Shown here one piece after another: positions 1-64,000 of a stretch of DNA of 64,000 nucleotides. Source of the DNA: Candidatus Methylomirabilota bacterium (GTDB lineage Bacteria; Methylomirabilota; Methylomirabilia; Methylomirabilales; Methylomirabilaceae). A program made the translations under genes and the position numbers. The notes beneath the pieces were generated by a model. That model had not been told where the DNA came from and searched no databases. It was given only the letters and a program-made list of their open reading frames with translations. The stretch lies in the NCBI GenBank assembly GCA_003104975.1, contig PQAM01000008.1, forward strand, positions 434,001-498,000, written 5' to 3'. Position 1 is the first letter of the stretch; each line of letters opens with the position of its first letter.

Positions 1-113
1 GCTCGATGGCGTTTGTCGTAAGGAAGTCGTTGCCACCTATCAGACCAAAATAGACTGCTCTCCGTCCTTCCCCGAGTCAGTTGAGAGTTGGAATCACACC
101 CCACCGACCGTGC

Positions 114-142
114 TTGACACATTTTAACTTGACAGGTAAATT
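114..142 (+). promoter_or_regulatory. Sigma-70 promoter of the first VapBC-type module
   Basis: TTGACA (114-119), a 17-base spacer and TAAATT (137-142) make a near-consensus promoter about 50 bases before the antitoxin ATG. The -10 box lies inside the inverted repeat at 129-177, so a repressor bound there would block RNA polymerase. Seen in sequence; activity not tested. Confidence 0.65.
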
Positions 143-177
143 AATTATGTCAGGCGAATTGCTAATTTGTCTGTCAA
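129..177. promoter_or_regulatory. Inverted repeat, probable autoregulatory operator
   Basis: Arms TTGACAG (129-135) and CTGTCAA (171-177) are exact reverse complements, and similarity continues inward (AAATTA near 138 against TAATTT near 163). It covers the -10 box and ends at the ribosome-binding site. AbrB-fold antitoxins usually repress their own operon by binding such a site, so this is the likely operator (inference). Confidence 0.55.
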
Positions 178-192
178 AGGAGTATTAATCCG

Positions 193-444
193 ATGAATGT
201 GACAAAAGTCGGACGTCGGGGACAAATTACGGTTCCCAAAACGATTCGCCGTTGGCTCAATCTTCAAGAGGGCGATCGCCTCCTCTTCGTCCGTCGGGGC
301 GACGAAGTCATCCTGCAGCCCCTCACCCGCACCTTGCTGGACCTGCGGGGAAGTGTCCCTGTCTCTGGACCCCAGGATTTCACCGCCATCCGTCGGCAGA
401 TACTCGAACTCCATGCTCGCAAGGTGATCGAGAATGAAACCTGA
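193..444 (+). CDS. AbrB/MazE-fold antitoxin of a VapBC-type module
   Basis: 83-residue DNA-binding antitoxin. The N-terminal half holds the swapped-hairpin AbrB signature (GRRGQITVPKTIRRWLNL, about residues 7-24), followed by the GDRLLF strand usual in this family. The C-terminal third (about 55-83) is charged and helical and would wrap the toxin. AAGGAG stands 10-11 bases before the ATG. Its end overlaps the PIN toxin start by 11 nt, implying translational coupling. It should neutralise the downstream RNase and repress the operon through the inverted repeat upstream. Confidence 0.85.
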   Translation: MNVTKVGRRGQITVPKTIRRWLNLQEGDRLLFVRRGDEVILQPLTRTLLDLRGSVPVSGPQDFTAIRRQILELHARKVIENET

Positions 445-865
445 ACGCCTCTTCGTCGACACCAATCTCTTCCTGCGCTATCTCACCAACGATGTGCCGG
501 AACAAGCGGATGCCGTCGAGCAGTTGCTCCGTCGTGCAGCGGCGGGAGGGCTGGCCCTGGTCACCAACACCTTGGTTATGGCAGAAATGGTGTGGACGCT
601 GGAAGCCTTCTATCAACTTCCCAGGAGCGACATCAAAGAGAAGGTACTGACCATCCTGAACACACCAGGGCTGGAGGTGGCAGATGGCGAGCTGATACTG
701 CAGGCTATGCTCTGCTATGCCGAAAAGAATGTAGACTTCATCGATGCCTATAGCGCGGTCTGGATGCGGGGGCTCGGGCTGACGATTGCCTGTACGTTCG
801 ACCGGAAACACTTCTCTCGCCTTGAAGGGGTGACCGTGATGGTTCCGGGCGCCGATACGCTGTGA
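434..865 (+). CDS. PIN-domain ribonuclease toxin (VapC-like)
   Basis: 143 residues, normal for a VapC toxin. The acidic metal site is complete: D9 in FVDTNLFLRYL, E51 in MAEMVW, D101/D104 in the DFIDAY segment and D123 in TFDRKHF. Such proteins are Mg-dependent RNases that cut tRNA or rRNA sites when the antitoxin is degraded; the target here cannot be told. The gene overlaps the AbrB-fold antitoxin by 11 nt and shares its promoter. Intact, so probably active. Confidence 0.85.
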   Translation: MKPERLFVDTNLFLRYLTNDVPEQADAVEQLLRRAAAGGLALVTNTLVMAEMVWTLEAFYQLPRSDIKEKVLTILNTPGLEVADGELILQAMLCYAEKNVDFIDAYSAVWMRGLGLTIACTFDRKHFSRLEGVTVMVPGADTL

Positions 866-1173
866 TCGCCACCACGCTTTACCGTCGCTGGGTCAGGCCA
901 ACAGCCGCCTAGGGCGATTCCCGCGTATCTCAACTTCGGTCAACAATTGAAGCGTCTGCTGCTGAGTCATCCTTATCTTAAGAGTGGGTGATAACAGGCG
1001 CCCGAGTTACCAATAGCTCGCCAAGTAGTCGTCAGCAGAAAACGCTCGTCCTGTGATTCATCACGTTCTTTCGCGCTTTGCGCGAAAGCTGTTACGCATG
1101 CACGTCTTCGCGAAACCCACCGCCTTGCCCAGTAAGGAGTGCTATGCTAAAGTAAGAACGATAGGAGGCGATC
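866..1173. other. Intergenic spacer with hairpin and promoter
   Basis: No gene seen. A perfect 9-bp stem with a TTT loop lies at 1068-1088 (CTTTCGCGC / GCGCGAAAG); it has no T-run behind it, so it is not a typical intrinsic terminator. A promoter for the next module is at 1125-1153. Confidence 0.5.
1125..1153 (+). promoter_or_regulatory. Promoter with extended -10 for the second VapBC-type module
   Basis: TTGCCC (1125-1130), 17 bases, TAAAGT (1148-1153), with the extended -10 dinucleotide TG at 1145-1146. The TATG-N-TA core recurs upstream of metK and xseA. AGGAGG follows at 1163-1168. Confidence 0.5.
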
Positions 1174-1413
1174 GTGAAGAATGCAGCACGTATGACCAGT
1201 AAGGGTCAGATCACCGTGCCACAGGATGTTCGGCTGGCCCTGGGTGTTCGGCCCGGCGACACGCTACTTTTCGAGAAGGACAGCATCGGCATTCGCGTGC
1301 GCCCCGTGCGAGTCGAGAGTCCGTTTGAAAAGTACCGGGGGATCGGGACTCCAGGCATTCAGCGCGGCAAAAAGGCCGTGATGCGCTGGGTGCGCGCAAT
1401 ACGCGGCCGATGA
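1174..1413 (+). CDS. AbrB-fold antitoxin (second module)
   Basis: 79 residues starting at GTG, chosen because AGGAGG lies 5 bases upstream. The AbrB signature (MTSKGQITVPQDVRLALGV, about 7-25) and the following GDTLLF strand are clear. The C-terminal part (about 45-79) is basic and should contact the toxin. It overlaps the PIN gene by 4 nt (ATGA). Since the partner gene is interrupted, this antitoxin may now act alone or as a decoy (inference). Confidence 0.82.
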   Translation: MKNAARMTSKGQITVPQDVRLALGVRPGDTLLFEKDSIGIRVRPVRVESPFEKYRGIGTPGIQRGKKAVMRWVRAIRGR

Positions 1414-1805
1414 CGACGGCGATCGACAGCAACGTCCTGATCGCGCTCTGGAACGAGGACGACAGTCTGAACACGTCGGCGCGTTCGGCACTGGATGCTG
1501 CGTTGGGGCGAGGGAGTCTCGTGATTGCCGCTCCTGCCAGATCGGAAGCGTTTCTCGATTCGTTCTGCAGGGAGACCAGCATTGCGGTAGACTGGCATCT
1601 CAACGAAGCGGTCTGGCGCGCGGCGGGCCGTGCCTTCCAATAGTATGTGACCCACCGCAGAGCACACCGTGACGCCGGTCCTCGTCGCATTCTTGCCGAT
1701 TTTGTCATTGGGGCTCATGCTCTGCACAATGGATTCCGCCTACTCACCCTTGACGACCGACTCTATCGCGCAACCTTTCCGCGCCTGACGATTCTGACGG
1801 TGTAA
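1410..1805 (+). pseudogene. PIN-domain toxin gene interrupted by an in-frame TAG
   Basis: The frame opens with a PIN start (D6 in AIDSNVL, E46 in ARSEAF) but meets TAG at 1641-1643, codon 78. Reading on in the same frame to TAA at 1803-1805 restores the rest of the domain, including RRILADFVIGAHA and LTLDDRLYR with the other two acidic residues. Total 131 residues, the normal length. So one nonsense change, or a base error, separates this from an intact toxin. A broken toxin beside an intact antitoxin is a common decay state. Confidence 0.8.
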
Positions 1806-1835
1806 TCGCGGCGTTCGCAGTCCAAGAGGGAGCCT

Positions 1836-2008
1836 AGTGTCCCGTTTCTGAAATTCGTTGCCTATTTGCGGACGTCATTCCGGCCAAGCCCGCATCGCGG
1901 GCGCGAGCCGGAATCCAGGAAATAACGGGGGTTCTGGATTCCCGCTTTCGCGGGAATGACGACACATGGAGCGCCGACTTCTTCATCGAACTTTTGACTC
2001 AGGACACT
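1836..2008. mobile_element. MITE-like element, copy 1 (173 bp)
   Basis: Ends AGTGTCC (1836-1842) and GGACACT (2002-2008) are inverted. The body carries the hairpin GATTCCCGCTTTCGCGGGAA and the segment CCGGCCAAGCCCGCATCGCG. A second 173-bp copy in opposite orientation is at 4778-4950 and a third, enlarged copy at 51924-52303. No coding capacity. The left end is next to TA, as expected for Tc1/mariner/IS630-type mobilisation; the right-hand TA is changed to TG here. Confidence 0.75.
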
Positions 2009-2096
2009 GGGATGCGACAAGACCCAGCACGATTGAAGCGCGTGCTGCTGGGGCACCTTAAGAAGACGTGACAACAGGCACGCCGAGCCCATGACC

Positions 2097-2546
2097 TCAG
2101 GCGGCTGGAAGGTAGTCGCGGAGTTGCAGAATCCGGAGCCCTGGGATGGACGGGAGATCCCTGTCGTTCGTAAGATAGGCCGCGCAATTCGCAGCCAGCG
2201 CCGCCGCGAGCTGCACGGCATCCGGTGTCCTCACCAGAGTGCCGGAGCGAAGCTGCGCAGCGGCGCGCAGCAGAGGCAGGCGCAGATCAACCAGCCGAAT
2301 GCCGCGGCTCCGAGTAAGAAGTCCTTCGTAGCGCTCGGCCAGCGGACCATTGCCGAAGCGATAAGGCGCCACCAGCGTCTCAAGGAGCGTCAGGCCGGAC
2401 GTGACGCCTTCGAGCGGACCGGCGTCGATGGCGGCAAAGACGGGTTCGACCAGGGGCAGAAACTGTGAGTGTTCCTCGATGTAGTAGATGAAGATGGCCG
2501 TATCAAGGGCGACGGGGCCGCTCCCGATCTCGTCCATCAATCCCAC
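2097..2546 (-). CDS. PIN-domain ribonuclease toxin (FitB/VapC-like)
   Basis: 149 residues on the minus strand. Catalytic acids are present: D15 in VALDTAIFIYYIEEH, E56 in LTLLETLV, D109 in RTPDAVQLAAAL and the TNDRDL loop (N127, D128, D130). Its start overlaps the last 10 nt of the ribbon-helix-helix antitoxin upstream, the usual operon layout. It should be an Mg-dependent RNase held inactive by that partner. Intact and of normal length. Confidence 0.84.
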   Translation of the reverse strand: MGLMDEIGSGPVALDTAIFIYYIEEHSQFLPLVEPVFAAIDAGPLEGVTSGLTLLETLVAPYRFGNGPLAERYEGLLTRSRGIRLVDLRLPLLRAAAQLRSGTLVRTPDAVQLAAALAANCAAYLTNDRDLPSIPGLRILQLRDYLPAA

Positions 2547-2767
2547 GAGCGCCGCTCTTGCTCCACAAATGTCGCCGTGTCCACACCGCGCCAGAGTTCT
2601 TTGCCAAGGCCCTTCAAAGCGAGGATCGAGAGGGGCTTGGGCTCTTGGGTGGCCTGGGTCAGAATGTGGATGACTTCTTGAGCCACGGACCGCCGCTCGC
2701 GCTTGGCGCGGGCCCGAAGCTTCCTGTACAGCGGGTCGGGCACGTTCTTGATATTCAGTGTCGCCAT
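2537..2767 (-). CDS. Ribbon-helix-helix antitoxin (FitA-like)
   Basis: 76 residues from the ATG at 2767. An in-frame ATG four codons earlier overlaps the TGGAGG ribosome site, so the downstream ATG, about 5 bases after it, is preferred. The N-terminus MATLNIKNVPDPLYRKLR followed by AKRERRSVAQEVIHIL is a typical FitA-type RHH DNA-binding fold. The C-terminal half would bind the PIN toxin encoded just downstream. A weak promoter (TTGACT, 17 bases, CATAAG on the minus strand) covers 2795-2823. Confidence 0.82.
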   Translation of the reverse strand: MATLNIKNVPDPLYRKLRARAKRERRSVAQEVIHILTQATQEPKPLSILALKGLGKELWRGVDTATFVEQERRSWD

Positions 2768-2860
2768 GGTGTCCTCCATTTAGGTTGCATTATGCTTATG
2801 GAGGAATAGTTCTAAGAAGTCAACATCTTCCGAGTATCCCAAAAATAGACATTGGGATGC

Positions 2861-2970
2861 GTCATTGCGAACGCAGTGAAGCAATCCAACCGTTCTTCGC
2901 CCCACGTTATCCAGGCTCACGAGCACAAAACGGTGAGATTGCCGCGCACCCTTCGGGTGCTCGCAATGAC
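2861..2970. repeat. Dispersed palindromic repeat, GTCATTGCGA type
   Basis: Bounded by GTCATTGCGA (2861-2870) and its exact reverse complement TCGCAATGAC (2961-2970). Related copies are at 9287-9376 and 51997-52086, with a half copy at 14898-14932. Copies share an inner arm, CGGTGAGATTGCCGCGC. Noncoding; such interspersed palindromes are known in many bacterial genomes. Confidence 0.75.
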
Positions 2971-3059
2971 AGACACATGAAAGGGTTGTGCGATCAATCT
3001 CTATTCTTGGAGAGTATCCCTGCACACGGAAGAGGGCGAGGGTAGGAGGGACTTTTTCC

Positions 3060-3089
3060 TTGACGATTCCCCTAGATAGCCCATATACT
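3060..3089 (+). promoter_or_regulatory. Promoter of the truncated wzm copy
   Basis: TTGACG (3060-3065), 18 bases, TATACT (3084-3089). The intact copy has the same boxes and the same 18-base spacing at 5157-5186, although the spacer differs. It would now read into the methyltransferase gene at 3510. Confidence 0.6.
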
Positions 3090-3097
3090 ACGTTTAC

Positions 3098-3506
3098 TTT
3101 TCGCGAGGGCCGGGGAGGGCAGGTCCTCGCGGAGTGGGAGGTTGCATGCGTTGCAGTGTTGGGCTGTACCGTCACCGGACCCTCATCTGGAGCTTCGTCA
3201 AAAGGGATCTGCTGGCCCGCTATAAAGGCTCTGCCGTCGGGTTGTTCTGGTCGATCATCCATCCCCTCATCATGCTGGGGCTGTACACCATCGTCTTTTC
3301 CGCCATCCTGAAGGTCCGCGTCGGCGCCGGAGAGGGGACGGACTATTTCGCCCTCTACCTGTTCTGCGGGTTACTCCCCTGGAATGCCTTTGCCGAGGGG
3401 CTGAATCGCTCGACCGGCGTCATCCTGGAGCATGCCAACCTGATCAAGCGGGTCATCTTTCCGTCGGAGATTCTGCCGGTCTATCCGGTGATCGCCGGCA
3501 TCGTCA
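3098..3506 (+). repeat. Direct repeat of the wzm 5' region, copy A (409 bp)
   Basis: By eye, identical to 5195-5603 (constant offset of 2097). It includes the leader hairpin (arms CGCGAGG 3102-3108 and CCTCGCG 3125-3131), the ribosome site GGGAGG and about 120 codons of the permease. Homology stops sharply at 3506, three bases before the methyltransferase ATG. Confidence 0.9.
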
Positions 3507-3526
3507 GGGATGCCTCGCATGCTTAA
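3146..3526 (+). pseudogene. Truncated ABC-2 permease (wzm fragment)
   Basis: The first 120 residues are the same as in the intact permease at 5243 (MRCSVGLYRHRTLIWSFVKR and on), including the first membrane segment and the loop YFALYLFCGLLPWNAF. After GIV the frame runs into unrelated sequence (RDASHA) and stops, so about half of the six-helix channel is missing. The tail overlaps the methyltransferase start by 17 nt. A functional transporter half is unlikely; translation may instead couple to the methyltransferase gene. Confidence 0.85.
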
Positions 3527-4619
3527 TCACCTTCGGCCCTTGCTGACACAAACTGTTTCGCCGCGAGTACCTGATTTTCAAGCACGGCCTGATGCGCAAC
3601 AGTTGCTACAGGAGTGCGTCGCTTTGGCTGCCTCGGACGCTACGTTTGCCAAGAATCTCCTCGAGACTCTGATTGGTTCATTGTCCTTTAAGAGCTCTAG
3701 CGAAATAGAACTGCTGGCCAATGTGCTCGGAGACGAACTGCTCGTTAAAGCGGTCCGGGCTCGATCATCCGTTAATGACTCGCTAATTTACGCCCACCAC
3801 GTTTTTGCGGAAATCGACTTTCTGGCACGCAAGCATCTCGCGCAACCCCTCCGCTCGGTGCTCGAGATTGGACCTGGTATTAATCTTGGGGCGCTTTTTT
3901 GTTTTGTTGCCTCCGGGGTCGAGCGGGCAGTCGGCGTAGATGTCGTCGAGATTACAGATTTAAGCCCTCATTTTTATAAGAGCTTGAAAGACTACCTGGG
4001 GTGTGTAGAAGGATTTGCGTGGTGGCGTTACTTTGCCACGAAAACCTATCCCCATGCCTCGTTCCCACACTGTGCCGAGACATTAAACGCTGACGAGGTC
4101 TTGCGGCGGATCGACTACCGAAGTCCGGTTTCGTCGGGGCAGCTACCCTTCGAAGATGATTCTTTTGACCTCATTTACTCGGTTGCGACTCTCGAGCATG
4201 TGCCTGAACCAGAGCGGACGGTTGGTGAGACAAAAAGGGTCCTGCGACCCGGAGGAATCAGCGTCCACGAGATCGATCTGCAGGACCATGGTACTTATGG
4301 TACTTGTGGTCCTCTGAGGTTTCTGGAATGGTCAGATGATGAGTATAGCACCAGGGCTCAGCCGTATGGTGAGGGGGCGTCTCTCAGAGGATTTCTCGAC
4401 GGCACCTGGCAGGGTGAGGTCTTTTGCAATCGATTTAGGATGTCTAATTGGCTGGATCTTTTCCGTCGCTATGGTTTCGAGGTCGTCGAATTAGAGCCCC
4501 TGATCGTGCTCGATCCTTCTGGTGTTTCGCGGGAACGGTTTGCGGAACCGTTCCGGTTCAAATCGGTAGAGGATCTTGCGGTTCTTGCGTTTCACATCGT
4601 AGTACGGTGTCGTAAGTAA
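3510..4619 (+). CDS. Class I SAM-dependent methyltransferase
   Basis: 369 residues. SAM-binding motif I is VLEIGPGINLG (about 117-127), and the post-motif segment PFEDDSFDLIYSVATLEHV (about 213-231) followed by KRVLRPGG is the usual Methyltransf_11 pattern. About 110 helical N-terminal residues precede the domain. An ATG three codons in (3519) is an alternative start. The gene is visibly AT-richer than its neighbours and sits exactly between the two copies of the wzm 5' region, which suggests late insertion. Likely role: methylating a sugar of the surface polysaccharide, perhaps capping it before Wzm/Wzt export (inference). Confidence 0.8.
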   Translation: MPRMLNHLRPLLTQTVSPRVPDFQARPDAQQLLQECVALAASDATFAKNLLETLIGSLSFKSSSEIELLANVLGDELLVKAVRARSSVNDSLIYAHHVFAEIDFLARKHLAQPLRSVLEIGPGINLGALFCFVASGVERAVGVDVVEITDLSPHFYKSLKDYLGCVEGFAWWRYFATKTYPHASFPHCAETLNADEVLRRIDYRSPVSSGQLPFEDDSFDLIYSVATLEHVPEPERTVGETKRVLRPGGISVHEIDLQDHGTYGTCGPLRFLEWSDDEYSTRAQPYGEGASLRGFLDGTWQGEVFCNRFRMSNWLDLFRRYGFEVVELEPLIVLDPSGVSRERFAEPFRFKSVEDLAVLAFHIVVRCRK

Positions 4620-4632
4620 CAGATGATGTTTT

Positions 4633-4777
4633 AGCAGGTTGTTGAAAAACTCGGTCTACCATCATTTCGGACGAGGTGAAGCGATTTCGTCTCCTTAAAA
4701 AACAATAAGTTATAGATTGCTTCGTCGCAAACATCGCTCCTCGCAATGACATATACGGACTTTTTCAACAACCTGCT
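4633..4777. mobile_element. MITE-like element with 17-bp terminal inverted repeats (145 bp)
   Basis: The left end AGCAGGTTGTTGAAAAA and right end TTTTTCAACAACCTGCT are exact inverted repeats of 17 bp. TA stands at both borders, so the target site was probably TA. The inside holds a piece resembling the GCAATGAC repeat but no gene. It directly abuts MITE copy 2, and the two share the TA at 4777-4778. Confidence 0.78.
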
Positions 4778-4950
4778 AGCGTCCTGAGTTAAAAGTTCGA
4801 TGAAGAAGTCGGCGCTCCATGTGTCGTCATTCCCGCGAAAGCGGGAATCCAAAACTCCCGGTATTTCCTGGATTCCGGCTCGCGCCCGCGATGCGGGCTT
4901 GGCCGGAATGACGTCCACAAATATGCAACGAATTTCGGAAATGGGACACT
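4778..4950. mobile_element. MITE-like element, copy 2 (173 bp)
   Basis: Same length as copy 1 and in reverse orientation. Ends AGCGTCC (4778-4784) and GGACACT (4944-4950), with TA on both sides (4777-4778 and 4950-4951). The inner segment ATTCCCGCGAAAGCGGGAAT and the GCGGGCTTGGCCGGAATGAC arm match copy 1. Noncoding. Confidence 0.8.
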
Positions 4951-5156
4951 AGTGACCTCGGTAAGATACTCGACGCTCGAAAGAACATCGCGAGCTTCAC
5001 ATGTTGGCTTAGACTTGTAAGGCCCTTGTCGTCGAACGAGAAGGCAGGCGGTTTCGGACTGCCGGTCTTCAGGTTCCCGCGCACTACCCCACCTCAGCCA
5101 GCCGTGGTCACGCGATTGGAACGTGTGCTATCTACCCATCTTCCCGAGCTTTTTCC
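4951..5156. other. Intergenic remnant before wzm
   Basis: No supportable gene. A short minus-strand frame crosses into the MITE and has no start signal or family likeness; it could be a relic of an older gene. Confidence 0.3.
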
Positions 5157-5186
5157 TTGACGATACTGTCGGATTCCTCCTATACT
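5157..5186 (+). promoter_or_regulatory. Promoter of the wzm-wzt polysaccharide operon
   Basis: TTGACG (5157-5162), 18 bases, TATACT (5181-5186). The leader then forms a hairpin (arms CGCGAGG 5199-5205 and CCTCGCG 5222-5228) ending some 15 bases before the ATG and just ahead of the GGGAGG ribosome site, where it might influence translation start. Confidence 0.65.
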
Positions 5187-5194
5187 AGACGTAA

Positions 5195-5603
5195 TTTTCG
5201 CGAGGGCCGGGGAGGGCAGGTCCTCGCGGAGTGGGAGGTTGCATGCGTTGCAGTGTTGGGCTGTACCGTCACCGGACCCTCATCTGGAGCTTCGTCAAAA
5301 GGGATCTGCTGGCCCGCTATAAAGGCTCTGCCGTCGGGTTGTTCTGGTCGATCATCCATCCCCTCATCATGCTGGGGCTGTACACCATCGTCTTTTCCGC
5401 CATCCTGAAGGTCCGCGTCGGCGCCGGAGAGGGGACGGACTATTTCGCCCTCTACCTGTTCTGCGGGTTACTCCCCTGGAATGCCTTTGCCGAGGGGCTG
5501 AATCGCTCGACCGGCGTCATCCTGGAGCATGCCAACCTGATCAAGCGGGTCATCTTTCCGTCGGAGATTCTGCCGGTCTATCCGGTGATCGCCGGCATCG
5601 TCA
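5195..5603 (+). repeat. Direct repeat of the wzm 5' region, copy B (409 bp)
   Basis: Matches 3098-3506 base for base as read. This copy continues into a full permease gene and is therefore the parent or the maintained copy. Confidence 0.9.
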
Positions 5604-6034
5604 ATGAGCTGATCGGCTTCGGCGTCCTCCTGGGCGTCTTGCTGGTCATCGGGCATCCCATTCGGCCGGTCATCCTGGTCCTGCCCGCGATCCTGGTGCT
5701 GCAGTTCGCATTGACGACCGGACTGGCATGGCTTATCGCCGGGACGACCGTTTTTGTACGGGATCTCGGTCAGATTCTTGGAGTCATCCTGACGCTGTGG
5801 CTGTTCCTCACGCCGATCTTTTATCCGCCCGCGATGGTTCCCCAGGGGATGCAGGTCCTGTTGACCATCAATCCGATGTATACCGTCGTAGAGGCCTACC
5901 GGAGCCTGATCCTTCGGGGTGAGATTCCGACCTGGTGGAGCCTCGCTGCGCTGACGCTGATGGCCCTCATCGTGAACTGGCTGGGCTATCGGGTATTCGC
6001 GCGTATGCGGCCTGCCTTTGCCGACGTACTGTGA
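5243..6034 (+). CDS. wzm: Polysaccharide ABC exporter, permease subunit (Wzm)
   Basis: 263-residue ABC-2-type membrane protein, the normal length for Wzm/TagG/RfbA permeases. The N-terminus (RTLIWSFVKRDLLARYKGSA) is the conserved amphipathic start; about six hydrophobic segments follow, and the family motif LTPIFYPPAMVP lies near residue 195. The ATG at 5243 is preferred over a GTG four codons earlier because GGGAGG precedes it. It pairs with the ATPase encoded next, overlapping by 1 nt (TGATG), to flip lipid-linked polysaccharide across the inner membrane. Confidence 0.9.
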   Translation: MRCSVGLYRHRTLIWSFVKRDLLARYKGSAVGLFWSIIHPLIMLGLYTIVFSAILKVRVGAGEGTDYFALYLFCGLLPWNAFAEGLNRSTGVILEHANLIKRVIFPSEILPVYPVIAGIVNELIGFGVLLGVLLVIGHPIRPVILVLPAILVLQFALTTGLAWLIAGTTVFVRDLGQILGVILTLWLFLTPIFYPPAMVPQGMQVLLTINPMYTVVEAYRSLILRGEIPTWWSLAALTLMALIVNWLGYRVFARMRPAFADVL

Positions 6035-7275
6035 TGGTGACGGTTGAGGCCCGGCAACTGTCCAAGGTCTATCGGATCTACACCCATCCGCAGGATCGGC
6101 TCAAAGAATTCCTGTTTCGTGGCCGTCGGACCTATCACAAGCAATTCTGGGCCCTTCGCGACGTCAGCTTTCAGGTCAAGAGGGGTACGACGCTCGGCAT
6201 CATCGGAGATAACGGCGCCGGCAAGAGCACATTGCTGCAACTGGTCGCCGGCACCCTGCAACCCAGCGCCGGGACGGCGCGTATTGAAGGGTGCGTCTCC
6301 GCGATCCTGGAGCTTGGCGCCGGGTTCAACCCCGAGTTTACGGGGCGGGAAAACGCGTTGATGAGCGGGGCGATCATGGGGATCCCGTCACGGGAGATGG
6401 AGCGAAAGCTGCCTGAGGTGGCGGCATTTGCGGACATCGGCGACTTCTTGGATCAACCCGTCAAGATCTATTCCAGCGGCATGTATATCAGGTTGGCGTT
6501 TGCAGTCGCCACCGCTATCGATCCGGATGTGTTAATCATTGATGAGGCGCTGTCGGTCGGGGACGTATATTTCCAGAAACGGTGCTTCGACCGCATCGAC
6601 AGTTTCAGGAAAACAGGGAAGACGATTCTATTCTGTTCCCACGACCTGTATTATGTTCGGATGATTTGTGATGAGCTGATCTGGTTGAGAAATGGTCAAA
6701 TTCATGAGATGGGGGAGGCGTCCCGAGTGGCTGGGGCGTATGAGAATTACCTTCGGGAGCGGGAACTGCCGTCGGCCAAACCGCCTGTGGGTGCCGATCA
6801 TGTGACGCCGTTTCCCTGGATCGATCGGATTCACGTAGCCAAGGCTGAGGACTCAGGGGAGCGCGACATCTTCATGACCGGTGATGACATTGTCGTGACG
6901 GTCTCTTTCCGCGTCCCTCAATCGCCGACTCCGGTTCACATCGGGGTTGTTCTGACTCGTAACGACGGCACGGAGTGTTTTGGGACCGGAACTCACATTG
7001 TCGCCATGGAGGCGGCTACTGAAAGCGGACACGCTCACCTCCATCTGCCGCGCTTGCCGCTGCTGTCTGGGGAGTACGCGCTGAGTGCGTTTCTCTTGGA
7101 CGGAAACGGATTGCACGTTTATGATCGACGGCTGCGCGAGGTGAGATTCAGGGTTGCCCAAAAAGCCAAGATGATAGGACTCTGTTACCTGGACCATCGG
7201 TGGGAGGTCGAGCCTCTCGGAGAAGGTGTGAAGCCATTGCCTCGTCAGGGAGCGGGTGTGGAGGCCGCCGGGTGA
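6034..7275 (+). CDS. wzt: Polysaccharide ABC exporter, ATPase with C-terminal substrate domain (Wzt)
   Basis: 413 residues. Walker A GDNGAGKST (58-66), signature SSGMY (147-151), Walker B VLIIDE (166-171) and the switch histidine in FCSHDL near 202 form a complete ATPase. About 165 further residues (250-413) form the beta-rich Wzt C-terminal domain, which in E. coli O9a reads the capped end of the glycan. Starting at 6034 removes an unrelated 33-residue extension. Presence of this domain suggests that export here waits for a terminal modification; both methyltransferases in the locus are candidates (inference). Confidence 0.92.
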   Translation: MVTVEARQLSKVYRIYTHPQDRLKEFLFRGRRTYHKQFWALRDVSFQVKRGTTLGIIGDNGAGKSTLLQLVAGTLQPSAGTARIEGCVSAILELGAGFNPEFTGRENALMSGAIMGIPSREMERKLPEVAAFADIGDFLDQPVKIYSSGMYIRLAFAVATAIDPDVLIIDEALSVGDVYFQKRCFDRIDSFRKTGKTILFCSHDLYYVRMICDELIWLRNGQIHEMGEASRVAGAYENYLRERELPSAKPPVGADHVTPFPWIDRIHVAKAEDSGERDIFMTGDDIVVTVSFRVPQSPTPVHIGVVLTRNDGTECFGTGTHIVAMEAATESGHAHLHLPRLPLLSGEYALSAFLLDGNGLHVYDRRLREVRFRVAQKAKMIGLCYLDHRWEVEPLGEGVKPLPRQGAGVEAAG

Positions 7276-7276
7276 G

Positions 7277-8227
7277 ATGAGCGCGCCCGACTATCCGGAG
7301 AGCCTCGTGATCGAGCCGACGAATAGCTGCAACCTGCGATGCAGGATGTGCTCCGAATGGGGTGAGGGCGTCACCAGAAAGAGGGAGGTCGGCTTCATCC
7401 CGAGGGATATCTGGATGGGCGCACTGGATGAGATAGGCGCCTGGCCGGTGAGAGCCAATATTCACCTCACAGGCTCGGGGGAGCCGTTACTGCATCCTGA
7501 ATTTCTGGACATCCTGCGCTATGCCAAGGATAAAGGGAACATAGGTGTGGGGTTTCTCTGTAATGCCACGTTGTTCGACGCACGAAAGGCCGAGGCCATT
7601 GTTGCGTTGCAGATCGACACGGTTGGATTCTCGGTCGATGGCGCTCAGAGGGAGGTTTTTGAGCACTACAGAAAGGGCGCAATCCTTTCTGAGGTTGAGC
7701 AGAACATCGAACGATTGCTGTCCCTCAGGAAGGCCGGTACCCCTCGAGTATACCTCAATATGGTTGCCCATCAAGAGGCCGATATTGGTCTCATGGTAGA
7801 GCGCTGGAAGGGCAAGGTCGATACAATACAGGTGTCTCTGAAGCGGCCGGTCGACAGAAGCGTCAATCGGAGGATCGTGCTCAAGAAGCCGTGCCCGTCC
7901 CTTGATCAGACGCTGGTGATGGGCTGGAGTGGGCATGTGGTCCTGTGCTGTTATGCCGGCTCGGCCGACTATGCGAAATATCTTATCGGGAAGTTCCCTG
8001 AAGCCAGCCTGCGGGATATCTGGAACGGTGATCCTATGAACAGGGCGAGGATGCTTCACAGAATGGGCAGGCATGATGAGATCGACCTTTGCAGCAATTG
8101 CGATTCCGACGCGTTTCATGACTGGTTTGAGATGAGCCTGGAGAGGACTCAGATACGGGTGGAGCGTCCGTGTATTCGGAGTGAATGGGGCTACTACCTT
8201 GAAGTCTTCAATGAAGCCGCAAGATGA
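7277..8227 (+). CDS. Radical SAM protein with C-terminal cysteine motif
   Basis: 316 residues starting at ATG one base after the Wzt stop. The cluster motif is C18, C22, C25 (NSCNLRCRMC), with the SAM-binding GSGEP segment near 70. A second cysteine group (VLCCYA near 220 and CSNC near 275) resembles a SPASM-type auxiliary cluster. Proteins of this kind recur in polysaccharide loci, but the substrate is unknown. The Wzt-side and GNAT-side neighbours suggest a sugar or lipid-carrier modification; no reaction is claimed. Confidence 0.8.
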   Translation: MSAPDYPESLVIEPTNSCNLRCRMCSEWGEGVTRKREVGFIPRDIWMGALDEIGAWPVRANIHLTGSGEPLLHPEFLDILRYAKDKGNIGVGFLCNATLFDARKAEAIVALQIDTVGFSVDGAQREVFEHYRKGAILSEVEQNIERLLSLRKAGTPRVYLNMVAHQEADIGLMVERWKGKVDTIQVSLKRPVDRSVNRRIVLKKPCPSLDQTLVMGWSGHVVLCCYAGSADYAKYLIGKFPEASLRDIWNGDPMNRARMLHRMGRHDEIDLCSNCDSDAFHDWFEMSLERTQIRVERPCIRSEWGYYLEVFNEAAR

Positions 8228-9242
8228 GGGTATTTGTCTGAACCCCGCCGGACGGTGGGCTATCCGACCGTATCGGTCAGGGGATGAAGGCCGAATCCTG
8301 AGTCTGTTTCAGGATGTTTTTAGCGTCGATCGCACCCTTGAGCACTGGCGATGGAAATTCCAGGCCAATCCAGCAGGCTCAGATTACATCCGGCTGGCGG
8401 AGGCGCCTTCCGGGGAGTTGGTAGGGCAGTACGCCGCACTGCCCGTTCGAGTGAGCTGGGGAGCGACGACGCAGATCTTTACCCAGATCATCGATGTGAT
8501 GGTGGATCGCCGCTTCAGGCTTGGGCTGAAGCGGCCCGGTCTGTTCGCGGCATTGGCGAATGCCTACATCACCGACTACCTGGTCTCCGGCAAGGTCGCG
8601 GTCGGCTATGGTTTTCCGACGCCGGAGGCCATGCGGGTCGGGGAGCGGGTCGCCGGATACGTCCCGCTCCATCCGGTCGTACGCCTGGTCCTGGAGCTGA
8701 ATGATCACCGGGGTGGGCCGCTGCCCTGGAGGGCCAGTCGCTTCCGCGTCGAGCCGGTCGATCGCTTTGGCGAAGACGTTGACCGGCTCTGGACGCAAGT
8801 CGGGCCAAGCGTGGGTGTCGCGACCGTGCGGGATGCCGGATACCTCAACTGGCGATATGCCGATTGCCCCGACGTTCGGTACATCTTGCTTGCGGCCCGT
8901 CGGCGGTTCGGCGGAAGTCTTGCAGGGATCGCCGTCCTGCGGCTTGGGATCGCGGATCAGTCGATCGCCTTCCTGGTGGATTGGCTCGTCCCGGATGGCG
9001 CATTGCCGGTAGCCCAGGCGCTTCTTGCCTACTGTGAAACAGCGGCGCGCGAGGCCGGGATGACCCAACTGCAGGCATGGTTTCGACCCTCGGGATGGCC
9101 CACCCAACTGCTATTGGAGCGAGGCTATCGATCCGAGCCCACGCTGTATCACCTTGTCGCCCTGACCAAAACGCCCGAGATCTCGCTGGAGCGGGTGAAC
9201 GCGCAATGGTACTACACCATGGGCGATTCGGACATCTATTGA
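8211..9242 (+). CDS. GNAT-fold acyltransferase
   Basis: 343 residues from the ATG at 8211; an in-frame ATG at 8181 is a possible earlier start with a closer GGAG. The N-terminal block IRPYRSGDEGRILSLFQDVF and the strand/loop QIIDVMVDRRFR fit the GNAT acetyltransferase fold. The length, and GYGFPTPEAMRVGERVAGY near 145, resemble two-domain GNATs found in exopolysaccharide and PEP-CTERM-type loci. It overlaps the radical SAM gene by 17 nt. It may N- or O-acylate a sugar; with the PIG-L deacetylase next to it an acyl exchange on an amino sugar is conceivable (inference). Confidence 0.7.
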   Translation: MKPQDEGICLNPAGRWAIRPYRSGDEGRILSLFQDVFSVDRTLEHWRWKFQANPAGSDYIRLAEAPSGELVGQYAALPVRVSWGATTQIFTQIIDVMVDRRFRLGLKRPGLFAALANAYITDYLVSGKVAVGYGFPTPEAMRVGERVAGYVPLHPVVRLVLELNDHRGGPLPWRASRFRVEPVDRFGEDVDRLWTQVGPSVGVATVRDAGYLNWRYADCPDVRYILLAARRRFGGSLAGIAVLRLGIADQSIAFLVDWLVPDGALPVAQALLAYCETAAREAGMTQLQAWFRPSGWPTQLLLERGYRSEPTLYHLVALTKTPEISLERVNAQWYYTMGDSDIY

Positions 9243-9286
9243 TGAATGCGGTACGAAGCGCGGTCATTGTCGACAAAATCCGTCAT

Positions 9287-9376
9287 GTCATTGCGAGGCG
9301 AAGCCGAAGCAATCTCACAATCTTTCAGGACAACGACGGTGAGATTGCCGCGCTCCCGTTGGTCGCTCGCAATGAC
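9287..9376. repeat. Dispersed palindromic repeat, GTCATTGCGA type
   Basis: Opens GTCATTGCGA, closes CGCAATGAC, with the inner arm CGGTGAGATTGCCGCGC shared with 2861-2970 and 51997-52086. Lies between the GNAT and PIG-L genes and is noncoding. Confidence 0.72.
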
Positions 9377-9440
9377 GGGTCGGAGGGAACTCCATCGCTA
9401 TGGGCGCGCCGACAGGCGAAGCACGAACAGCGCGGTCTGC

Positions 9441-9464
9441 GTAGGGGCGCAATTTATTGCGCCC
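9441..9464. repeat. Short palindrome GTAGGGGCGCAAT type
   Basis: GGGCGCAA (9445-9452) and TTGCGCCC (9457-9464) form an 8-bp stem. The same unit closes the 100-bp repeat at 59125-59224, so the two belong to one family. Confidence 0.65.
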
Positions 9465-9497
9465 GCATCGAGCTGAGACGTTAATGACCGTGATGTG

Positions 9498-10163
9498 ATG
9501 CCGCCTGAGCCCCCGAAGGTCTTGACAGCCCCGCCGCATGGACGTGTGTTGGTCGTGGTCCCGCACGCTGACGATGAGAGTCTGGGATGCGGTGGGACCA
9601 TCGCACTACACCGCCGCCAGGGCGATCGCGTGAAGGTGGTCGTCGTGACGGACGGGGCGGCAGGCGATGCGCTGGGCTACTACGCCGGGCAGGATTACGT
9701 GGCGCTGCGGCGAACAGAAGCCCGACGGGCCGCGGCGATCTTGGGGGTGGAGGAACTGGTCTTTTGGGACTATCCGGACGGTCGGCTCGCAGAGGCCGAC
9801 GACCTGTCGGAACGGCTGAGGATACTGTTCGATACCGATCGACCCGACATCGTCTATCGGCCGTCGGCGAGGGAGATCCACCCGGACCACTGGGCGCTTG
9901 GGGTAGGCGTTGAAGCAGCGCTTCGTCAGCACGCGGCCCCCGTACAGGACTACTGCTATGAGATCTGGGCGACGGTTACACCAACCCACGTGATCGACAT
10001 CACCCCTGTCTGGGAGGTGAAGCGCAAGGCCGTAGAACAGTATGAAAGTCAGCTCCGGTACAACGATTATCTTCACATGGTGGCCGGTCTGAACGCCTAC
10101 CGGACCATCCATCTGACGTCGGCTCGGTACGTCGAGGCGTATCAGGAGGTGAGACGGGGGTGA
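9498..10163 (+). CDS. PIG-L family zinc deacetylase
   Basis: 221 residues. The metal-binding motif PHADDE (usually PHPDDE) lies in VVVPHADDESLGCGG near residue 22, and the second metal ligand group in REIHPDH near 131. The family removes N-acetyl groups from GlcNAc-containing glycolipids or similar compounds. No clear ribosome site precedes the ATG; a GTG directly before it is equally possible. The end overlaps the next glycosyltransferase by 4 nt. Likely tailors an amino sugar of the exported glycan. Confidence 0.88.
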   Translation: MPPEPPKVLTAPPHGRVLVVVPHADDESLGCGGTIALHRRQGDRVKVVVVTDGAAGDALGYYAGQDYVALRRTEARRAAAILGVEELVFWDYPDGRLAEADDLSERLRILFDTDRPDIVYRPSAREIHPDHWALGVGVEAALRQHAAPVQDYCYEIWATVTPTHVIDITPVWEVKRKAVEQYESQLRYNDYLHMVAGLNAYRTIHLTSARYVEAYQEVRRG

Positions 10164-11809
10164 GGATCCTGCAGATCGCCCATCGCGCCCTCCCGCACGA
10201 GGTCGGTGGAACGGAGGCCTATATGGCGGCGGTGGGCAAGGCCCTTACGGCCAGAGGCCACGAGTGCCTGGTGCTGGCCGGGACAGACGAGGGAGCTCCA
10301 GAGCCCCGGTTGTTGACAAACCGCTGTGATGGGGTGTGGCTGAGCCGGTACGCCGGCGATCTTTCTGGCTGGCACCGTGGGCACTGGACGCGATCCTTCG
10401 ACCCCGGGGCGGCTCGACTGTTTCGTGAGTTCCTGGCATTCGCGCGTCCCGATCTCGTGCACCTTCACCACTGGATGCGCCTCACGGACAATCTTGTGGC
10501 GGTCTGCGCCGGGGAGGGGATCCCGGTTGTGGTATCGATCCATGACCTCTGGATCTCCTGTCCCAGAGGGATGCGGTTCACACGGGACGGTGCTTTCTGC
10601 ACCGAACCTTCGTCACCAGCCGCCTGTCTCAACTGTGTGGAGCGGACGCCTTGGCAGGACGATGCGGAGATCGCGAGCGCGATCGACATCCGCGTACGGA
10701 CGCTGGCCAGGGAGCTCGAACTGGCCGCCTGCCTCGTGGTGCCGTCGGAAGCCCAGAAGCAACTCCTCTGCCGGACGATGGGGGCGGTCTTCGATCGTGC
10801 GCGGGTGTTGCCGCATGGCAGCCTTGTCGAGTGGCCTTCCCCAACCCGTGATCCGACAGCCGGATTCCCGAACCGACCCCTTCAGATCGGGTATTGGGGG
10901 AACCTCTGGCCTCTCAAGGGGGTCCATCTCCTCCTCGAGGCCGCACGCCGGTTGGCCGAACCGGACCGGGTAGCGATCCACCTGTATGGCGGCGACGCGC
11001 CTCCATGGTATCTGGAGGAGCTTCAGGCGGCGGCGACCGGGTTGCAGGTGCGGTTCTATGGGCGTTATGTCCCGTCCGATCTGGCCGGACTCGATCTGGA
11101 CCTCGCCGTCTTTCCATCTCTTGCCCATGAGTCGTTCGGTCTCGTATTGGATGAGGCGTTCCGCGCAGGCCTGCCGGTGATCGTGTCGGATCGAGGGGCA
11201 CTTGCTGAGCGAGCAGGGTCTGCGGGATTGATCTTTTCTGCCGGCGACACCGCCGGGTTGGCGGCGCGCATTCAGGAGATTCTTGACCGGCCGGAGCTGC
11301 TGGGGGTGATGAGGTCGGCCATTCCTGTATCCCCAAGCCCGGCGATGGAGGTGCACGTGGAGGCGCTGGAGCGATTGTATCAGGAGGCCACAATGGTATC
11401 CCGAACACCGGGGTCGGCAGAGACCCACGCGGCGGTGGATGACAAGCGACTGGAACAGGCTCTACGGGGTCTCGCTGTCCGTGACGCCGAGTTGGATCGG
11501 CTGCAGGAGCGGGTATCCGGGGCCGAGACCGAGGCCGCCCGGCTCCGCGAGATGCTCACACGGGCCGAGACTGAAACGACTGAACTCCGCGAGCAGACCG
11601 CCCGGCTCCGCGAGCTGCTGACTCAGGCCGAGACTGAAACCGTCCGGCTCCGCAAGCTGCTGACTCAGGCCGAGACCGAGGCCGCCAGGATCCGACAGGA
11701 ATGGGCCACCGTCCAGCAGACGCGTACGTACAGAGTGGTGGCAGGCTTGCGGCTTCTGCTGGGTGTCTTCCGTCCGGTGAAGCAGCCGGATCGCGGGGAC
11801 GGTGGATGA
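10160..11809 (+). CDS. GT4-family glycosyltransferase with coiled-coil tail
   Basis: 549 residues from GTG. Residues 1-400 are a GT-B enzyme: IAHRALPHEVGGTEAYMAAV is the N-terminal acceptor loop, and HESFGLVLDEAFRAGLPVIVSD near 325 is the EX7E nucleotide-sugar site. Residues about 440-515 are a coiled coil built of 14-residue units such as QAETETVRLRKLLT. It ends in RTYRVVAGLRLLLG, a tail also seen in coiled-coil glycosyltransferases elsewhere. Donor and linkage cannot be told. The coil may bind partner transferases or set a distance from the membrane. Confidence 0.87.
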   Translation: MRILQIAHRALPHEVGGTEAYMAAVGKALTARGHECLVLAGTDEGAPEPRLLTNRCDGVWLSRYAGDLSGWHRGHWTRSFDPGAARLFREFLAFARPDLVHLHHWMRLTDNLVAVCAGEGIPVVVSIHDLWISCPRGMRFTRDGAFCTEPSSPAACLNCVERTPWQDDAEIASAIDIRVRTLARELELAACLVVPSEAQKQLLCRTMGAVFDRARVLPHGSLVEWPSPTRDPTAGFPNRPLQIGYWGNLWPLKGVHLLLEAARRLAEPDRVAIHLYGGDAPPWYLEELQAAATGLQVRFYGRYVPSDLAGLDLDLAVFPSLAHESFGLVLDEAFRAGLPVIVSDRGALAERAGSAGLIFSAGDTAGLAARIQEILDRPELLGVMRSAIPVSPSPAMEVHVEALERLYQEATMVSRTPGSAETHAAVDDKRLEQALRGLAVRDAELDRLQERVSGAETEAARLREMLTRAETETTELREQTARLRELLTQAETETVRLRKLLTQAETEAARIRQEWATVQQTRTYRVVAGLRLLLGVFRPVKQPDRGDGG

Positions 11810-11812
11810 CCT

Positions 11813-13192
11813 ATGAGGATTGCCCAGGTCATCCATGCCTTCCCACCGGACAATATCGGCGGGTCGGAACTCTACCTCTTCAACCTGTGCCGTGAGCTCA
11901 TCACACGTCATGAGGTCCACGTCTTTTATCGGATCGCGCGCCCTGACCTGCCCGAGTATCTGGTCGTCCGCGATAGCTATGAAGGGCTCCCGGTTTCCAA
12001 GCTGAATCGGACGTTCAGAGAGGTCCGATCGTTCGAACAGACCTATCGCGACGGCATGATCGACTGCGAGTTCGGGAGGTTCTTGGACGAGATCCGACCG
12101 GACATCGTCCATGTCCACCACCTGACGTGTCTGTCCACGACCATGCTGATGGAGGCGAAAAGGCGGGATATCCCCGTCCTGTATACCCACCATGACTTCT
12201 GGTGGATGTGTCATCTGGGGCAGCTCCTGAGGCCTGGATCGGAGCGGTGCGAGGGCCCATCTCGCGATGGCTGCCTGACGTGCCTGTTGCCGCAACTCCT
12301 GCCGTACTCTGCGACGTATGGAGCGATGGCGCGGGGCTACCACGCCGCCGGTCCCCTCCTGCAACGTGTGCTGTCGCCCATCAAAGGGCTGGCGAAGCAG
12401 GCGTTTCGGCGGCTATCGAGCAACGACGGTTCGGATGGAGATGCGTTCTCGGTCGAGGTTGAGAAGCGACTCCACCATTTCCGCGAGATGCTCGGGCTCG
12501 TGGACCTCTTCATCTCCCCATCCGAATGGTTGCGGGATCGATTCGTTCAATGGGGTATACCGCCCACACGGCTCATCCGGCTTCGCAACGGCTATCCGAT
12601 CGAGCGGTTTGCCGACTATCGACGGACCCCATCGTCCGGGCTCAGATTCGGCTATATAGGGAATCTGCTCCTGTCCAAAGGGGTGCATGTGCTCGTGGAG
12701 GCCTTTAACGGCGTCGAGGCTAATGATGTGGAACTGAAGATCTACGGAGATTTCGTTCCCTACCACTTCTTCCCTTCGTATGACGAGCACGTGAAAGGCC
12801 TCATCACAAATTCCAGAATCCGCCTGATGGGCGGATACCGCCATCAGGAGATCGCAAGGATTCTGGAGGGGATCGATGTCCTGGTGGTTCCGTCGATCTG
12901 GTGTGAAAATTCACCCCTGACCATCCAGGAGGCCTTTCTGGCCGGGATTCCGGTTGTGACCTCGGACATCGGCGGGATGGCTGAACTGGTCCAGGATGGG
13001 GTCAACGGGCTCCTGTTCAAGGTGGGTGATCCCCAGGACCTGCAGCGGGTTCTCAGACGTCTGATCGCGCATCGCGGACTTGTCGAGCACCTGCGCGAGG
13101 GGATCCCTGTTGTTACGCCGATGGGCCGGCACGCAGCCGAGCTTGAAGCGTTGTATGAGTCGGTTCGGTGTGCGAAGGCGCCGCGCCGTTGA
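11813..13192 (+). CDS. GT4-family glycosyltransferase
   Basis: 459 residues, ATG three bases after the previous stop. The N-terminal motif IHAFPPDNIGGSELYLFNL and C-terminal ENSPLTIQEAFLAGIPVVTSDIGG (EX7E) define a GT-B retaining enzyme. The inner IGNLLLSKGVHVLVEAF is the usual donor-side strand. A Cys pair (CLTC near 160) lies in an insertion also present in the next gene, so the two enzymes are close relatives. Cytosolic face of the inner membrane; sugar unknown. Confidence 0.88.
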   Translation: MRIAQVIHAFPPDNIGGSELYLFNLCRELITRHEVHVFYRIARPDLPEYLVVRDSYEGLPVSKLNRTFREVRSFEQTYRDGMIDCEFGRFLDEIRPDIVHVHHLTCLSTTMLMEAKRRDIPVLYTHHDFWWMCHLGQLLRPGSERCEGPSRDGCLTCLLPQLLPYSATYGAMARGYHAAGPLLQRVLSPIKGLAKQAFRRLSSNDGSDGDAFSVEVEKRLHHFREMLGLVDLFISPSEWLRDRFVQWGIPPTRLIRLRNGYPIERFADYRRTPSSGLRFGYIGNLLLSKGVHVLVEAFNGVEANDVELKIYGDFVPYHFFPSYDEHVKGLITNSRIRLMGGYRHQEIARILEGIDVLVVPSIWCENSPLTIQEAFLAGIPVVTSDIGGMAELVQDGVNGLLFKVGDPQDLQRVLRRLIAHRGLVEHLREGIPVVTPMGRHAAELEALYESVRCAKAPRR

Positions 13193-13199
13193 GGCATCG

Positions 13200-14537
13200 A
13201 TGAGGGTCTTGTTGGTGGTACATCAGTTCCTGCCGCGACATGTGGCCGGCACTGAGATCTATACCTTCAGCCTGGCGAAGGGCCTGCGGGATCGAGGCCA
13301 TGAGGTCCGGATCTACACCAGGGAGGAGGGATCAGCCGGCGCGTCCTCCACGGAGCGAGACGACCAGTATGAGGGTTTCCCCGTTCGGCGGTTCCTGATC
13401 GATCAGGACCGACGGCGGGGATATGGGATCGTCCGGGCCTTTCGCCGCAGCTTGAGCGACCCTGCGGTCGACAGGGCATTCGATCGGTTGTTGCGTGAAT
13501 GGCGGCCCGACATCGTGCATTTCCAACATACCGTCAGGCTCTCGACTACCATGGTGGGTGTCGCAAAGCGCCGCCGCCTGCCGGTTGTCTTCACCCTCCA
13601 TGATTACTGGTATCTATGCCACCGGACCCAGTTGCTCACGTCGGCCCTTGGGATCTGCGAGGGGCCGGGGTCGGGGGCCAAGTGCGCCTCATGTATCCAG
13701 CACCCGCTGGTCATGAACACCCGCGCCGAGATGGGCCTGCGATGGATCGGGCGGCTGGCCGGGATTTACCGAACCCACTATATGCGCCGGTGGTTGTTGC
13801 AGGCAGATCTGGTGATCGCCCCGTCGGAGTTCCTTCGCGGACGGTTCATTGCCCATGGCGTGCCTCCCGAGAAGATTATCCGGCTGCCGCACGGCATTGC
13901 GCTCGAATTGTTCAAGGGCTTTCAGAAACGGCCGGCTGACCGATTACGGATCGGGTTCATCGGGAGCATCGTGGTTCACAAAGGGGTGCACCTGCTTATT
14001 GAGGCCTTCGGCCGGCTGGGGAGTGATAAGGCCGAACTGCTGATCTACGGAGAGTCGACCGCAACCCCCGAGTACGCTCAACAGTTGCAGCAGAAGGCGG
14101 CCGGGCAGCCGGTAAGATTCATGGGCGGATTCCGCAACGATGAGATCGCCGGGATCTTGAGCGGCCTCGATCTGCTCGTCGTCCCATCGATCTGGCCGGA
14201 GAATGCGCCGTTGACGATCCATGAGGCGTTGGCGGTGCGGGTACCCGTCATTGCGGCGAGGGTGGGCGGGATCCCGGCGTTGGTGCGCGACGGCGAGAAT
14301 GGTCTGCTGTTCGAGGTCGGATCGGTGGACTCCCTGGCGATCGCCCTGGGTCGGATTGCAGTCGAACCGCACCTGATCGACGTATTGCGAGGGAACGCCG
14401 ATGAGGTCGAGGTCAAATCAATTCGAGCGCATGCGATTGAGATAGAACAGCTTTATCTGTCGCTCGTTCGGCGCAGCGTCGGGTCTCCCCCGGACCGTCA
14501 ACGGGACGCGACAAGCGGGCATTCCCTTTCGCGTTGA
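13200..14537 (+). CDS. GT4-family glycosyltransferase, paralogue of its upstream neighbour
   Basis: 445 residues from the ATG at 13200, chosen because the conserved MRVLLVVHQFLPRHVAGTEI begins there; the open frame extends upstream without likeness. ENAPLTIHEALAVRVPVIAARVGG is the EX7E site. The layout matches the gene at 11813, including a CASC motif in the same insertion and SSIVVHKG-like donor strands, so they probably arose by duplication. They may add the same or successive sugars. Confidence 0.88.
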   Translation: MRVLLVVHQFLPRHVAGTEIYTFSLAKGLRDRGHEVRIYTREEGSAGASSTERDDQYEGFPVRRFLIDQDRRRGYGIVRAFRRSLSDPAVDRAFDRLLREWRPDIVHFQHTVRLSTTMVGVAKRRRLPVVFTLHDYWYLCHRTQLLTSALGICEGPGSGAKCASCIQHPLVMNTRAEMGLRWIGRLAGIYRTHYMRRWLLQADLVIAPSEFLRGRFIAHGVPPEKIIRLPHGIALELFKGFQKRPADRLRIGFIGSIVVHKGVHLLIEAFGRLGSDKAELLIYGESTATPEYAQQLQQKAAGQPVRFMGGFRNDEIAGILSGLDLLVVPSIWPENAPLTIHEALAVRVPVIAARVGGIPALVRDGENGLLFEVGSVDSLAIALGRIAVEPHLIDVLRGNADEVEVKSIRAHAIEIEQLYLSLVRRSVGSPPDRQRDATSGHSLSR

Positions 14538-14954
14538 TGGAATGAGGTGCTGAACCCAACCATGCATGAGATGCGACAGCTTCGGAAATCACACAGGCTC
14601 GATTGCAACGGTCTGCGCGGTGAGTCGTAAAAAAGAACGTACGCCGATATCTCCAGGTCCGGTGATGAAACTATTGAAGCGCGCACAAGAAGTCTGTCCT
14701 GAGGATGCCCACCGTGTCCTTCTACAACTCAAGGATGAACGGACACGTGAATCGTCCGTGTTTCATTGCTTGTGCGGGGACCAATAGCATGTGAACTTAT
14801 TGATATCGTCATTAAGTAACGCTAGAATACGATTCGATTGGAGGTCGAACACGACGGATTCTCTTGAAAAGGCGCCTTGTTTTTGAAGGTGCGAAGAACG
14901 GTGAGATTGCTTCGGCTTCGCCTCGCAATGACCCCCACGGGGGACTTCTAACCA
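14538..14954. other. Intergenic region with promoter and half repeat
   Basis: No convincing gene. TTGATA (14800-14805), 17 bases, TAGAAT (14823-14828) makes a plausible promoter, and a half copy of the GTCATTGCGA repeat lies at 14898-14932. A small open frame near 14566-14787 has no start signal and no recognisable likeness. Confidence 0.45.
14800..14828 (+). promoter_or_regulatory. Putative promoter for the second block of glycosyltransferases
   Basis: TTGATA, a 17-base spacer and TAGAAT, placed after the longest gap so far in the polysaccharide locus. It would start a transcript covering 14955 onward. Confidence 0.5.
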
Positions 14955-15878
14955 ATGGTGAGGAGGTTCTCGAACCAACGGCATCAGCGGCCGGATGAGA
15001 CCGTGGATATCTCCATCGTTATTCGAAGCAGGAATGAGGCTCGGTTCCTCGGCGAGGTGTTGGAGCAGCTTTTTGCCCAGGAGTACGATGGGTTCTTCGA
15101 GGTGATCGTCCTGGACTCGGGCTCCCGAGACGGCACTCTCGAAATCGCGCGCAGGTTTCCCGTCGCGGTGTATTCTATGAGTCCCGACGAGTTCAGCTTT
15201 GGGCGCGCCTTGAATCGCGGAGCGCAGATTGCCAAAGGGGAGTATATCGTGTATCTCTCAGCCCATTGCACGCCGACGGACCGGCTGTGGCTCACACGTC
15301 TGGTTGAGCCGCTGACAGGCGATAACGGTGTGGTCGCGACCTTCGGGAGACAAGAGCCACGACAGGGGCTGAATCCCTTTGAGGAGATGGAGTTGAACCG
15401 GATATTTCCCTCTGATCATGCAGACGGTCCATCGGTCATCTTCTCCGCGGCCAACTGCGCGATCAGTCGAGAGGTCGTGGTGCGCTTCCCCTTCGACGAG
15501 TCGGCCCCGGGTGCCGAGGACTATATCTGGCGACGGCTGCTGCCGGAATCCCACCATGTTCTCTATGTCCCAGAAGCCTCAGTGTATCACAGCCATCCCC
15601 TGTCGCTTCGGTACTGGGCGAGCCGATTTCGTCTTAACGGCGAGTTGATTCCCTACCTGTCCCGAGCCTACGGGATGGAATATTACGGTCCTCCATCTCA
15701 TGCGCCGCTCTCATACTTTCTCAGGTGGTCATGGCATGTGGTCCGAGAGGAGTACAGGTATTGTCGAGACAATCGGTATCTGCTTCATCTGGCGTATATC
15801 CCCTTTCATGAAGGGTTGCGCATTCTCTCCTTCTGGAGAGGGTTGAGAAAAGGCGGGGCGGAACACTTCCGCCCGTGA
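14955..15878 (+). CDS. GT2-family glycosyltransferase (rhamnosyltransferase-like)
   Basis: 307 residues. GT-A fold: VDISIVIRSRNEARFL (about 16-31), the donor-site aspartate in VIVLDSGSRDGTLEIA near 52 and the catalytic region GAEDYIWRRLL near 195. The C-terminal WSWHVVREEYRYC helical part would touch the membrane. The pattern is closest to rhamnosyl- or galactosyltransferases of O-antigen loci, and rfbD lies in the same locus; the donor is still a guess. Confidence 0.85.
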   Translation: MVRRFSNQRHQRPDETVDISIVIRSRNEARFLGEVLEQLFAQEYDGFFEVIVLDSGSRDGTLEIARRFPVAVYSMSPDEFSFGRALNRGAQIAKGEYIVYLSAHCTPTDRLWLTRLVEPLTGDNGVVATFGRQEPRQGLNPFEEMELNRIFPSDHADGPSVIFSAANCAISREVVVRFPFDESAPGAEDYIWRRLLPESHHVLYVPEASVYHSHPLSLRYWASRFRLNGELIPYLSRAYGMEYYGPPSHAPLSYFLRWSWHVVREEYRYCRDNRYLLHLAYIPFHEGLRILSFWRGLRKGGAEHFRP

Positions 15879-15879
15879 C

Positions 15880-17292
15880 GTGTGCAGTGTGGCGAGAGCG
15901 GGTCTGGCAGTGGCCCCCCCAAAGGTCTCCGTAGGCATCCCTACCTACAATGGCGAGCGGTTTATTGCCGAGTCGATCCGAAGCGTCTTGGATCAGACCA
16001 TCCAGGACCTCGAACTGATCGTGGTCGACGATCGGTCTACCGATACGACCGTCGAGATCGTTCGCTCCCTGTGCGATCCTCGCATTGTCCTCTACGAGAA
16101 TGAGGTGCGCCTGGGCATTCCAGGGAACTGGAATCGCACCGTCTCCCTGGCCCGCGGTGAGTACCTGTGTCTCTTCCACCAAGACGACCGGATGCAGCCG
16201 GACAACCTGGCGCGGAAACTCGACGTTCTTCGGGCTGATCCCACCATCGGGATCGTGCATTCGGCAGTGGAGATCCTCATTGAGCCGTCGGCGCCGTATC
16301 CGCCATCCCGGTGGGTGGAGGCGTCCGAGGTCGATTTCACGATTGATGGCGGCGCGTACCTTCGACGTCTGCTGTTTGAGGGAAACCTCATCTGTGCGCC
16401 GAGTGTCCTTGTGAGACGGGAGGAGCTCGTCAAGGCCGGTGGATTTGACCCGGATCTCGGGTTTGCGTGTGACTATGCCCTGTGGATGAAGCTCTGTTTC
16501 AACCGACGAGTCGCCTTCCTCAGCCAACCCTTGGTCCAGTACCGGTGGCATGCAGACAATGAGACGCACCGCTACCGGTTCGACAGGGGCGTCCGGGAGA
16601 TAGCCCTCGCCGGCCGGAAGGTGTTGGCAGAGTACCGCCAACACCCGGGCAGAGCACAGGAGGCAGAGTGGTTGCATGCCTCGGTAGAGGCCTTGGCGAA
16701 GGTGCACAGGTGGGCAGCGGAGCTTGAGACATCCAAGGCGTGGCTGGAGGAGCAGGTACGGAACTGGCAGCAGGAGGCCGAGCAGCGCGAGAGGGCGCTT
16801 ACAGAACTTCGGACATGGACGGTCCAGCTTGAGACATCCAAGGCGTGGCTGGAGGAGCAGGTACGGAACTGGCAGCAGGAGGCGGAGCAGCGCGAGAGGA
16901 CGCTTACAGAACTTCGGACATGGACGGCCCAGCTTGAGGCCGCCAAGGCGTGGCTGGAGGAGCAAGTGCGGAACTGGCAGCAGGAGGCGGAGCAGCGCGA
17001 GGCGCTGGTTGCGGACCTCCGGGCGAAGGGAGCGGAGCGTGAGGCCGCCACGGTACGGCTGGAGGAGCAGGTACGGAACTGGCAGCGGGAGGCGGAGCAG
17101 CGCGAGGCGCTGGTCCTGGAGCATCGTCGAGCCCTTGAGTCCCTACACACCCGCATTGCTGTGCTGGAGCACGAGCGGGCGAAGGTGGGTCGGACGTTGG
17201 ATGACCTGGAAGAGCAGGCCTGGACGCGGATCGGCCGGCGTCTGCGCCTGCTGAGCGGCCGGCAGGCGATGGAGACCAACACACACGAATGA
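15880..17292 (+). CDS. GT2-family glycosyltransferase with four 35-residue coiled-coil repeats
   Basis: 470 residues from GTG; GTGs a few codons later are alternative starts. Residues 15-260 are a GT-A enzyme (PKVSVGIPTYNGERFIAES, VVDDRSTDTTVE, donor loop HQDDRMQPDN). Residues 282-421 are four tandem 35-residue repeats with the core AWLEEQVRNWQQEAEQRE: exactly five heptads each, a long continuous coiled coil. The C-terminus (WTRIGRRLRLLSG) matches tails of other coil-bearing transferases. The coil could act as a ruler or scaffold, as in WbdD (inference). Confidence 0.87.
   Translation: MCSVARAGLAVAPPKVSVGIPTYNGERFIAESIRSVLDQTIQDLELIVVDDRSTDTTVEIVRSLCDPRIVLYENEVRLGIPGNWNRTVSLARGEYLCLFHQDDRMQPDNLARKLDVLRADPTIGIVHSAVEILIEPSAPYPPSRWVEASEVDFTIDGGAYLRRLLFEGNLICAPSVLVRREELVKAGGFDPDLGFACDYALWMKLCFNRRVAFLSQPLVQYRWHADNETHRYRFDRGVREIALAGRKVLAEYRQHPGRAQEAEWLHASVEALAKVHRWAAELETSKAWLEEQVRNWQQEAEQRERALTELRTWTVQLETSKAWLEEQVRNWQQEAEQRERTLTELRTWTAQLEAAKAWLEEQVRNWQQEAEQREALVADLRAKGAEREAATVRLEEQVRNWQREAEQREALVLEHRRALESLHTRIAVLEHERAKVGRTLDDLEEQAWTRIGRRLRLLSGRQAMETNTHE
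16723..17142 (+). repeat. Four tandem 105-bp coding repeats
   Basis: Units start at 16723, 16828, 16933 and 17038. The first two are almost identical; the third and fourth diverge in their second halves. Each encodes 35 residues (five heptads). Copy number could vary by slippage, changing coil length by fixed steps. Confidence 0.88.
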
Positions 17293-19625
17293 AACCAATA
17301 CGCATTGATCGGGCGTTTGTTGAGCTGGACCAGGATTCCGGTGCGTGCAATCCTGCGGTGACGATCATGACGCCGTTTTTCAATATGGTGGAGTTTATCG
17401 GTGAAACGGCCGAGAGCGTCTTTCGTCAGACCTTCCGCGAGTTCGAGTGGTTGATCATCAATGACGGATCGACCGACCCAAGGGCTGTCGGCGTGCTGAA
17501 CGAGCTCGCGCAGCAAGATCCTCGGGTGCGTGTCATTCATCGTGCCAACGCAGGTCTTGCTGCCAGCCGGAATTATGGCTTCCAAGAGGCTCGTTCCGAA
17601 TACGTGGCCCAGCTTGATGCCGACGATCTGCTCGCTCCAACGTTCCTGGAAAAGTGCCTCTGGTTTCTGGAGACGCATCCGCACTGCGCATGGGCCCATA
17701 GTGCGGTCATCGGCTTTGGGGAGCAGAATTACTTGTGGCTGCGGGAGTTTAAGCGCGAGCAGATGTTGAGAGAGAATTTTCTGGTGCCCACGAGTGTTAT
17801 TCGGCGGAGCGCCCATTTTGTGTGCGGACAGTATGATGAGTCGATACGGCGCGGCTATGAGGATTGGGATTACTGGCTAAGCATGATCGAACATGGTTTC
17901 ACCAGTAAAGTCATCCCAGAGTATTTGTGCTGGTACCGCCGCCGACCCAATTCAATGCTTGCGCAGATTGAGACGGATGAGGGCTATAACCGATGGTTTG
18001 CCGAGTACAGGCGCGTCAAACATGCGCGACTCTATAAGGATGGCCTGCCTTCGACGCCGGAACCTCCCTGGCCGCCCCCCTATCCGTTTATTAACGACCA
18101 TCTGCCGTTTGTGAACCAGTACTCGTCGGACCACCGCCCAGGCGTGCTGTTCATCTGGCCATGGCTCAACATGGGTGGGGCGGATAAATTCAATCTCGAT
18201 GTGCTGCGCGGCCTCGATCGTGCTCGCTTTCGCCCGTACGTGGTGACGACGCTGAAAAGTGAAAACCCGTGGGGGGATCGATTTGCTGAGTTGACGCCGG
18301 AGATCTTCCATCTGCCGAACTTCCTGCCCGTTGAAGACTGGCTCAGATTCCTGGTCTATTTCATCAGGAGCCGGGACATCTCGGCGGTCTTTATCTCCAA
18401 CAGCGAATACGGGTATCTGTGTTCGCCCGTCTTGAAGAAGATTTTTCCCAAACTGAAGGTCCTTGATTTTGTGCATATCGAGGAGATGCACTGGAAGGGT
18501 GGAGGATATGCGCATTGCTCCATGATGTCAAGCCCCGCACTGGAACGGAGCCTTGTCAGCTCGCAACATCTGCTGAAGATGTATACGTCGGAATTCTCTC
18601 GCTCTCCGGAAAAGGTGCACTGTGTCTATACCAACATCGACGCGGAGGGCGAGTTCAGCCCGGATCGCTTCACGCCAGGCCTCCTTCGTCGGGAGGTACG
18701 CTGTCCCGTGACGACCCCCGTTCTGCTCTACATGGCGCGCATCTGTGAGCAGAAGCGGCCCGAGGTCCTGATGGAGATCGTGTCACGGCTTGATAAGCGC
18801 ACGACAACCCCCTTCCAGGTATGGATTGTCGGCGACGGTCCGGATCTCCCCGAGGTCAAGAAGCTGTCCTACGATCTTGGTCTGTCGGAGCGGTGCGTCT
18901 TCTGGGGAGCTCGGAGGGATACGGGCCAGTTTTACCGCGAGGCCGATATCTTACTGTTGCCGTCTCAGTGGGAGGGGATCGCCCTGACGCTCTATGAGGC
19001 CATGGCCATGGGGCTCCCGGTTGTCGCGTCCGATGTCGGCGGCCAACGAGAGTTGGTGACGTCCGAGGTCGGCGTCCTCATCCCGCTAGGGGGTCCGGGT
19101 GAGATCGACCGGTTCGTGGAAACCCTCCTGTCCTTGCTGGAGCATCCAGGAGTACGGCAGGCGATGGGAGCCGCCGCGCGCGAACGAGTGCGGCAGCAGT
19201 TTCCCCTGTCCAAGATGGTCGAGGCTGTGTCGCAACACCTGGCCGACGTGTTACAGGGTAACCATGGGACGGGTGAGGATTTCGAGTATTGGTCTTTGGC
19301 GCTGGATCGCTACTGCCACTGGTTGGAAACGCAGCGGCTGGAACCCGTTACACACCGTATCTGGCAGGAGAAATTGAGCCAGCAGAAGCGGGCGGAGGAG
19401 CTGGAAGAGCATGTCGCCCGACTCACCGGGATCCTGTCCCAACCCAATACCATCAGTCCGGAGTTACGAGAGCGGGTTGTCGTGAGTCTTGCGGTCGAGC
19501 AACTCGTCGCAAAAATGTATCGGTCTCCGGTCTGGAAGGCCATCAGCCGGCGCCGACGCGTCAAGCGCCTGTTCTTGAAACTGGTCGGGCTCAGGGGGCC
19601 GGACGAGAGAATCCCTTCGCCGTAA
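17289..19625 (+). CDS. Bifunctional GT2-GT4 glycosyltransferase
   Basis: 778 residues. Residues 15-270 are GT-A (TIMTPFFNMVEFIGETAESV, INDGSTD near 59, DADDLLAPTFLEKCL near 108). Residues 280-660 are GT-B (GVLFIWPWLNMGGADKFNLD, LLYMARICEQKRPEVL, and EGIALTLYEAMAMGLPVVASD with the EX7E site near 560). A short coil and basic tail end the protein (KAISRRRRVKRLFLKLVG). The gene overlaps its predecessor by 4 nt. Two active sites in one chain suggest it adds two residues of the repeating unit in order. Confidence 0.88.
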   Translation: MKPIRIDRAFVELDQDSGACNPAVTIMTPFFNMVEFIGETAESVFRQTFREFEWLIINDGSTDPRAVGVLNELAQQDPRVRVIHRANAGLAASRNYGFQEARSEYVAQLDADDLLAPTFLEKCLWFLETHPHCAWAHSAVIGFGEQNYLWLREFKREQMLRENFLVPTSVIRRSAHFVCGQYDESIRRGYEDWDYWLSMIEHGFTSKVIPEYLCWYRRRPNSMLAQIETDEGYNRWFAEYRRVKHARLYKDGLPSTPEPPWPPPYPFINDHLPFVNQYSSDHRPGVLFIWPWLNMGGADKFNLDVLRGLDRARFRPYVVTTLKSENPWGDRFAELTPEIFHLPNFLPVEDWLRFLVYFIRSRDISAVFISNSEYGYLCSPVLKKIFPKLKVLDFVHIEEMHWKGGGYAHCSMMSSPALERSLVSSQHLLKMYTSEFSRSPEKVHCVYTNIDAEGEFSPDRFTPGLLRREVRCPVTTPVLLYMARICEQKRPEVLMEIVSRLDKRTTTPFQVWIVGDGPDLPEVKKLSYDLGLSERCVFWGARRDTGQFYREADILLLPSQWEGIALTLYEAMAMGLPVVASDVGGQRELVTSEVGVLIPLGGPGEIDRFVETLLSLLEHPGVRQAMGAAARERVRQQFPLSKMVEAVSQHLADVLQGNHGTGEDFEYWSLALDRYCHWLETQRLEPVTHRIWQEKLSQQKRAEELEEHVARLTGILSQPNTISPELRERVVVSLAVEQLVAKMYRSPVWKAISRRRRVKRLFLKLVGLRGPDERIPSP

Positions 19626-19649
19626 GAAAGCCGTAGAAGGCCATCGAAG

Positions 19650-21437
19650 ATGACGACCCAGAGAAGGAAAAAAGTACTTGTTTTTCGCTCGGCGGATGTC
19701 CATCAAACGAACAGAGCGCTTGCGCATCTGCGCGGGCAATTTCCCGGCGCAGAGGTGACATTACTGCTGCAGCGAGAGCAGGTGGAATCCTTCTCAGGCA
19801 ATCCTCACATCAACAAGTTCTGTGTCTACGATAGCCGTGCCGCCGGATCATGGAAAGAGGGCATGCTGCTTATCAGGAAGCTACGAAAAGCGCGCGTCGA
19901 CCTCGTTGTGATTCCGTGTCGGAATTCACGCGAGGTTGTTCATCTTTCTGATGCCATTGTCCTCTCGCTCATAATCCCAGCCGAAAGGAGGATCATTCTC
20001 GACGGCAGACTTCAAGAAGTCGGTCTGTCCTTCAGCCGCCGGATGAGAGCCCTTGCCGACATGCTGGCCTGTCTGATGGTCTCCGGTATCGCCACGGTGA
20101 TGACCTGTCTTATGCTGTCGATGTGGCGTCGGCCCGCGCCCGGCGATCGAGTCTCGAAACAATCCGGGAAGCCCGTTCGGGTGGGGATCCTCATTCCCGT
20201 ACTGCCTGATATCTCGCACACGTTTGTCTATCGTGAGATCCTCGCGATGATTGAGCAGGGCGCCGACTGCGATGTCATTGCCTTGGAGGAAGGCGATTAC
20301 GGGGTGCTCCATCCGGAGGCGCAGGAGCTATTGAAGAGGGCTATTATGGTGCCCAGATTGTCTCGAACGGCCGCTGTGCTTCGCTATCTCTTTTTCCTCG
20401 TCCGCTCTCCGCGCAGGATGGCGGAGCTCATCCACCTGTATCGGCCCCACTCCCATGGGGACAAGCTGTTGTTCCTTCGTTTCGAACAGTTTCATAATGT
20501 CTTTCACCCGGTGCAATCATTCGGTCTCATCGGGCTGCTGAAAAGGCGCGGTATCACCTGTATCCATGCCTACGGGTCCACCTACCCCGCGACAAGGGCG
20601 ATGGTTGCCGCCTCGCTCCTCCATCTGCCCTTCAGTATCAGCACGTTCGTGGACTTTGAACACGAGTCCGACTTCAGGATGCTTTATGAGAAGATTGAGG
20701 GGGCCGCCTTCGTTGTGGCAACGACCGGCTACTGCGCGTCGCGGCTTATCTCAATGACATCCGGGGCATTTCGTGACAGGATCCGAAGGATTGTCTTGGG
20801 GATCGATCCCGAATACGGACGAGATCGTGTGCAGCGCGTTGATCAGGCGAGTCCGCTCATCATGGCCGTTGGACGGTTGGTAGAAAAGAAGGGCTTTGAC
20901 TATCTGCTCAGATCCCTCGTTCTCCTTAAGGAACGCGGTCTATTTCCACACTGTATGCTCATCGGCGATGGGCCGGAAAGAGGCAAACTCCAGGCGCTGG
21001 CGGAGGAGTATGATCTGTGGGACTGCGTGACGTTTGCCGGAGCGCTGACGAATGATAAGGTATTGGAATACTTCGGACCGGAGCATATCCTGGTTGCCCC
21101 ATCTGTGTATGCGGGTGATGGCGAGCGGGATGGGATCCCGACGGTCCTGGTTGAGGCGCTGATCTGTGAGACGGCCGTTGTGTCGACCAGGATCTCGGGG
21201 ATCCCGGAACTCATTGAAGATCAGAGGAATGGCCTGTTGGTACCGGCGCGGGATGGAGAGGCCATCGCTGACGCCATTCAAAAGCTCCTGGAGAATCCAG
21301 GACTACGAAAAGAGTACGGTCTGAGAGGGAGAAAAAAGGTCAGGGCGGGGTTCAATGTGTACAAGAGCAGTGGACAGCTCTGGTCATTGATCGAGCAGCG
21401 GTGCGCAGGCTCCAATTGCAACACCAATCCGTCATGA
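19650..21437 (+). CDS. GT4-family glycosyltransferase with extra N-terminal domain and hydrophobic segment
   Basis: 595 residues. The C-terminal part (about 175-580) is GT-B: VRVGILIPVLPDISHTFVYRE, VGRLVEKKGFDYLLRSL and DGIPTVLVEALICETAVVSTRISG with the EX7E site. Residues 1-120 form a separate alpha/beta unit (KKVLVFRSADVHQTNRALAH) that resembles the N-terminal half of GT9-like proteins, then a hydrophobic stretch (LADMLACLMVSGIATVMTCL, about 130-155) may anchor it in the membrane. I do not know this combination as a named family. Confidence 0.78.
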   Translation: MTTQRRKKVLVFRSADVHQTNRALAHLRGQFPGAEVTLLLQREQVESFSGNPHINKFCVYDSRAAGSWKEGMLLIRKLRKARVDLVVIPCRNSREVVHLSDAIVLSLIIPAERRIILDGRLQEVGLSFSRRMRALADMLACLMVSGIATVMTCLMLSMWRRPAPGDRVSKQSGKPVRVGILIPVLPDISHTFVYREILAMIEQGADCDVIALEEGDYGVLHPEAQELLKRAIMVPRLSRTAAVLRYLFFLVRSPRRMAELIHLYRPHSHGDKLLFLRFEQFHNVFHPVQSFGLIGLLKRRGITCIHAYGSTYPATRAMVAASLLHLPFSISTFVDFEHESDFRMLYEKIEGAAFVVATTGYCASRLISMTSGAFRDRIRRIVLGIDPEYGRDRVQRVDQASPLIMAVGRLVEKKGFDYLLRSLVLLKERGLFPHCMLIGDGPERGKLQALAEEYDLWDCVTFAGALTNDKVLEYFGPEHILVAPSVYAGDGERDGIPTVLVEALICETAVVSTRISGIPELIEDQRNGLLVPARDGEAIADAIQKLLENPGLRKEYGLRGRKKVRAGFNVYKSSGQLWSLIEQRCAGSNCNTNPS

Positions 21438-23170
21438 TGGCGGAGCGCGCAGCGTCCCGATCGCTCGGGGGATATGGCGGGGCTGTGGCGGCTTGCCTTG
21501 CGGTCGTTGCCGTTGCCAATCTGTTTACAGTCTACTATGTGACCCAGGAACGCACGATCTACTTCTGGGACTGGTCCCATTATTGGCTTCGGTATCGCGA
21601 CCTTACCGCATCGCTCGCGCAGCATCCCACCGCTACCCTTGGCTCTCTGCTCAGCTCCGTTCGGCGAGACGACTACAATCTGCTGCCGGTACTGCCGCTG
21701 GTTCCGGTGGGATGGTTGTTCGGAACCGGGCGCCTGCCGTACATATTGGCCATTACCAATATCTATCTGCTGCCGGCTATACTCGTCATGGGTCTGCTGC
21801 TACAGTGGCTGTTTCGCCCAGGCATCCCCCGGCGATCCTTTGCGCCTTTCGTGTTGACCGTCGCAAGTCTCCCCCTACTCCATATGCTATGGGTGGCCGC
21901 ACTGCGGGGGTTCCCCGATGTGGTGGGAGTCGTACCCATAGGAGGCATCTTGCTGCTCCATTTCGCCAGGCCGCTCAGCGAACAGCGTGCGGGTAGGCTG
22001 GTAGCGACCGGATTACTCCTTTGCCTTCTGGTTCTACTCAGGCGCTGGTACGCGTATTGGGTCGTGGCGTTCTTTCCGGCGCTCGCCGTCGCCCACGGCC
22101 TTGACATCTATCGGCGGTACGGCAGCGACTGGCGCCCTTATCTGACTGCCGGCCGCAATGCGGTTATTATCGGACTGACGTTTGCCTCGGCCCTGTTGGG
22201 ACTCGCTACGCCGTTTGCATTGAGGGCCATACAAACGGACTATTCCGACATCTATTCGGCCTACCGGTTCAACCATTCCCTGATGGATGATGTGAGCCAT
22301 CTGGCTCGTTGGTTCGGTTGGGTTGAAATTGTTGCCGGTTCGGTCGGACTTGCCTGGCTGGCCGTTCGTAAAGAAACGCGGGTGTTGGGCAGCTTCCTGC
22401 TCGTACAGCTCTGCACGATCTTTGCGCTGTTCACGCGGACCCAAGACTTCAGCCTGCAACACATCTACCTGTTGATTCCGGGTCTCGCCGTAGGCATTGC
22501 GGCAGTGGTCATCGGTCTGTGGGGGCGGATGATGAATGGCGTGTGGCGGGTCGCTTCCGTCGGGCTGATGCTCACCGTACTGTTACTCGGCTCCGTCACT
22601 GCCTTTACTCCGGGGGCTGTCGCTATCGCGGACCGTCTTCGCGTTCTCCTGCCATCAGACCGTTTCTACCCACTGGTCAGGCATGACATTGATATGCTGG
22701 AAAACCTGCTGGCGAGCGTGGAGACGTTGGAGCTGGCGCAACCCGGCGACATCTATGTGTTGGCCAGCTCCAATATTCTGAATTCCAATATCTTATACAA
22801 CGCCTGCAAGTTTGGTCCGCGCCCCCGATCCTTCTGCGATCGCATCCTCAGTGCAAGCGATGTCGATAAGCGCGACGGGTTTCCTCGTCAGTTCCTGCAG
22901 GCCACGTACCTGGTTACTGCCAGTCCCGCGCAATACCATTTGCGTCCCGATGATCAGCGTGTGATCGGTGTCCTGCTGCGGGAAGTCGTCGGGGGACACG
23001 GCATCGGCGCATCCTTCCAGCGCCTGCCGGGTGAGTTTACGCTCGACAACCGAGTGACTGTTCGAGTCTACTTGAAAGAGTCCCCGTTTAAACGATCCGA
23101 TCTTGACGCACTCGAAAAGGAGTTCAATGGCTATTATCCCGGAAGAGGGCACCTCTTCTCGGTACCGTAG
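21434..23170 (+). CDS. Polytopic membrane protein, possible GT-C-type transferase (copy 1)
   Basis: 578 residues; ATG overlaps the preceding stop (ATGA). About ten hydrophobic segments occupy residues 10-410, followed by a soluble C-terminal domain with VLASSNILNSNILYNACK. After the first helix comes an acidic, aromatic loop (YFWDWSHYWLRYRDL), the place where GT-C enzymes keep their catalytic acid. A close paralogue is at 24572. Possibly adds a sugar from a polyprenyl-phosphate donor in the periplasm; the polyprenyl-phosphate GT2 at 26315 would supply it (inference). Confidence 0.65.
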   Translation: MMAERAASRSLGGYGGAVAACLAVVAVANLFTVYYVTQERTIYFWDWSHYWLRYRDLTASLAQHPTATLGSLLSSVRRDDYNLLPVLPLVPVGWLFGTGRLPYILAITNIYLLPAILVMGLLLQWLFRPGIPRRSFAPFVLTVASLPLLHMLWVAALRGFPDVVGVVPIGGILLLHFARPLSEQRAGRLVATGLLLCLLVLLRRWYAYWVVAFFPALAVAHGLDIYRRYGSDWRPYLTAGRNAVIIGLTFASALLGLATPFALRAIQTDYSDIYSAYRFNHSLMDDVSHLARWFGWVEIVAGSVGLAWLAVRKETRVLGSFLLVQLCTIFALFTRTQDFSLQHIYLLIPGLAVGIAAVVIGLWGRMMNGVWRVASVGLMLTVLLLGSVTAFTPGAVAIADRLRVLLPSDRFYPLVRHDIDMLENLLASVETLELAQPGDIYVLASSNILNSNILYNACKFGPRPRSFCDRILSASDVDKRDGFPRQFLQATYLVTASPAQYHLRPDDQRVIGVLLREVVGGHGIGASFQRLPGEFTLDNRVTVRVYLKESPFKRSDLDALEKEFNGYYPGRGHLFSVP

Positions 23171-23182
23171 TACTTAATTTCG

Positions 23183-23270
23183 AAAGTTAGCGCACATAAG
23201 CCGTCATACCCGCGAAAGCGGGTATCCAGTAACATCAGTGGATTCCCGCTTAAAGACTGCGGGAATACCG
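23183..23270. repeat. Dispersed repeat with ACCCGCGAAAGCGGGT hairpin
   Basis: Contains GTCATACCCGCGAAAGCGGG and, 25 bases on, GATTCCCGCTTAAAGACTGC. A reverse-oriented copy at 51824-51920 shares both parts and the flanking GTTAGCG. Noncoding. Confidence 0.65.
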
Positions 23271-23414
23271 CATGCATCGCTGGTGCGCCCATGGACATGA
23301 AAGTCGACGCATTACGGCCCCCTCACCTCAATCCTCTCCCCCAAATGGAGGGAGAGGAGGTCTTTTTTCGTGCCGCTCGCCTCCTTGGAGGAGAGGGCGG
23401 GGGTGAGGAGGGAC
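23271..23414. repeat. Dispersed palindromic repeat, CCCCCTCACC type
   Basis: Starts with a CATGC...GGTGCGCCCATGGA segment, then CCCCCTCACCT, a CCTCTCCCCCAAATGGAGGG palindrome and GGGGGTGAGG. A related copy is translated inside tlyA at 62650-62798. It fills the gap before the second methyltransferase. Confidence 0.65.
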
Positions 23415-23458
23415 TTTCTGGGCAATGACGTACGGGTATTATTACAAGCAAGTAGTAG

Positions 23459-24559
23459 ATGAGCAAACTGAAGTTGGAGACTGCAAAAATGTATTTTTTT
23501 AAAAAGACGGGGAAAAGAAGAATTGACGGCGCCATTACATTCTGTGAGGCCCAACGCGACCCAAGCTCGCCGACGCCGTTCCTCGAAATCAGGGGTTTTG
23601 TAGATTCCGACACGGATATCAAACACCTCATCTGTTCCATCAATGGGTCGGCAGCGAGGACCTTTCAGACGCCGTATGACCGACAACGGATCACCGGAGA
23701 AGCGACGAGACAGCCGGGCAGGGGGTTCTTGACCTTCGTCAGGATTCCGCCGGCTCTCGGGGATGAGATCAGCATCTCCATAGAGGCAGAAGACGACGCG
23801 GGTCATACAGTACCGATCGCCCGGCTCGACACCTCATCAGCGCATTGTAGAGTCATAGAGGAGGAGGGTTTCTCATCTGAATTGACATTTTGGAAAGAGG
23901 CGATCACCGCAAGGAAACATCTCGAACCTGCGCTTTCCGTGGCCAGATCGAAGGAGCAGTATCAATACTATTATCCTGAATTTTTGCTCAACTTCGTCCA
24001 CCGCGAAAGCCCGGTGCTGTTTCCAGGAGAAGCTCTGTTGGCGCTCGACGTCGGCTCCGGCCCCTTTTCCCAGCTTATTGGGGGTCAGGTTCAAGGGTTA
24101 TTTCAGATTACAGCAATCGACCCCCTCGCACGTGAGTATGTTGCCTTGATGGAGACAGACGGACTCTTCAGGGAATTTCCCGTCAAGCCTATCTACGGCA
24201 CCGGAGAGACGCTCATGAACCTTTTCGGGGAGGAATCTTTTCATATCGCCTACATAGGCAATGCCCTGGATCACACACAAGATCCGTCCCTGACGATAGA
24301 CAATATCTACAGGGTTCTTAAGAAAAATGGGATCTTCATGGTGATTTTCTATGAGAATGAAGGCACCACAGAGTGGTGGCGTGGTCTACACCAGTACGAC
24401 TTATCGCTGGATGGATCGTATATCCGATGTACCAATAAGTTTGGAGACTCCTGCCTGATCACGGATCCGCACATCTGGACACACATCTATTCGAAAGACT
24501 TGGACTATGAGAGCAATGCAGGAAGGCGGTTATTGGGAGTTGCCTTCAGAAAAGACTGA
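23459..24559 (+). CDS. SAM-dependent methyltransferase with beta-rich N-terminal region
   Basis: 366 residues. Residues about 20-125 look beta-rich, with LTFVRIPPALGDEISISIEA recalling carbohydrate-binding sandwiches. From about 190 comes a class I methyltransferase: LLALDVGSGPFSQLIGG (motif I), ITAIDPLAREYV (acidic end of strand 2) and HIAYIGNALDHTQDP. Visibly AT-richer than its neighbours, and it sits between two paralogous membrane proteins. An ATG ten codons in is an alternative start. It may methylate the glycan made by this locus; partner and position are unknown. Confidence 0.78.
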   Translation: MSKLKLETAKMYFFKKTGKRRIDGAITFCEAQRDPSSPTPFLEIRGFVDSDTDIKHLICSINGSAARTFQTPYDRQRITGEATRQPGRGFLTFVRIPPALGDEISISIEAEDDAGHTVPIARLDTSSAHCRVIEEEGFSSELTFWKEAITARKHLEPALSVARSKEQYQYYYPEFLLNFVHRESPVLFPGEALLALDVGSGPFSQLIGGQVQGLFQITAIDPLAREYVALMETDGLFREFPVKPIYGTGETLMNLFGEESFHIAYIGNALDHTQDPSLTIDNIYRVLKKNGIFMVIFYENEGTTEWWRGLHQYDLSLDGSYIRCTNKFGDSCLITDPHIWTHIYSKDLDYESNAGRRLLGVAFRKD

Positions 24560-24571
24560 GACAACCCTCTC

Positions 24572-26314
24572 ATGACACCACAACTCTCAATTGACCGGCC
24601 GTTCAGAAGATATGGCGGGGTTGTGGCCGCGTGCCTTGCCTTGGCCGTCCTGGCTAATGCGTTTGCGGTCTATTATGTGGTTCAAGAACGCTACATCTAT
24701 TATTGGGACTGGTCCCATTATTGGGATCGGTACCGGGATCTTGCCGGGTCACTCACGCAGCATCCCATCGCGACGCTTGGTTCCCTGATCGGTTCCATTC
24801 GGAAGGACGACCATAATTCGTTGCCGGTGCTGCCGCTGGTCCCGGTGGGATGGCTGTTCGGAACCGGCCGCCTGCCGTACATATTGGCCATTACCAATAT
24901 CTATCTGGTGCCGGCTGTCTTGGTTATGGGGCTGCTGGTGCAGCGGCTGTTTCGTCCGTACTTTCCCCGGCGGCCTTTCGTGCCGTTCGTGTTGACCGTC
25001 GCGAGTCTCCCGCTGCTCCATATGCTGTGGGCTGCCGCACTGCAAGGATACCCCGACGTGGTGGGGATCGTCCTCATAGGAGGCATATCGCTGCTGCACT
25101 TCGCCGTACCGCTCTCGGAACAGGGCTTGGGTAGACTGGTGGCGACCGGACTACTTCTTTGCCTTCTCGTTCTGCTCAGGCGCTGGTATGCGTTTTGGGT
25201 GGTGGCCTTCTTTCCGGCGATTACCGTTGCTCACGGTCTTGATATCTATCAGCGGCACGGCATCGCCTGGCGCCCTTATCTGACTGCCGGCCGCAACGCG
25301 GTCATCATTGGGCTTGTTTTCACCCTGACCCTGTTTTGGCTCGCCGCTCCGTTTGCGTTGAGGGCCATGCGAACGGACTATTCCGACATCTATTCGGCCT
25401 GGCGGTATAATAACTCCCTGGTCGAGGTCGCGAAAGATGTGGCCCGTAAATTCGGGTGGTTTGAACTGATCACCGGTCTGGTCGGGCTTGTCTGGCTCAT
25501 CGTCCGTCAGGAAACCCGGGTGATAGGCAGCTTCCTGCTCGTGCAATTGTTCGCGATTTTCGTGCTGTTCGCGCGAACCCAGGTCTTTGGAGTTCAACAT
25601 GTGTACCTGCTGATTCCGGGTCTCGCCGTAGGCATTGCGGCAGTCGTTATCGGCCTCTGGAGGGAGATGACGAACGGCTTGTGGCGAGTCGCTTCGGTCG
25701 GGTGTGTGCTGGCTGCCCTATCGATAAGCTCCTTCGCGACCTTTGTTCCGGGAGTTGCGGGTATTGCTGAGCATCTTGGCAGCTTCGTCCCAGCCCCGTC
25801 AACGCGACTGTACCCACTGGTCAGGTACGACATTGATGTGCTGGAAAACCTGCTGGCGCGTGTAGAGACGTTGGAGCTGCAGCAACCGGGCGATATCTAT
25901 GTATTGGCCAGCTCCCATATTCTGAATTCAAATATCTTGCAGAACGCCTGTAGGCTTGGCCCACACCCTCGATCTTTTTGTGACCGTATCCTGTACACGC
26001 ACGATGTCGACAAGCGCGACGGGTTTCCCCGCCGGTTCCTGCAAGCGACATACCTCGTGGCCGCCAGTCCCACGCAATACAGTGTGCGTCCCGATGACCA
26101 GCGCGTCGTCGGCGTCCTGGCGCGGGAAGTCACCGAGGGCCACGGCATCGGCGCCTCGTTTCAGCGCCTGCCCGGTAGGTTCACGCTCGACAACGGGGTC
26201 ACCGTATGGATCTATATGAGGGTTCGACCGTTCGAACGAACCGACCTCGACGCACTCGAAGATGAGTTCAACGGCTATTATCCCGGAAGAGGGCACCTCT
26301 TCTCGGTGCCGTAG
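24572..26314 (+). CDS. Polytopic membrane protein, possible GT-C-type transferase (copy 2)
   Basis: 580 residues, a close paralogue of the protein at 21434 along the whole length; for example both contain VPVGWLFGTGRLPYILAITN and end in EFNGYYPGRGHLFSVP, with nearly identical DNA at the 3' end. Same plan: N-terminal helix, acidic loop (YYWDWSHYWDRYRDL), many membrane segments, C-terminal soluble part. The tandem copies probably arose by duplication, with the methyltransferase gene and repeats now between them. Divergence in loops could mean different acceptors. Confidence 0.66.
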   Translation: MTPQLSIDRPFRRYGGVVAACLALAVLANAFAVYYVVQERYIYYWDWSHYWDRYRDLAGSLTQHPIATLGSLIGSIRKDDHNSLPVLPLVPVGWLFGTGRLPYILAITNIYLVPAVLVMGLLVQRLFRPYFPRRPFVPFVLTVASLPLLHMLWAAALQGYPDVVGIVLIGGISLLHFAVPLSEQGLGRLVATGLLLCLLVLLRRWYAFWVVAFFPAITVAHGLDIYQRHGIAWRPYLTAGRNAVIIGLVFTLTLFWLAAPFALRAMRTDYSDIYSAWRYNNSLVEVAKDVARKFGWFELITGLVGLVWLIVRQETRVIGSFLLVQLFAIFVLFARTQVFGVQHVYLLIPGLAVGIAAVVIGLWREMTNGLWRVASVGCVLAALSISSFATFVPGVAGIAEHLGSFVPAPSTRLYPLVRYDIDVLENLLARVETLELQQPGDIYVLASSHILNSNILQNACRLGPHPRSFCDRILYTHDVDKRDGFPRRFLQATYLVAASPTQYSVRPDDQRVVGVLAREVTEGHGIGASFQRLPGRFTLDNGVTVWIYMRVRPFERTDLDALEDEFNGYYPGRGHLFSVP

Positions 26315-27283
26315 ATGAGTGAAATGACCCCGACAATCTCCATCGTCCTGCCGGTCTTCAACGAATCGCAGACGCTGCCGGCGCTTTATGCGCGGCTTGC
26401 CGGGGTGATGCGCCGCCTGGGCGAGTCGTACGAACTGGTCTTCGTGAACGACGGCAGCCGGGACGGCAGCCTGGATGTGCTGAAAAAGTTGGCGACTGAG
26501 GATTCGAAGATCAGGGTCGTCAGTCTCTCCCGGAACTTCGGCCATCAGATGGCGATCACCTGCGGGCTGGATCGCGCCCGCGGGGCCGCCGTTATCGTCA
26601 TGGATGCCGATCTGCAAGATCCGCCCGAGCTGATCCCAACGCTGATCGAGCGGTGGCGCGAAGGCTACGACGTCGTGTATGCCGTCCGCGAGGAGCGCCA
26701 AGGGGAAAGCCTGTTCAAGCGGGCGACGGCAGCGCTGTTCTACCGGCTGATTCGCAGGCTGTCACGCGTCGAGATCCCGGCCGACACGGGGGACTTCCGG
26801 TTGCTCAGCCGGCGCGCCGTGGAGGCGCTGCGAGCGACCACCGAGCGCAACCGCTTTGTCAGAGGGCTGGTGGGCTGGATCGGCTACCGACAGACGGGTG
26901 TGCGGTTCATCCGTGAGGAACGGGCCGCCGGCGAGACCAAGTATCCGTTCAGGAAGATGCTGAAATTTGCCATCGACGGCATCACCTCCTTTTCGTTTGT
27001 CCCACTGCAGATGGCCACCTACTTCGGCTTCCTGATCTCCGGTGCGAGTTTTCTCTATATCGTCTATGCGGTGCTCCAGAAGTTGCTTACGGATCGGCCC
27101 GTGACCGGCTGGACGTCGTTGATGGTCGCGATGCTCTTCCTTGGCGGCGTGCAGTTGATCACGCTGGGAATCATCGGCGAGTACATCGGTCGCATCTATG
27201 AGGAGGTCAAACAGCGGCCGCTCTACCTGGTCGATGAAATGATCGGATTCGACGCGGAATCTGGGGAGGGGTCGCGTTCATGA
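26315..27283 (+). CDS. GT2 polyprenyl-phosphate glycosyltransferase (GtrB/ArnC/DPM-like)
   Basis: 322 residues beginning on the base after the preceding stop. ISIVLPVFNESQTLPALYARL, FVNDGSRDGS near 46 and VMDADLQDPPELIP near 97 are the DXD-type donor site of this family. R-rich DTGDFRLLSRRAVEAL follows. Two C-terminal membrane helices (about 230-300) anchor it. It should move a sugar from a nucleotide to polyprenyl phosphate, producing the lipid donor used by periplasmic GT-C enzymes, for which the two membrane proteins just upstream are candidates. Confidence 0.9.
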   Translation: MSEMTPTISIVLPVFNESQTLPALYARLAGVMRRLGESYELVFVNDGSRDGSLDVLKKLATEDSKIRVVSLSRNFGHQMAITCGLDRARGAAVIVMDADLQDPPELIPTLIERWREGYDVVYAVREERQGESLFKRATAALFYRLIRRLSRVEIPADTGDFRLLSRRAVEALRATTERNRFVRGLVGWIGYRQTGVRFIREERAAGETKYPFRKMLKFAIDGITSFSFVPLQMATYFGFLISGASFLYIVYAVLQKLLTDRPVTGWTSLMVAMLFLGGVQLITLGIIGEYIGRIYEEVKQRPLYLVDEMIGFDAESGEGSRS

Positions 27284-27353
27284 GCGGAACCGGAACTCAC
27301 GCCCGCGACTTCCCCAAGATTCCCAGCCTTCGGCTTCAGCTCTGGAGGGTTTC

Positions 27354-28241
27354 ATGATCACGCTCTTGATCGGGGCCGAGGGGCAGTTGGGGCAAGAACT
27401 TCGGCAGATCTTCAGCGATCAGGACTTGGTTACTCTCAACCATGTCGATTTCGAACTGACCGACCGGACTCAGGTGCGGGATGCATTGCGAGAATATCGG
27501 CCCGGTCTGATCCTGAACACCGTGGCCTATCATCGGGTCGATGAGTGCGAACGCTTTCCCGAGCGCGCCTTCGCCGTGAACGCTTTGGCGGTCAGGGATC
27601 TGGCCATTGCCGCCAAAGCGATCGGGGCAGTCCTGGTGCATTTCAGCACCGACTATGTGTTTGACGGACGGCAGCGGACCCCTTACCGGGAGGACGATCC
27701 GCCGGGACCGCTGAGCGTCTACGCCACCTCGAAGCTGGCCGGCGAGTACTTCGTCAAGGCTGTGCTGTCGCAGCACTTCGTCATCCGAACCTGCGGGCTC
27801 TACGGCTTGGCGGGCCGCTATAACAAGACGGGCAATTTCGTTGAAACGATGCTCCGACTAGCCGCGGAGGGGCGCGAGATCCGGGTGGTGGGCGATCAGA
27901 TCGTAACCCCCACAAGTGCGAAGGAGCTGGCGCGCAAGGTTCGGCAATTGGTTGAGACCGGCGCGTATGGTCTGTACCACATCAGTAATAATGGTGAATG
28001 TTCCTGGCACCAGTTTGCGTCGGCGATCTTCGAGATGAGCGGTCTACGTGCCCACTTGCAGGAAACGACGGCTGCCGCCTTCGGGGCCCCTGCCGCTCGC
28101 CCTGCCTACTCCGTTCTGGACAATGCGAATCTGCGGTCGCTCGGTCTCGACGATCTGCGCCCCTGGCGCGATGCCCTCGCCGACTACCTGACCGAGCGGG
28201 CACAACCCCGTGGGACCGACCCGGATGTCTCTGGGGTTTGA
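27354..28241 (+). CDS. rfbD: dTDP-4-dehydrorhamnose reductase
   Basis: 295 residues. The nucleotide-binding loop is GAEGQLG (7-13), the active-site segment STDYVFDG is at 98-105 and the catalytic pair is Y123/K127 in YATSK. The enzyme makes dTDP-L-rhamnose with NAD(P)H. The other three genes of the pathway (rfbA, rfbB, rfbC) are not in this window and must lie elsewhere. Presence here argues that rhamnose is part of the surface glycan. Confidence 0.9.
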   Translation: MITLLIGAEGQLGQELRQIFSDQDLVTLNHVDFELTDRTQVRDALREYRPGLILNTVAYHRVDECERFPERAFAVNALAVRDLAIAAKAIGAVLVHFSTDYVFDGRQRTPYREDDPPGPLSVYATSKLAGEYFVKAVLSQHFVIRTCGLYGLAGRYNKTGNFVETMLRLAAEGREIRVVGDQIVTPTSAKELARKVRQLVETGAYGLYHISNNGECSWHQFASAIFEMSGLRAHLQETTAAAFGAPAARPAYSVLDNANLRSLGLDDLRPWRDALADYLTERAQPRGTDPDVSGV

Positions 28242-28266
28242 CACGTACGTATGTGAGTATTACAGT
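28238..28266 (+). promoter_or_regulatory. Promoter for the glycosyltransferase / WbaP block
   Basis: TTGACA (28238-28243), 17 bases, TACAGT (28261-28266), overlapping the rfbD stop codon. It would drive 28397 onward with a leader of about 120 bases. Confidence 0.62.
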
Positions 28267-28396
28267 ATCTATCGCCGGTTGTCGACGGCTGCTGGCTCAT
28301 GCGGGCGACACGCGAGCCGACCATAACCGGCTTGATGGATCGCGTAGGGTAAGGTTGAGATTTGGAAAGGCTATTTAAGATAAGGGGGAAGAGGTT

Positions 28397-29392
28397 GTGA
28401 TCGATCCTCGGGTTGTCGTGGGGATCATCAACTACGGCGATTACCGTCACCTGCCTACCTGTCTGGACAGCATCAAGCGGCAGACGCTCCCGCCTGAACA
28501 CATCATCCTGCTCGACAACCAGAGTCACGTCGATGAGATTCACCGTGTCGGCAGGGCCTACCCGGAGGTACGGATCCTCGCGATACGGGACAACCTGGGG
28601 TACAGCGGTGGGGCCAATCGCATCATCCGGGAGGCAAACGGGGGTGAGGACATCCTGCTGCTCAACCCCGACGTCGTACTCGACCCGCGGCATCTGGAGG
28701 AGTTGGTCCTGGCGATGCAGTCGAATCCCGGCGCCGGCGCTGCGGGCGGCAAGCTCTTGTTGGGCGATGCTCAGGGGGTCGATGAACGATGTGATGACCC
28801 ATCACAGACGCTGCTCGATACGACGGGTCACCTGATCTTCCGCACACGACGGATCATCGATCGTGGCCACGGCGAACGGGACGATGGCCGGTATGATCGA
28901 CCCGAGGAGATCTTCAGTGTCTGTGGGGCGGCGGTCCTCTACCGCAGGTCGATGCTCGAGGATGTCCGGACCGACGGGGAGTGCTTTGATGAGGACTTCT
29001 TCGCCTATAAGGAGGACGTCGATATCTGCTGGCGGGCCCAACTGCTCGGCTGGACCGCGCTCTACCATCCGGCGGCAACCGCTCACCACCTGAGAGGGTG
29101 GAAGCGCGGCGACAATCGACGGCGCGTCCCCTGGATCCGGAAATACCATTCTTTCAAGAATCATGCCCTGATGATGATCAAGAACGAGCTCCCGGCCCTG
29201 TTGCGCAGGGATTACCTTCCGATCCTCTGGCTGGGGGCATGTGCCATGGCCTACGTGACCCTCGCAGAGCCGACGCTGTGGAGGTCGGCGTTGGATCTGA
29301 GGCGCTACTGGCCCAGGGCCCGTTATAAGCGCGGTATTATCATGGCGCGGCGCCGCGCGTCGGTAGACCGAATGGGTCGCTGGTTCGTGTAG
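28397..29392 (+). CDS. GT2-family glycosyltransferase
   Basis: 331 residues from GTG. VVVGIINYGDYRHLPTCLDS, LLDNQS near 42 and ILLLNPDVVLDPRHLEELV near 90 form the GT-A donor site (here NPD in place of DXD, usual for rhamnosyltransferases such as WbbL-like enzymes). FDEDFFAYKEDVDICWRAQLLGW near 200 is the catalytic-base region of the same group. With rfbD next door, a rhamnosyltransferase is the best guess. Confidence 0.87.
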   Translation: MIDPRVVVGIINYGDYRHLPTCLDSIKRQTLPPEHIILLDNQSHVDEIHRVGRAYPEVRILAIRDNLGYSGGANRIIREANGGEDILLLNPDVVLDPRHLEELVLAMQSNPGAGAAGGKLLLGDAQGVDERCDDPSQTLLDTTGHLIFRTRRIIDRGHGERDDGRYDRPEEIFSVCGAAVLYRRSMLEDVRTDGECFDEDFFAYKEDVDICWRAQLLGWTALYHPAATAHHLRGWKRGDNRRRVPWIRKYHSFKNHALMMIKNELPALLRRDYLPILWLGACAMAYVTLAEPTLWRSALDLRRYWPRARYKRGIIMARRRASVDRMGRWFV

Positions 29393-29399
29393 CTCTGTG

Positions 29400-30563
29400 A
29401 TGTTGACTGAGGCAAAGGTTGCGCTGGTTCACGATTGGCTGACCGGCATGCGTGGCGGCGAGCGGTGCCTGGAGGCGTTCTGCGGTCTCTTCCCGAGAGC
29501 CGATCTCTTCACCCTGTTGCATAGAGAGGGAAGCGTATCGAAGGCCATCGAGGAACGGCAGATTCGAACGTCGGCGATCCAGAGGCTTCCCTTTGCCGCC
29601 TCCTGCTATCGGTACTACCTGCCCCTCTTCCCGTGGGCCATCGAGCGATTCAAGCTTGACGGGTACGATCTGATTCTTTCGAGCAGCCACTGTGTGGCCA
29701 AAGGGGTCAAACCGCCGCCGCAGGCGCTTCATATCGCGTATGTGTATACCCCGATGCGGTATATCTGGGATATGCAGGATGCCTATACGGCCGCTGGCCG
29801 GATGGGTCCCGTATCGCGGCGTATGCTCTGTGCCGTCAGCGATCGCTTGCGTCGGTGGGATACGGCGGTCAATGGGCGGGTCGATCACTTCATCGCTATC
29901 TCTCATCATGTCGCGGATCGGATCCGCCGCCATTACGGCCGAGAGGCTGTTGTGATCTATCCTCCGGTCGAGACCGTACGCTTTCACATTGCCGAGCGAA
30001 CGGACGACTACTATCTGGTAGCCGGGGCCTTCGCCCCGTACAAGCGGATTGATCTGGCGATTGAGGCATGTAACCGGCTGCGTCGGCGCCTGGTGATCGT
30101 GGGTGAAGGCCAGGAGGAAACGCGCTTGCGGCGTATTGCCGGTTCTACTATCGAGTTCGTGGGATGGCGGTCGGACCGCGAGGTGGCCGATCTGCTCAGT
30201 CGTTGCCGCGCACTGATCTTTCCCGGTGAGGAGGACTTCGGCATCCTCCCCGTCGAGGCCATGGCCTCCGGACGGCCGGTGATCGCCTATGGGAAAGGCG
30301 GCGCAACGGAAACCGTCATCCCCCTCACCCCTCACCCCTCACCCCTCACCCCTACCGGTATTTTCTTTGATGAGCAGAACGTGGAGGCGCTGATTCGGGC
30401 TGTCGAGCTTTTTGAGCGCTCATCCGATCGATTTGATCCGGGGGCGCTTCGTACGTACGCCCTCACCTTCGACCGGTCGGTGTTTGAAAAGCGGATCGCC
30501 GGTTATATTGATGAGCGTTTCGACGAATGGAGGCGTAAGGGGGGCTGCCGTCGGCCATGCTGA
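29400..30563 (+). CDS. GT4-family glycosyltransferase (WbaZ-like) carrying a heptamer-coded insert
   Basis: 387 residues. KVALVHDWLTGMRGGERCLEAF is the standard N-terminus of WbaZ-like mannosyltransferases, with HYGREAVVIYPPV and EEDFGILPVEAMASGRPVIAYGKGG (EX7E site) later. At about residues 307-319 the sequence PLTPHPSPLTPTG is coded by five copies of CCCCTCA; relatives are expected to have only a short loop (such as DGETG) there. The reading frame is kept. Ends overlapping the next gene by 7 nt. Confidence 0.87.
   Translation: MLTEAKVALVHDWLTGMRGGERCLEAFCGLFPRADLFTLLHREGSVSKAIEERQIRTSAIQRLPFAASCYRYYLPLFPWAIERFKLDGYDLILSSSHCVAKGVKPPPQALHIAYVYTPMRYIWDMQDAYTAAGRMGPVSRRMLCAVSDRLRRWDTAVNGRVDHFIAISHHVADRIRRHYGREAVVIYPPVETVRFHIAERTDDYYLVAGAFAPYKRIDLAIEACNRLRRRLVIVGEGQEETRLRRIAGSTIEFVGWRSDREVADLLSRCRALIFPGEEDFGILPVEAMASGRPVIAYGKGGATETVIPLTPHPSPLTPTGIFFDEQNVEALIRAVELFERSSDRFDPGALRTYALTFDRSVFEKRIAGYIDERFDEWRRKGGCRRPC
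30320..30356 (+). repeat. Heptamer array CCCCTCA inside a coding sequence
   Basis: Four to five direct copies of CCCCTCA translate as PLTPHPSPLTP in the glycosyltransferase at 29400. Only one arm is present, with no G-rich partner nearby. Confidence 0.85.
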
Positions 30564-31960
30564 AACGCCATAGTGAATTTATCGAAAGTCTCATGCTGCT
30601 CGCCGATCTCCTGGTGATCAGCGCCAGTTGGCTCGGCTCATACTATTTCCGCTTCTATTGGGGCCCGGTGCAGGTCTACCACGAGGTTCCCGACATCCGT
30701 CCGTACCTCCTGCTGCTCGGCCTCATCATCATCGTCTGGGGTGTTGCCTTTAAGGCCTTCGGGCTGTACCGACCCAAGCGGATCTCCTCGCGACTGGCTG
30801 AGGTCAGGGATATTGCGAAGGCGTGCACCATCGCGGTGCTGGTCCTCATTGCGGCCACCTTCTTTCTGAAGCAGTTTGAGTTTTCGCGGATAGTGATCGT
30901 CTGTTTCTGGATCGTCAGCATCGTATCGGTCAGCCTTGTCAGAGGCAGCTTTCGCGAGGCGCTTCGCTTTACACGACGCCGGGGCTACAACCTTCGCCAT
31001 GTCCTGATTGTCGGCGAGGGGGCGTTGGCGCAGGAAATCGCAGACCGGATCCGCGCCCGCCCGGAACTGGGACTGCGTATGAAGGGATTCCTGGTCGGGG
31101 ATGCGGGAATGATCGGCCAACAGATGGACGGATTACGTGCGCTCGGCGCCTACGAGCAGGCAGGGGAGCTGGCGGAGGCGCTGTCCATCGATAGGGTATT
31201 TATTGCCATCCCCCTGGAGACCTATGGGCGAATGGAGGCAATCCTTCGTACTCTGGAGAACGGAACGGCCGCCGTCAACGTGGTACCGGATCTCCATCAG
31301 TATGTGACCCTGCGTGGCGGGGTCGAGGAGTTCGACGGCCTGCCCCTGATCAGTTTGCAAGACTCGCCCCATTACGGATGGAACCTGGTCGGCAAACGGG
31401 TACTGGATGTGATGTTGTCGAGCATTGCCCTCCTGATTACCGGACCGCTGCTGCTCCTGCTCGCCGCAGTGATCAGGCTCACCTCGCCGGGCCCGGTGCT
31501 GTATCGCCAGGAGCGCATGGGGCTGGACGGCAGGACCTTTCAGATGCTGAAGTTCCGATCCATGCGAGACGACGCTGAGGAGGAGACCGGCCCGGTATGG
31601 GCCGCGCGCGACGATGGACGTCGAACGGCGATCGGCGCGCTGTTACGTCGGACCTCATTAGATGAACTGCCGCAACTGGTGAATGTGCTGAAGGGGGAAA
31701 TGAGCCTGGTCGGTCCCCGACCGGAGCGGCCGGTCTTTATAGAGGAGTTTCGGAAACGGATTCCACGATATATGCTTCGACACAAGGTCAAGGCCGGGAT
31801 CACCGGATGGGCGCAGGTCAATGGGTGGAGGGGCGATACCTCTATCGAAAAACGGATCGAGTGCGACCTGTTTTACATCGAGAACTGGTCATTGGTGTTC
31901 GATCTGAGGATCCTCTGGTTGAGCTTTTGGAAGGGGTTCATTCACAAGAATGCCATGTGA
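30557..31960 (+). CDS. Polyprenyl-phosphate sugar-1-phosphate transferase (WbaP/WcaJ-like)
   Basis: 467 residues. Four to five N-terminal helices (about 10-125), a central nucleotide-binding-like domain (HVLIVGEGALAQEIADRIR near 150), then the bacterial sugar transferase domain (about 275-467): KRVLDVMLSSIALLITGPLL, LYRQERMGLDGRTFQMLKFRSM, and DELPQLVNVLKGEMSLVGPRPE. It starts a glycan by loading the first sugar phosphate on undecaprenyl phosphate at the inner membrane. It closes the transferase operon; no Wzx or Wzy gene is seen, so Wzm/Wzt is the only exporter here. Confidence 0.93.
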   Translation: MLKRHSEFIESLMLLADLLVISASWLGSYYFRFYWGPVQVYHEVPDIRPYLLLLGLIIIVWGVAFKAFGLYRPKRISSRLAEVRDIAKACTIAVLVLIAATFFLKQFEFSRIVIVCFWIVSIVSVSLVRGSFREALRFTRRRGYNLRHVLIVGEGALAQEIADRIRARPELGLRMKGFLVGDAGMIGQQMDGLRALGAYEQAGELAEALSIDRVFIAIPLETYGRMEAILRTLENGTAAVNVVPDLHQYVTLRGGVEEFDGLPLISLQDSPHYGWNLVGKRVLDVMLSSIALLITGPLLLLLAAVIRLTSPGPVLYRQERMGLDGRTFQMLKFRSMRDDAEEETGPVWAARDDGRRTAIGALLRRTSLDELPQLVNVLKGEMSLVGPRPERPVFIEEFRKRIPRYMLRHKVKAGITGWAQVNGWRGDTSIEKRIECDLFYIENWSLVFDLRILWLSFWKGFIHKNAM

Positions 31961-31967
31961 TGAAAAT

Positions 31968-32080
31968 CAGGGTGTAGGGGGTAGGGTATAGGGTCTGACA
32001 ACAGGGTTCAGGGTATAGGGGTTAGGGTAAAAAAAATTGTTACCAACCCCAAACCCCATACCCCAACCCCCGTACCCTGT
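31968..32080. repeat. Heptamer inverted array H1
   Basis: G-rich arm (about 31968-32028) with units such as TTAGGGT, GTATAGG and GTAGGGG, a short A/T loop, then a C-rich arm (32041-32080) with CCCCAAA and CCCCATA units. Could fold into a long hairpin or G-quadruplex. Lies between the WbaP-like gene and the epimerase. Confidence 0.85.
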
Positions 32081-32097
32081 CTTTAGAGGGAGGTCTC

Positions 32098-33051
32098 ATG
32101 CGTGTACTGGTCACAGGTGGAGCGGGATTCATTGGGTCGCATGTTGTTGATGCGCTGGTGAGGGAAGGGCATGACGTTGCGGTGGTGGACGACCTGTCGA
32201 TGGGCAAACGACAGCAGGTTCATCCGTCGGCGCGCTTTTACCAGGTCGATATCCGTGACCGTCGAGCCCTCGAGGATGTTTTTCGTGTCGAGCGCCCGGA
32301 GATGGTCAACCATCATGCGGCCCAGGCTGACCTGCGCCGGTCAATGATTGAACCGTCGTTCGATGCCTCTGTCAATGTCATCGGCTCGCTCAATCTGATC
32401 GAGCTTTCTCTTGCCTACGAGGTGAGAAGGTTCATCAACATCTCGTCGGGGGGTGCGGTCTACGGCGAACCACAGCACCTGCCGGTCGACGAGCTCCACC
32501 TGATCCGGCCCATGTCTGTGTACGGGGTGAGTAAATATGCTGTGGAGCAGTACCTGCGCCTCTTTGACGAGTCCGGTTTGAACTACGCGATCTTGCGATA
32601 TGCCAACGTGTACGGTCCTCGACAGAATCCTAAGGGAGAGGCCGGTGTTGTGGCGATCTTCAGCCGGCAGATGCTCGCCGGCGAGCGTCCGACGATTTTC
32701 GGTGACGGCACCAAGACAAGGGATTATGTGTACGTTGATGACATTGTGGCGGCGAATCTTTTGGCGATGGCGAACAAGCAGGCCTCAGGCCGAAGCTACA
32801 ATCTCGGCCTGGGGCGCGAGGTGAGCGACCGGCAGATCTTTGAATCGGTTCGACGGGCGGTAGGCGCCACGTTGGAGCCGATTCTCGCCTCCAAACGGCC
32901 CGGCGAGATCGACCGGATCTGTCTGGACGCCTCCTTGGCAAGGGCAGAGTTGCGCTGGGAACCGACCGTTCCTCTTGAGGAGGGTATCGCTCGTACGGTC
33001 GCGTTTTATCGGAGCGATGGGGCGCAGCGTGGGAAGGGAGAAAGTCATTGA
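32098..33051 (+). CDS. NAD-dependent sugar epimerase/dehydratase (GalE-like)
   Basis: 317 residues, extended SDR fold. GGAGFIGS (7-14) binds NAD, and the catalytic pair is Y142/K146 in YGVSK. ILRYANVYGPRQNPKGEAGVV near 175 and DGTKTRDYVYVDDIV are typical of UDP-glucose 4-epimerase-like enzymes. Which sugar nucleotide it acts on is not clear. AGAGGGAGG precedes the ATG. It sits between heptamer array H1 and the heptose kinase gene. Confidence 0.88.
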   Translation: MRVLVTGGAGFIGSHVVDALVREGHDVAVVDDLSMGKRQQVHPSARFYQVDIRDRRALEDVFRVERPEMVNHHAAQADLRRSMIEPSFDASVNVIGSLNLIELSLAYEVRRFINISSGGAVYGEPQHLPVDELHLIRPMSVYGVSKYAVEQYLRLFDESGLNYAILRYANVYGPRQNPKGEAGVVAIFSRQMLAGERPTIFGDGTKTRDYVYVDDIVAANLLAMANKQASGRSYNLGLGREVSDRQIFESVRRAVGATLEPILASKRPGEIDRICLDASLARAELRWEPTVPLEEGIARTVAFYRSDGAQRGKGESH

Positions 33052-33100
33052 ATTTCCGCGCGATTTCGACTAATCTGACGCTTGATAGGCATGCTCAGAA

Positions 33101-33134
33101 AGTCCCCCCCACCCGTCCCCTCCCCCTCCGAGGG
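33101..33134. repeat. Fragment of CCCCTCCCCCTCCGAGGG palindrome
   Basis: Shares CCCACCCG followed by CCCCTCCCCCTCCGAGGG with the copy translated inside ispA (61261-61315). Only the left half is present here. It lies just upstream of the heptose kinase gene and could supply a spurious early start. Confidence 0.65.
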
Positions 33135-33163
33135 TGTACAGACCGGAGTCAAGGGTAACAGGG

Positions 33164-34177
33164 GTGCGGGGCGTAGATTTTCATGCCCATAGGAGTGCCG
33201 CCATTCGCTATCGACGGATTCTAGCCCAATTTCCCCGGAAACGGCTTCTCGTTCTGGGTGACATTATGGTGGACGAGTATATCTGGGGGAGCGTGTCACG
33301 GCTTTCCCCGGAGGCGCCGGTTCCCGTGGTGGAGGTAAGGGATGAAAGTGTTCGTCTGGGGGGAGCCGGCAACGTCGCGGCCAACATCCAGTCCCTGGGC
33401 GGGCGGGCGATGCTGGTGGGGGTCGTCGGCAGCGATCTGCCCGGGGAACGTCTGATCCATCAGATTGAGGCCGCCGGGATCAAGAGCGACGGGGTGGTGA
33501 TAGACCGCGCCCGTCCGACCACCATCAAGACCCGGGTGGTTGCAGGGAGCCAGCAGATTGTCCGATTTGACCGCGAGAGTATGTCGGACCTCTCGAAGGA
33601 CGCGGCGGATCGGGTGCTTCAGTCGGTTGGGACTCGGCTGGCCGATGCGGACGCCGTACTCATCTCCGATTACGCCAAGGGTGTGATCGGCAAGCGGATC
33701 GCCCGACAGATCCTCTCGCTGGCTCGACAGTGCCGGAAGATTGTGGTCGTCGATCCGAAGGTGCATCACTTTCCGCTCTACAAGGGGGCGACCGTGATCA
33801 CCCCGAACCATCATGAGGCCCTGGCGTTTGCCCGTCTTCCCGTATGGGGCCAGGCGGATCTGCTCGCCGTTGCCGCGAAAGAGCTGCTCAGAAAACTGGA
33901 GGCCCGGGCCATATTGGTCACACGCGGAGAGGCCGGGATGTCGCTCTTCGAGGATGGGCGGGTCACACACATCCCGGCGGTTGCGAAAGAGGTCTACGAT
34001 GTGACAGGGGCGGGCGATACCGTCCTGGCCGCGCTGGCCATGGCGATGGCCAGCGGCGCCTCGCTGCGAGAGGCGGCCGTGATTGCCAACCATGCTGCCG
34101 GCATCGTCGTCGGGAGGGCGGGGACCGCAACCGTCAACTGCGAGGAGTTACTTGAAGCACTTAAAAACAGGGTATAG
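33164..34177 (+). CDS. rfaE1: D-glycero-beta-D-manno-heptose-7-phosphate kinase (HldE domain I / RfaE1)
   Basis: 337 residues from GTG at 33164, chosen because AAGGG stands 8 bases upstream and the earlier GTG at 33134 falls in repeat DNA. PfkB-type kinase: LLVLGDIMVDEYIWGSVSRL, GGAGNVAANI and the catalytic DVTGAGDTVLAALA near residue 285. Makes heptose-1,7-bisphosphate for LPS core. Only the kinase half is present; the nucleotidyltransferase half of E. coli HldE must be a separate gene. The last codons and TAG come from heptamer array H2. Confidence 0.9.
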   Translation: MRGVDFHAHRSAAIRYRRILAQFPRKRLLVLGDIMVDEYIWGSVSRLSPEAPVPVVEVRDESVRLGGAGNVAANIQSLGGRAMLVGVVGSDLPGERLIHQIEAAGIKSDGVVIDRARPTTIKTRVVAGSQQIVRFDRESMSDLSKDAADRVLQSVGTRLADADAVLISDYAKGVIGKRIARQILSLARQCRKIVVVDPKVHHFPLYKGATVITPNHHEALAFARLPVWGQADLLAVAAKELLRKLEARAILVTRGEAGMSLFEDGRVTHIPAVAKEVYDVTGAGDTVLAALAMAMASGASLREAAVIANHAAGIVVGRAGTATVNCEELLEALKNRV

Positions 34178-34239
34178 GGTTTAGGGTGTAGGGTACAAGA
34201 AGACCTGTGCGAACCCCATACCCCATACCCCACACCCTC
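34168..34239. repeat. Heptamer inverted array H2
   Basis: G-rich arm 34168-34196 (GGTATAGGGTTTAGGGTGTA) and C-rich arm 34211-34239 (CCCCATACCCCATACCCCAC) around a 14-base loop. The TAG of the first unit is the stop codon of the heptose kinase gene. Confidence 0.88.
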
Positions 34240-34248
34240 AGTTCTTAG

Positions 34249-35898
<1,650 letters not shown>

Positions 35899-35900
35899 CA

Positions 35901-36302
35901 GTGCTGAACAGCTTTAAGGAGTTGACGGTCTGGCAAAATGCGTATCGCCTGGCGCTTGAAGTGTACCGGATCACCTGCGCATTTCCCTCTTCAGAACAAT
36001 ACGGATTGGCTTCCCAGATGAAGCGAGCGAGTGTATCAATCCCGTCAAACATTGCAGAGGGATACAAGCGTCAGTCTCGAAAAGAGTACCTGCAGTTCCT
36101 GTCGATCGCCAGTGGTTCCGCGGGGGAGTTGGAAACACAATTGCTTCTCTCAGGGGACTTAGGGTTCCTCGATATTGAAGACTTTCAAAGAGTGTCAAAA
36201 CTATCTGAAGAGGTTTCAAAAGGGCTGGGCAATCTGATCAAAGCCCTGAAATCCCCTCGTTCCCCAAACCCCAAACCCCAAACCCCAAACCCTCCGAAAT
36301 GA
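35901..36302 (+). CDS. Four-helix-bundle protein of the 23S rRNA intervening-sequence family
   Basis: 133 residues from [23 protein letters not shown], the glycine-bearing [19 protein letters not shown] and the [14 protein letters not shown] helix are hallmarks of the S23/IVP four-helix-bundle family, to which the Avd accessory protein of diversity-generating retroelements is also related. Function in general is unclear. The gene lies between the two arms of heptamer array H3, and its last 15 residues ([15 protein letters not shown]) are coded by the C-rich arm. Overlaps kdsA by 4 nt. Confidence 0.85.
36261..36293. repeat. Heptamer array H3, C-rich arm
   Basis: Four direct copies of CCCCAAA, translated as the tail of the four-helix-bundle protein and ending six bases before the kdsA ATG. 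Confidence 0.87.
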
Positions 36303-37147
36303 CAAGAGAAGTGCGGATTGGAGACCTCACGCTGGGCGGCGGTCATCCTCTTATGCTGGCGGCCGGCCCGTGCGTGATCGAAAGCGAGGATCACCTGCTC
36401 CGGGTCGGCGAGGCGATCAAGGCGATCTGTGAGGCGTGCGGGGTTCCCTTTATCCTCAAATCCTCCTACGATAAGGCCAATCGGTCGTCGGTCCGCTCGT
36501 TTCGTGGTCCCGGCCTGGACGAGGGATTACGCATCCTGGAGCGGGTGAAGGCGAAGCTGGACGTACCCGTACTCTCCGATGTCCACGAGGTCCGTCAGGT
36601 ATCGGCGGCGGCGCAGGTGCTGGACATGCTGCAGATCCCGGCCTTCTTGTGTCGACAGACCGACCTGCTTGTGGCTGCGGCACAATCCGGCAGGCCGGTC
36701 AATGTCAAGAAGGGACAGTTTCTCTCGCCCTGGGAGGCCGGCAATATCATCGACAAACTCCGGTCCGCCGGCTCGGAGGCGATCGTCCTGACGGAGCGGG
36801 GCAGTAGCTTCGGCTATAACAACCTGGTGGTGGACATCCGTGCGCTTCCGATCCTGCGCAGTTTCGGCTATCCGGTCCTGTTTGATGTGACGCATAGCGT
36901 GCAACTGCCGGGCGGCGCAGGCGATGCCTCGGGAGGGCAGGCGGACTTCATCCCGTACCTGGCCAGGGCGGCCGTCGCGGCAGGGATCGATGGGCTCTTC
37001 ATGGAGGTCCATCCCGACCCTGCTCAGGCGCCGAGCGACGGTCCCGCCATGCTCCGACTGAATGCGCTTTCGGGACTGCTGAAGCAGTTGCTGGAGGTTC
37101 AGCAGGCGGTAGCGCCATACGTGAACAGTAAGGAGGGTCTGGGGTAG
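36299..37147 (+). CDS. kdsA: 3-deoxy-8-phosphooctulonate synthase (Kdo-8-phosphate synthase)
   Basis: 282 residues. [16 protein letters not shown] near 22, [12 protein letters not shown] (here [20 protein letters not shown]) and the [11 protein letters not shown] substrate loop near 198 identify KdsA. It condenses arabinose-5-phosphate with PEP. Its own substrate comes from KdsD and its product goes to KdsC, both in this window. The TAG stop is inside the first unit of heptamer array H4. kdsB is not seen. Confidence 0.97.
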
Positions 37148-37257
37148 AGGGTTTAGGGTATAGGGAAAGAAGTTTCGCCGACTGTCTCCTGGATTTCCAC
37201 CCTCTTTTCTTTTTCAAACCCTACACCCCAAACCCCAAACCCCAAACCCCAAACCCA
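37141..37257. repeat. Heptamer inverted array H4
   Basis: G-rich arm 37141-37166 (GGGTTTAGGGTATAGGG), a 48-base pyrimidine-rich middle, and C-rich arm 37215-37257 with four CCCCAAA copies. Gives the kdsA stop codon and ends seven bases before the msbA start. Confidence 0.87.
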
Positions 37258-37263
37258 CGTAGT

Positions 37264-39099
37264 GTGAAAATAATGCAAACGCCTCTGCAACAGTTCCTGC
37301 GCGTGCTCCGGTGCGCCGCCCCCTACCGGCCACGGGTGATTCTTGCCGTCGTCTGTCTGATCCTCATCGCCGTCCTCAATGCGGTCTCCATCGGTTCGCT
37401 CCAGCCGATCTTCGACGGTCTCTTCGCCGCGGAAGGAGCGGGATCGGGGATCAGCCTTCCGGATCCGGTCAGGGTCCTGCTTGGCGAGCATCTGGTCCGT
37501 TTCCAGGCGTTGTTGCAGGCGCATCGGATCAGTATTCTGACCTTCATCGGCGGGGCCCTCTTCTTCGTCTTTCTGGCGAAAGGCACGCTGATCTACATCC
37601 AACAACTGCAACTGCGGTACGTGGCCGAGGGGATCGAGCGGGATATCCGAAACGCGCTGTACGCGCATCTGCACACGCTCTCCCTCGATTTTTTTACCCG
37701 GCGCTCGACGGGCGAGATCATGTCGCGCCTCAACTCGGATGTCGAACGGCTCGGCGACGCCTCAACCGAGCTGTTCCGCAATGCCCTCAGGGAGCCGTTC
37801 AACATCATCGGGCTGGTCGTCTTACTGTTTCTGATCAAGTGGCAACTCGCGCTGCTGTCGTTGCTCGTGTTGCCGATAGCGCTTCTGCCGATCGTGAAGT
37901 TCGGTTCAAAGATTCGGCGCCGGGGAACCATAGTCCAGGAGGGGCGCGCCGAGCTCAACACCATCCTGCAGGAAACGATTGCCGGCGTCAGGATTGTGAA
38001 GGCCTTCGGCATGGAAGAGTATGAGCGAGACCGGTATCGGCATGCCAGCGAGCAGCTTTTCAGGGCCGGCATGCGGATTGCCAAGGTTGATGCGCTGACC
38101 TCGCCCGTCCTTGAGGTCCTCGGCTCCGTCGGCATCGTGATCGCGATCTGGGTCGGAGGCTATCTCGTCTTCTCCAACAGTTTGACCCCCGGGGCGTTTA
38201 TGGCGTTCCTTGGCGCGCTGGCGTCCCTCTATCAACCGGTGAAGCGGATCAGCCAGATCAACAACAACATCCAGCGCGGTATGGCCGGCGCCGCGCGGGT
38301 CTTCGAGATCATGGACCTCCGCTCTGATGTGACCGAGCGCGCCGACGCCGCCGCACTCGGTCGGATGCAGGAGGGGATTCGGTTCGAGAACGTGTCCTTT
38401 GCCTATGGACCGGACCGGAGTGTGCTGCGCGGTATCAGTCTTTCGGCCAAGCTGGGGGAGATCGTCGCGATTGTAGGCTCCAGTGGAGCCGGCAAGAGCA
38501 CGTTGGTCAACCTGATCCCGCGCTTCTACGACCCGACCGCAGGTCTCATCGCCATCGATGGGATCGATATCCGACAGGCCGCGCTGTCGTCGTTGCGCGC
38601 ACAGATGGGGATCGTCACCCAGGAGACGATTCTGTTTGACGACACCATCTTCAACAATATCGCCTATGGACAACGCGACGTGGCGGCCGACCTCGTTGTC
38701 GAGGCGGCCCGGATCGCCAATGCGGAGGAGTTTATTGAGGCCCTCCCGGCGCGATATGAGACCAGGATCGGCGAGCGGGGGGTGCGGCTGTCCGGGGGCG
38801 AGAAACAGCGGATCGCCATTGCGAGGGCGGTTCTGAAGAACCCGCCCATCCTGATCCTGGACGAGGCGACGTCGGCCCTCGATGCCGAGTCGGAGCGGCT
38901 GGTCCAGGAGGCGCTGGACCGGCTGATGCGGGACCGGACGACCTTTGTGATTGCGCATCGGCTGTCCACCGTCATTCGAGCCGACAGGATCCTGGTGCTG
39001 GACGGCGGATCCTGTGTCGAGCAGGGAACGCACTCGGAGCTGATGGCGCACGGCGGGGTCTATCGCCGGCTCTACACGACGCAGCTCGCCGGGACGTGA
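37264..39099 (+). CDS. msbA: Lipid A / lipid exporter ABC transporter (MsbA family)
   Basis: 611 residues, a half-transporter with six N-terminal helices and one ATPase domain. Walker A GSSGAGKST starts at residue 405, signature LSGGEKQ at about 509, Walker B ILILDEATSALD near 529. MsbA flips lipid A-core across the inner membrane as a dimer. The GTG at 37264 and an ATG three codons later are both possible; neither has a ribosome site, since heptamer DNA lies directly upstream. Neighbouring core genes favour MsbA over other exporters. Confidence 0.9.
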   Translation: MKIMQTPLQQFLRVLRCAAPYRPRVILAVVCLILIAVLNAVSIGSLQPIFDGLFAAEGAGSGISLPDPVRVLLGEHLVRFQALLQAHRISILTFIGGALFFVFLAKGTLIYIQQLQLRYVAEGIERDIRNALYAHLHTLSLDFFTRRSTGEIMSRLNSDVERLGDASTELFRNALREPFNIIGLVVLLFLIKWQLALLSLLVLPIALLPIVKFGSKIRRRGTIVQEGRAELNTILQETIAGVRIVKAFGMEEYERDRYRHASEQLFRAGMRIAKVDALTSPVLEVLGSVGIVIAIWVGGYLVFSNSLTPGAFMAFLGALASLYQPVKRISQINNNIQRGMAGAARVFEIMDLRSDVTERADAAALGRMQEGIRFENVSFAYGPDRSVLRGISLSAKLGEIVAIVGSSGAGKSTLVNLIPRFYDPTAGLIAIDGIDIRQAALSSLRAQMGIVTQETILFDDTIFNNIAYGQRDVAADLVVEAARIANAEEFIEALPARYETRIGERGVRLSGGEKQRIAIARAVLKNPPILILDEATSALDAESERLVQEALDRLMRDRTTFVIAHRLSTVIRADRILVLDGGSCVEQGTHSELMAHGGVYRRLYTTQLAGT

Positions 39100-39106
39100 G
39101 ACCACG

Positions 39107-40144
39107 ATGGCCGAACTCACCGCGACGATCATCACCCACAACGAGGAACACACGATCCGGGCGTGCCTGGAGAGCGTGGCGTGGGCGAAGGAGATCGTAG
39201 TCGTAGACTCCGGCAGTTCCGATCGTACCCTGGAGATCTGTCGAGGCTACACCGACAAGGTCGTCATCAACCCGTGGGTCGGGTTTATCGAGCAGAAGAA
39301 TTTCGCCGTTTCACTGGCCACGTATGATTGGATTCTGAATATCGATGCCGATGAACGGGTACCCGAAGAGCTTCGCCGGGCTATCGAGCGGGAGCTGTGC
39401 GCGCCCCGTTATGACGGGTACCGGATGGCCCGCCGGAACTACTTCCTGGGGCGGTGGATGCGGCACGGGGGATGGTACCCCGATCGCGTCCTTCGGCTGT
39501 TTGACCGGCGTAAAGGGCGATTCGGAGGTATCAATCCTCATGCCTGCCTGGTCATGCCGAACGGGGCCGTCGGCTCTCTCGACGGCGATCTCATTCACCT
39601 CACCTATCGGGATGTCTCGCAGTATATCCGGAAACAGGATGCGTATACCGGGACCTCGGTAGAGGAACGGGCGAGAACCCGCCGATCCGGACCAGTCGGC
39701 CGCGCAGAGCTGATGCTGCGGCCGCTGGTCAAGTTCGTGCAGGTCTATCTGCTGAAACGGGGCTTCCTCGACGGGATGCAGGGATTGATCGCGGCCCTGG
39801 GCGCCGCCTATTTTAATTTCGTCAAATATACAAAGATGCGAGCGTTAGGACACGATGCACCGTTGAATAATCATCTCGTTAACCCGATCAGCGAATATCT
39901 GCGTAGAATGGATCGTGATTCGACCATCGCGGAGGCGGCGCTGGAACAAGAGGGGAGACGCACGGGTCCTCTCGACCTTCTGGTGCGTCCTCTCTTCACC
40001 TTTCTTCAGGCCTGTCTGCGGCGGGGAGACATCCTGGAGGGCCGCCGGGGGTTGACGATGGCCGGTCTTCATGCCGGCTCCACGTTCGCCGCGTACGCCA
40101 AACTCTGGGAGCGACACCGGTTGAATCGGGAAGTAGAATGGTGA
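39107..40144 (+). CDS. GT2 core glycosyltransferase (WaaE/KdtX-like) with duplicated C-terminal module
   Basis: 345 residues. Residues 1-230: TATIITHNEEHTIRACLESV, VVVDSGSSDRT and NIDADERVPEELRRAI are the WaaE-type GT-A core. The normal C-terminal membrane-binding module (LRPLVKFVQVYLLKRGFLDG, about 206-245) appears a second time near 290-335 (VRPLFTFLQACLRRGDILEG). So the protein has about 85 more residues than typical WaaE. Likely adds a hexose to inner-core heptose. Confidence 0.88.
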   Translation: MAELTATIITHNEEHTIRACLESVAWAKEIVVVDSGSSDRTLEICRGYTDKVVINPWVGFIEQKNFAVSLATYDWILNIDADERVPEELRRAIERELCAPRYDGYRMARRNYFLGRWMRHGGWYPDRVLRLFDRRKGRFGGINPHACLVMPNGAVGSLDGDLIHLTYRDVSQYIRKQDAYTGTSVEERARTRRSGPVGRAELMLRPLVKFVQVYLLKRGFLDGMQGLIAALGAAYFNFVKYTKMRALGHDAPLNNHLVNPISEYLRRMDRDSTIAEAALEQEGRRTGPLDLLVRPLFTFLQACLRRGDILEGRRGLTMAGLHAGSTFAAYAKLWERHRLNREVEW

Positions 40145-40208
40145 CCGTCCTCGCATCGAGCGTCTGTACCGGTGCGGTGGGAGTGGTCGAGGAGCGTGAT
40201 GAGGTCGG

Positions 40209-41357
40209 ATGAGAGTCGCGTTGGTCAGGCACAGTTGTCAGATCGGGGGCGGTGCGGAGCAGTCCGTCGCGTATCTGGCGCGTGAGCTGGGCAGGCGAGG
40301 TCACGAGGTCCATCTGTTCGCCCACGATATCGCAGAGATCGGTCTGGATGGGATCGTCTTCCATCGGGTACCGGTCATGCGAGGGGCATCGCTCTTCAAG
40401 GTTCTCAGCTTCGCGTTCTACGCCGCCTCTCTGTTGAAGAAGGAGTCGTTTGACATTGTCCACAGTTTTGAGCGGACCCTCTATCACGATCTCTATCGTG
40501 CGGGGGACGGTTGCCATGAGGAGTGGTTGTTGAGCCGCCACCGGGCATTTCCGAGCCGTCGGCCTCTGGATGCGGTCAGCCCCCGCCACCGCGCCATCCT
40601 CGCCATGCAGCGGCGGATCTTTTCATCGGACTGTTCCAGACGGGTCATTGCGAATTCCTGGAAGACCAAGCGCGAGATCGCCCGCCACTATGACTACCCG
40701 GAGGATCGCATTGTTGTCGTCTATAATGGGGTTGATCTGGAACGCTTTCACCCGCGCAACAGGGAACGGTTGCGTGAGCCCACACGCGCCGCCCTCGGTC
40801 TCGCGCCGGATGACCTGGTCCTGCTGTTTGTCGGATCGGGCTTCGAACGGAAGGGGCTGGGCTTTTGCTTGAATGGAATCGCCCGGGCGCTCTCCGGACA
40901 CCCACGGATCCCCATCAGGCTTATTGTGGCCGGAAAGGGGAATCCTCGGCCCTACCTGGCGCAGGCTCAGGCCCTCGACCTGCATGAGCGGATCAGCTTT
41001 GTCGGCGCCTGGACACAGATAGAGGAGCTGTATGCGGCGGCCGACGCCTTCATCCTGCCGACCCTCTACGATTCCTTCGCAAATGTGACGCTCGAGGCGG
41101 CAGCGGCCGGCCTGCCGATCCTTACCACTTTTCAGAATGGTGCGTCGGAGGTGCTCGAAGACGGGCGGAGCGGACTGCTGGTCGGCAGCCCGACGGACGC
41201 GTCGGAACTCGGCGGCAAGATCCAGGGACTGTTCGATGCGGACAACCGGCGCAGGCTGGGGTGGGCGGCGCGCGAGTTGGCCGTCCAGTTTCCCGTCGAT
41301 CGGTATGCCCGGGAGACGATGCAGGTGTATCGCGCGATCCTGGACGAGAAGTCATGA
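40209..41357 (+). CDS. GT4 glycosyltransferase (WaaG-like)
   Basis: 382 residues. VALVRHSCQIGGGAEQSVAYLARELGRRGHEV matches the WaaG N-terminus, with the HSFERTLYHDLYRAGDGCH segment also typical of that enzyme, and LYDSFANVTLEAAAAGLPILTT (EX7E) closing the donor site. WaaG adds the first outer-core glucose to heptose II. Overlaps the O-antigen ligase gene by 4 nt. Confidence 0.88.
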   Translation: MRVALVRHSCQIGGGAEQSVAYLARELGRRGHEVHLFAHDIAEIGLDGIVFHRVPVMRGASLFKVLSFAFYAASLLKKESFDIVHSFERTLYHDLYRAGDGCHEEWLLSRHRAFPSRRPLDAVSPRHRAILAMQRRIFSSDCSRRVIANSWKTKREIARHYDYPEDRIVVVYNGVDLERFHPRNRERLREPTRAALGLAPDDLVLLFVGSGFERKGLGFCLNGIARALSGHPRIPIRLIVAGKGNPRPYLAQAQALDLHERISFVGAWTQIEELYAAADAFILPTLYDSFANVTLEAAAAGLPILTTFQNGASEVLEDGRSGLLVGSPTDASELGGKIQGLFDADNRRRLGWAARELAVQFPVDRYARETMQVYRAILDEKS

Positions 41358-42568
41358 CGGTCAGGACGATGACACGCGACGAGGCGATCGCCGGGCGGGC
41401 CAACTATCCCGATCTGGTGTTTATGCTCGGCCTGAGCCTCATGATTCTGTTCCTGCCGCTGTCCGAGGCGCTCAAGAATGTCGGATATGCCGTGGCCCTG
41501 ACGGGATGGATCGTCAAACGGGTCGTCGCCCGCGATTGCTCGATACGCATGACCTCGTTCGGATGCGTTCTGTGCCTGTATCTCGCGGCATCGCTGCTCA
41601 GCGCCGCGTTGGCCGTCGATCAACGGGAGGGGCTCCGTGGGGTATGGGATGTCCTCCGTCCGCTGTCGCTGTTCGTGATGATGGTCAACGATGTGCAGAC
41701 CCTCCCGAAGATCCGCCTGTGTCTCCTGCTCTTTGTGGTGTCCACCGCGATCGGCGTCGCCTGGGGCCTCTTCGACAACCTGAGCGGCAACCACGTTCGG
41801 TTAGAGATCAGATCGCTCGGCTATCCGAACCATACTGCGACCTACCTGGCGATGATGCTGGCCCTGTTGATCAGCCTGTTGCTGCTGATGGAATGGTCCG
41901 CTCGAGTCAAGATGCTGGTCTGGACCGTCGCCGGCGCGACGGCGCTGGCGCTCTTCCTGACCTATTCGAGAGGGGGATGGATCGCCTTTGCGGCCTGCCT
42001 GCTGTTCCTGTCGATTTCGCTCAGGCAATGGAAACCGATCGTCGCCGTCGCCCTGCTCGTAACGATGATCCTGGTCGGCCTTCAGGCGACGGGGAGGCTC
42101 TGGACCAGGCAGATCACCATGCTGGCTCACCTTGACCAGGATGACAGCGCATTAGAGCGATTGCGCATGTGGCGCGGCTCGATCCTCAGTCTGAAGGACC
42201 GTCCGATCCTCGGCATCGGCCCGCGGAATTTCAAACACCTCGATCGTGAGCGGTACGATCTGCCCCCCCTTGACCACGCCCATAGCCTGTTTTTTACCGT
42301 ATTGGCGGAGCGGGGTCTCCTGGGGTTTCTGGCCCTTCTGGCGGTGTTAGCCAGTTATCTGTATGAAGCGATCAGGTTGAGGCCGTCACGGGAGGGGCTC
42401 AACATGGCCCTGCGGCATGCCGCGATCGGCAGTCTCATTACCCTCGTAACGGCCGGGACGGTCAATACGACCCTTCGCGGGGAGGTCGCGATTGCGCTCT
42501 GCGCATTCATGGCGCTGGCGCTGGCGGCCGCGAAGGGGACACCATCGGTCGGCGAGGATCGATCGTAA
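41354..42568 (+). CDS. waaL: O-antigen ligase (WaaL/RfaL family)
   Basis: 404 residues from the ATG at 41354 (overlap ATGA with the previous stop). About eleven hydrophobic segments; a large periplasmic loop contains RMWRGSILSLKDRPILGIGP and DHAHSLFFTVLAERG, whose Arg and His match the catalytic residues of WaaL. It joins polyprenyl-linked O antigen to lipid A-core on the periplasmic side, thus linking the Wzm/Wzt-exported glycan with the core made by neighbouring genes. Confidence 0.88.
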   Translation: MTVRTMTRDEAIAGRANYPDLVFMLGLSLMILFLPLSEALKNVGYAVALTGWIVKRVVARDCSIRMTSFGCVLCLYLAASLLSAALAVDQREGLRGVWDVLRPLSLFVMMVNDVQTLPKIRLCLLLFVVSTAIGVAWGLFDNLSGNHVRLEIRSLGYPNHTATYLAMMLALLISLLLLMEWSARVKMLVWTVAGATALALFLTYSRGGWIAFAACLLFLSISLRQWKPIVAVALLVTMILVGLQATGRLWTRQITMLAHLDQDDSALERLRMWRGSILSLKDRPILGIGPRNFKHLDRERYDLPPLDHAHSLFFTVLAERGLLGFLALLAVLASYLYEAIRLRPSREGLNMALRHAAIGSLITLVTAGTVNTTLRGEVAIALCAFMALALAAAKGTPSVGEDRS

Positions 42569-42590
42569 CGCCGATCGGGACAGGAGCCGG

Positions 42591-43673
42591 ATGACGATGG
42601 TCAGCGGTTGGACGCCGAAGCGGGTGCTGGTCATCAAGCTTCGGTATCTTGGGGATGTGCTGTTAAGTACGCCGGTGCTGGCGGCGCTCAGGGCGGCATG
42701 CCCTGAGGTCCGGCTCTCGATGCTGATCAACCCGGGTACCGAGGCCGTGATCGCGGAGAATCCGGATCTGAATGAGGTGCTGATTGTCGAGCGGAGCGGA
42801 TCGCCGCTGTGCCAGCTTCGATTCGTTGCGGGTTTGCGTCGGCGCCGGTTTGATCTTGTCGTGGATCTGACGGATGGGGACCGGGCGGCGATCCTGAGTC
42901 GGCTGACCGGAGCCGCCGTCAGGGTCGGCTTCAATCGGCGCGATCGGTGGCGAGGCCGACTGTACACCCACCTGGTTCCGGTGCGGCAGCAGCCGATCCC
43001 GATGGTTCGCCAGCACCTGATGGCCCTTGAGGCGGTGGGGATTCCGGCAGCGCCGTCGCCTCCCGTACTCAAGGTCCGGGCTGTCGATGAGACGGCGGCG
43101 ACAGCCGCCCTTACCGCCGTCCGGATCGCGCCCACTGAACCCTTCGTAGCGCTGCATCCGGGCGCTCGGTGGTGGTTCAAGAGTTGGCCGGCCGATCGGT
43201 TTGCGGCGGTGATCGACTATATCCAGGGGAAGTTGGGACTCAAGGTGGCGCTGCTGGGCGGCGATCAAGAGCAGGCAGTGGCGAAGGTCATTGGTGAACA
43301 TGTCGAAACCGGCTGCCGGTCGCTGGTCGGACGTCTGACGGTGCTGGAGCTGGCCGCGCTGCTGCGCCGCGCCGCCCTCTTTGTCGGGAACGACAGCGGA
43401 CCGATGCATATCGCGGCGGCGATGGGGACGCCCGTCATCGGGCTGTTTGGGCCGTCCGACCCGAGGGTCTGGGGACCGGCCGGTCAGGGTCACGCCGTCT
43501 TCTACAGGGGGATCGATTGTCGACCCTGCTTTCCGGGCGGGTGTCAACGGGGGGAGCAGAACTGTATGCGTCTGATCACGCTTGACGAGGTGATTCCGGC
43601 GGTCGAGCGGATGCTCGCACAACCGTATCGGTGCGACGGTGAACAGGCACCGACGTGCAAGGAGAGATCATGA
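42591..43673 (+). CDS. LPS heptosyltransferase (GT9)
   Basis: 360 residues from the ATG at 42591, with AGGAG upstream; a second ATG two codons in is possible. VLVIKLRYLGDVLLSTPVLAAL and NDSGPMHIAAAMGTPVIGLF are diagnostic of GT9. The C-terminal CRPCFPGGCQRGEQNC pattern is usual in WaaQ-like members. Transfers L-glycero-D-manno-heptose to the inner core. Overlaps kdsD by 4 nt. Confidence 0.92.
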   Translation: MTMVSGWTPKRVLVIKLRYLGDVLLSTPVLAALRAACPEVRLSMLINPGTEAVIAENPDLNEVLIVERSGSPLCQLRFVAGLRRRRFDLVVDLTDGDRAAILSRLTGAAVRVGFNRRDRWRGRLYTHLVPVRQQPIPMVRQHLMALEAVGIPAAPSPPVLKVRAVDETAATAALTAVRIAPTEPFVALHPGARWWFKSWPADRFAAVIDYIQGKLGLKVALLGGDQEQAVAKVIGEHVETGCRSLVGRLTVLELAALLRRAALFVGNDSGPMHIAAAMGTPVIGLFGPSDPRVWGPAGQGHAVFYRGIDCRPCFPGGCQRGEQNCMRLITLDEVIPAVERMLAQPYRCDGEQAPTCKERS

Positions 43674-44629
43674 TTGCCGATCGTGGGCGGCGGGTCCTGC
43701 AGATCGAGGCTGAGGCGATTTTGGCCCTGATCCCGAGGCTGGATGAACGGTTTGATCGGGCCGTTGAGATTCTCCGTGACTGTCGGGGCCGGGTCGTCTT
43801 GACCGGCATGGGTAAGTCCGGCTCGGTGGCCCAGAAGATTGCCTCGACCCTGGCCAGCACCGGCACGCCGGCATTTTTTCTCCACCCCGCCGAAGGGGGG
43901 CATGGCGATCTGGGGATGCTGGTTCGCGGCGATGTTGTGTTGGCGATTTCAAACAGCGGTGAAACGGACGAGCTGGTCGGCTTGCTTCCTGCCATCAAAC
44001 GGCTTGGTCTCGCGCTGATCGCGCTGGTAGGCGATCCCGCATCCACCCTCGCCAGACAGAGCGATGTCGTCATCGACGTCGGCGTGGCGCACGAGGCCTG
44101 CGCGCTTCAGTTGGCGCCCACTGCCAGCACCACGGCAGCGCTGGCGATGGGGGATGCCATCGCGGTGGCGCTGCTCGAACAGCGCGGTTTTACCGAGGCG
44201 GACTTTGCCCTCCTGCATCCGGCCGGCAGCCTGGGACGGCGACTGCTATGGCGCGTGCGGGACCTGATGCATAGCGGCGAGCACGTTCCCATCATCAGGC
44301 AGGATGCGCTGATGCGCGACGCGCTTGTCGAGATTTCGCGGAAGCGGCTTGGGATGACCGCCGTGGTGGACGAGGCCGGGGTACTCATCGGGATCATCAC
44401 CGACGGCGACCTTCGACGGGCGCTCCAGAAAGGGGTCGATCTGCTGCTGCGTTCGGTTAAGGCGTGTATGACGCCGAACCCTAAGACCATCGATCAGGAC
44501 GCCTTGGCGGCCGCGGCATTGGAGGTCATGGAGCGGTACGCCATCACCTCGTTACTGATTGTCGATTCTGCGGGGAAGCCGGAGGGGGCGCTTCATCTGC
44601 ACGACCTTTTGCGCGCCGGGGTGGCATGA
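43670..44629 (+). CDS. kdsD: Arabinose-5-phosphate isomerase
   Basis: 319 residues from the ATG at 43670, which has AAGGAG 5-6 bases upstream. SIS domain (VVLTGMGKSGSVAQKIASTL, ISNSGETDELV) followed by a CBS pair (about 205-319, with GMTAVVDEAGVLIGIITDGD). Interconverts ribulose-5-phosphate and arabinose-5-phosphate, feeding KdsA. Full length. Confidence 0.96.
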   Translation: MIADRGRRVLQIEAEAILALIPRLDERFDRAVEILRDCRGRVVLTGMGKSGSVAQKIASTLASTGTPAFFLHPAEGGHGDLGMLVRGDVVLAISNSGETDELVGLLPAIKRLGLALIALVGDPASTLARQSDVVIDVGVAHEACALQLAPTASTTAALAMGDAIAVALLEQRGFTEADFALLHPAGSLGRRLLWRVRDLMHSGEHVPIIRQDALMRDALVEISRKRLGMTAVVDEAGVLIGIITDGDLRRALQKGVDLLLRSVKACMTPNPKTIDQDALAAAALEVMERYAITSLLIVDSAGKPEGALHLHDLLRAGVA

Positions 44630-44806
44630 GAAGAGCGTGTGACCTATATGGTTCATGGTGTGGCCGGCAGGTGACTCCGCTTAATCTCGCCGTACATCCG
44701 TGTACGGCTCGAATCGGCGCCGGCAGGCTGCGCTGTCCATGCTTCGCCTGCCGTCGACGACGCGTCATCACCCGCCGCCACACCTTTCGCGGCGCACTGG
44801 GGTAAT
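44630..44806. other. Intergenic region with a hairpin
   Basis: A perfect 8-bp stem with TCCG loop (GCCGTACA 44689-44696, TGTACGGC 44701-44708) and otherwise nothing recognisable. No T-run follows it. Confidence 0.4.
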
Positions 44807-46459
44807 ATGACAGGGTGTTGGGGGTTGGGTGTTGGGGGTTGGGTGCGTCTGTCGCGTCTGCTGGAAAAAGAGTGGCTGGTCCTGAGCCTGCTGCTTGCGT
44901 GGGCCCTGTTTGTGTACTACTGGCATCTCGGGACGCCGCTCAGGGGCGACGAGGGGATGTATGCGGCCATCGCGCGACGAATGGTTAGAACCGGAGACTG
45001 GCTTCAGCTTATCTATGAAGGGCGTCCCTATTATAACAAACCGCCATTGCATTTCTGGCTCATGGCGCTGTCGCTCGTGGTATGGGGGCCGACCGAGTTC
45101 GCTGTTCGATTTCCGTCGGCGACCTTCGGTATCGCCATGGTTCTCCTCGCGTATGTGGGCGGACGGTCGCTGTTTGGCCGACGGGTTGCGGCTATCGCCG
45201 CGCTCATCACCACCTCCACGCTATCCGCCGTCTGGCATGCCCATCAGGCCCGATTCGACGTCGAGATGGCCTTTTGGATGAATCTTGGGTTTTTTCTCTG
45301 CTACCTGGCCTACCGACGCGGCGGGCGTCGACTCGGCTATTTCTGTGCAGCCTTCGTGGCGATGGCGGTGGCCGTGATGTTGAAGGGACTTGTGGGGATC
45401 ATACTGCCTGGAGTCGCCGCCTTAGCCTTCGTCGTCATCACGCGACGATTCAAGATCTTTGCGGAGATCCCCCAGCTATTGATCGGCCTGGCGATCTTTC
45501 TGCTTGTAACGGTACCCTACTATCTGAGTCTGGGCGATACGTTCAACCGACATTTCTTTGTCGATGAGAATCTGAACCGTATTGTCCATGCGCCGAATTC
45601 TCAGTTTTTCTACCTTGGGATGATCTTTACCGGTTTTTTCCCCTGGAGCCTGTTCCTGCCCTGTGTCGTCCTGTATCTGTGGAGATCGCGCGCCCGTCCG
45701 CTCGATGAAGCGGACCTGCTGCTCCGCGTCTGGTTCATCGGATTTTTCGTACTCCTGAGCCTGCCTGCCGGCAAGGCCGAGCGATTTCTCGTGTATCTGG
45801 TCCCGCCCTTCACCCTATTGACGGCCCGGTATTGGGATCACCTCTTTCGGCATGCCGATACGCTGTCGCAGACGGAAGGCCGGCTGCTGAGAGCCGCCGC
45901 CCTTCTTCTGGGCCTGGTGGGCGTGCTCGGCTTGTGGATCGGTCCCCGGCTGATTCAAATGCGATTTCTTCTGCCCGTAGATTTCTGGCCGGTTCCCCTT
46001 CTGACACTTTCAGGTATCGGATGCGCGGCCCTCCTGTACACCGCGTGCAGACATCGGCCGCAGGCGATCTTTTTCAGCGTCATGACGGTTGCCGTTGCGA
46101 TGACCATCGGTCTTGTGCAGTCCTTTTATCCGGCGCTTGCCAGATATGAATCGGCCAAGACGATTGCCCAGCAGGTCCGTGCGGTTGTCGGTGATTCCCC
46201 GCTGGTGATCTATCATCCGGGCCGGTCGCTGGGCGAGGACATTCTGTATTACCTGGATCGACCGTCGCCGGTCCCGCAACTCGGGAGTCCGGATGAGATC
46301 TATGCGGCCTTTCAGGCTGAGCAGCCGATCTTCGGTCTGCTGAGCAAGAGCGGTCTTGAGGAGCTTGAACGCCGAGGCAACCTCCCGCTCATGGTGCTTG
46401 CGGGCCATTCATACCGCCAACGAGACTTTGTTCTGGTCAAGAACCGTGTGCGACTGTAG
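44807..46459 (+). CDS. ArnT/GT39-like membrane glycosyltransferase
   Basis: 550 residues. The first periplasmic loop has PLRGDEGMYAAIARRMV with the DE pair of GT-C enzymes, then YYNKPPLHFWLMALS, the signature of the ArnT/PMT-like family. About eleven membrane helices follow and a soluble C-terminal part. It should move a sugar from polyprenyl phosphate to lipid A, core or protein. Residues 3-12 (GCWGLGVGGW) are coded by heptamer-like DNA; a GTG at 44843 would exclude them. Confidence 0.88.
   Translation: MTGCWGLGVGGWVRLSRLLEKEWLVLSLLLAWALFVYYWHLGTPLRGDEGMYAAIARRMVRTGDWLQLIYEGRPYYNKPPLHFWLMALSLVVWGPTEFAVRFPSATFGIAMVLLAYVGGRSLFGRRVAAIAALITTSTLSAVWHAHQARFDVEMAFWMNLGFFLCYLAYRRGGRRLGYFCAAFVAMAVAVMLKGLVGIILPGVAALAFVVITRRFKIFAEIPQLLIGLAIFLLVTVPYYLSLGDTFNRHFFVDENLNRIVHAPNSQFFYLGMIFTGFFPWSLFLPCVVLYLWRSRARPLDEADLLLRVWFIGFFVLLSLPAGKAERFLVYLVPPFTLLTARYWDHLFRHADTLSQTEGRLLRAAALLLGLVGVLGLWIGPRLIQMRFLLPVDFWPVPLLTLSGIGCAALLYTACRHRPQAIFFSVMTVAVAMTIGLVQSFYPALARYESAKTIAQQVRAVVGDSPLVIYHPGRSLGEDILYYLDRPSPVPQLGSPDEIYAAFQAEQPIFGLLSKSGLEELERRGNLPLMVLAGHSYRQRDFVLVKNRVRL
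44809..44845 (+). repeat. Heptamer-like G-rich array H6 at a gene start
   Basis: Units GGGTGTTGGGGGTTGGGTGT in one orientation only. Overlaps the start of the ArnT-like gene and is translated as Gly/Trp-rich residues if the ATG at 44807 is used. Confidence 0.75.
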
Positions 46460-46473
46460 CAGAAAGGATGCGT

Positions 46474-47070
46474 ATGTCGATTGACCCTCAACTGGAAGCA
46501 AAGGCGAAGGCCATACGTCTGCTGATCATGGACGTAGACGGCGTCCTGACCGATGGCCGGATCTATTACAACGCCGACGGGGTACAGAGTCAGGCCTTCT
46601 TCGTTCGGGACGGCTTCGGGTTTCGCATGGCGCGGGAGGTCGGGTTACTGACGGCGATTCTGACCGGACGGGTGTCCGGGGCGGTGATTCAGCGCGCGCA
46701 GGAGTTGGGGATCACCGAGGTTCACCAGGGGGCCATGAACAAGCTCGATGTGTACGAGACGCTCGTTCAGCGCTACGGTCTGACCGATAACGCGGTGGCC
46801 TATGTCGGTGACGATGTGAACGATCTGCCGGTGCTCGGTCGGGTCGGTCTTTCCGCGGCGCCGGCCGATGCCGACCCGGAGGTCAAAGCGCGGGTCGCGT
46901 ACGTCACCACGCAGGCGGGGGGTCGCGGTGCGGTCCGGGAGGTGATCGATCTGATCCTGAAGGCGCAGGGTCGATGGGAGGAGTTCATTGAAGGGCGGTG
47001 GGCGACGGCCGAGAGGGAGCGGCCGGGCGACGGCTTTTTCTTGACAAGCGACAGGGGTATGTTACAGTGA
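46474..47070 (+). CDS. kdsC: 3-deoxy-D-manno-octulosonate-8-phosphate phosphatase
   Basis: 198 residues from the ATG at 46474, 7-8 bases after AAAGG; an ATG two codons earlier touches that site. HAD type C0 phosphatase: LLIMDVDGVLTDG carries the catalytic Asp pair, and YVGDDVNDLPVLGRVGLSAAPADA the metal site. Releases phosphate from Kdo-8-phosphate. In many genomes lptC-lptA follow; here metK does. Confidence 0.95.
   Translation: MSIDPQLEAKAKAIRLLIMDVDGVLTDGRIYYNADGVQSQAFFVRDGFGFRMAREVGLLTAILTGRVSGAVIQRAQELGITEVHQGAMNKLDVYETLVQRYGLTDNAVAYVGDDVNDLPVLGRVGLSAAPADADPEVKARVAYVTTQAGGRGAVREVIDLILKAQGRWEEFIEGRWATAERERPGDGFFLTSDRGMLQ
47041..47068 (+). promoter_or_regulatory. Promoter for metK
   Basis: TTGACA (47041-47046), 16 bases, TACAGT (47063-47068), with TG at 47060-47061 as an extended -10, inside the end of kdsC. 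Leaves a leader of about 80 bases in which I see no SAM riboswitch. Confidence 0.55.
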
Positions 47071-47152
47071 CGCGTCTAGGGTGGGGTGGTGTGCAGTCGC
47101 CTTGCCGTCGAAGCAATAGAGCAGACGCATTGAAGAGGAGGAGGATCGATTG

Positions 47153-48310
47153 ATGCCCAAGTCGTATCTCTTTACGTCGGAATCGGTGACGGAGGGTCAC
47201 CCCGACAAAATCGCCGACCAGATCTCTGACGCCGTCCTTGACGCCATCTTTGCCCAGGATCCCTACGGCCGCGTTGCGTGCGAAACCCTGGTGACGACCG
47301 GCTTGGCCTTCGTGGCCGGTGAGATCAGCACCAAGTGTTATGTCGATATCCCGAGGGTCGTCCGCGAAACCATCAGGGACGTCGGCTATACGAGGGCCAA
47401 ATACGGCTTTGATTATGAAACCTGCGCCGTGATCACCTCCATTCAGGAGCAGTCGGCCGACATTGCGTTGGGGGTGGATATCCAGGGGGCCGGGGACCAG
47501 GGGCTCATGTTCGGCTACGCCAGCGACGAGACCCCCGAGCTGATGCCGATGCCGATTATGCTGGCCCACAAGTTGGTCCGGCGATTGGCCGAGGTCCGGC
47601 GCACCGAGATCCTGGACTATCTTCGGCCTGACGGCAAATCGCAGGTGACGGTCGAATACCTGAACGGCAGACCGAGTCGAATCGATACGGTGGTGATCTC
47701 CGCTCAGCACAGCCCGGATGTGTCGCTCAAGCAGATCAGGGAAGATATCGTAGAACAGGTGATCCTTCCGGTCCTCCCCACCGACCTGGTCGATCCGGAG
47801 CGGATCCAATACCACATCAATCCGACCGGCCGCTTCGTGACCGGCGGGCCGCACGGCGACACGGGGCTGACCGGCCGGAAACTCATCGCAGATACCTACG
47901 GCGGGGTCGGGAGTCACGGGGGCGGCGCCTTTTCCGGGAAGGATCCGACGAAGGTGGACCGATCCGCATCGTATAACGCCAGGTATATTGCGAAGAACTT
48001 CGTGGCGGCGGGCTTGGCCAGAAAATGCGAGGTCCAACTGGCCTACGCCATCGGTGTCGCCGATCCGGTCTCCGTGCTGGTGGATACGAAGGGGACCGGG
48101 ACCATTCCGGATGAGGAGATGATGAGGATGGTCCGCACCCACTTCGAGCTGACGCCGGCCGGGATGATCAAGGCGCTCGATCTCCGACGCCCGATCTACA
48201 AGCAGACCGCGGTCTATGGTCACTTCGGCCGCACAGAGCCCGAGTTCACCTGGGAACGGACCGACAAGGCCGAGGCGCTCAGACAAGAGGCCGGCCGGTT
48301 AGGGGCATAG
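47153..48310 (+). CDS. metK: S-adenosylmethionine synthetase
   Basis: 385 residues from ATG behind [31 protein letters not shown], the ATP motif [12 protein letters not shown] and the loop [19 protein letters not shown] are diagnostic. Makes SAM from methionine and ATP. It precedes ahcY, so SAM supply and clearing of its by-product are genetically linked; the window also has several SAM-using enzymes, though a functional tie is only suggestive. Confidence 0.98.
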
Positions 48311-48313
48311 TTA

Positions 48314-49690
<1,377 letters not shown>

Positions 49691-49792
49691 AGGCGGAAGG
49701 CGTGAGGGGTAAGGCGTTAGGCGTGAAACGGGAGGCGATTACATACAGTTTTCAGTTGTGAGTGTTTAGTGTTCAGTTGCTGGAAGACAACA

Positions 49793-49830
49793 AGGGCCAG
49801 GGAGGAGCCGCCTCTCTGGTCCTTTTCTTA
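49793..49830 (+). terminator. Rho-independent terminator after metK-ahcY
   Basis: AGGGCCAGGGAGG pairs with CCTCTCTGGTCCTT (two G-T pairs) around a short AGCCG loop, followed by TTTTCTT. The T-run is on the plus-strand side, so it ends the ahcY transcript rather than the converging toxin gene. Confidence 0.78.
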
Positions 49831-49846
49831 TCTCGAACATCCTCCG

Positions 49847-50194
49847 CTATCGCGGCACAATGCCAATGGCGATTTGAATGGCCTGTTCGATCTCCCGCAT
49901 GAGTGACGGGCTGATCGTGCCGGCGAACGGACCGCGTAGGAGAAGCGCCTTATCCAGCGTGGTGACCTGTTCACACTTGGCCATGGAGGTTTCTTGGAGA
50001 CCTCCCTCTCCGGCAGGGATGTCCACATGGGTGGGCGCCGGACGGTGCGTTGTCGAGAGCGGGACGACAATGACGTCGTTGGCGAGACGGTTGCGCGGGT
50101 CCATCGAGACAATGAGGGCGGGCCGCGCCTTCGGATCGGACGGATGCCCTGGCAGTCTGACCAGATAGACCTCCCCGCGTCGAGGAAATGCCAT
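49847..50194 (-). CDS. MazF/PemK-type mRNA interferase
   Basis: 115 residues from the ATG at 50194; the frame extends further upstream but GEVYLVRL-type toxins begin at MAFPRRGEVYLV. RPALIVSMDPRNRLANDVIVVPLSTT and CEQVTTLDKALL are the usual strands with the catalytic Arg and Thr. Cuts mRNA at short motifs when free. It starts 5 bases after its antitoxin's stop. Confidence 0.88.
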   Translation of the reverse strand: MAFPRRGEVYLVRLPGHPSDPKARPALIVSMDPRNRLANDVIVVPLSTTHRPAPTHVDIPAGEGGLQETSMAKCEQVTTLDKALLLRGPFAGTISPSLMREIEQAIQIAIGIVPR

Positions 50195-50199
50195 CGAAG

Positions 50200-50481
50200 C
50201 TATTGATCCCACAGGTCCTGAGCCGACTCCGCGGCTATTTGGGACCATTGCCGATCTTCTGTGCGCTCGTCTTCGGACAGGGACCGGTAATACTGTTCGA
50301 CCCGATCTTCGAGTTCTCGTCGCGTGTGATCACGCAGCCACTGGCGCAAAGCCTCTTCGACCAGTTGACTGCGAGAGCCGGCATCGGGAGCGCTCAGGAT
50401 GGCATCCAGTTGGCGGACGACATCGGCACTGATCGTGACGGTGACCTTAGACTTAGAAGCGTGTGCGGTTAGGGTACGCAT
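50200..50481 (-). CDS. Ribbon-helix-helix antitoxin (PemI/MazE-like)
   Basis: 93 residues. SKVTVTISADVVRQLDAIL followed by SRSQLVEEALRQWLRD is an RHH DNA-binding unit; the acidic tail (EDRVEQYYRSLSEDERTEDR) would block the toxin. GGAGG lies 7 bases before the ATG, and the promoter at 50515-50543 has a 10-bp palindrome (TTATCGATAA, 50504-50513) between it and the gene, a likely operator. Confidence 0.84.
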   Translation of the reverse strand: MRTLTAHASKSKVTVTISADVVRQLDAILSAPDAGSRSQLVEEALRQWLRDHTRRELEDRVEQYYRSLSEDERTEDRQWSQIAAESAQDLWDQ

Positions 50482-50503
50482 ATTATACCTCCAACAATGC
50501 TTA

Positions 50504-50543
50504 TTATCGATAAGATGATATAATAGCCTAAGTGGACGGTCAA
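50504..50543 (-). promoter_or_regulatory. Promoter and operator of the PemIK-type module
   Basis: On the minus strand TTGACC (50543-50538), 17 bases, TATCAT (50520-50515), then the palindrome TTATCGATAA (50513-50504) just downstream of the -10 box. Position suits autorepression by the RHH antitoxin. Confidence 0.6.
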
Positions 50544-51028
50544 GAGGAAAACCTTGGTACGCTGAAAAAGTGATGATAATGCCGTACTATCCGTATGTTC
50601 GCCCGGCAATGAGAAGGGCAAAGCGTAAAGTATTTCGTAAAGGCGTCGGCATACTTAACAACGATCAATTTCCGGCCAGATCGTTGCTAACCCGCTAATT
50701 CTATTGAATATCCCATAAGGTAGTCCCTGTTCATTCTCACTGCGCGTGTCAGACATCTTTACGATTGCCTGAGATGAATGACCCACACTCACACCATACT
50801 ACGTCCAGCGCTAAAGGGAATTGAGCGAAAATATCCCTTACAATTAAATAGTTATGTGATATAGCGCAAATAGTGTTCTTTAGCATTGTCTGTCGGCGCG
50901 ATTTTTGCTTGGAGCACAGTCGTGAGAGAACCGAGGCTGGATCGGCTGGAAGCGCCGCAAGACAGGGGAGAAGGCTGAGGGTAGGGACTGAACACTTAAC
51001 ACTGCCCAGGATGGAAGGGGGAGATGCA
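50544..51028. other. Long 5' region before the PEP-CTERM gene
   Basis: No gene seen in the first 350 bases, which are AT-richer than their surroundings. A sigma-54-type site is at 50894-50909 and the ribosome site GGGGGAG just before 51029. Confidence 0.45.
50894..50909 (+). promoter_or_regulatory. Sigma-54 (-24/-12) promoter of the PEP-CTERM gene
   Basis: CGGCGCG, four bases, TTGCT: the invariant GG and GC are exactly 10 bases apart, and most other consensus positions (TGGCACG-N4-TTGCT) match. It stands about 120 bases before the start codon. PEP-CTERM/exosortase systems are often tied to the sigma-54 regulator PrsR, which makes the location meaningful. Confidence 0.62.
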
Positions 51029-51775
51029 ATGATGGTCCGAGGGAAACGTGCGATCGTCGCGTCGATGCTGTCCGCCGCCGTCGCGTTGGCAGCTCTATCA
51101 GGTCCTTTGTCCAAAGCCGAGGCCGTCACATATAATCTTGCGGCCGACTGGAGTGACAGCAGTAACCCAAACGGCCCATGGTCTTATCGTGATGGGGCCG
51201 GAGCTATCACCACCCATCAGGACAACTGGTCTACATTCGCAACACCGCAGCCGGCATGGGCAGCGGCAGCAACGGGGTCCGGGCACATCGTGTCGTGGTT
51301 CAAGAGCGTCAATACCACGTCTGACTTCGTTTCAGGGGATGTAATCACCCACACCTGGGACAGCGGGAGTGGGCTACCCGATAGGGCGCCGAGCTGGTTG
51401 ATGTGGACCAGCCCCTTCAATGCAGAGATCGATATCACCGGCGACGTGTGGCTCGCACGGCATAATGAGCGAAACGCCGGCTTCAGCCTGTTCGTCAACG
51501 GGGTAGCCACGTCCATCGGCAATTCATCACTATCTGACACGAACCGGAATAGTCGAGACGTGTTTTCTCTCAGTAACCTTCTGATACCACAGGGCAACAC
51601 GGTCGCGCTTCGGTTTGACACGGTCGGTACGTCCGGCGAGTTCGTCGGTGTCAATCTCAACATCGATGCTACCCCGGTCCCTGAGCCGGCGACGCTCCTG
51701 CTGCTCGGCTCCGGCCTGGCCGGTCTGGGCTGGTTCGGCCGCAAGCGGCGCAAGGACCACGACCGGGAGGCGTGA
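51029..51775 (+). CDS. PEP-CTERM surface protein
   Basis: 248 residues from the ATG after GGGGGAG. A signal peptide (VRGKRAIVASMLSAAVALAA, cleaved near KAEA) leads a beta-rich region of about 190 residues with many Asn, Thr and Trp. The C-terminus has VPEPATLLLLGSGLAGLGWF then RKRRK, the full PEP-CTERM signal: exosortase cuts it and the protein is held at or beyond the outer membrane. No exosortase gene is in the window. The middle domain is not recognised. Confidence 0.9.
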   Translation: MMVRGKRAIVASMLSAAVALAALSGPLSKAEAVTYNLAADWSDSSNPNGPWSYRDGAGAITTHQDNWSTFATPQPAWAAAATGSGHIVSWFKSVNTTSDFVSGDVITHTWDSGSGLPDRAPSWLMWTSPFNAEIDITGDVWLARHNERNAGFSLFVNGVATSIGNSSLSDTNRNSRDVFSLSNLLIPQGNTVALRFDTVGTSGEFVGVNLNIDATPVPEPATLLLLGSGLAGLGWFGRKRRKDHDREA

Positions 51776-51823
51776 GGTGTATAGATGCAGCGACTAGTAC
51801 CTGATTGGATTAATACCCGTGGC

Positions 51824-51920
51824 GTCATTCCCGCAGTCTTTAAGCGGGAATCCATTGATTTGACTGGATACCCGCTTTCGCGGGTATGACGGATTTCATA
51901 CGCTAACTTTCCTAATCGAG
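51824..51920. repeat. Dispersed repeat with ACCCGCTTTCGCGGGT hairpin
   Basis: Reverse-oriented relative of 23183-23270: GCAGTCTTTAAGCGGGAATC, then GGATACCCGCTTTCGCGGGT and GCTAACTTTC. It follows the PEP-CTERM gene and may also stop transcription. Confidence 0.65.
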
Positions 51921-51923
51921 CAC

Positions 51924-52303
51924 TAGTGCCCTGAGTCAGACGTTCGATGAAGAGGTCGGCGGTCTATGTATCGTCATTGCCCAGAAAGTCTCCCGCGTCA
52001 TTGCGAGGCGCAGCCGAAGCAATCTCACAGTCGTTCGGGGCAACTACGGTGAGAGTGCCGCGCTCCCGTTGGTTGCTCGCAATGACCAGCCAGTGACGGG
52101 ATGGTCTCGCAACACACTGTCATCCCCTTGGACGCCCCGGCGGCGCATGCGGTATTCCCGCGAAGCTTGTCCCCGCAGGCTTGAAGCGGGGAGCGGGAAT
52201 CCGGAACTCCCGGTATTTCCTGGATTCCGGCTCGCGCCCGCGATGCGGGCTTGGCCGGAATGACGTCTGGAAATATGCAACGAATTTCAGACACGTGACA
52301 CTA
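51924..52303. mobile_element. MITE-like element, copy 3, with nested repeat (380 bp)
   Basis: Ends TAGTGCCC and TGACACTA match the 173-bp family, with TA at both borders. Left (GTTCGATGAAGAGGTCGGCG) and right (GCGGGCTTGGCCGGAATGAC) parts align with copies 1 and 2. In between sits a GTCATTGCGA repeat (51997-52086) and extra sequence, so another repeat inserted into this copy. It lies between convergent genes. Confidence 0.75.
51997..52086. repeat. GTCATTGCGA repeat nested in MITE copy 3
   Basis: Opens GTCATTGCGA and closes CGCAATGAC, closely like 9287-9376 (shared CAGCCGAAGCAATCTCACA-type arm and CCGCGCTCCCGTTGGT). Confidence 0.72.
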
Positions 52304-52377
52304 GTGTGAAGTGTTGAGCGGTGAGTATTTGAGGTCAGTGTTGGTGCGCTGAGTAAGCGCGACGACGAGACGACGAG

Positions 52378-52407
52378 GGCCGGGGAGGAGATCCTTCCCG
52401 GCCCTTC
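52378..52407 (-). terminator. GC-rich hairpin at the end of lptF-lptG
   Basis: GGGCCGGG and CCCGGCCC with AGGA/TCCT extension form a strong stem just after the lptG stop. No T-run follows, so it may protect the 3' end or work with Rho rather than as a standard terminator. Confidence 0.45.
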
Positions 52408-52411
52408 CTAT

Positions 52412-53485
52412 TCAGCTCTTCGTCGTCAGGATGGAGCCGAGGCCGGCGGCGGTAAAGAGGAGGTTGGGAAGCCAGGCTGCAGCCAGCGGCGGCAGGACGT
52501 CGCCGCGTCCTAACGAGACGCTGAACGAATTCAGGATCGAGTACGCGACGGCGACCACCACGCAGGCGCCCGTCCAGGCCATGACGCCGCGCTTACCGGT
52601 ATGCAGTGCGAAGGCGATCCCGATCAGCGCCATCACAAAATTGGTAAAGGCCGCAGCGCCCTTGGCCGCCAGGTCGACCTGGTACCGTATGGAGTTGACG
52701 CCGGTCTTGGCCAGCCGTTCGATGTACTCCCGAAGCTCCCCGGAGGTCATCTCCTCGGCCTCGCGTACCACCTGGGCGAGATCTGTCGGCTTCTCTTCGA
52801 GATACAGCGTAAGGGAGGTGAACGGATCGACCTGAAACCGTCCATCCGGTCTGGTCCGGGAGATTCCGCCGTCTCGTAGCTGCCATTGGCCGTCCTGCCA
52901 TCTCGCCTCCCTGGCGTCGATCCGTCTTGCCAGTCGGAAATCCGGGGTCAGTTCGAACAGGGTCAGCCCTCGGACGGTACCCGAGACGGGCTCCAGCAGC
53001 GAGATGTGCAGAAACCGGTTATCCTTGGCCCGGTACCAGATGTCGTTGTGCTTGGTCCGCTGGAAGGGGGAGACCTTCTGGACCTTGACGCGATACGCAT
53101 CCAGTGCACGCTCGTTCATTCGAGGGATGATCGATTCGCCAAGCATCAGAGCCGTCACGCTTACCACAAAACCGAGGACCAGGAGCGGAACCACGATCCG
53201 GAAGGCGCTAAGATGACCCATCTTCATCGCGAGCAGTTCATTGTTTCGAGCCATTCGTCCAAGACTGAACAGGGCGGCGAGCAGCACCGCTATCGGCATG
53301 ACCTGGAAGCCGAACCAGGGTAGCCTGTGGAGGTAATATTCGATGATGACCGTCCCGGATACGTCAAGGAAACGGGATAGACGGTCGAACAGATCCACAA
53401 TGGCGGAGAGGGCAAGAAAAACCGCTAGCGAGAAGACGAAGATGGTCAGAAACTCCTTCGCAAGGTAACGATCCAGGATACGCAT
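52412..53485 (-). CDS. lptG: LPS export permease LptG
   Basis: 357 residues, YjgP/YjgQ family. Starts MRILDRYLAKEFLTIFVFSL; the first three helices are followed by a periplasmic beta domain (about 130-265) and three more helices. FTNFVMALIGIAFAL near 280 is the last-helix block. With LptF it forms the channel of the LptB2FG exporter that lifts LPS into the periplasmic bridge. Order lptF-lptG on one strand, 38 bases apart; assigned G because it is second. Confidence 0.88.
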   Translation of the reverse strand: MRILDRYLAKEFLTIFVFSLAVFLALSAIVDLFDRLSRFLDVSGTVIIEYYLHRLPWFGFQVMPIAVLLAALFSLGRMARNNELLAMKMGHLSAFRIVVPLLVLGFVVSVTALMLGESIIPRMNERALDAYRVKVQKVSPFQRTKHNDIWYRAKDNRFLHISLLEPVSGTVRGLTLFELTPDFRLARRIDAREARWQDGQWQLRDGGISRTRPDGRFQVDPFTSLTLYLEEKPTDLAQVVREAEEMTSGELREYIERLAKTGVNSIRYQVDLAAKGAAAFTNFVMALIGIAFALHTGKRGVMAWTGACVVVAVAYSILNSFSVSLGRGDVLPPLAAAWLPNLLFTAAGLGSILTTKS

Positions 53486-53523
53486 GGCAGCTATCGCCTC
53501 GCCGTCAGCTATCGACGCTCAAC

Positions 53524-54798
53524 TCACCGGTTATTGCCAAAAACTGACCACTTAAAGCTGAAAACTGTTTTTACGATCGATTGCAGCCTGGCCGGCAGCA
53601 CCAACTCCCGACCCTCCGCCAACACCAGGCTGACGGCGATCACGCCCAAGGTGAGGTTTGGAAACCATATGCCGATGGCGGGCTGGATTCGCCCGCGTGA
53701 CCCGAGGCTTTCGCCGGTCGCGAGGAGGATATAGTAAAACACGGCGAAGGCAACGCTCAGGGCGAGACTGACACCGCGGCTGGCCTTCTTGAGGCGAATG
53801 GCGAGCGGGGCGCCGATCAGGCTGAGGATAAGGCAGGCAATCGGGAGTGCAAACTTCTTGTGTAGTTCGACCTGCAGCGGCCACACCTTTCCCCCGTCCT
53901 TGGTCAGCCGCGCAATTTCTGTACGCAACTCTGAAAGGTTGAGCTCCTTGCTCTGCCTGACCCGCGCGACCGTCCCGGCGATGGAGTTGCCGCTGAGGAT
54001 CTGAAGATCATAGGTTGCAAAATCAAGATTTCGGTATCGAGAGAGATCGTCGCGAGAGGCGATCTGGAGCGTCCCCTTTGATAGTTGCAGTCCGGTCGAC
54101 GCCTCTACATCGTCGTTTTTGCCGAGCAATTTGCCCTCCTGCGCAATGATCAAATGCTGTTCGGCCTGATTGCGCTGATCGATGACCAGGATACCGTGAA
54201 ACGTCCCGTTCTGTTTGTCCGAGCGATCGACATAGATGGCCAGTCCCGGGTACCCGGTATTGAAGATCCCCTCCTCCAGCGCCGTAAGTATGTGCGTATG
54301 GGAAAGCTGATGCGTCAACGTTTTGAAGGCCCGTGTGCTGCTCGGCTGCACCAGCGTGCTGATCCACAGCGTAGCCAGTGTCGCCGCGACACCGAAGAGA
54401 ACCCCGGGCGCCATCAGGCGGTATAAACTGAGGCCGCTGGTTTTGAGGACAATCGTCTCCCCTTCTGACGAGAGGCGTCCATAGGTGGCCAAGACAGCCA
54501 ACAACACCGACATCGGGACCGTGACCGTCAGGGAAAATGGGAGGACGTAGAGGACGAGACGAAGGACAACGCCAACGGGCGCCCCTTTATTGATGATCAG
54601 ATCCATGAGGCGCATCATCTGATCCATCAACAGGACAAAGGTAAAGGTTGCCAGCCCAAGCATGAAAGAGACGACCATCTCCCGCAACAGGTGCCGGTCG
54701 ATGAGGCAGAAGGGGCGCAACCGTCCGGTGAACCCGGCTGTCCCATCGAAACCAGGGGTGGAGTGCGGCGTGCGCGGCATGCGGTGCGGCGGTTGCAT
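53524..54798 (-). CDS. lptF: LPS export permease LptF
   Basis: 424 residues as drawn. The family start (LIDRHLLREMVVSFMLGLAT) begins only at about residue 32, so the true start may be later; no ribosome site is seen. LMDQMMRLMDLIINKGAP and TVPMSVLLAVLATYGRLSSEGE are LptF hallmarks, and PLAIRLKKASRGVSLALSVA lies in the C-terminal helices. The -10 box ends about seven bases from the first ATG, hinting at a leaderless mRNA. Confidence 0.88.
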   Translation of the reverse strand: MQPPHRMPRTPHSTPGFDGTAGFTGRLRPFCLIDRHLLREMVVSFMLGLATFTFVLLMDQMMRLMDLIINKGAPVGVVLRLVLYVLPFSLTVTVPMSVLLAVLATYGRLSSEGETIVLKTSGLSLYRLMAPGVLFGVAATLATLWISTLVQPSSTRAFKTLTHQLSHTHILTALEEGIFNTGYPGLAIYVDRSDKQNGTFHGILVIDQRNQAEQHLIIAQEGKLLGKNDDVEASTGLQLSKGTLQIASRDDLSRYRNLDFATYDLQILSGNSIAGTVARVRQSKELNLSELRTEIARLTKDGGKVWPLQVELHKKFALPIACLILSLIGAPLAIRLKKASRGVSLALSVAFAVFYYILLATGESLGSRGRIQPAIGIWFPNLTLGVIAVSLVLAEGRELVLPARLQSIVKTVFSFKWSVFGNNR

Positions 54799-54805
54799 CT
54801 TACAA

Positions 54806-54834
54806 ATTGTAGTGAAGAGAGCCGGCCAAGTAAA
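54806..54834 (-). promoter_or_regulatory. Promoter of lptF-lptG
   Basis: On the minus strand TTTACT (54834-54829), 17 bases, TACAAT (54811-54806). The expected start point is near 54799, right at the first possible ATG of lptF. Confidence 0.6.
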
Positions 54835-54914
54835 TATAATTCGCGTGATGCGGCCTGACCGGGGTTATTATAACTGCACGTACAAGACATCACTGTGATA
54901 TTGGAGGGTAGCGA

Positions 54915-55880
54915 ATGGGGATCGCGGTAATCATCATCGGCATTGTCTTGCTGGCGGTAACATTTGTCGCGATGATGAAAAAATCGATTCGAATACGCGT
55001 CGGCGCGTGGCTTACGGACAGGCCGCTCCGCATCTGGTGCCTCCCATCTCTGCTGCTCGCGTATTACAGCATCATGGCTGTCGCGGTCGATCAGTGGGGC
55101 CTCGATCCCTTCGTGCGCCTGGCGGTCTATTTCGGTATGCCGACGTTGCTGCTTGCCCTGACCGGACCCAAATCGGATGAAGGGTGCACCGGTACGGATC
55201 TGATCATCAATTTTGCCGTTGTGTTGTGGATCTGGTTGCTGATTGAGTTGAAGATCGTCAATATCAACTGGCTTCGCGTCCAGTTCGGTAGTGCCCGGCC
55301 CTCCGCGCTGCCGTTGGGCGTGTACGCCGGCATCATTTATGCGTTGATTGTCCTTTCAGGGTGGAGACGATTCGATCTGAAGTGCGACCTTTCGCTGAAG
55401 AAGGCCGACCTGTATCCGACGGCGGCCACCTTCGGAGCCTTGGGGGTCACACTGTTAACGCTGACGCTTGCTACCGGGCTCACCACCGTGGGGATCGCCA
55501 AGATAGTGAGGGCGAATCCGCTCGGCGCGCCTCTGACGGTCGCGATACCGGTGGCGGTCATCGTCGCGGTTCCAATGATCTTTTTCAGCATCGGGGTCAT
55601 CGAAGAGATCCTGTTTCGTGATGCGATTCAAAATCTGCTTCGGCAGCGTCTGCAACCGGTCGGTGCGCTCATTGTGGCGTCGGTCATCTTCGGGCTCGCG
55701 CACGTGAACAAACGGGCATTGGGGATGGACGTTCCGAACTGGCCGTACGCCGGGGTTGCGACGATTGCCGGTCTGGGCTATGGGTTTGTGTTCTTGAAGA
55801 CCAATTCCGTAATGGCATCGGCCACGGTCCATGCCATGGTTGATGTGATGTGGGTCCTCTTTCTGAGGGGCGGCAAATAA
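54915..55880 (+). CDS. CPBP-family intramembrane metalloprotease
   Basis: 321 residues with about eight helices and TTGGAGGG before the ATG. The CPBP (Abi/Rce1-like) motifs are present: EEILFRDAIQ (EExxxR), FGLAHVNKRA (FxxxH) and the final HAMVDVMWV (HxxxB). Such proteins are membrane endopeptidases, some linked to bacteriocin immunity or protein processing. Transcribed away from lptF; the substrate is unknown. Confidence 0.88.
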   Translation: MGIAVIIIGIVLLAVTFVAMMKKSIRIRVGAWLTDRPLRIWCLPSLLLAYYSIMAVAVDQWGLDPFVRLAVYFGMPTLLLALTGPKSDEGCTGTDLIINFAVVLWIWLLIELKIVNINWLRVQFGSARPSALPLGVYAGIIYALIVLSGWRRFDLKCDLSLKKADLYPTAATFGALGVTLLTLTLATGLTTVGIAKIVRANPLGAPLTVAIPVAVIVAVPMIFFSIGVIEEILFRDAIQNLLRQRLQPVGALIVASVIFGLAHVNKRALGMDVPNWPYAGVATIAGLGYGFVFLKTNSVMASATVHAMVDVMWVLFLRGGK

Positions 55881-56022
55881 ATCCACCGGCTCTCCCGCAA
55901 TAGTCAGGTGGATAGACCGAAGGCTGAAGATTTGTAGGGACAAATACTGCGTGATGATTGACAGCCTTCAGGCTTCAGCCTTCAGGCTCAATACCTGGGT
56001 CGTTACGGCTCCCCGGTAGGCC

Positions 56023-58446
56023 ATGCGTCGCCCGCTTGTGCCGCCGGCCGTCGCGTTTCTCCTGGGTATCGTGGCTGCGCGCCTCGTGCAGCTTCCGGTG
56101 ATCGTCTGGTTTCTCGCCGGCCTGGCTGCGGCAGGTGTTACCCTGCTGGGCGCCGTCTCTCAGCGACGTTATACGGCCGTCGCATCGCTTGTGCTCCTGT
56201 TCTTGTCCCTCGGCGCCGGCCGCCTCGGAGTCGAGCCCTACCTCCTTCCCCCGCATCATATTGATCGTTTGCCTGAAGAGGTTCTGGAACGGCCGCTGCT
56301 GATCGAAGGGGTGGTGGCCTCGTCAAACGATGCGGCGGCCGTCGCAACCGGAGGCCTCGAGGACGAAGGCAGGCGGACTCGGTTTCTGCTCGACCTGCGA
56401 ACCGTATGGCTGGAGGGGCGACCGATTGAGGTTGTGGGGCGGGCGCGTGTCACCCTTCTTGGCGCCGAGGTCGAGTCTGCCTATGGTGAACGGATTCGCG
56501 GGCCGTTCAAGCTTCGCCGCCCGCGCGGCTACCTCAATCCGGGCGGGTTCGACCATCCGCTCTACCTGACAAGCCGGGGCGTAACCCTTGAAGGGTGGGC
56601 GGGCGATGCCGCACCCATCGAACGCCGCGGAACAGACGAGGGGAGCGGGCCGCTGACCCTCGCCTATGCGCTCCGCACCCGGCTGATTGATGCGGTGAAG
56701 GGGCTGTTGCCACCCGAGCAGGCATCCTTACTGATCGCCATGACACTCGGCGAACGATCCGGCATTCCGAAACAGATCCACGAGGCGTTTGTAGGGTCCG
56801 GCACGTATCATATCCTGGCCATTTCCGGCCTGAATGTCAGCCTGCTCGCCGCCGTGCTGTTTGTGCTGTTGAAGGCTGTCCGTATTCCGCTGCGCCTGAG
56901 TGCGTTGCTGTCGATGGGGCTCATCACCTTTTATGCGGTCCTCGCCGGCGGGAGCGCGTCGGTAGTCAGGGCGGCGGTTATGGCCGATGTGTACCTCCTG
57001 GCACTGGTCCTTGATCGTGAGGCCGATTCGCTCAATACCCTCGCACTCTCAGCCCTCGGACTCCTGCTCTGGCAGCCGCTGTATCTGTTCGACGTCGGAT
57101 TTCAACTGACCTTCGTTGCCACCGGGGCAATCCTGGTGGCGGTCGACCGGCTACCGTCGGCTTCGCTGCCGGTACCGTCGCGATGGATTGCGACATCCGT
57201 ATGGCTGTCCATTGCCGCGTTCCTCGGAACCGCCCCGATCCTCGCCTCGACCTTCCATCGACTCTCACCGATCGGGATCGTGGCGAATCTCCCGATTGTG
57301 CCCTTGAGCGGCCTGTTGACGGGGGTCGGGATGCTGTTTGCCGTCTCGGCTACCGTCATTCCCCATGCTCTCGGATGGTTTGCGGCACTCACGGGATGGC
57401 TGATTGATCTGCTGGTGTACCTTGCCCAATGGTTCGCTCGACTGCCGTTTGCGTCGGTTCAGGTGTTTCCTCCATCTATCCCAATGACCATCTGTTACTA
57501 CGTGACCTTGGGAGCGCTCATCGCGGCGGAGGAACGCCGTTGGCTTCGATGGACCGCGTGCGCGGCCGCCCTGGCCTGTGTCATCCTGGTTGCTGTTCGC
57601 CTGCTGCCTATCTTTCAGAGCGGCCAATTGCGGATGACTGTGCTCGACGTCGGACAAGGTGACGGCATTGTTCTGGAGCTCCCCGGACGGCGAACCATCC
57701 TGATCGACGGTGGCGGTCTGTTCGATGATCGGTTTGATATCGGGGAGCAGGTGGTCGTGCCGTTCCTGCGTTCACGCTGGATCGGCCACCTGGATGTCGT
57801 GGTGCTGTCGCATCCGCATCCGGATCACCTGAACGGCCTGCAGGGTGTCCTCCGTCGGTTCACGGTCGGCCAGGTCTGGGACAGCGGCCAGCGGACTGCC
57901 ATACCGACCTATCTGTGGTTCGAAGAGGTGCTGCGCGATAAGCGGATTCCCCACAAGATCCTGCACGATGGGTATCGGACCTCCGAGTTTGCGCCGGTGC
58001 AGATCGCGGTCCTGCACCCGCCGTATCCGATGGTCGACGGTTCTCCCCGCGGCCGTTTCTCCGATGTCAACAGCAACTCGCTGGTCCTGGCGGTGAAATA
58101 CGGTACCGTGACGTTCTTATTGCCCGGTGACATCGAACAGGAGGCGGAACGGCTGCTGGTTCAACGGGAAGCGGATCTGGAGGCGCAGGTGCTGAAGGTG
58201 CCGCACCATGGCGGCAGAACCAGCAGTAGCGAGCCGTTTCTCGCCCGGGTCCATCCGAAGGTTGCAGTCGTCTCCGCCGGCTACCGGAACCGCTTCCGGC
58301 ATCCGCATCAAGAGACGTTAGACCGGTACCGTACGAGCGGCACTCGTCTGTACAGGACCGATCTCGACGGTGCCATCACCGTGACCACTGACGGAAACAC
58401 GATCGATGTAACGACCTTTCGACAGGCTACGGTACGTCAAGACTGA
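56023..58446 (+). CDS. comEC: DNA uptake channel ComEC/Rec2
   Basis: 807 residues, full three-part architecture: N-terminal DUF4131/OB-like part (1-205), competence channel with many helices (about 220-535; ILAISGLNVSLLAAVLF and GGSASVVRAAVMADVYLLAL) and a C-terminal metallo-beta-lactamase domain (about 550-790) with HPHPDHLNG at 597-605. Brings single-stranded DNA across the inner membrane. Its 3' end overlaps the converging mazF-like gene by 20 nt. No other competence gene is in the window. Confidence 0.94.
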   Translation: MRRPLVPPAVAFLLGIVAARLVQLPVIVWFLAGLAAAGVTLLGAVSQRRYTAVASLVLLFLSLGAGRLGVEPYLLPPHHIDRLPEEVLERPLLIEGVVASSNDAAAVATGGLEDEGRRTRFLLDLRTVWLEGRPIEVVGRARVTLLGAEVESAYGERIRGPFKLRRPRGYLNPGGFDHPLYLTSRGVTLEGWAGDAAPIERRGTDEGSGPLTLAYALRTRLIDAVKGLLPPEQASLLIAMTLGERSGIPKQIHEAFVGSGTYHILAISGLNVSLLAAVLFVLLKAVRIPLRLSALLSMGLITFYAVLAGGSASVVRAAVMADVYLLALVLDREADSLNTLALSALGLLLWQPLYLFDVGFQLTFVATGAILVAVDRLPSASLPVPSRWIATSVWLSIAAFLGTAPILASTFHRLSPIGIVANLPIVPLSGLLTGVGMLFAVSATVIPHALGWFAALTGWLIDLLVYLAQWFARLPFASVQVFPPSIPMTICYYVTLGALIAAEERRWLRWTACAAALACVILVAVRLLPIFQSGQLRMTVLDVGQGDGIVLELPGRRTILIDGGGLFDDRFDIGEQVVVPFLRSRWIGHLDVVVLSHPHPDHLNGLQGVLRRFTVGQVWDSGQRTAIPTYLWFEEVLRDKRIPHKILHDGYRTSEFAPVQIAVLHPPYPMVDGSPRGRFSDVNSNSLVLAVKYGTVTFLLPGDIEQEAERLLVQREADLEAQVLKVPHHGGRTSSSEPFLARVHPKVAVVSAGYRNRFRHPHQETLDRYRTSGTRLYRTDLDGAITVTTDGNTIDVTTFRQATVRQD

Positions 58447-58774
58447 TCCGGACGGCGGCGTTGACCCGCGTTACCGTCTCCGGCCGGAGAGCGCCAAGCC
58501 GTCGTTGAAGGCGGGATTTGTCGATGGTGAGGATCTGCGCCAGATTGATCATCGACGCTTGCTTCAGCCCAGCCTCCCCCTTTTTCAAGAGAACGGTAAC
58601 GGGGTAGATCTTGATACTTGACGTTATTGCCGCCACGATCGTTGTGGAGGCATATTGATTCCCCACATCATTCTGGATGATGAGAGCGGGGCGTATTCCG
58701 AGCTGTTCGCTTCCGCGTCCGGGGTTGAAGTTTACCATCCACACTTCTCCGCGTCGAGGAGATGGCAGGGTCAT
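58427..58774 (-). CDS. MazF-type mRNA interferase
   Basis: 115 residues: RRGEVWMVNFNPGRGSEQLGIRPALIIQNDVGN carries the catalytic Arg, and NLAQILTIDKSRL the Thr/Asp segment. Cleaves mRNA when not bound by its antitoxin. Overlaps its antitoxin by 4 nt and the comEC end by 20 nt. Confidence 0.9.
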   Translation of the reverse strand: MTLPSPRRGEVWMVNFNPGRGSEQLGIRPALIIQNDVGNQYASTTIVAAITSSIKIYPVTVLLKKGEAGLKQASMINLAQILTIDKSRLQRRLGALRPETVTRVNAAVRISLDVP

Positions 58775-59004
58775 TGCATAGTCTCCCGGCCGGCCGTGAG
58801 ATTCTGCTCAGCGGCGGCGCGATCTTCTGCTGCCATATGCTGGTAGCCTTCCTTAAGCTCTTGTTCCAGGCGGCTGCGTTGCCAGAACCGAAGTGCTTCC
58901 TCAATGAGTCGACTTCGGGGCGTTCGACTCTGCCGGCTGATCCCCTCCAGTTCCTTGAGTAAACCTTCATCGAGACTCACGGTGATCTTTGTCTTGGATG
59001 CCAT
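58771..59004 (-). CDS. Ribbon-helix-helix antitoxin (MazE-like)
   Basis: 77 residues after TGGAGG. TKITVSLDEGLLKELEGISR and PRSRLIEEALRFWQRS make an RHH fold; the acidic helix that follows (EQELKEGYQHMAAEDRAAAE) should bind MazF. A consensus promoter lies at 59043-59071. Confidence 0.86.
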   Translation of the reverse strand: MASKTKITVSLDEGLLKELEGISRQSRTPRSRLIEEALRFWQRSRLEQELKEGYQHMAAEDRAAAEQNLTAGRETMQ

Positions 59005-59042
59005 TGTGAACCTCCATTAATTCCTACCGATTAGCCATCCAA

Positions 59043-59071
59043 CACATACTGCTTCATGAGGCTTCTGTCAA
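59043..59071 (-). promoter_or_regulatory. Promoter of the MazEF-type module
   Basis: On the minus strand TTGACA (59071-59066), 17 bases, TATGTG (59048-59043), about 40 bases before the antitoxin ATG. Confidence 0.6.
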
Positions 59072-59124
59072 TCCCGAATCGACGATTTCCCAACGATACC
59101 CCATGCACGGCTGGCGCGCCCAAT

Positions 59125-59224
59125 GTAGGGGCGTGATTCATCACGCCCTATGGATGGGGCGGATTGCTGGACGTATGCGATCGCGCCCGCGCCGGGTGGT
59201 GGGCGCAATAAATTGCGCCCCTAC
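59125..59224. repeat. Dispersed repeat GTAGGGGCG type (100 bp)
   Basis: Bounded by GTAGGGGCG and CGCCCCTAC. The inside has two palindromes, GGGCGTGATTCATCACGCCC and GGGCGCAATAAATTGCGCCC. The second is the unit seen alone at 9441-9464. Noncoding. Confidence 0.72.
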
Positions 59225-59265
59225 GGAATTGTCGGGGTGTGGGCTATTTGCTGCGGGGAAAGCGT

Positions 59266-59294
59266 TTGACAACCGGATGGGCGTATGTTAAGAG
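59266..59294 (+). promoter_or_regulatory. Promoter of xseA
   Basis: TTGACA (59266-59271), 17 bases, TAAGAG (59289-59294) with TG at 59286-59287 as extended -10. Transcription would start at about 59301, the xseA ATG itself. Confidence 0.55.
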
Positions 59295-59300
59295 AGCCGC

Positions 59301-60536
59301 ATGGCCGTCCTGCAGCCGCCAAGAATCTACACCGTCAGCGATCTGACCGCCGAGATTCGCGCCATCCTTGAGGACTCGTTCTCCGGGATCTGGGTCGAGG
59401 GGGAGCTATCCAATTTTCACCAGCACTCGTCCGGACACATGTACTTCAGCCTGAAGGATGAGCGAGGCCAGATCCGGGGAGTGATGTTCCGGATGCAGAA
59501 TCGGCAACTCAAGTTTCAGCCGAAGGATGGGCTGTCGGTTCTGGTGTACGGCGCAATCGGTGTCTATGAGCGTCGCGGTGACTATCAGATTGTCGCGGAG
59601 TATATGGAGCCGAAGGGCCTGGGGGCGCTGCAACTGGCCTTTGAACAGCTCAAGGAGAGGCTGCGGGTTGAGGGGCTGTTTGACGACGCGCGGAAACGGC
59701 CGATTCCCATGTTGCCCGGACGGATCGGGGTCGTCACCTCGCCGACCGGGGCCGCCATTCGCGATATCCTCCATGTGTTGCAGCGGAGGTTCGCCGGCGT
59801 CGACGTCCTGATCTATCCGGTGGCGGTCCAGGGCGATCAGGCAGCGCTTCAGATTGTCGAGGCGCTTGACGAGTTGAATCGACGCGGCGGACTGGACGTC
59901 CTGATCCTCGCCAGAGGGGGCGGCTCCATCGAGGATCTGCAGGCCTTCAATGAGGAGGCGGTGGCGAGGGCGATCGCGGCCTCCACGGTTCCGGTTATCT
60001 CAGCCGTCGGCCATGAGGTCGATTATACCATCGCCGATTTCGTGGCCGACCTCCGGGCGCCTACGCCGTCGGCCGCCGCCGAGTTGGTCATTGCCAAGCG
60101 GGACGAGCTCGCGCAGCGGCTTGACGATCTGCACGCACGGATGACCGGCGTCATCCGGTCGAGGCTGCACGGGCTGAGGGTACGGATGAACGGGCTGGAC
60201 CGGCATCTCCGGCTGCTCAATCCGGTTGAGCGGGTCCGGATGCAGCGACGCCGCCTGACGGAGCTGATGAAGGGTCTTATCGGCTGGACCGATCGGCGGT
60301 TGACGATGCGTCAGGGTGAACTGAAGGCTGCTGCCGGCAAGCTCGACTCGCTGAGCCCGTTGGCCATCCTGAGTCGAGGCTACAGTATCTGTCTTCGTCT
60401 GCCCGACCGGGCGATTGTGAAGGATAGTTCGGCGGTCGGTGCGGGCGACCTTGTTGAGGTACGTCTGCACCATGGTCGGTTACGGTGCAATGTCCGCGAG
60501 GTTCTGGCCCCCACACCCCACACCCCCACATCCTGA
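59301..60536 (+). CDS. xseA: Exodeoxyribonuclease VII large subunit
   Basis: 411 residues. The N-terminal OB fold (FSGIWVEGELSNFHQHSSGHMYFSLKD) binds single-stranded DNA; the catalytic domain has RGGGSIEDLQAFNEE and SAVGHEVDYTIADFVADLRAPTPSAAAE. Degrades ssDNA with XseB. The last residues (APTPHTPTS) are coded by a short CCCCACA array, probably replacing the original end. Confidence 0.96.
   Translation: MAVLQPPRIYTVSDLTAEIRAILEDSFSGIWVEGELSNFHQHSSGHMYFSLKDERGQIRGVMFRMQNRQLKFQPKDGLSVLVYGAIGVYERRGDYQIVAEYMEPKGLGALQLAFEQLKERLRVEGLFDDARKRPIPMLPGRIGVVTSPTGAAIRDILHVLQRRFAGVDVLIYPVAVQGDQAALQIVEALDELNRRGGLDVLILARGGGSIEDLQAFNEEAVARAIAASTVPVISAVGHEVDYTIADFVADLRAPTPSAAAELVIAKRDELAQRLDDLHARMTGVIRSRLHGLRVRMNGLDRHLRLLNPVERVRMQRRRLTELMKGLIGWTDRRLTMRQGELKAAAGKLDSLSPLAILSRGYSICLRLPDRAIVKDSSAVGAGDLVEVRLHHGRLRCNVREVLAPTPHTPTS
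60507..60534 (+). repeat. Short C-rich array at the xseA 3' end
   Basis: Units CCCCCACACCCCACACCCCC, translated as PTPHTPTS; a small member of the heptamer class. Confidence 0.55.
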
Positions 60537-60554
60537 CGTATTGGTGGAACGAAT

Positions 60555-60830
60555 ATGGTGGACGAGATTCCATTCGAAGAGGCGCTCAAGCAGCTCGAGG
60601 CGGTTGTCTCGCGCCTCGAACGCGGCGACCTGCCGCTTGAAGAGGCCCTCTCGGTGTTTGAGGAGGGGGTGCGGTTGACCAAGCTGTGCTCTGCGCGGTT
60701 AAGCGAGGCCGAACGGCGGGTTAATATCTTGACGCGCAGCGTCGAGTCGGCCTCCGGCGGACCGGAAGAGCGGCCGTTTCCAATACTGAGCCCCATCGAA
60801 GGGGAGGAAGAGGACGAGGAGGATCTGTGA
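60555..60830 (+). CDS. xseB: Exodeoxyribonuclease VII small subunit
   Basis: 91 residues. IPFEEALKQLEAVVSRLERG then LPLEEALSVFEEGVRLTKLC is the entire XseB helical hairpin. The C-terminal third is an acidic extension (EGEEEDEEDL). Follows xseA by 18 bases. Confidence 0.95.
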   Translation: MVDEIPFEEALKQLEAVVSRLERGDLPLEEALSVFEEGVRLTKLCSARLSEAERRVNILTRSVESASGGPEERPFPILSPIEGEEEDEEDL

Positions 60831-60840
60831 GGAAGCGATT

Positions 60841-61854
60841 GTGACCCCGGATGAATTGGAACAGTATTTAGAGGCGCGACGACTCCTCGTCGACGAGGCG
60901 CTGGATCGGTATCTGCCGGGGGCGGGCGATCCTCCGAAGGAGATCCACGAAGCAGTCCGTTACAGCGTCTTTGCCGGGGGCAAACGGCTGCGACCGATCC
61001 TGATTCTGGCGGCAGCGGAAGCGGCGGGCGGACAGGGGGAACAGGCACTGGGCGCAGCGGCCGCCATCGAGATGATTCATACCTATTCCCTGATTCACGA
61101 CGATCTGCCCGCCATGGACGATGACGATTTTCGCCGCGGGCGTCCGACCTGTCACAAGGTGTACGGCGAGGCGATGGCTATCCTGGCCGGGGATGCGCTG
61201 CTGACGCAGGCGTTCATTCTCTTGTCGACGGCACCGGCGTCGGTTCACGAGGATCCCAGCGTCCCCTCCACCCGCCCCCTCCCCCTCCGAGGGGGGAGGG
61301 TTAGGGAGGGGGTGCGAAGTGCGGACGCGCATGCGTATGGGTTCGCCGGTGGCGCATCGGGTGTTGATTCGGAGGCCTGCCTCAGGGTGATCCACGAGAT
61401 TGCCCAGGCCGCCGGCACCAAGGGGATGGTCGGCGGTCAGGTTGTCGATATGCTGAATGAGGACCGGGAGGTCGATTTAGCGACGCTGCAGTATCTGCAT
61501 ACGCACAAGACCGGCGCCCTGATCCGCGGTTGCCTCCGGGTCGGCGGCATTCTCGGGTCAGCCGGGCCGGATCAACTGGACGCCCTGACCCGATACGGCG
61601 AGCGGATCGGACTGGCCTTTCAGATCGTAGACGACATCCTGGATCTGGAGGGAAGCCTGGAGGCCCTGGGGAAGCAGGCCGGAAGCGATCTCCGAAAGAA
61701 CAAGGCCACCTTTCCGGCCCTGCTTGGGATCGAGGAGTCGCGGCGATGGGCCCATCGCCTGGTGTCGGAGGCGAAAGAGAGCCTTGCCCTCTTCGGCGAC
61801 CGCGGGATGGTACTCGGCGCCATTGCCGATTTTGTCGTGATGCGGCAGAGGTGA
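60841..61854 (+). CDS. ispA: Polyprenyl (farnesyl/geranylgeranyl) diphosphate synthase with a repeat-coded insert
   Basis: 337 residues from GTG, about 35 longer than typical IspA. The first Asp-rich motif [10 protein letters not shown] starts at residue 87 and the second, DDILD, at 264; [16 protein letters not shown] lies near 48. Residues about 140-160 ([16 protein letters not shown]) are coded by a palindromic repeat inserted in frame between two helices. Makes C15-C20 prenyl diphosphate for undecaprenyl and quinone synthesis. Activity depends on the loop tolerating the insert. Confidence 0.93.
61261..61315. repeat. Palindromic repeat inside ispA
   Basis: CCCCCTCCCCCTCCGAGGGG and following GGGAGGGTTAGGGAGGGGG form an imperfect long hairpin. 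Length keeps the ispA frame open. A half copy lies at 33101-33134. Confidence 0.8.
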
Positions 61855-61860
61855 TGACGG

Positions 61861-62916
61861 ATGGCCGCGTTAAGCCGGCGCCTGCCCTCGGATGCCGACG
61901 GCCCGATCGTAAAAAAGATCGGTCGGATTCGACTGGATCTCGCGATGCAGATGCAAGGACTGGTTGCGAGCCGCGAACGGGCCAAGGCGCTGATCCTGGC
62001 TGGGGTGGTCCTGGTGAACGGCCAACCGGCAGACAAGGCTGGGACGATGGTAGCCTCCGACGCGCAGATCGACCTGATGGTTCCGGAGCACCCCTATGTC
62101 GGACGCGGGGGTGTCAAGCTGCGCGGTGCGCTGGAGCGGTTCGCCGTACCCGTCACCGGGCGTGTCTGTCTTGATCTCGGCGCGTCAACCGGCGGGTTTA
62201 CCGACTGTCTGCTTCAACATGGCGCGGCTCACGTCTACGCCGTTGATGTGGGGCGCGGGCAGCTCGATGTCAAACTCAGAGCCGATCCGCGAGTCACTGT
62301 CATGGAACGGACCCACGCCCTCACGCTGCTGCCGACCGATTTCCCGGATCGGCCGGACCTTGCCACCGTAGATCTGTCATTTATCTCTTTGACCTCAATC
62401 CTCCCGATTCTCCCATCGCTGCTAACCGATTCCGGTGACATCCTGGCGCTGATCAAACCGCAGTTCGAGGTCGGGAAGGGGCACGTCGGCAAAGGGGGCG
62501 TGGTTCGTGATCGGCAGGCACATCGGCTGGTGATCACGAAGGTCGGTCGGCGAGCCGTTGAATTGGGGTTGCGGATTTGTGGCGCCGCCCCCTCCTGTCT
62601 GCTGGGCCCTAAAGGCAACCGCGAGTTTTTCATTTATTTGCGCAAGACCTCATGCGCCAGTGGTGTACCCATGGAGATGCCAGTCCGAGCCCCCTCACCT
62701 CCATCTTCTCCGCACCCAGAGGGTACCCGGGGAGAGGAGTTCTTCATTATTAACCCCTCGCCCCCATTTGGGGGAGAGGGCAAGGGTGAGGGGGGCGCAT
62801 CGAGCGGGCTCGGAGGAGGTCTGACGCCGGAAGAAGCCGCCGAACAGGCCCTTGGGTCAGATTCTTCACAGACCGTAGGGGCCTGTCCTGAGTTTAATCG
62901 AAGGGGAGACCGATGA
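61861..62916 (+). CDS. tlyA: TlyA-family rRNA 2'-O-methyltransferase with a repeat-coded C-terminus
   Basis: 351 residues; family members are about 250-270. S4 RNA-binding domain near 22-75 (RLDLAMQMQGLVASRERAKA), FtsJ-type methyltransferase with CLDLGASTGGFTDCLLQHGA near 102 and the catalytic Lys in LIKPQFEVG. The normal end GPKGNREFFIYLRK is near 262; the remaining 85-90 residues come mainly from a dispersed repeat at 62650-62798. Overlaps nadK by 4 nt. Confidence 0.9.
   Translation: MAALSRRLPSDADGPIVKKIGRIRLDLAMQMQGLVASRERAKALILAGVVLVNGQPADKAGTMVASDAQIDLMVPEHPYVGRGGVKLRGALERFAVPVTGRVCLDLGASTGGFTDCLLQHGAAHVYAVDVGRGQLDVKLRADPRVTVMERTHALTLLPTDFPDRPDLATVDLSFISLTSILPILPSLLTDSGDILALIKPQFEVGKGHVGKGGVVRDRQAHRLVITKVGRRAVELGLRICGAAPSCLLGPKGNREFFIYLRKTSCASGVPMEMPVRAPSPPSSPHPEGTRGEEFFIINPSPPFGGEGKGEGGASSGLGGGLTPEEAAEQALGSDSSQTVGACPEFNRRGDR
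62650..62798. repeat. CCCCCTCACC repeat inside tlyA
   Basis: Begins with a CATGCGCC...GGTGTACCCATGGAGATG segment as at 23271, then CCCCCTCACCT, and closes with CCCCCATTTGGGGGAGAGGG and GGTGAGGGGGG. Translated in frame (for example SPPFGGEGKGEGG). Confidence 0.78.
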
Positions 62917-63767
62917 AACGGATCGGCATCATCGCCAAGCTCCACAAGCCGGAGGCCAGGACCATTCTTCAGGAGTTGTTGCCGTGGCTAGCGGCCAGGG
63001 GTGTGGAGGCCGTTCCGGATGAAGAGACCGCGAAACTGGCCGGAATCGGCGGCGCTCAGCCGAAGCCTGATCTGCCCCGGCTGGTCGATCTCCTGCTGGT
63101 CCTGGGAGGCGATGGAACCTTTCTGTCGGTGGCGCGGCTGGTCGGGACGCGTGACGTGCCGATCCTGGGCGTCAACCTGGGCGGCCTTGGGTTCTTGACC
63201 GAGGTGACGCTGGAGGAGATCTACTCCACCCTGGAGGCCGTGTTACAGGGAACCTATGAGGTGACCCAGCGGATCCTGTTGACCGCAACAGTCTATCGGC
63301 AGGGGGAGCGGATCGCCGAGTATGTTGCGCTGAATGACGCCGTCATCAATAAGGGTGTGCTGGCCCGCATGATCGAATTGGAAACCTACATCGACGGACA
63401 ATATGTCACCACCTTCCGCGCCGACGGCCTCATCCTCTCCACCCCGACCGGTTCGACCGCCTACTGTCTGGCGGCCGGCGGACCGATCGTCTACCCGACC
63501 CTTCGTGCGCTCGTCATGGCCCCCATCTGTCCTCATACCCTGACCCTCCGTCCCATCGTGATCCCGGATACCGCGAAGATCGAGATCGTCCAGAACTCGA
63601 CGGACGAGAATACCTGTCTGACCATGGACGGTCAGGTCGGGTTTACCCTTCGCCATCGCGACGTGATCAAGGTTATGCGTTCGGATCACACCATCACGCT
63701 GCTCAAGGCGCCCGGAAAAGACTACTTTCAGATCCTTCGTGCCAAGCTGCATTGGGGCGAACGGTAG
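62913..63767 (+). CDS. nadK: NAD kinase
   Basis: 284 residues. GGDGT at 65-69 is the ATP/NAD-binding motif; LNLGGLGFLTEV (here VNLGGLGFLTEVTLEE), the DGLILSTPTGSTAYCLAAGG segment and TMDGQ complete the signature. Phosphorylates NAD to NADP. ATG overlaps the tlyA stop. Confidence 0.97.
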   Translation: MKRIGIIAKLHKPEARTILQELLPWLAARGVEAVPDEETAKLAGIGGAQPKPDLPRLVDLLLVLGGDGTFLSVARLVGTRDVPILGVNLGGLGFLTEVTLEEIYSTLEAVLQGTYEVTQRILLTATVYRQGERIAEYVALNDAVINKGVLARMIELETYIDGQYVTTFRADGLILSTPTGSTAYCLAAGGPIVYPTLRALVMAPICPHTLTLRPIVIPDTAKIEIVQNSTDENTCLTMDGQVGFTLRHRDVIKVMRSDHTITLLKAPGKDYFQILRAKLHWGER

Positions 63768-63770
63768 ACC

Positions 63771-64000
63771 GTGCTTCGTGAGCTCCACATTACGAATTTC
63801 GCCCTGATCGACGACCTCCGGGTAGAGTTCGGCCCGGGCTTGAATGTCCTGACCGGCGAGACCGGCGCAGGAAAGTCGATTATCATTGACGCCTTGGGGC
63901 TGGCGCTGGGGATGAGGGGCGAGGCAGAGCAGATCCGCACAGGGGCCGACGGGACGATAGTAGAAGCCGCATTCGATGACTGCGACGAGGAGGCGTATGG
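63771..64000 (+). CDS. recN: DNA repair ATPase RecN, N-terminal part (cut by window edge)
   Basis: From GTG at 63771 the frame is open to the end of the window (76 codons). LRELHITNFALIDDLRVEFGPGLNVLTGETGAGKS is the RecN N-terminus with its Walker A GETGAGKS. SMC-like protein acting at double-strand breaks. The order nadK-recN is conserved in many bacteria. The quoted motif is split here only by description; the rest of the protein lies outside. Confidence 0.92.
   Translation, partial: MLRELHITNFALIDDLRVEFGPGLNVLTGETGAGKSIIIDALGLALGMRGEAEQIRTGADGTIVEAAFDDCDEEAY

Follow-up and report, generated by a model that had tools for sequence, protein, structure and literature searches.

Within the 64-kb stretch of DNA analysed here, which we call the window, an exporter locus carries the beginning of one gene twice, with a second gene lying in between. 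The intact copy is wzm (5243-6034), which encodes an ABC-2 polysaccharide exporter permease of 263 aa (Pfam ABC2_membrane, 1.5e-19). It is followed by wzt (6037-7275), whose product is the ATPase of the exporter (Pfam ABC_tran, 6.4e-21) and carries a terminal Wzt_C domain (2.5e-13), and a glycan gene cluster lies downstream of the pair. Upstream of the intact wzm we found a truncated wzm of 126 aa (3146-3526), in which 120 native residues are followed by RDASHA and then a stop, and overlapping its end is a gene for a class I SAM-dependent methyltransferase of 366 aa (3519-4619; Pfam Methyltransf_11, 6.8e-13). These genes are all on the forward strand, as are two predicted promoters, A (3052-3097) and B (5149-5194), each directly followed by one copy of a repeated block, copy A (3098-3506) and copy B (5195-5603). 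Between the methyltransferase gene and promoter B lie a MITE-like palindromic element with visible terminal inverted repeats, TAGCAGGTTGTTGAAAAA (4632-4778), a second MITE-like element of about 175 bp with 44 matches in the genome and a presence in 11 of 14 congeners (4778-4952), and a unique stretch of 196 bp with no match elsewhere in the genus (4953-5148).

The surroundings contain several other features. Two PIN-domain toxin/antitoxin pairs, with MazE-like and FitA-like antitoxins, are located just upstream of promoter A (193-865 and 2097-2779). The MITE-like element at 4778-4952 is present again at 1834-2008, inverted and 95% identical, and the two flank promoter A, copy A and the methyltransferase gene; recombination between them could invert this 2.8-kb segment. 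Farther along, a glycosyltransferase gene (15880-17292) contains four head-to-tail, in-frame repeats of 105 bp (16721-17140), each encoding 35 aa of heptad-like coiled-coil sequence, with repeats 1 and 2 being 97% identical, and an altered repeat number could change a chain-length ruler. Two gene regions of about 1.7 kb, lying about 3.1 kb apart and 79-82% identical, represent an older tandem gene duplication (21457-26301), and a ComEC-type competence protein domain is encoded at 56740-57537.

The repeated block comprises the leader and 5' end of wzm in copy A and the leader and beginning of the intact wzm in copy B. When the two copies were aligned, 409 of 409 bases were identical at an offset of 2097, with a mismatch at both outer neighbouring bases, which bears out the first-pass annotation in describing base-identical copies with unlike flanks. 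The absence of any difference over 409 bp places a 95% upper bound of 0.7% on the divergence between the copies. No exact repeat in the window is longer than this pair, the others of at least 40 bases measuring 58-63 bases against a chance expectation of about 16, and no third copy of the block exists in the 3.0-Mb assembly. Its content is the wzm leader, 120 wzm codons and the first base of codon 121. An earlier description of it as the promoter-proximal region of wzm is correct for the leader and these codons, but the promoter hexamers themselves lie outside: the 5' edge of the block falls about 8 bases past the -10 element, near the predicted transcription start. We ruled out a mobile element (a composite transposon, IS or MITE), the block being wzm sequence with just two copies in the genome. 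An RNA-templated origin was also considered and set aside; its sole basis is the position of the block start near the predicted transcription start.

The methyltransferase gene has two candidate starts, ATG 3510 (369 aa) and ATG 3519 (366 aa). The former agrees with the first-pass placement of the gene three bases past the end of copy A, but the latter, which has AGGG upstream at 3506-3509 and overlaps the truncated wzm stop at 3524-3526, is also possible. This overlap of stop and start would favour translational coupling of the methyltransferase to the truncated wzm, and its transcript would begin at promoter A and include the wzm leader. The gene was correctly noted to be richer in AT: its GC content is 0.526 and its GC3 0.54, versus GC3 values of 0.68-0.80 in neighbouring genes, a composition that looks foreign. 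Across the phylum's 94 other genomes, no homologue was found at 1e-20, in agreement with the suggestion that the gene was newly acquired, while searches of other sequence collections returned motif-level matches only and no plasmid match.

A more specific claim, that the gene encodes a capping enzyme, found no support: the protein could be assigned to the class I SAM methyltransferases in general, without a match to any specific family. Known chain terminators possess a coiled-coil ruler, and those of the methylphosphate type also a kinase (PMC11231755). In the protein considered here, no kinase family was found in Pfam or NCBIfam, no heptad repeats were evident by eye in its 366 aa, and searches for a WbdD or terminator-family match gave generic motif matches only (PDB, NCBIfam). 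A single-sequence structure model had a pLDDT of 40, too poor for use. Judged from its position alone, a role for the enzyme in glycan methylation is plausible.

Each repeat copy has its own predicted sigma-70 promoter upstream, of the form TTGACG-18-TATACT, with hexamers spanning 3060-3089 and 5157-5186. Promoter A consists of CTTTTTCC, the -35 element TTGACG (at 3060), an 18-bp spacer, the -10 element TATACT (ending at 3089) and an 8-bp discriminator; promoter B likewise has CTTTTTCC, TTGACG (at 5157), an 18-bp spacer and TATACT (ending at 5186). Matches to this promoter motif occur at these two sites only, and we ruled out that it is widespread in the genome. In the 46 bp to the left of the repeats, 31 positions are identical and 15 differ, with the matches falling chiefly in CTTTTTCC and the -35 and -10 elements. 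Outside the hexamers 19 of 34 positions match, a level reached by only 6 of 20000 random pairs, and therefore we regard the two promoters as homologous. Over 64 positions, promoter A is identical to promoter B at 38 and to the wzm promoter of the congener G007 at 38, and promoter B is identical to that of G007 at 36, while third-position identity between the wzm genes of the two genomes is 0.60. (The congener G008 was left out of the third-position and random-pair comparisons because its ungapped alignment was out of register.) On this small sample, A and B seem to have been diverging for about as long as this genome and G007 have. Going by their sequences, the two promoters are long-separated, diverged alleles of the wzm promoter. 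The earlier statement that the wzm promoter and leader were duplicated is accordingly half right: the leader was copied and a wzm-type promoter does stand ahead of the methyltransferase gene, but the promoters are not copies of each other.

Inside the repeat, the leader contains a hairpin, GCGAGG...CCTCGC (3100-3133, forward strand, with its second copy at 5197-5230), that lies near the predicted wzm transcription start and folds at -22.9 to -23.5 kcal/mol (z -2.0). G007 has a similar hairpin and the congener G014 a weak one, and an Rfam search at the leader gave no credible family. The geometry of promoters A and B, with the 18-bp spacer and 13 bases from the -10 element to the leader hairpin, recurs ahead of wzm in G007, G014 and G008, which have the leader in common with this locus as well. 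Comparison with related genomes, proposed as a check in the first-pass annotation, showed an uninterrupted locus: each of ten congeners has a single intact wzm match (60-76% aa identity), and none of the ten has a truncated wzm copy matching this one. A search of 14 congeners for a donor locus, that is, the region upstream of promoter B, did not find one.

Because the repeats are identical and the promoters diverged, no single local duplication yields both, and one of the two promoters probably arrived with the insert. Target DNA is directly repeated on either side of the insert, with one partial and one complete wzm, as expected from the insertion by duplication of the wzm start that had been suggested for this locus. 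We favour, with about even confidence, integration by one-sided single-crossover homologous recombination of a fragment carrying the methyltransferase gene, mobile-element debris, promoter B and the wzm start. The recipient locus would have consisted of promoter A, wzm and wzt, and the incoming fragment of the methyltransferase gene, the debris, the diverged promoter allele B and wzm as far as codon 120. The ends of the fragment would have been joined, presumably in a circular intermediate, so that wzm codon 121 abutted the sequence immediately preceding the methyltransferase gene, and one Campbell-type homologous crossover in the shared wzm start would then give the present order of promoter A, 5' wzm, methyltransferase, debris, promoter B, intact wzm and wzt. 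After integration, the methyltransferase would be expressed from promoter A with the leader hairpin, and the exporter from promoter B. The event is probably an insertion-duplication, a known kind of event, and apparently a recent one. The genome encodes DprA and ComEC, so that DNA uptake may be possible. There is a precedent from E. coli, where part of the target gene was duplicated in 56 of 60 unusual integrants (109-950 bp in the sequenced cases), an outcome attributed to single-crossover integration of DNA that had been trimmed and re-circularised (PMC3240628).

A plain single crossover preserves every donor-recipient difference as a mismatch between the repeats. Here there are no differences in the 409-bp block and 15 in the adjoining 46-bp flank, which implies a donor whose wzm start is identical but whose promoter has been switched, or later gene conversion, or an inter-chromatid event. 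Switched promoters, through horizontal regulatory transfer, are a known kind of variation (PMC5890482). In an alternative history, the wzm start was duplicated around the methyltransferase gene long ago, the promoters drifted, and RecA-mediated conversion made the 409 bp uniform in recent times. Conversion between neighbouring direct repeats occurs readily, and the divergence of the promoters looks as old as the species. However, conversion tends to erode both edges, and the right edge of the block is identical to its last base and sharp at the new junction, which favours a recent event over a product of long-term conversion. So old a split should also have left a truncated copy or the methyltransferase gene in some congeners, and both are absent there; we regard this history as rather unlikely. 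An inter-chromatid event would be a one-sided illegitimate integration across sister chromatids, in which the right end of a linear donor crossed over in the leader and the other underwent an illegitimate joining with the repeat end on the sister chromatid. Both copies would then be recipient DNA, with only promoter B being foreign, and identity at all 409 positions would follow without further assumption. Integration between chromatids is documented to give tandem duplications in pneumococcal transformation (PMC3784515), but the crossover would have to fall within roughly 10-40 bp of leader homology, and the classical form of homology-facilitated illegitimate recombination removes recipient DNA and produces no duplication (PMC3240628). 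We think it improbable that the locus arose across chromatids, and we rejected the classical form, for which a recipient deletion is expected where a duplication of 409 bp is found.

Two other explanations concern the assembly and a simpler duplication. Two strains in a metagenome could have been joined through a common stretch of 409 bp, which is longer than common short reads; the assembly has 19 contigs, the sample was possibly mixed, and the two diverged promoters could be alleles of two strains. Nevertheless, the junction between the repeat and the methyltransferase gene must exist in some molecule, and there is no gap there. Both copies also lie within one 559-kb contig, in a genome estimated to be 99.99% complete and 0.42% contaminated, and an artefact is in our estimation quite unlikely. 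The other possibility, that a resident silent gene and the wzm start underwent a simple tandem duplication, would be promoter capture of the type described by Li and Bock (TDAH), and it too would leave a gene of horizontal origin under a captured promoter (PMC11111574). A fresh tandem duplication should leave identical promoters, but A and B are diverged, and it should leave a methyltransferase copy or remnant upstream of promoter A, where none is present. We consider promoter capture of this type very improbable.

RecA-mediated deletion across the 409-bp perfect repeat is a mechanistically sound prediction and would drop the insert, leaving promoter A and an intact wzm, while unequal crossover would amplify the methyltransferase gene as readily as delete it. 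It is highly doubtful, in our judgement, that the repeats are kept as a one-step RecA switch, by which the methyltransferase gene would be deleted or amplified in some cells with the exporter always intact, so that surface glycans in the population would be methylated on some cells and unmethylated on others. The locus offers a natural, apparently recent snapshot of a glycan cluster gaining an enzyme gene with its exporter unbroken and a promoter and leader ready-made. The combination of identical repeats and diverged promoters suggests the import of another promoter allele over a local duplication. Provided that reads confirm it, the locus would be a small case for measuring the loss or amplification of a new gene in a slow-growing uncultured bacterium.

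The arrangement can be compared with several known systems. Like the WbdD-type methyltransferase terminators of ABC-exported O antigens, the methyltransferase is encoded next to wzm and to a wzt whose product has a Wzt_C domain; unlike WbdD, it has no kinase family match, evident coiled-coil ruler or WbdD sequence match. With homology-facilitated illegitimate recombination in pneumococcus, Acinetobacter and P. stutzeri, the locus shares one-sided homology, an arbitrary other junction and the capture of foreign DNA, but that process normally deletes recipient sequence, whereas 409 bp were duplicated here. As in the work of Li and Bock (2019), so far as it is described in PMC11111574, a foreign gene was made expressible behind a duplicated native promoter, though in our case the promoters are not identical and the insert itself is not tandem. 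The single-crossover integrants of E. coli pJA2/lacZ (PMC3240628) likewise carry an insert on both sides of which a portion of the target gene is directly repeated, over 109-950 bp there and 409 bp here; those integrants were engineered and observed in a single experiment, whereas at this locus the promoters on either side are diverged alleles and no carrier was found. Finally, horizontal regulatory transfer (PMC5890482) similarly places strongly diverged upstream regions ahead of the same gene, but in the present case both versions reside in one genome, each before a copy of the wzm start.
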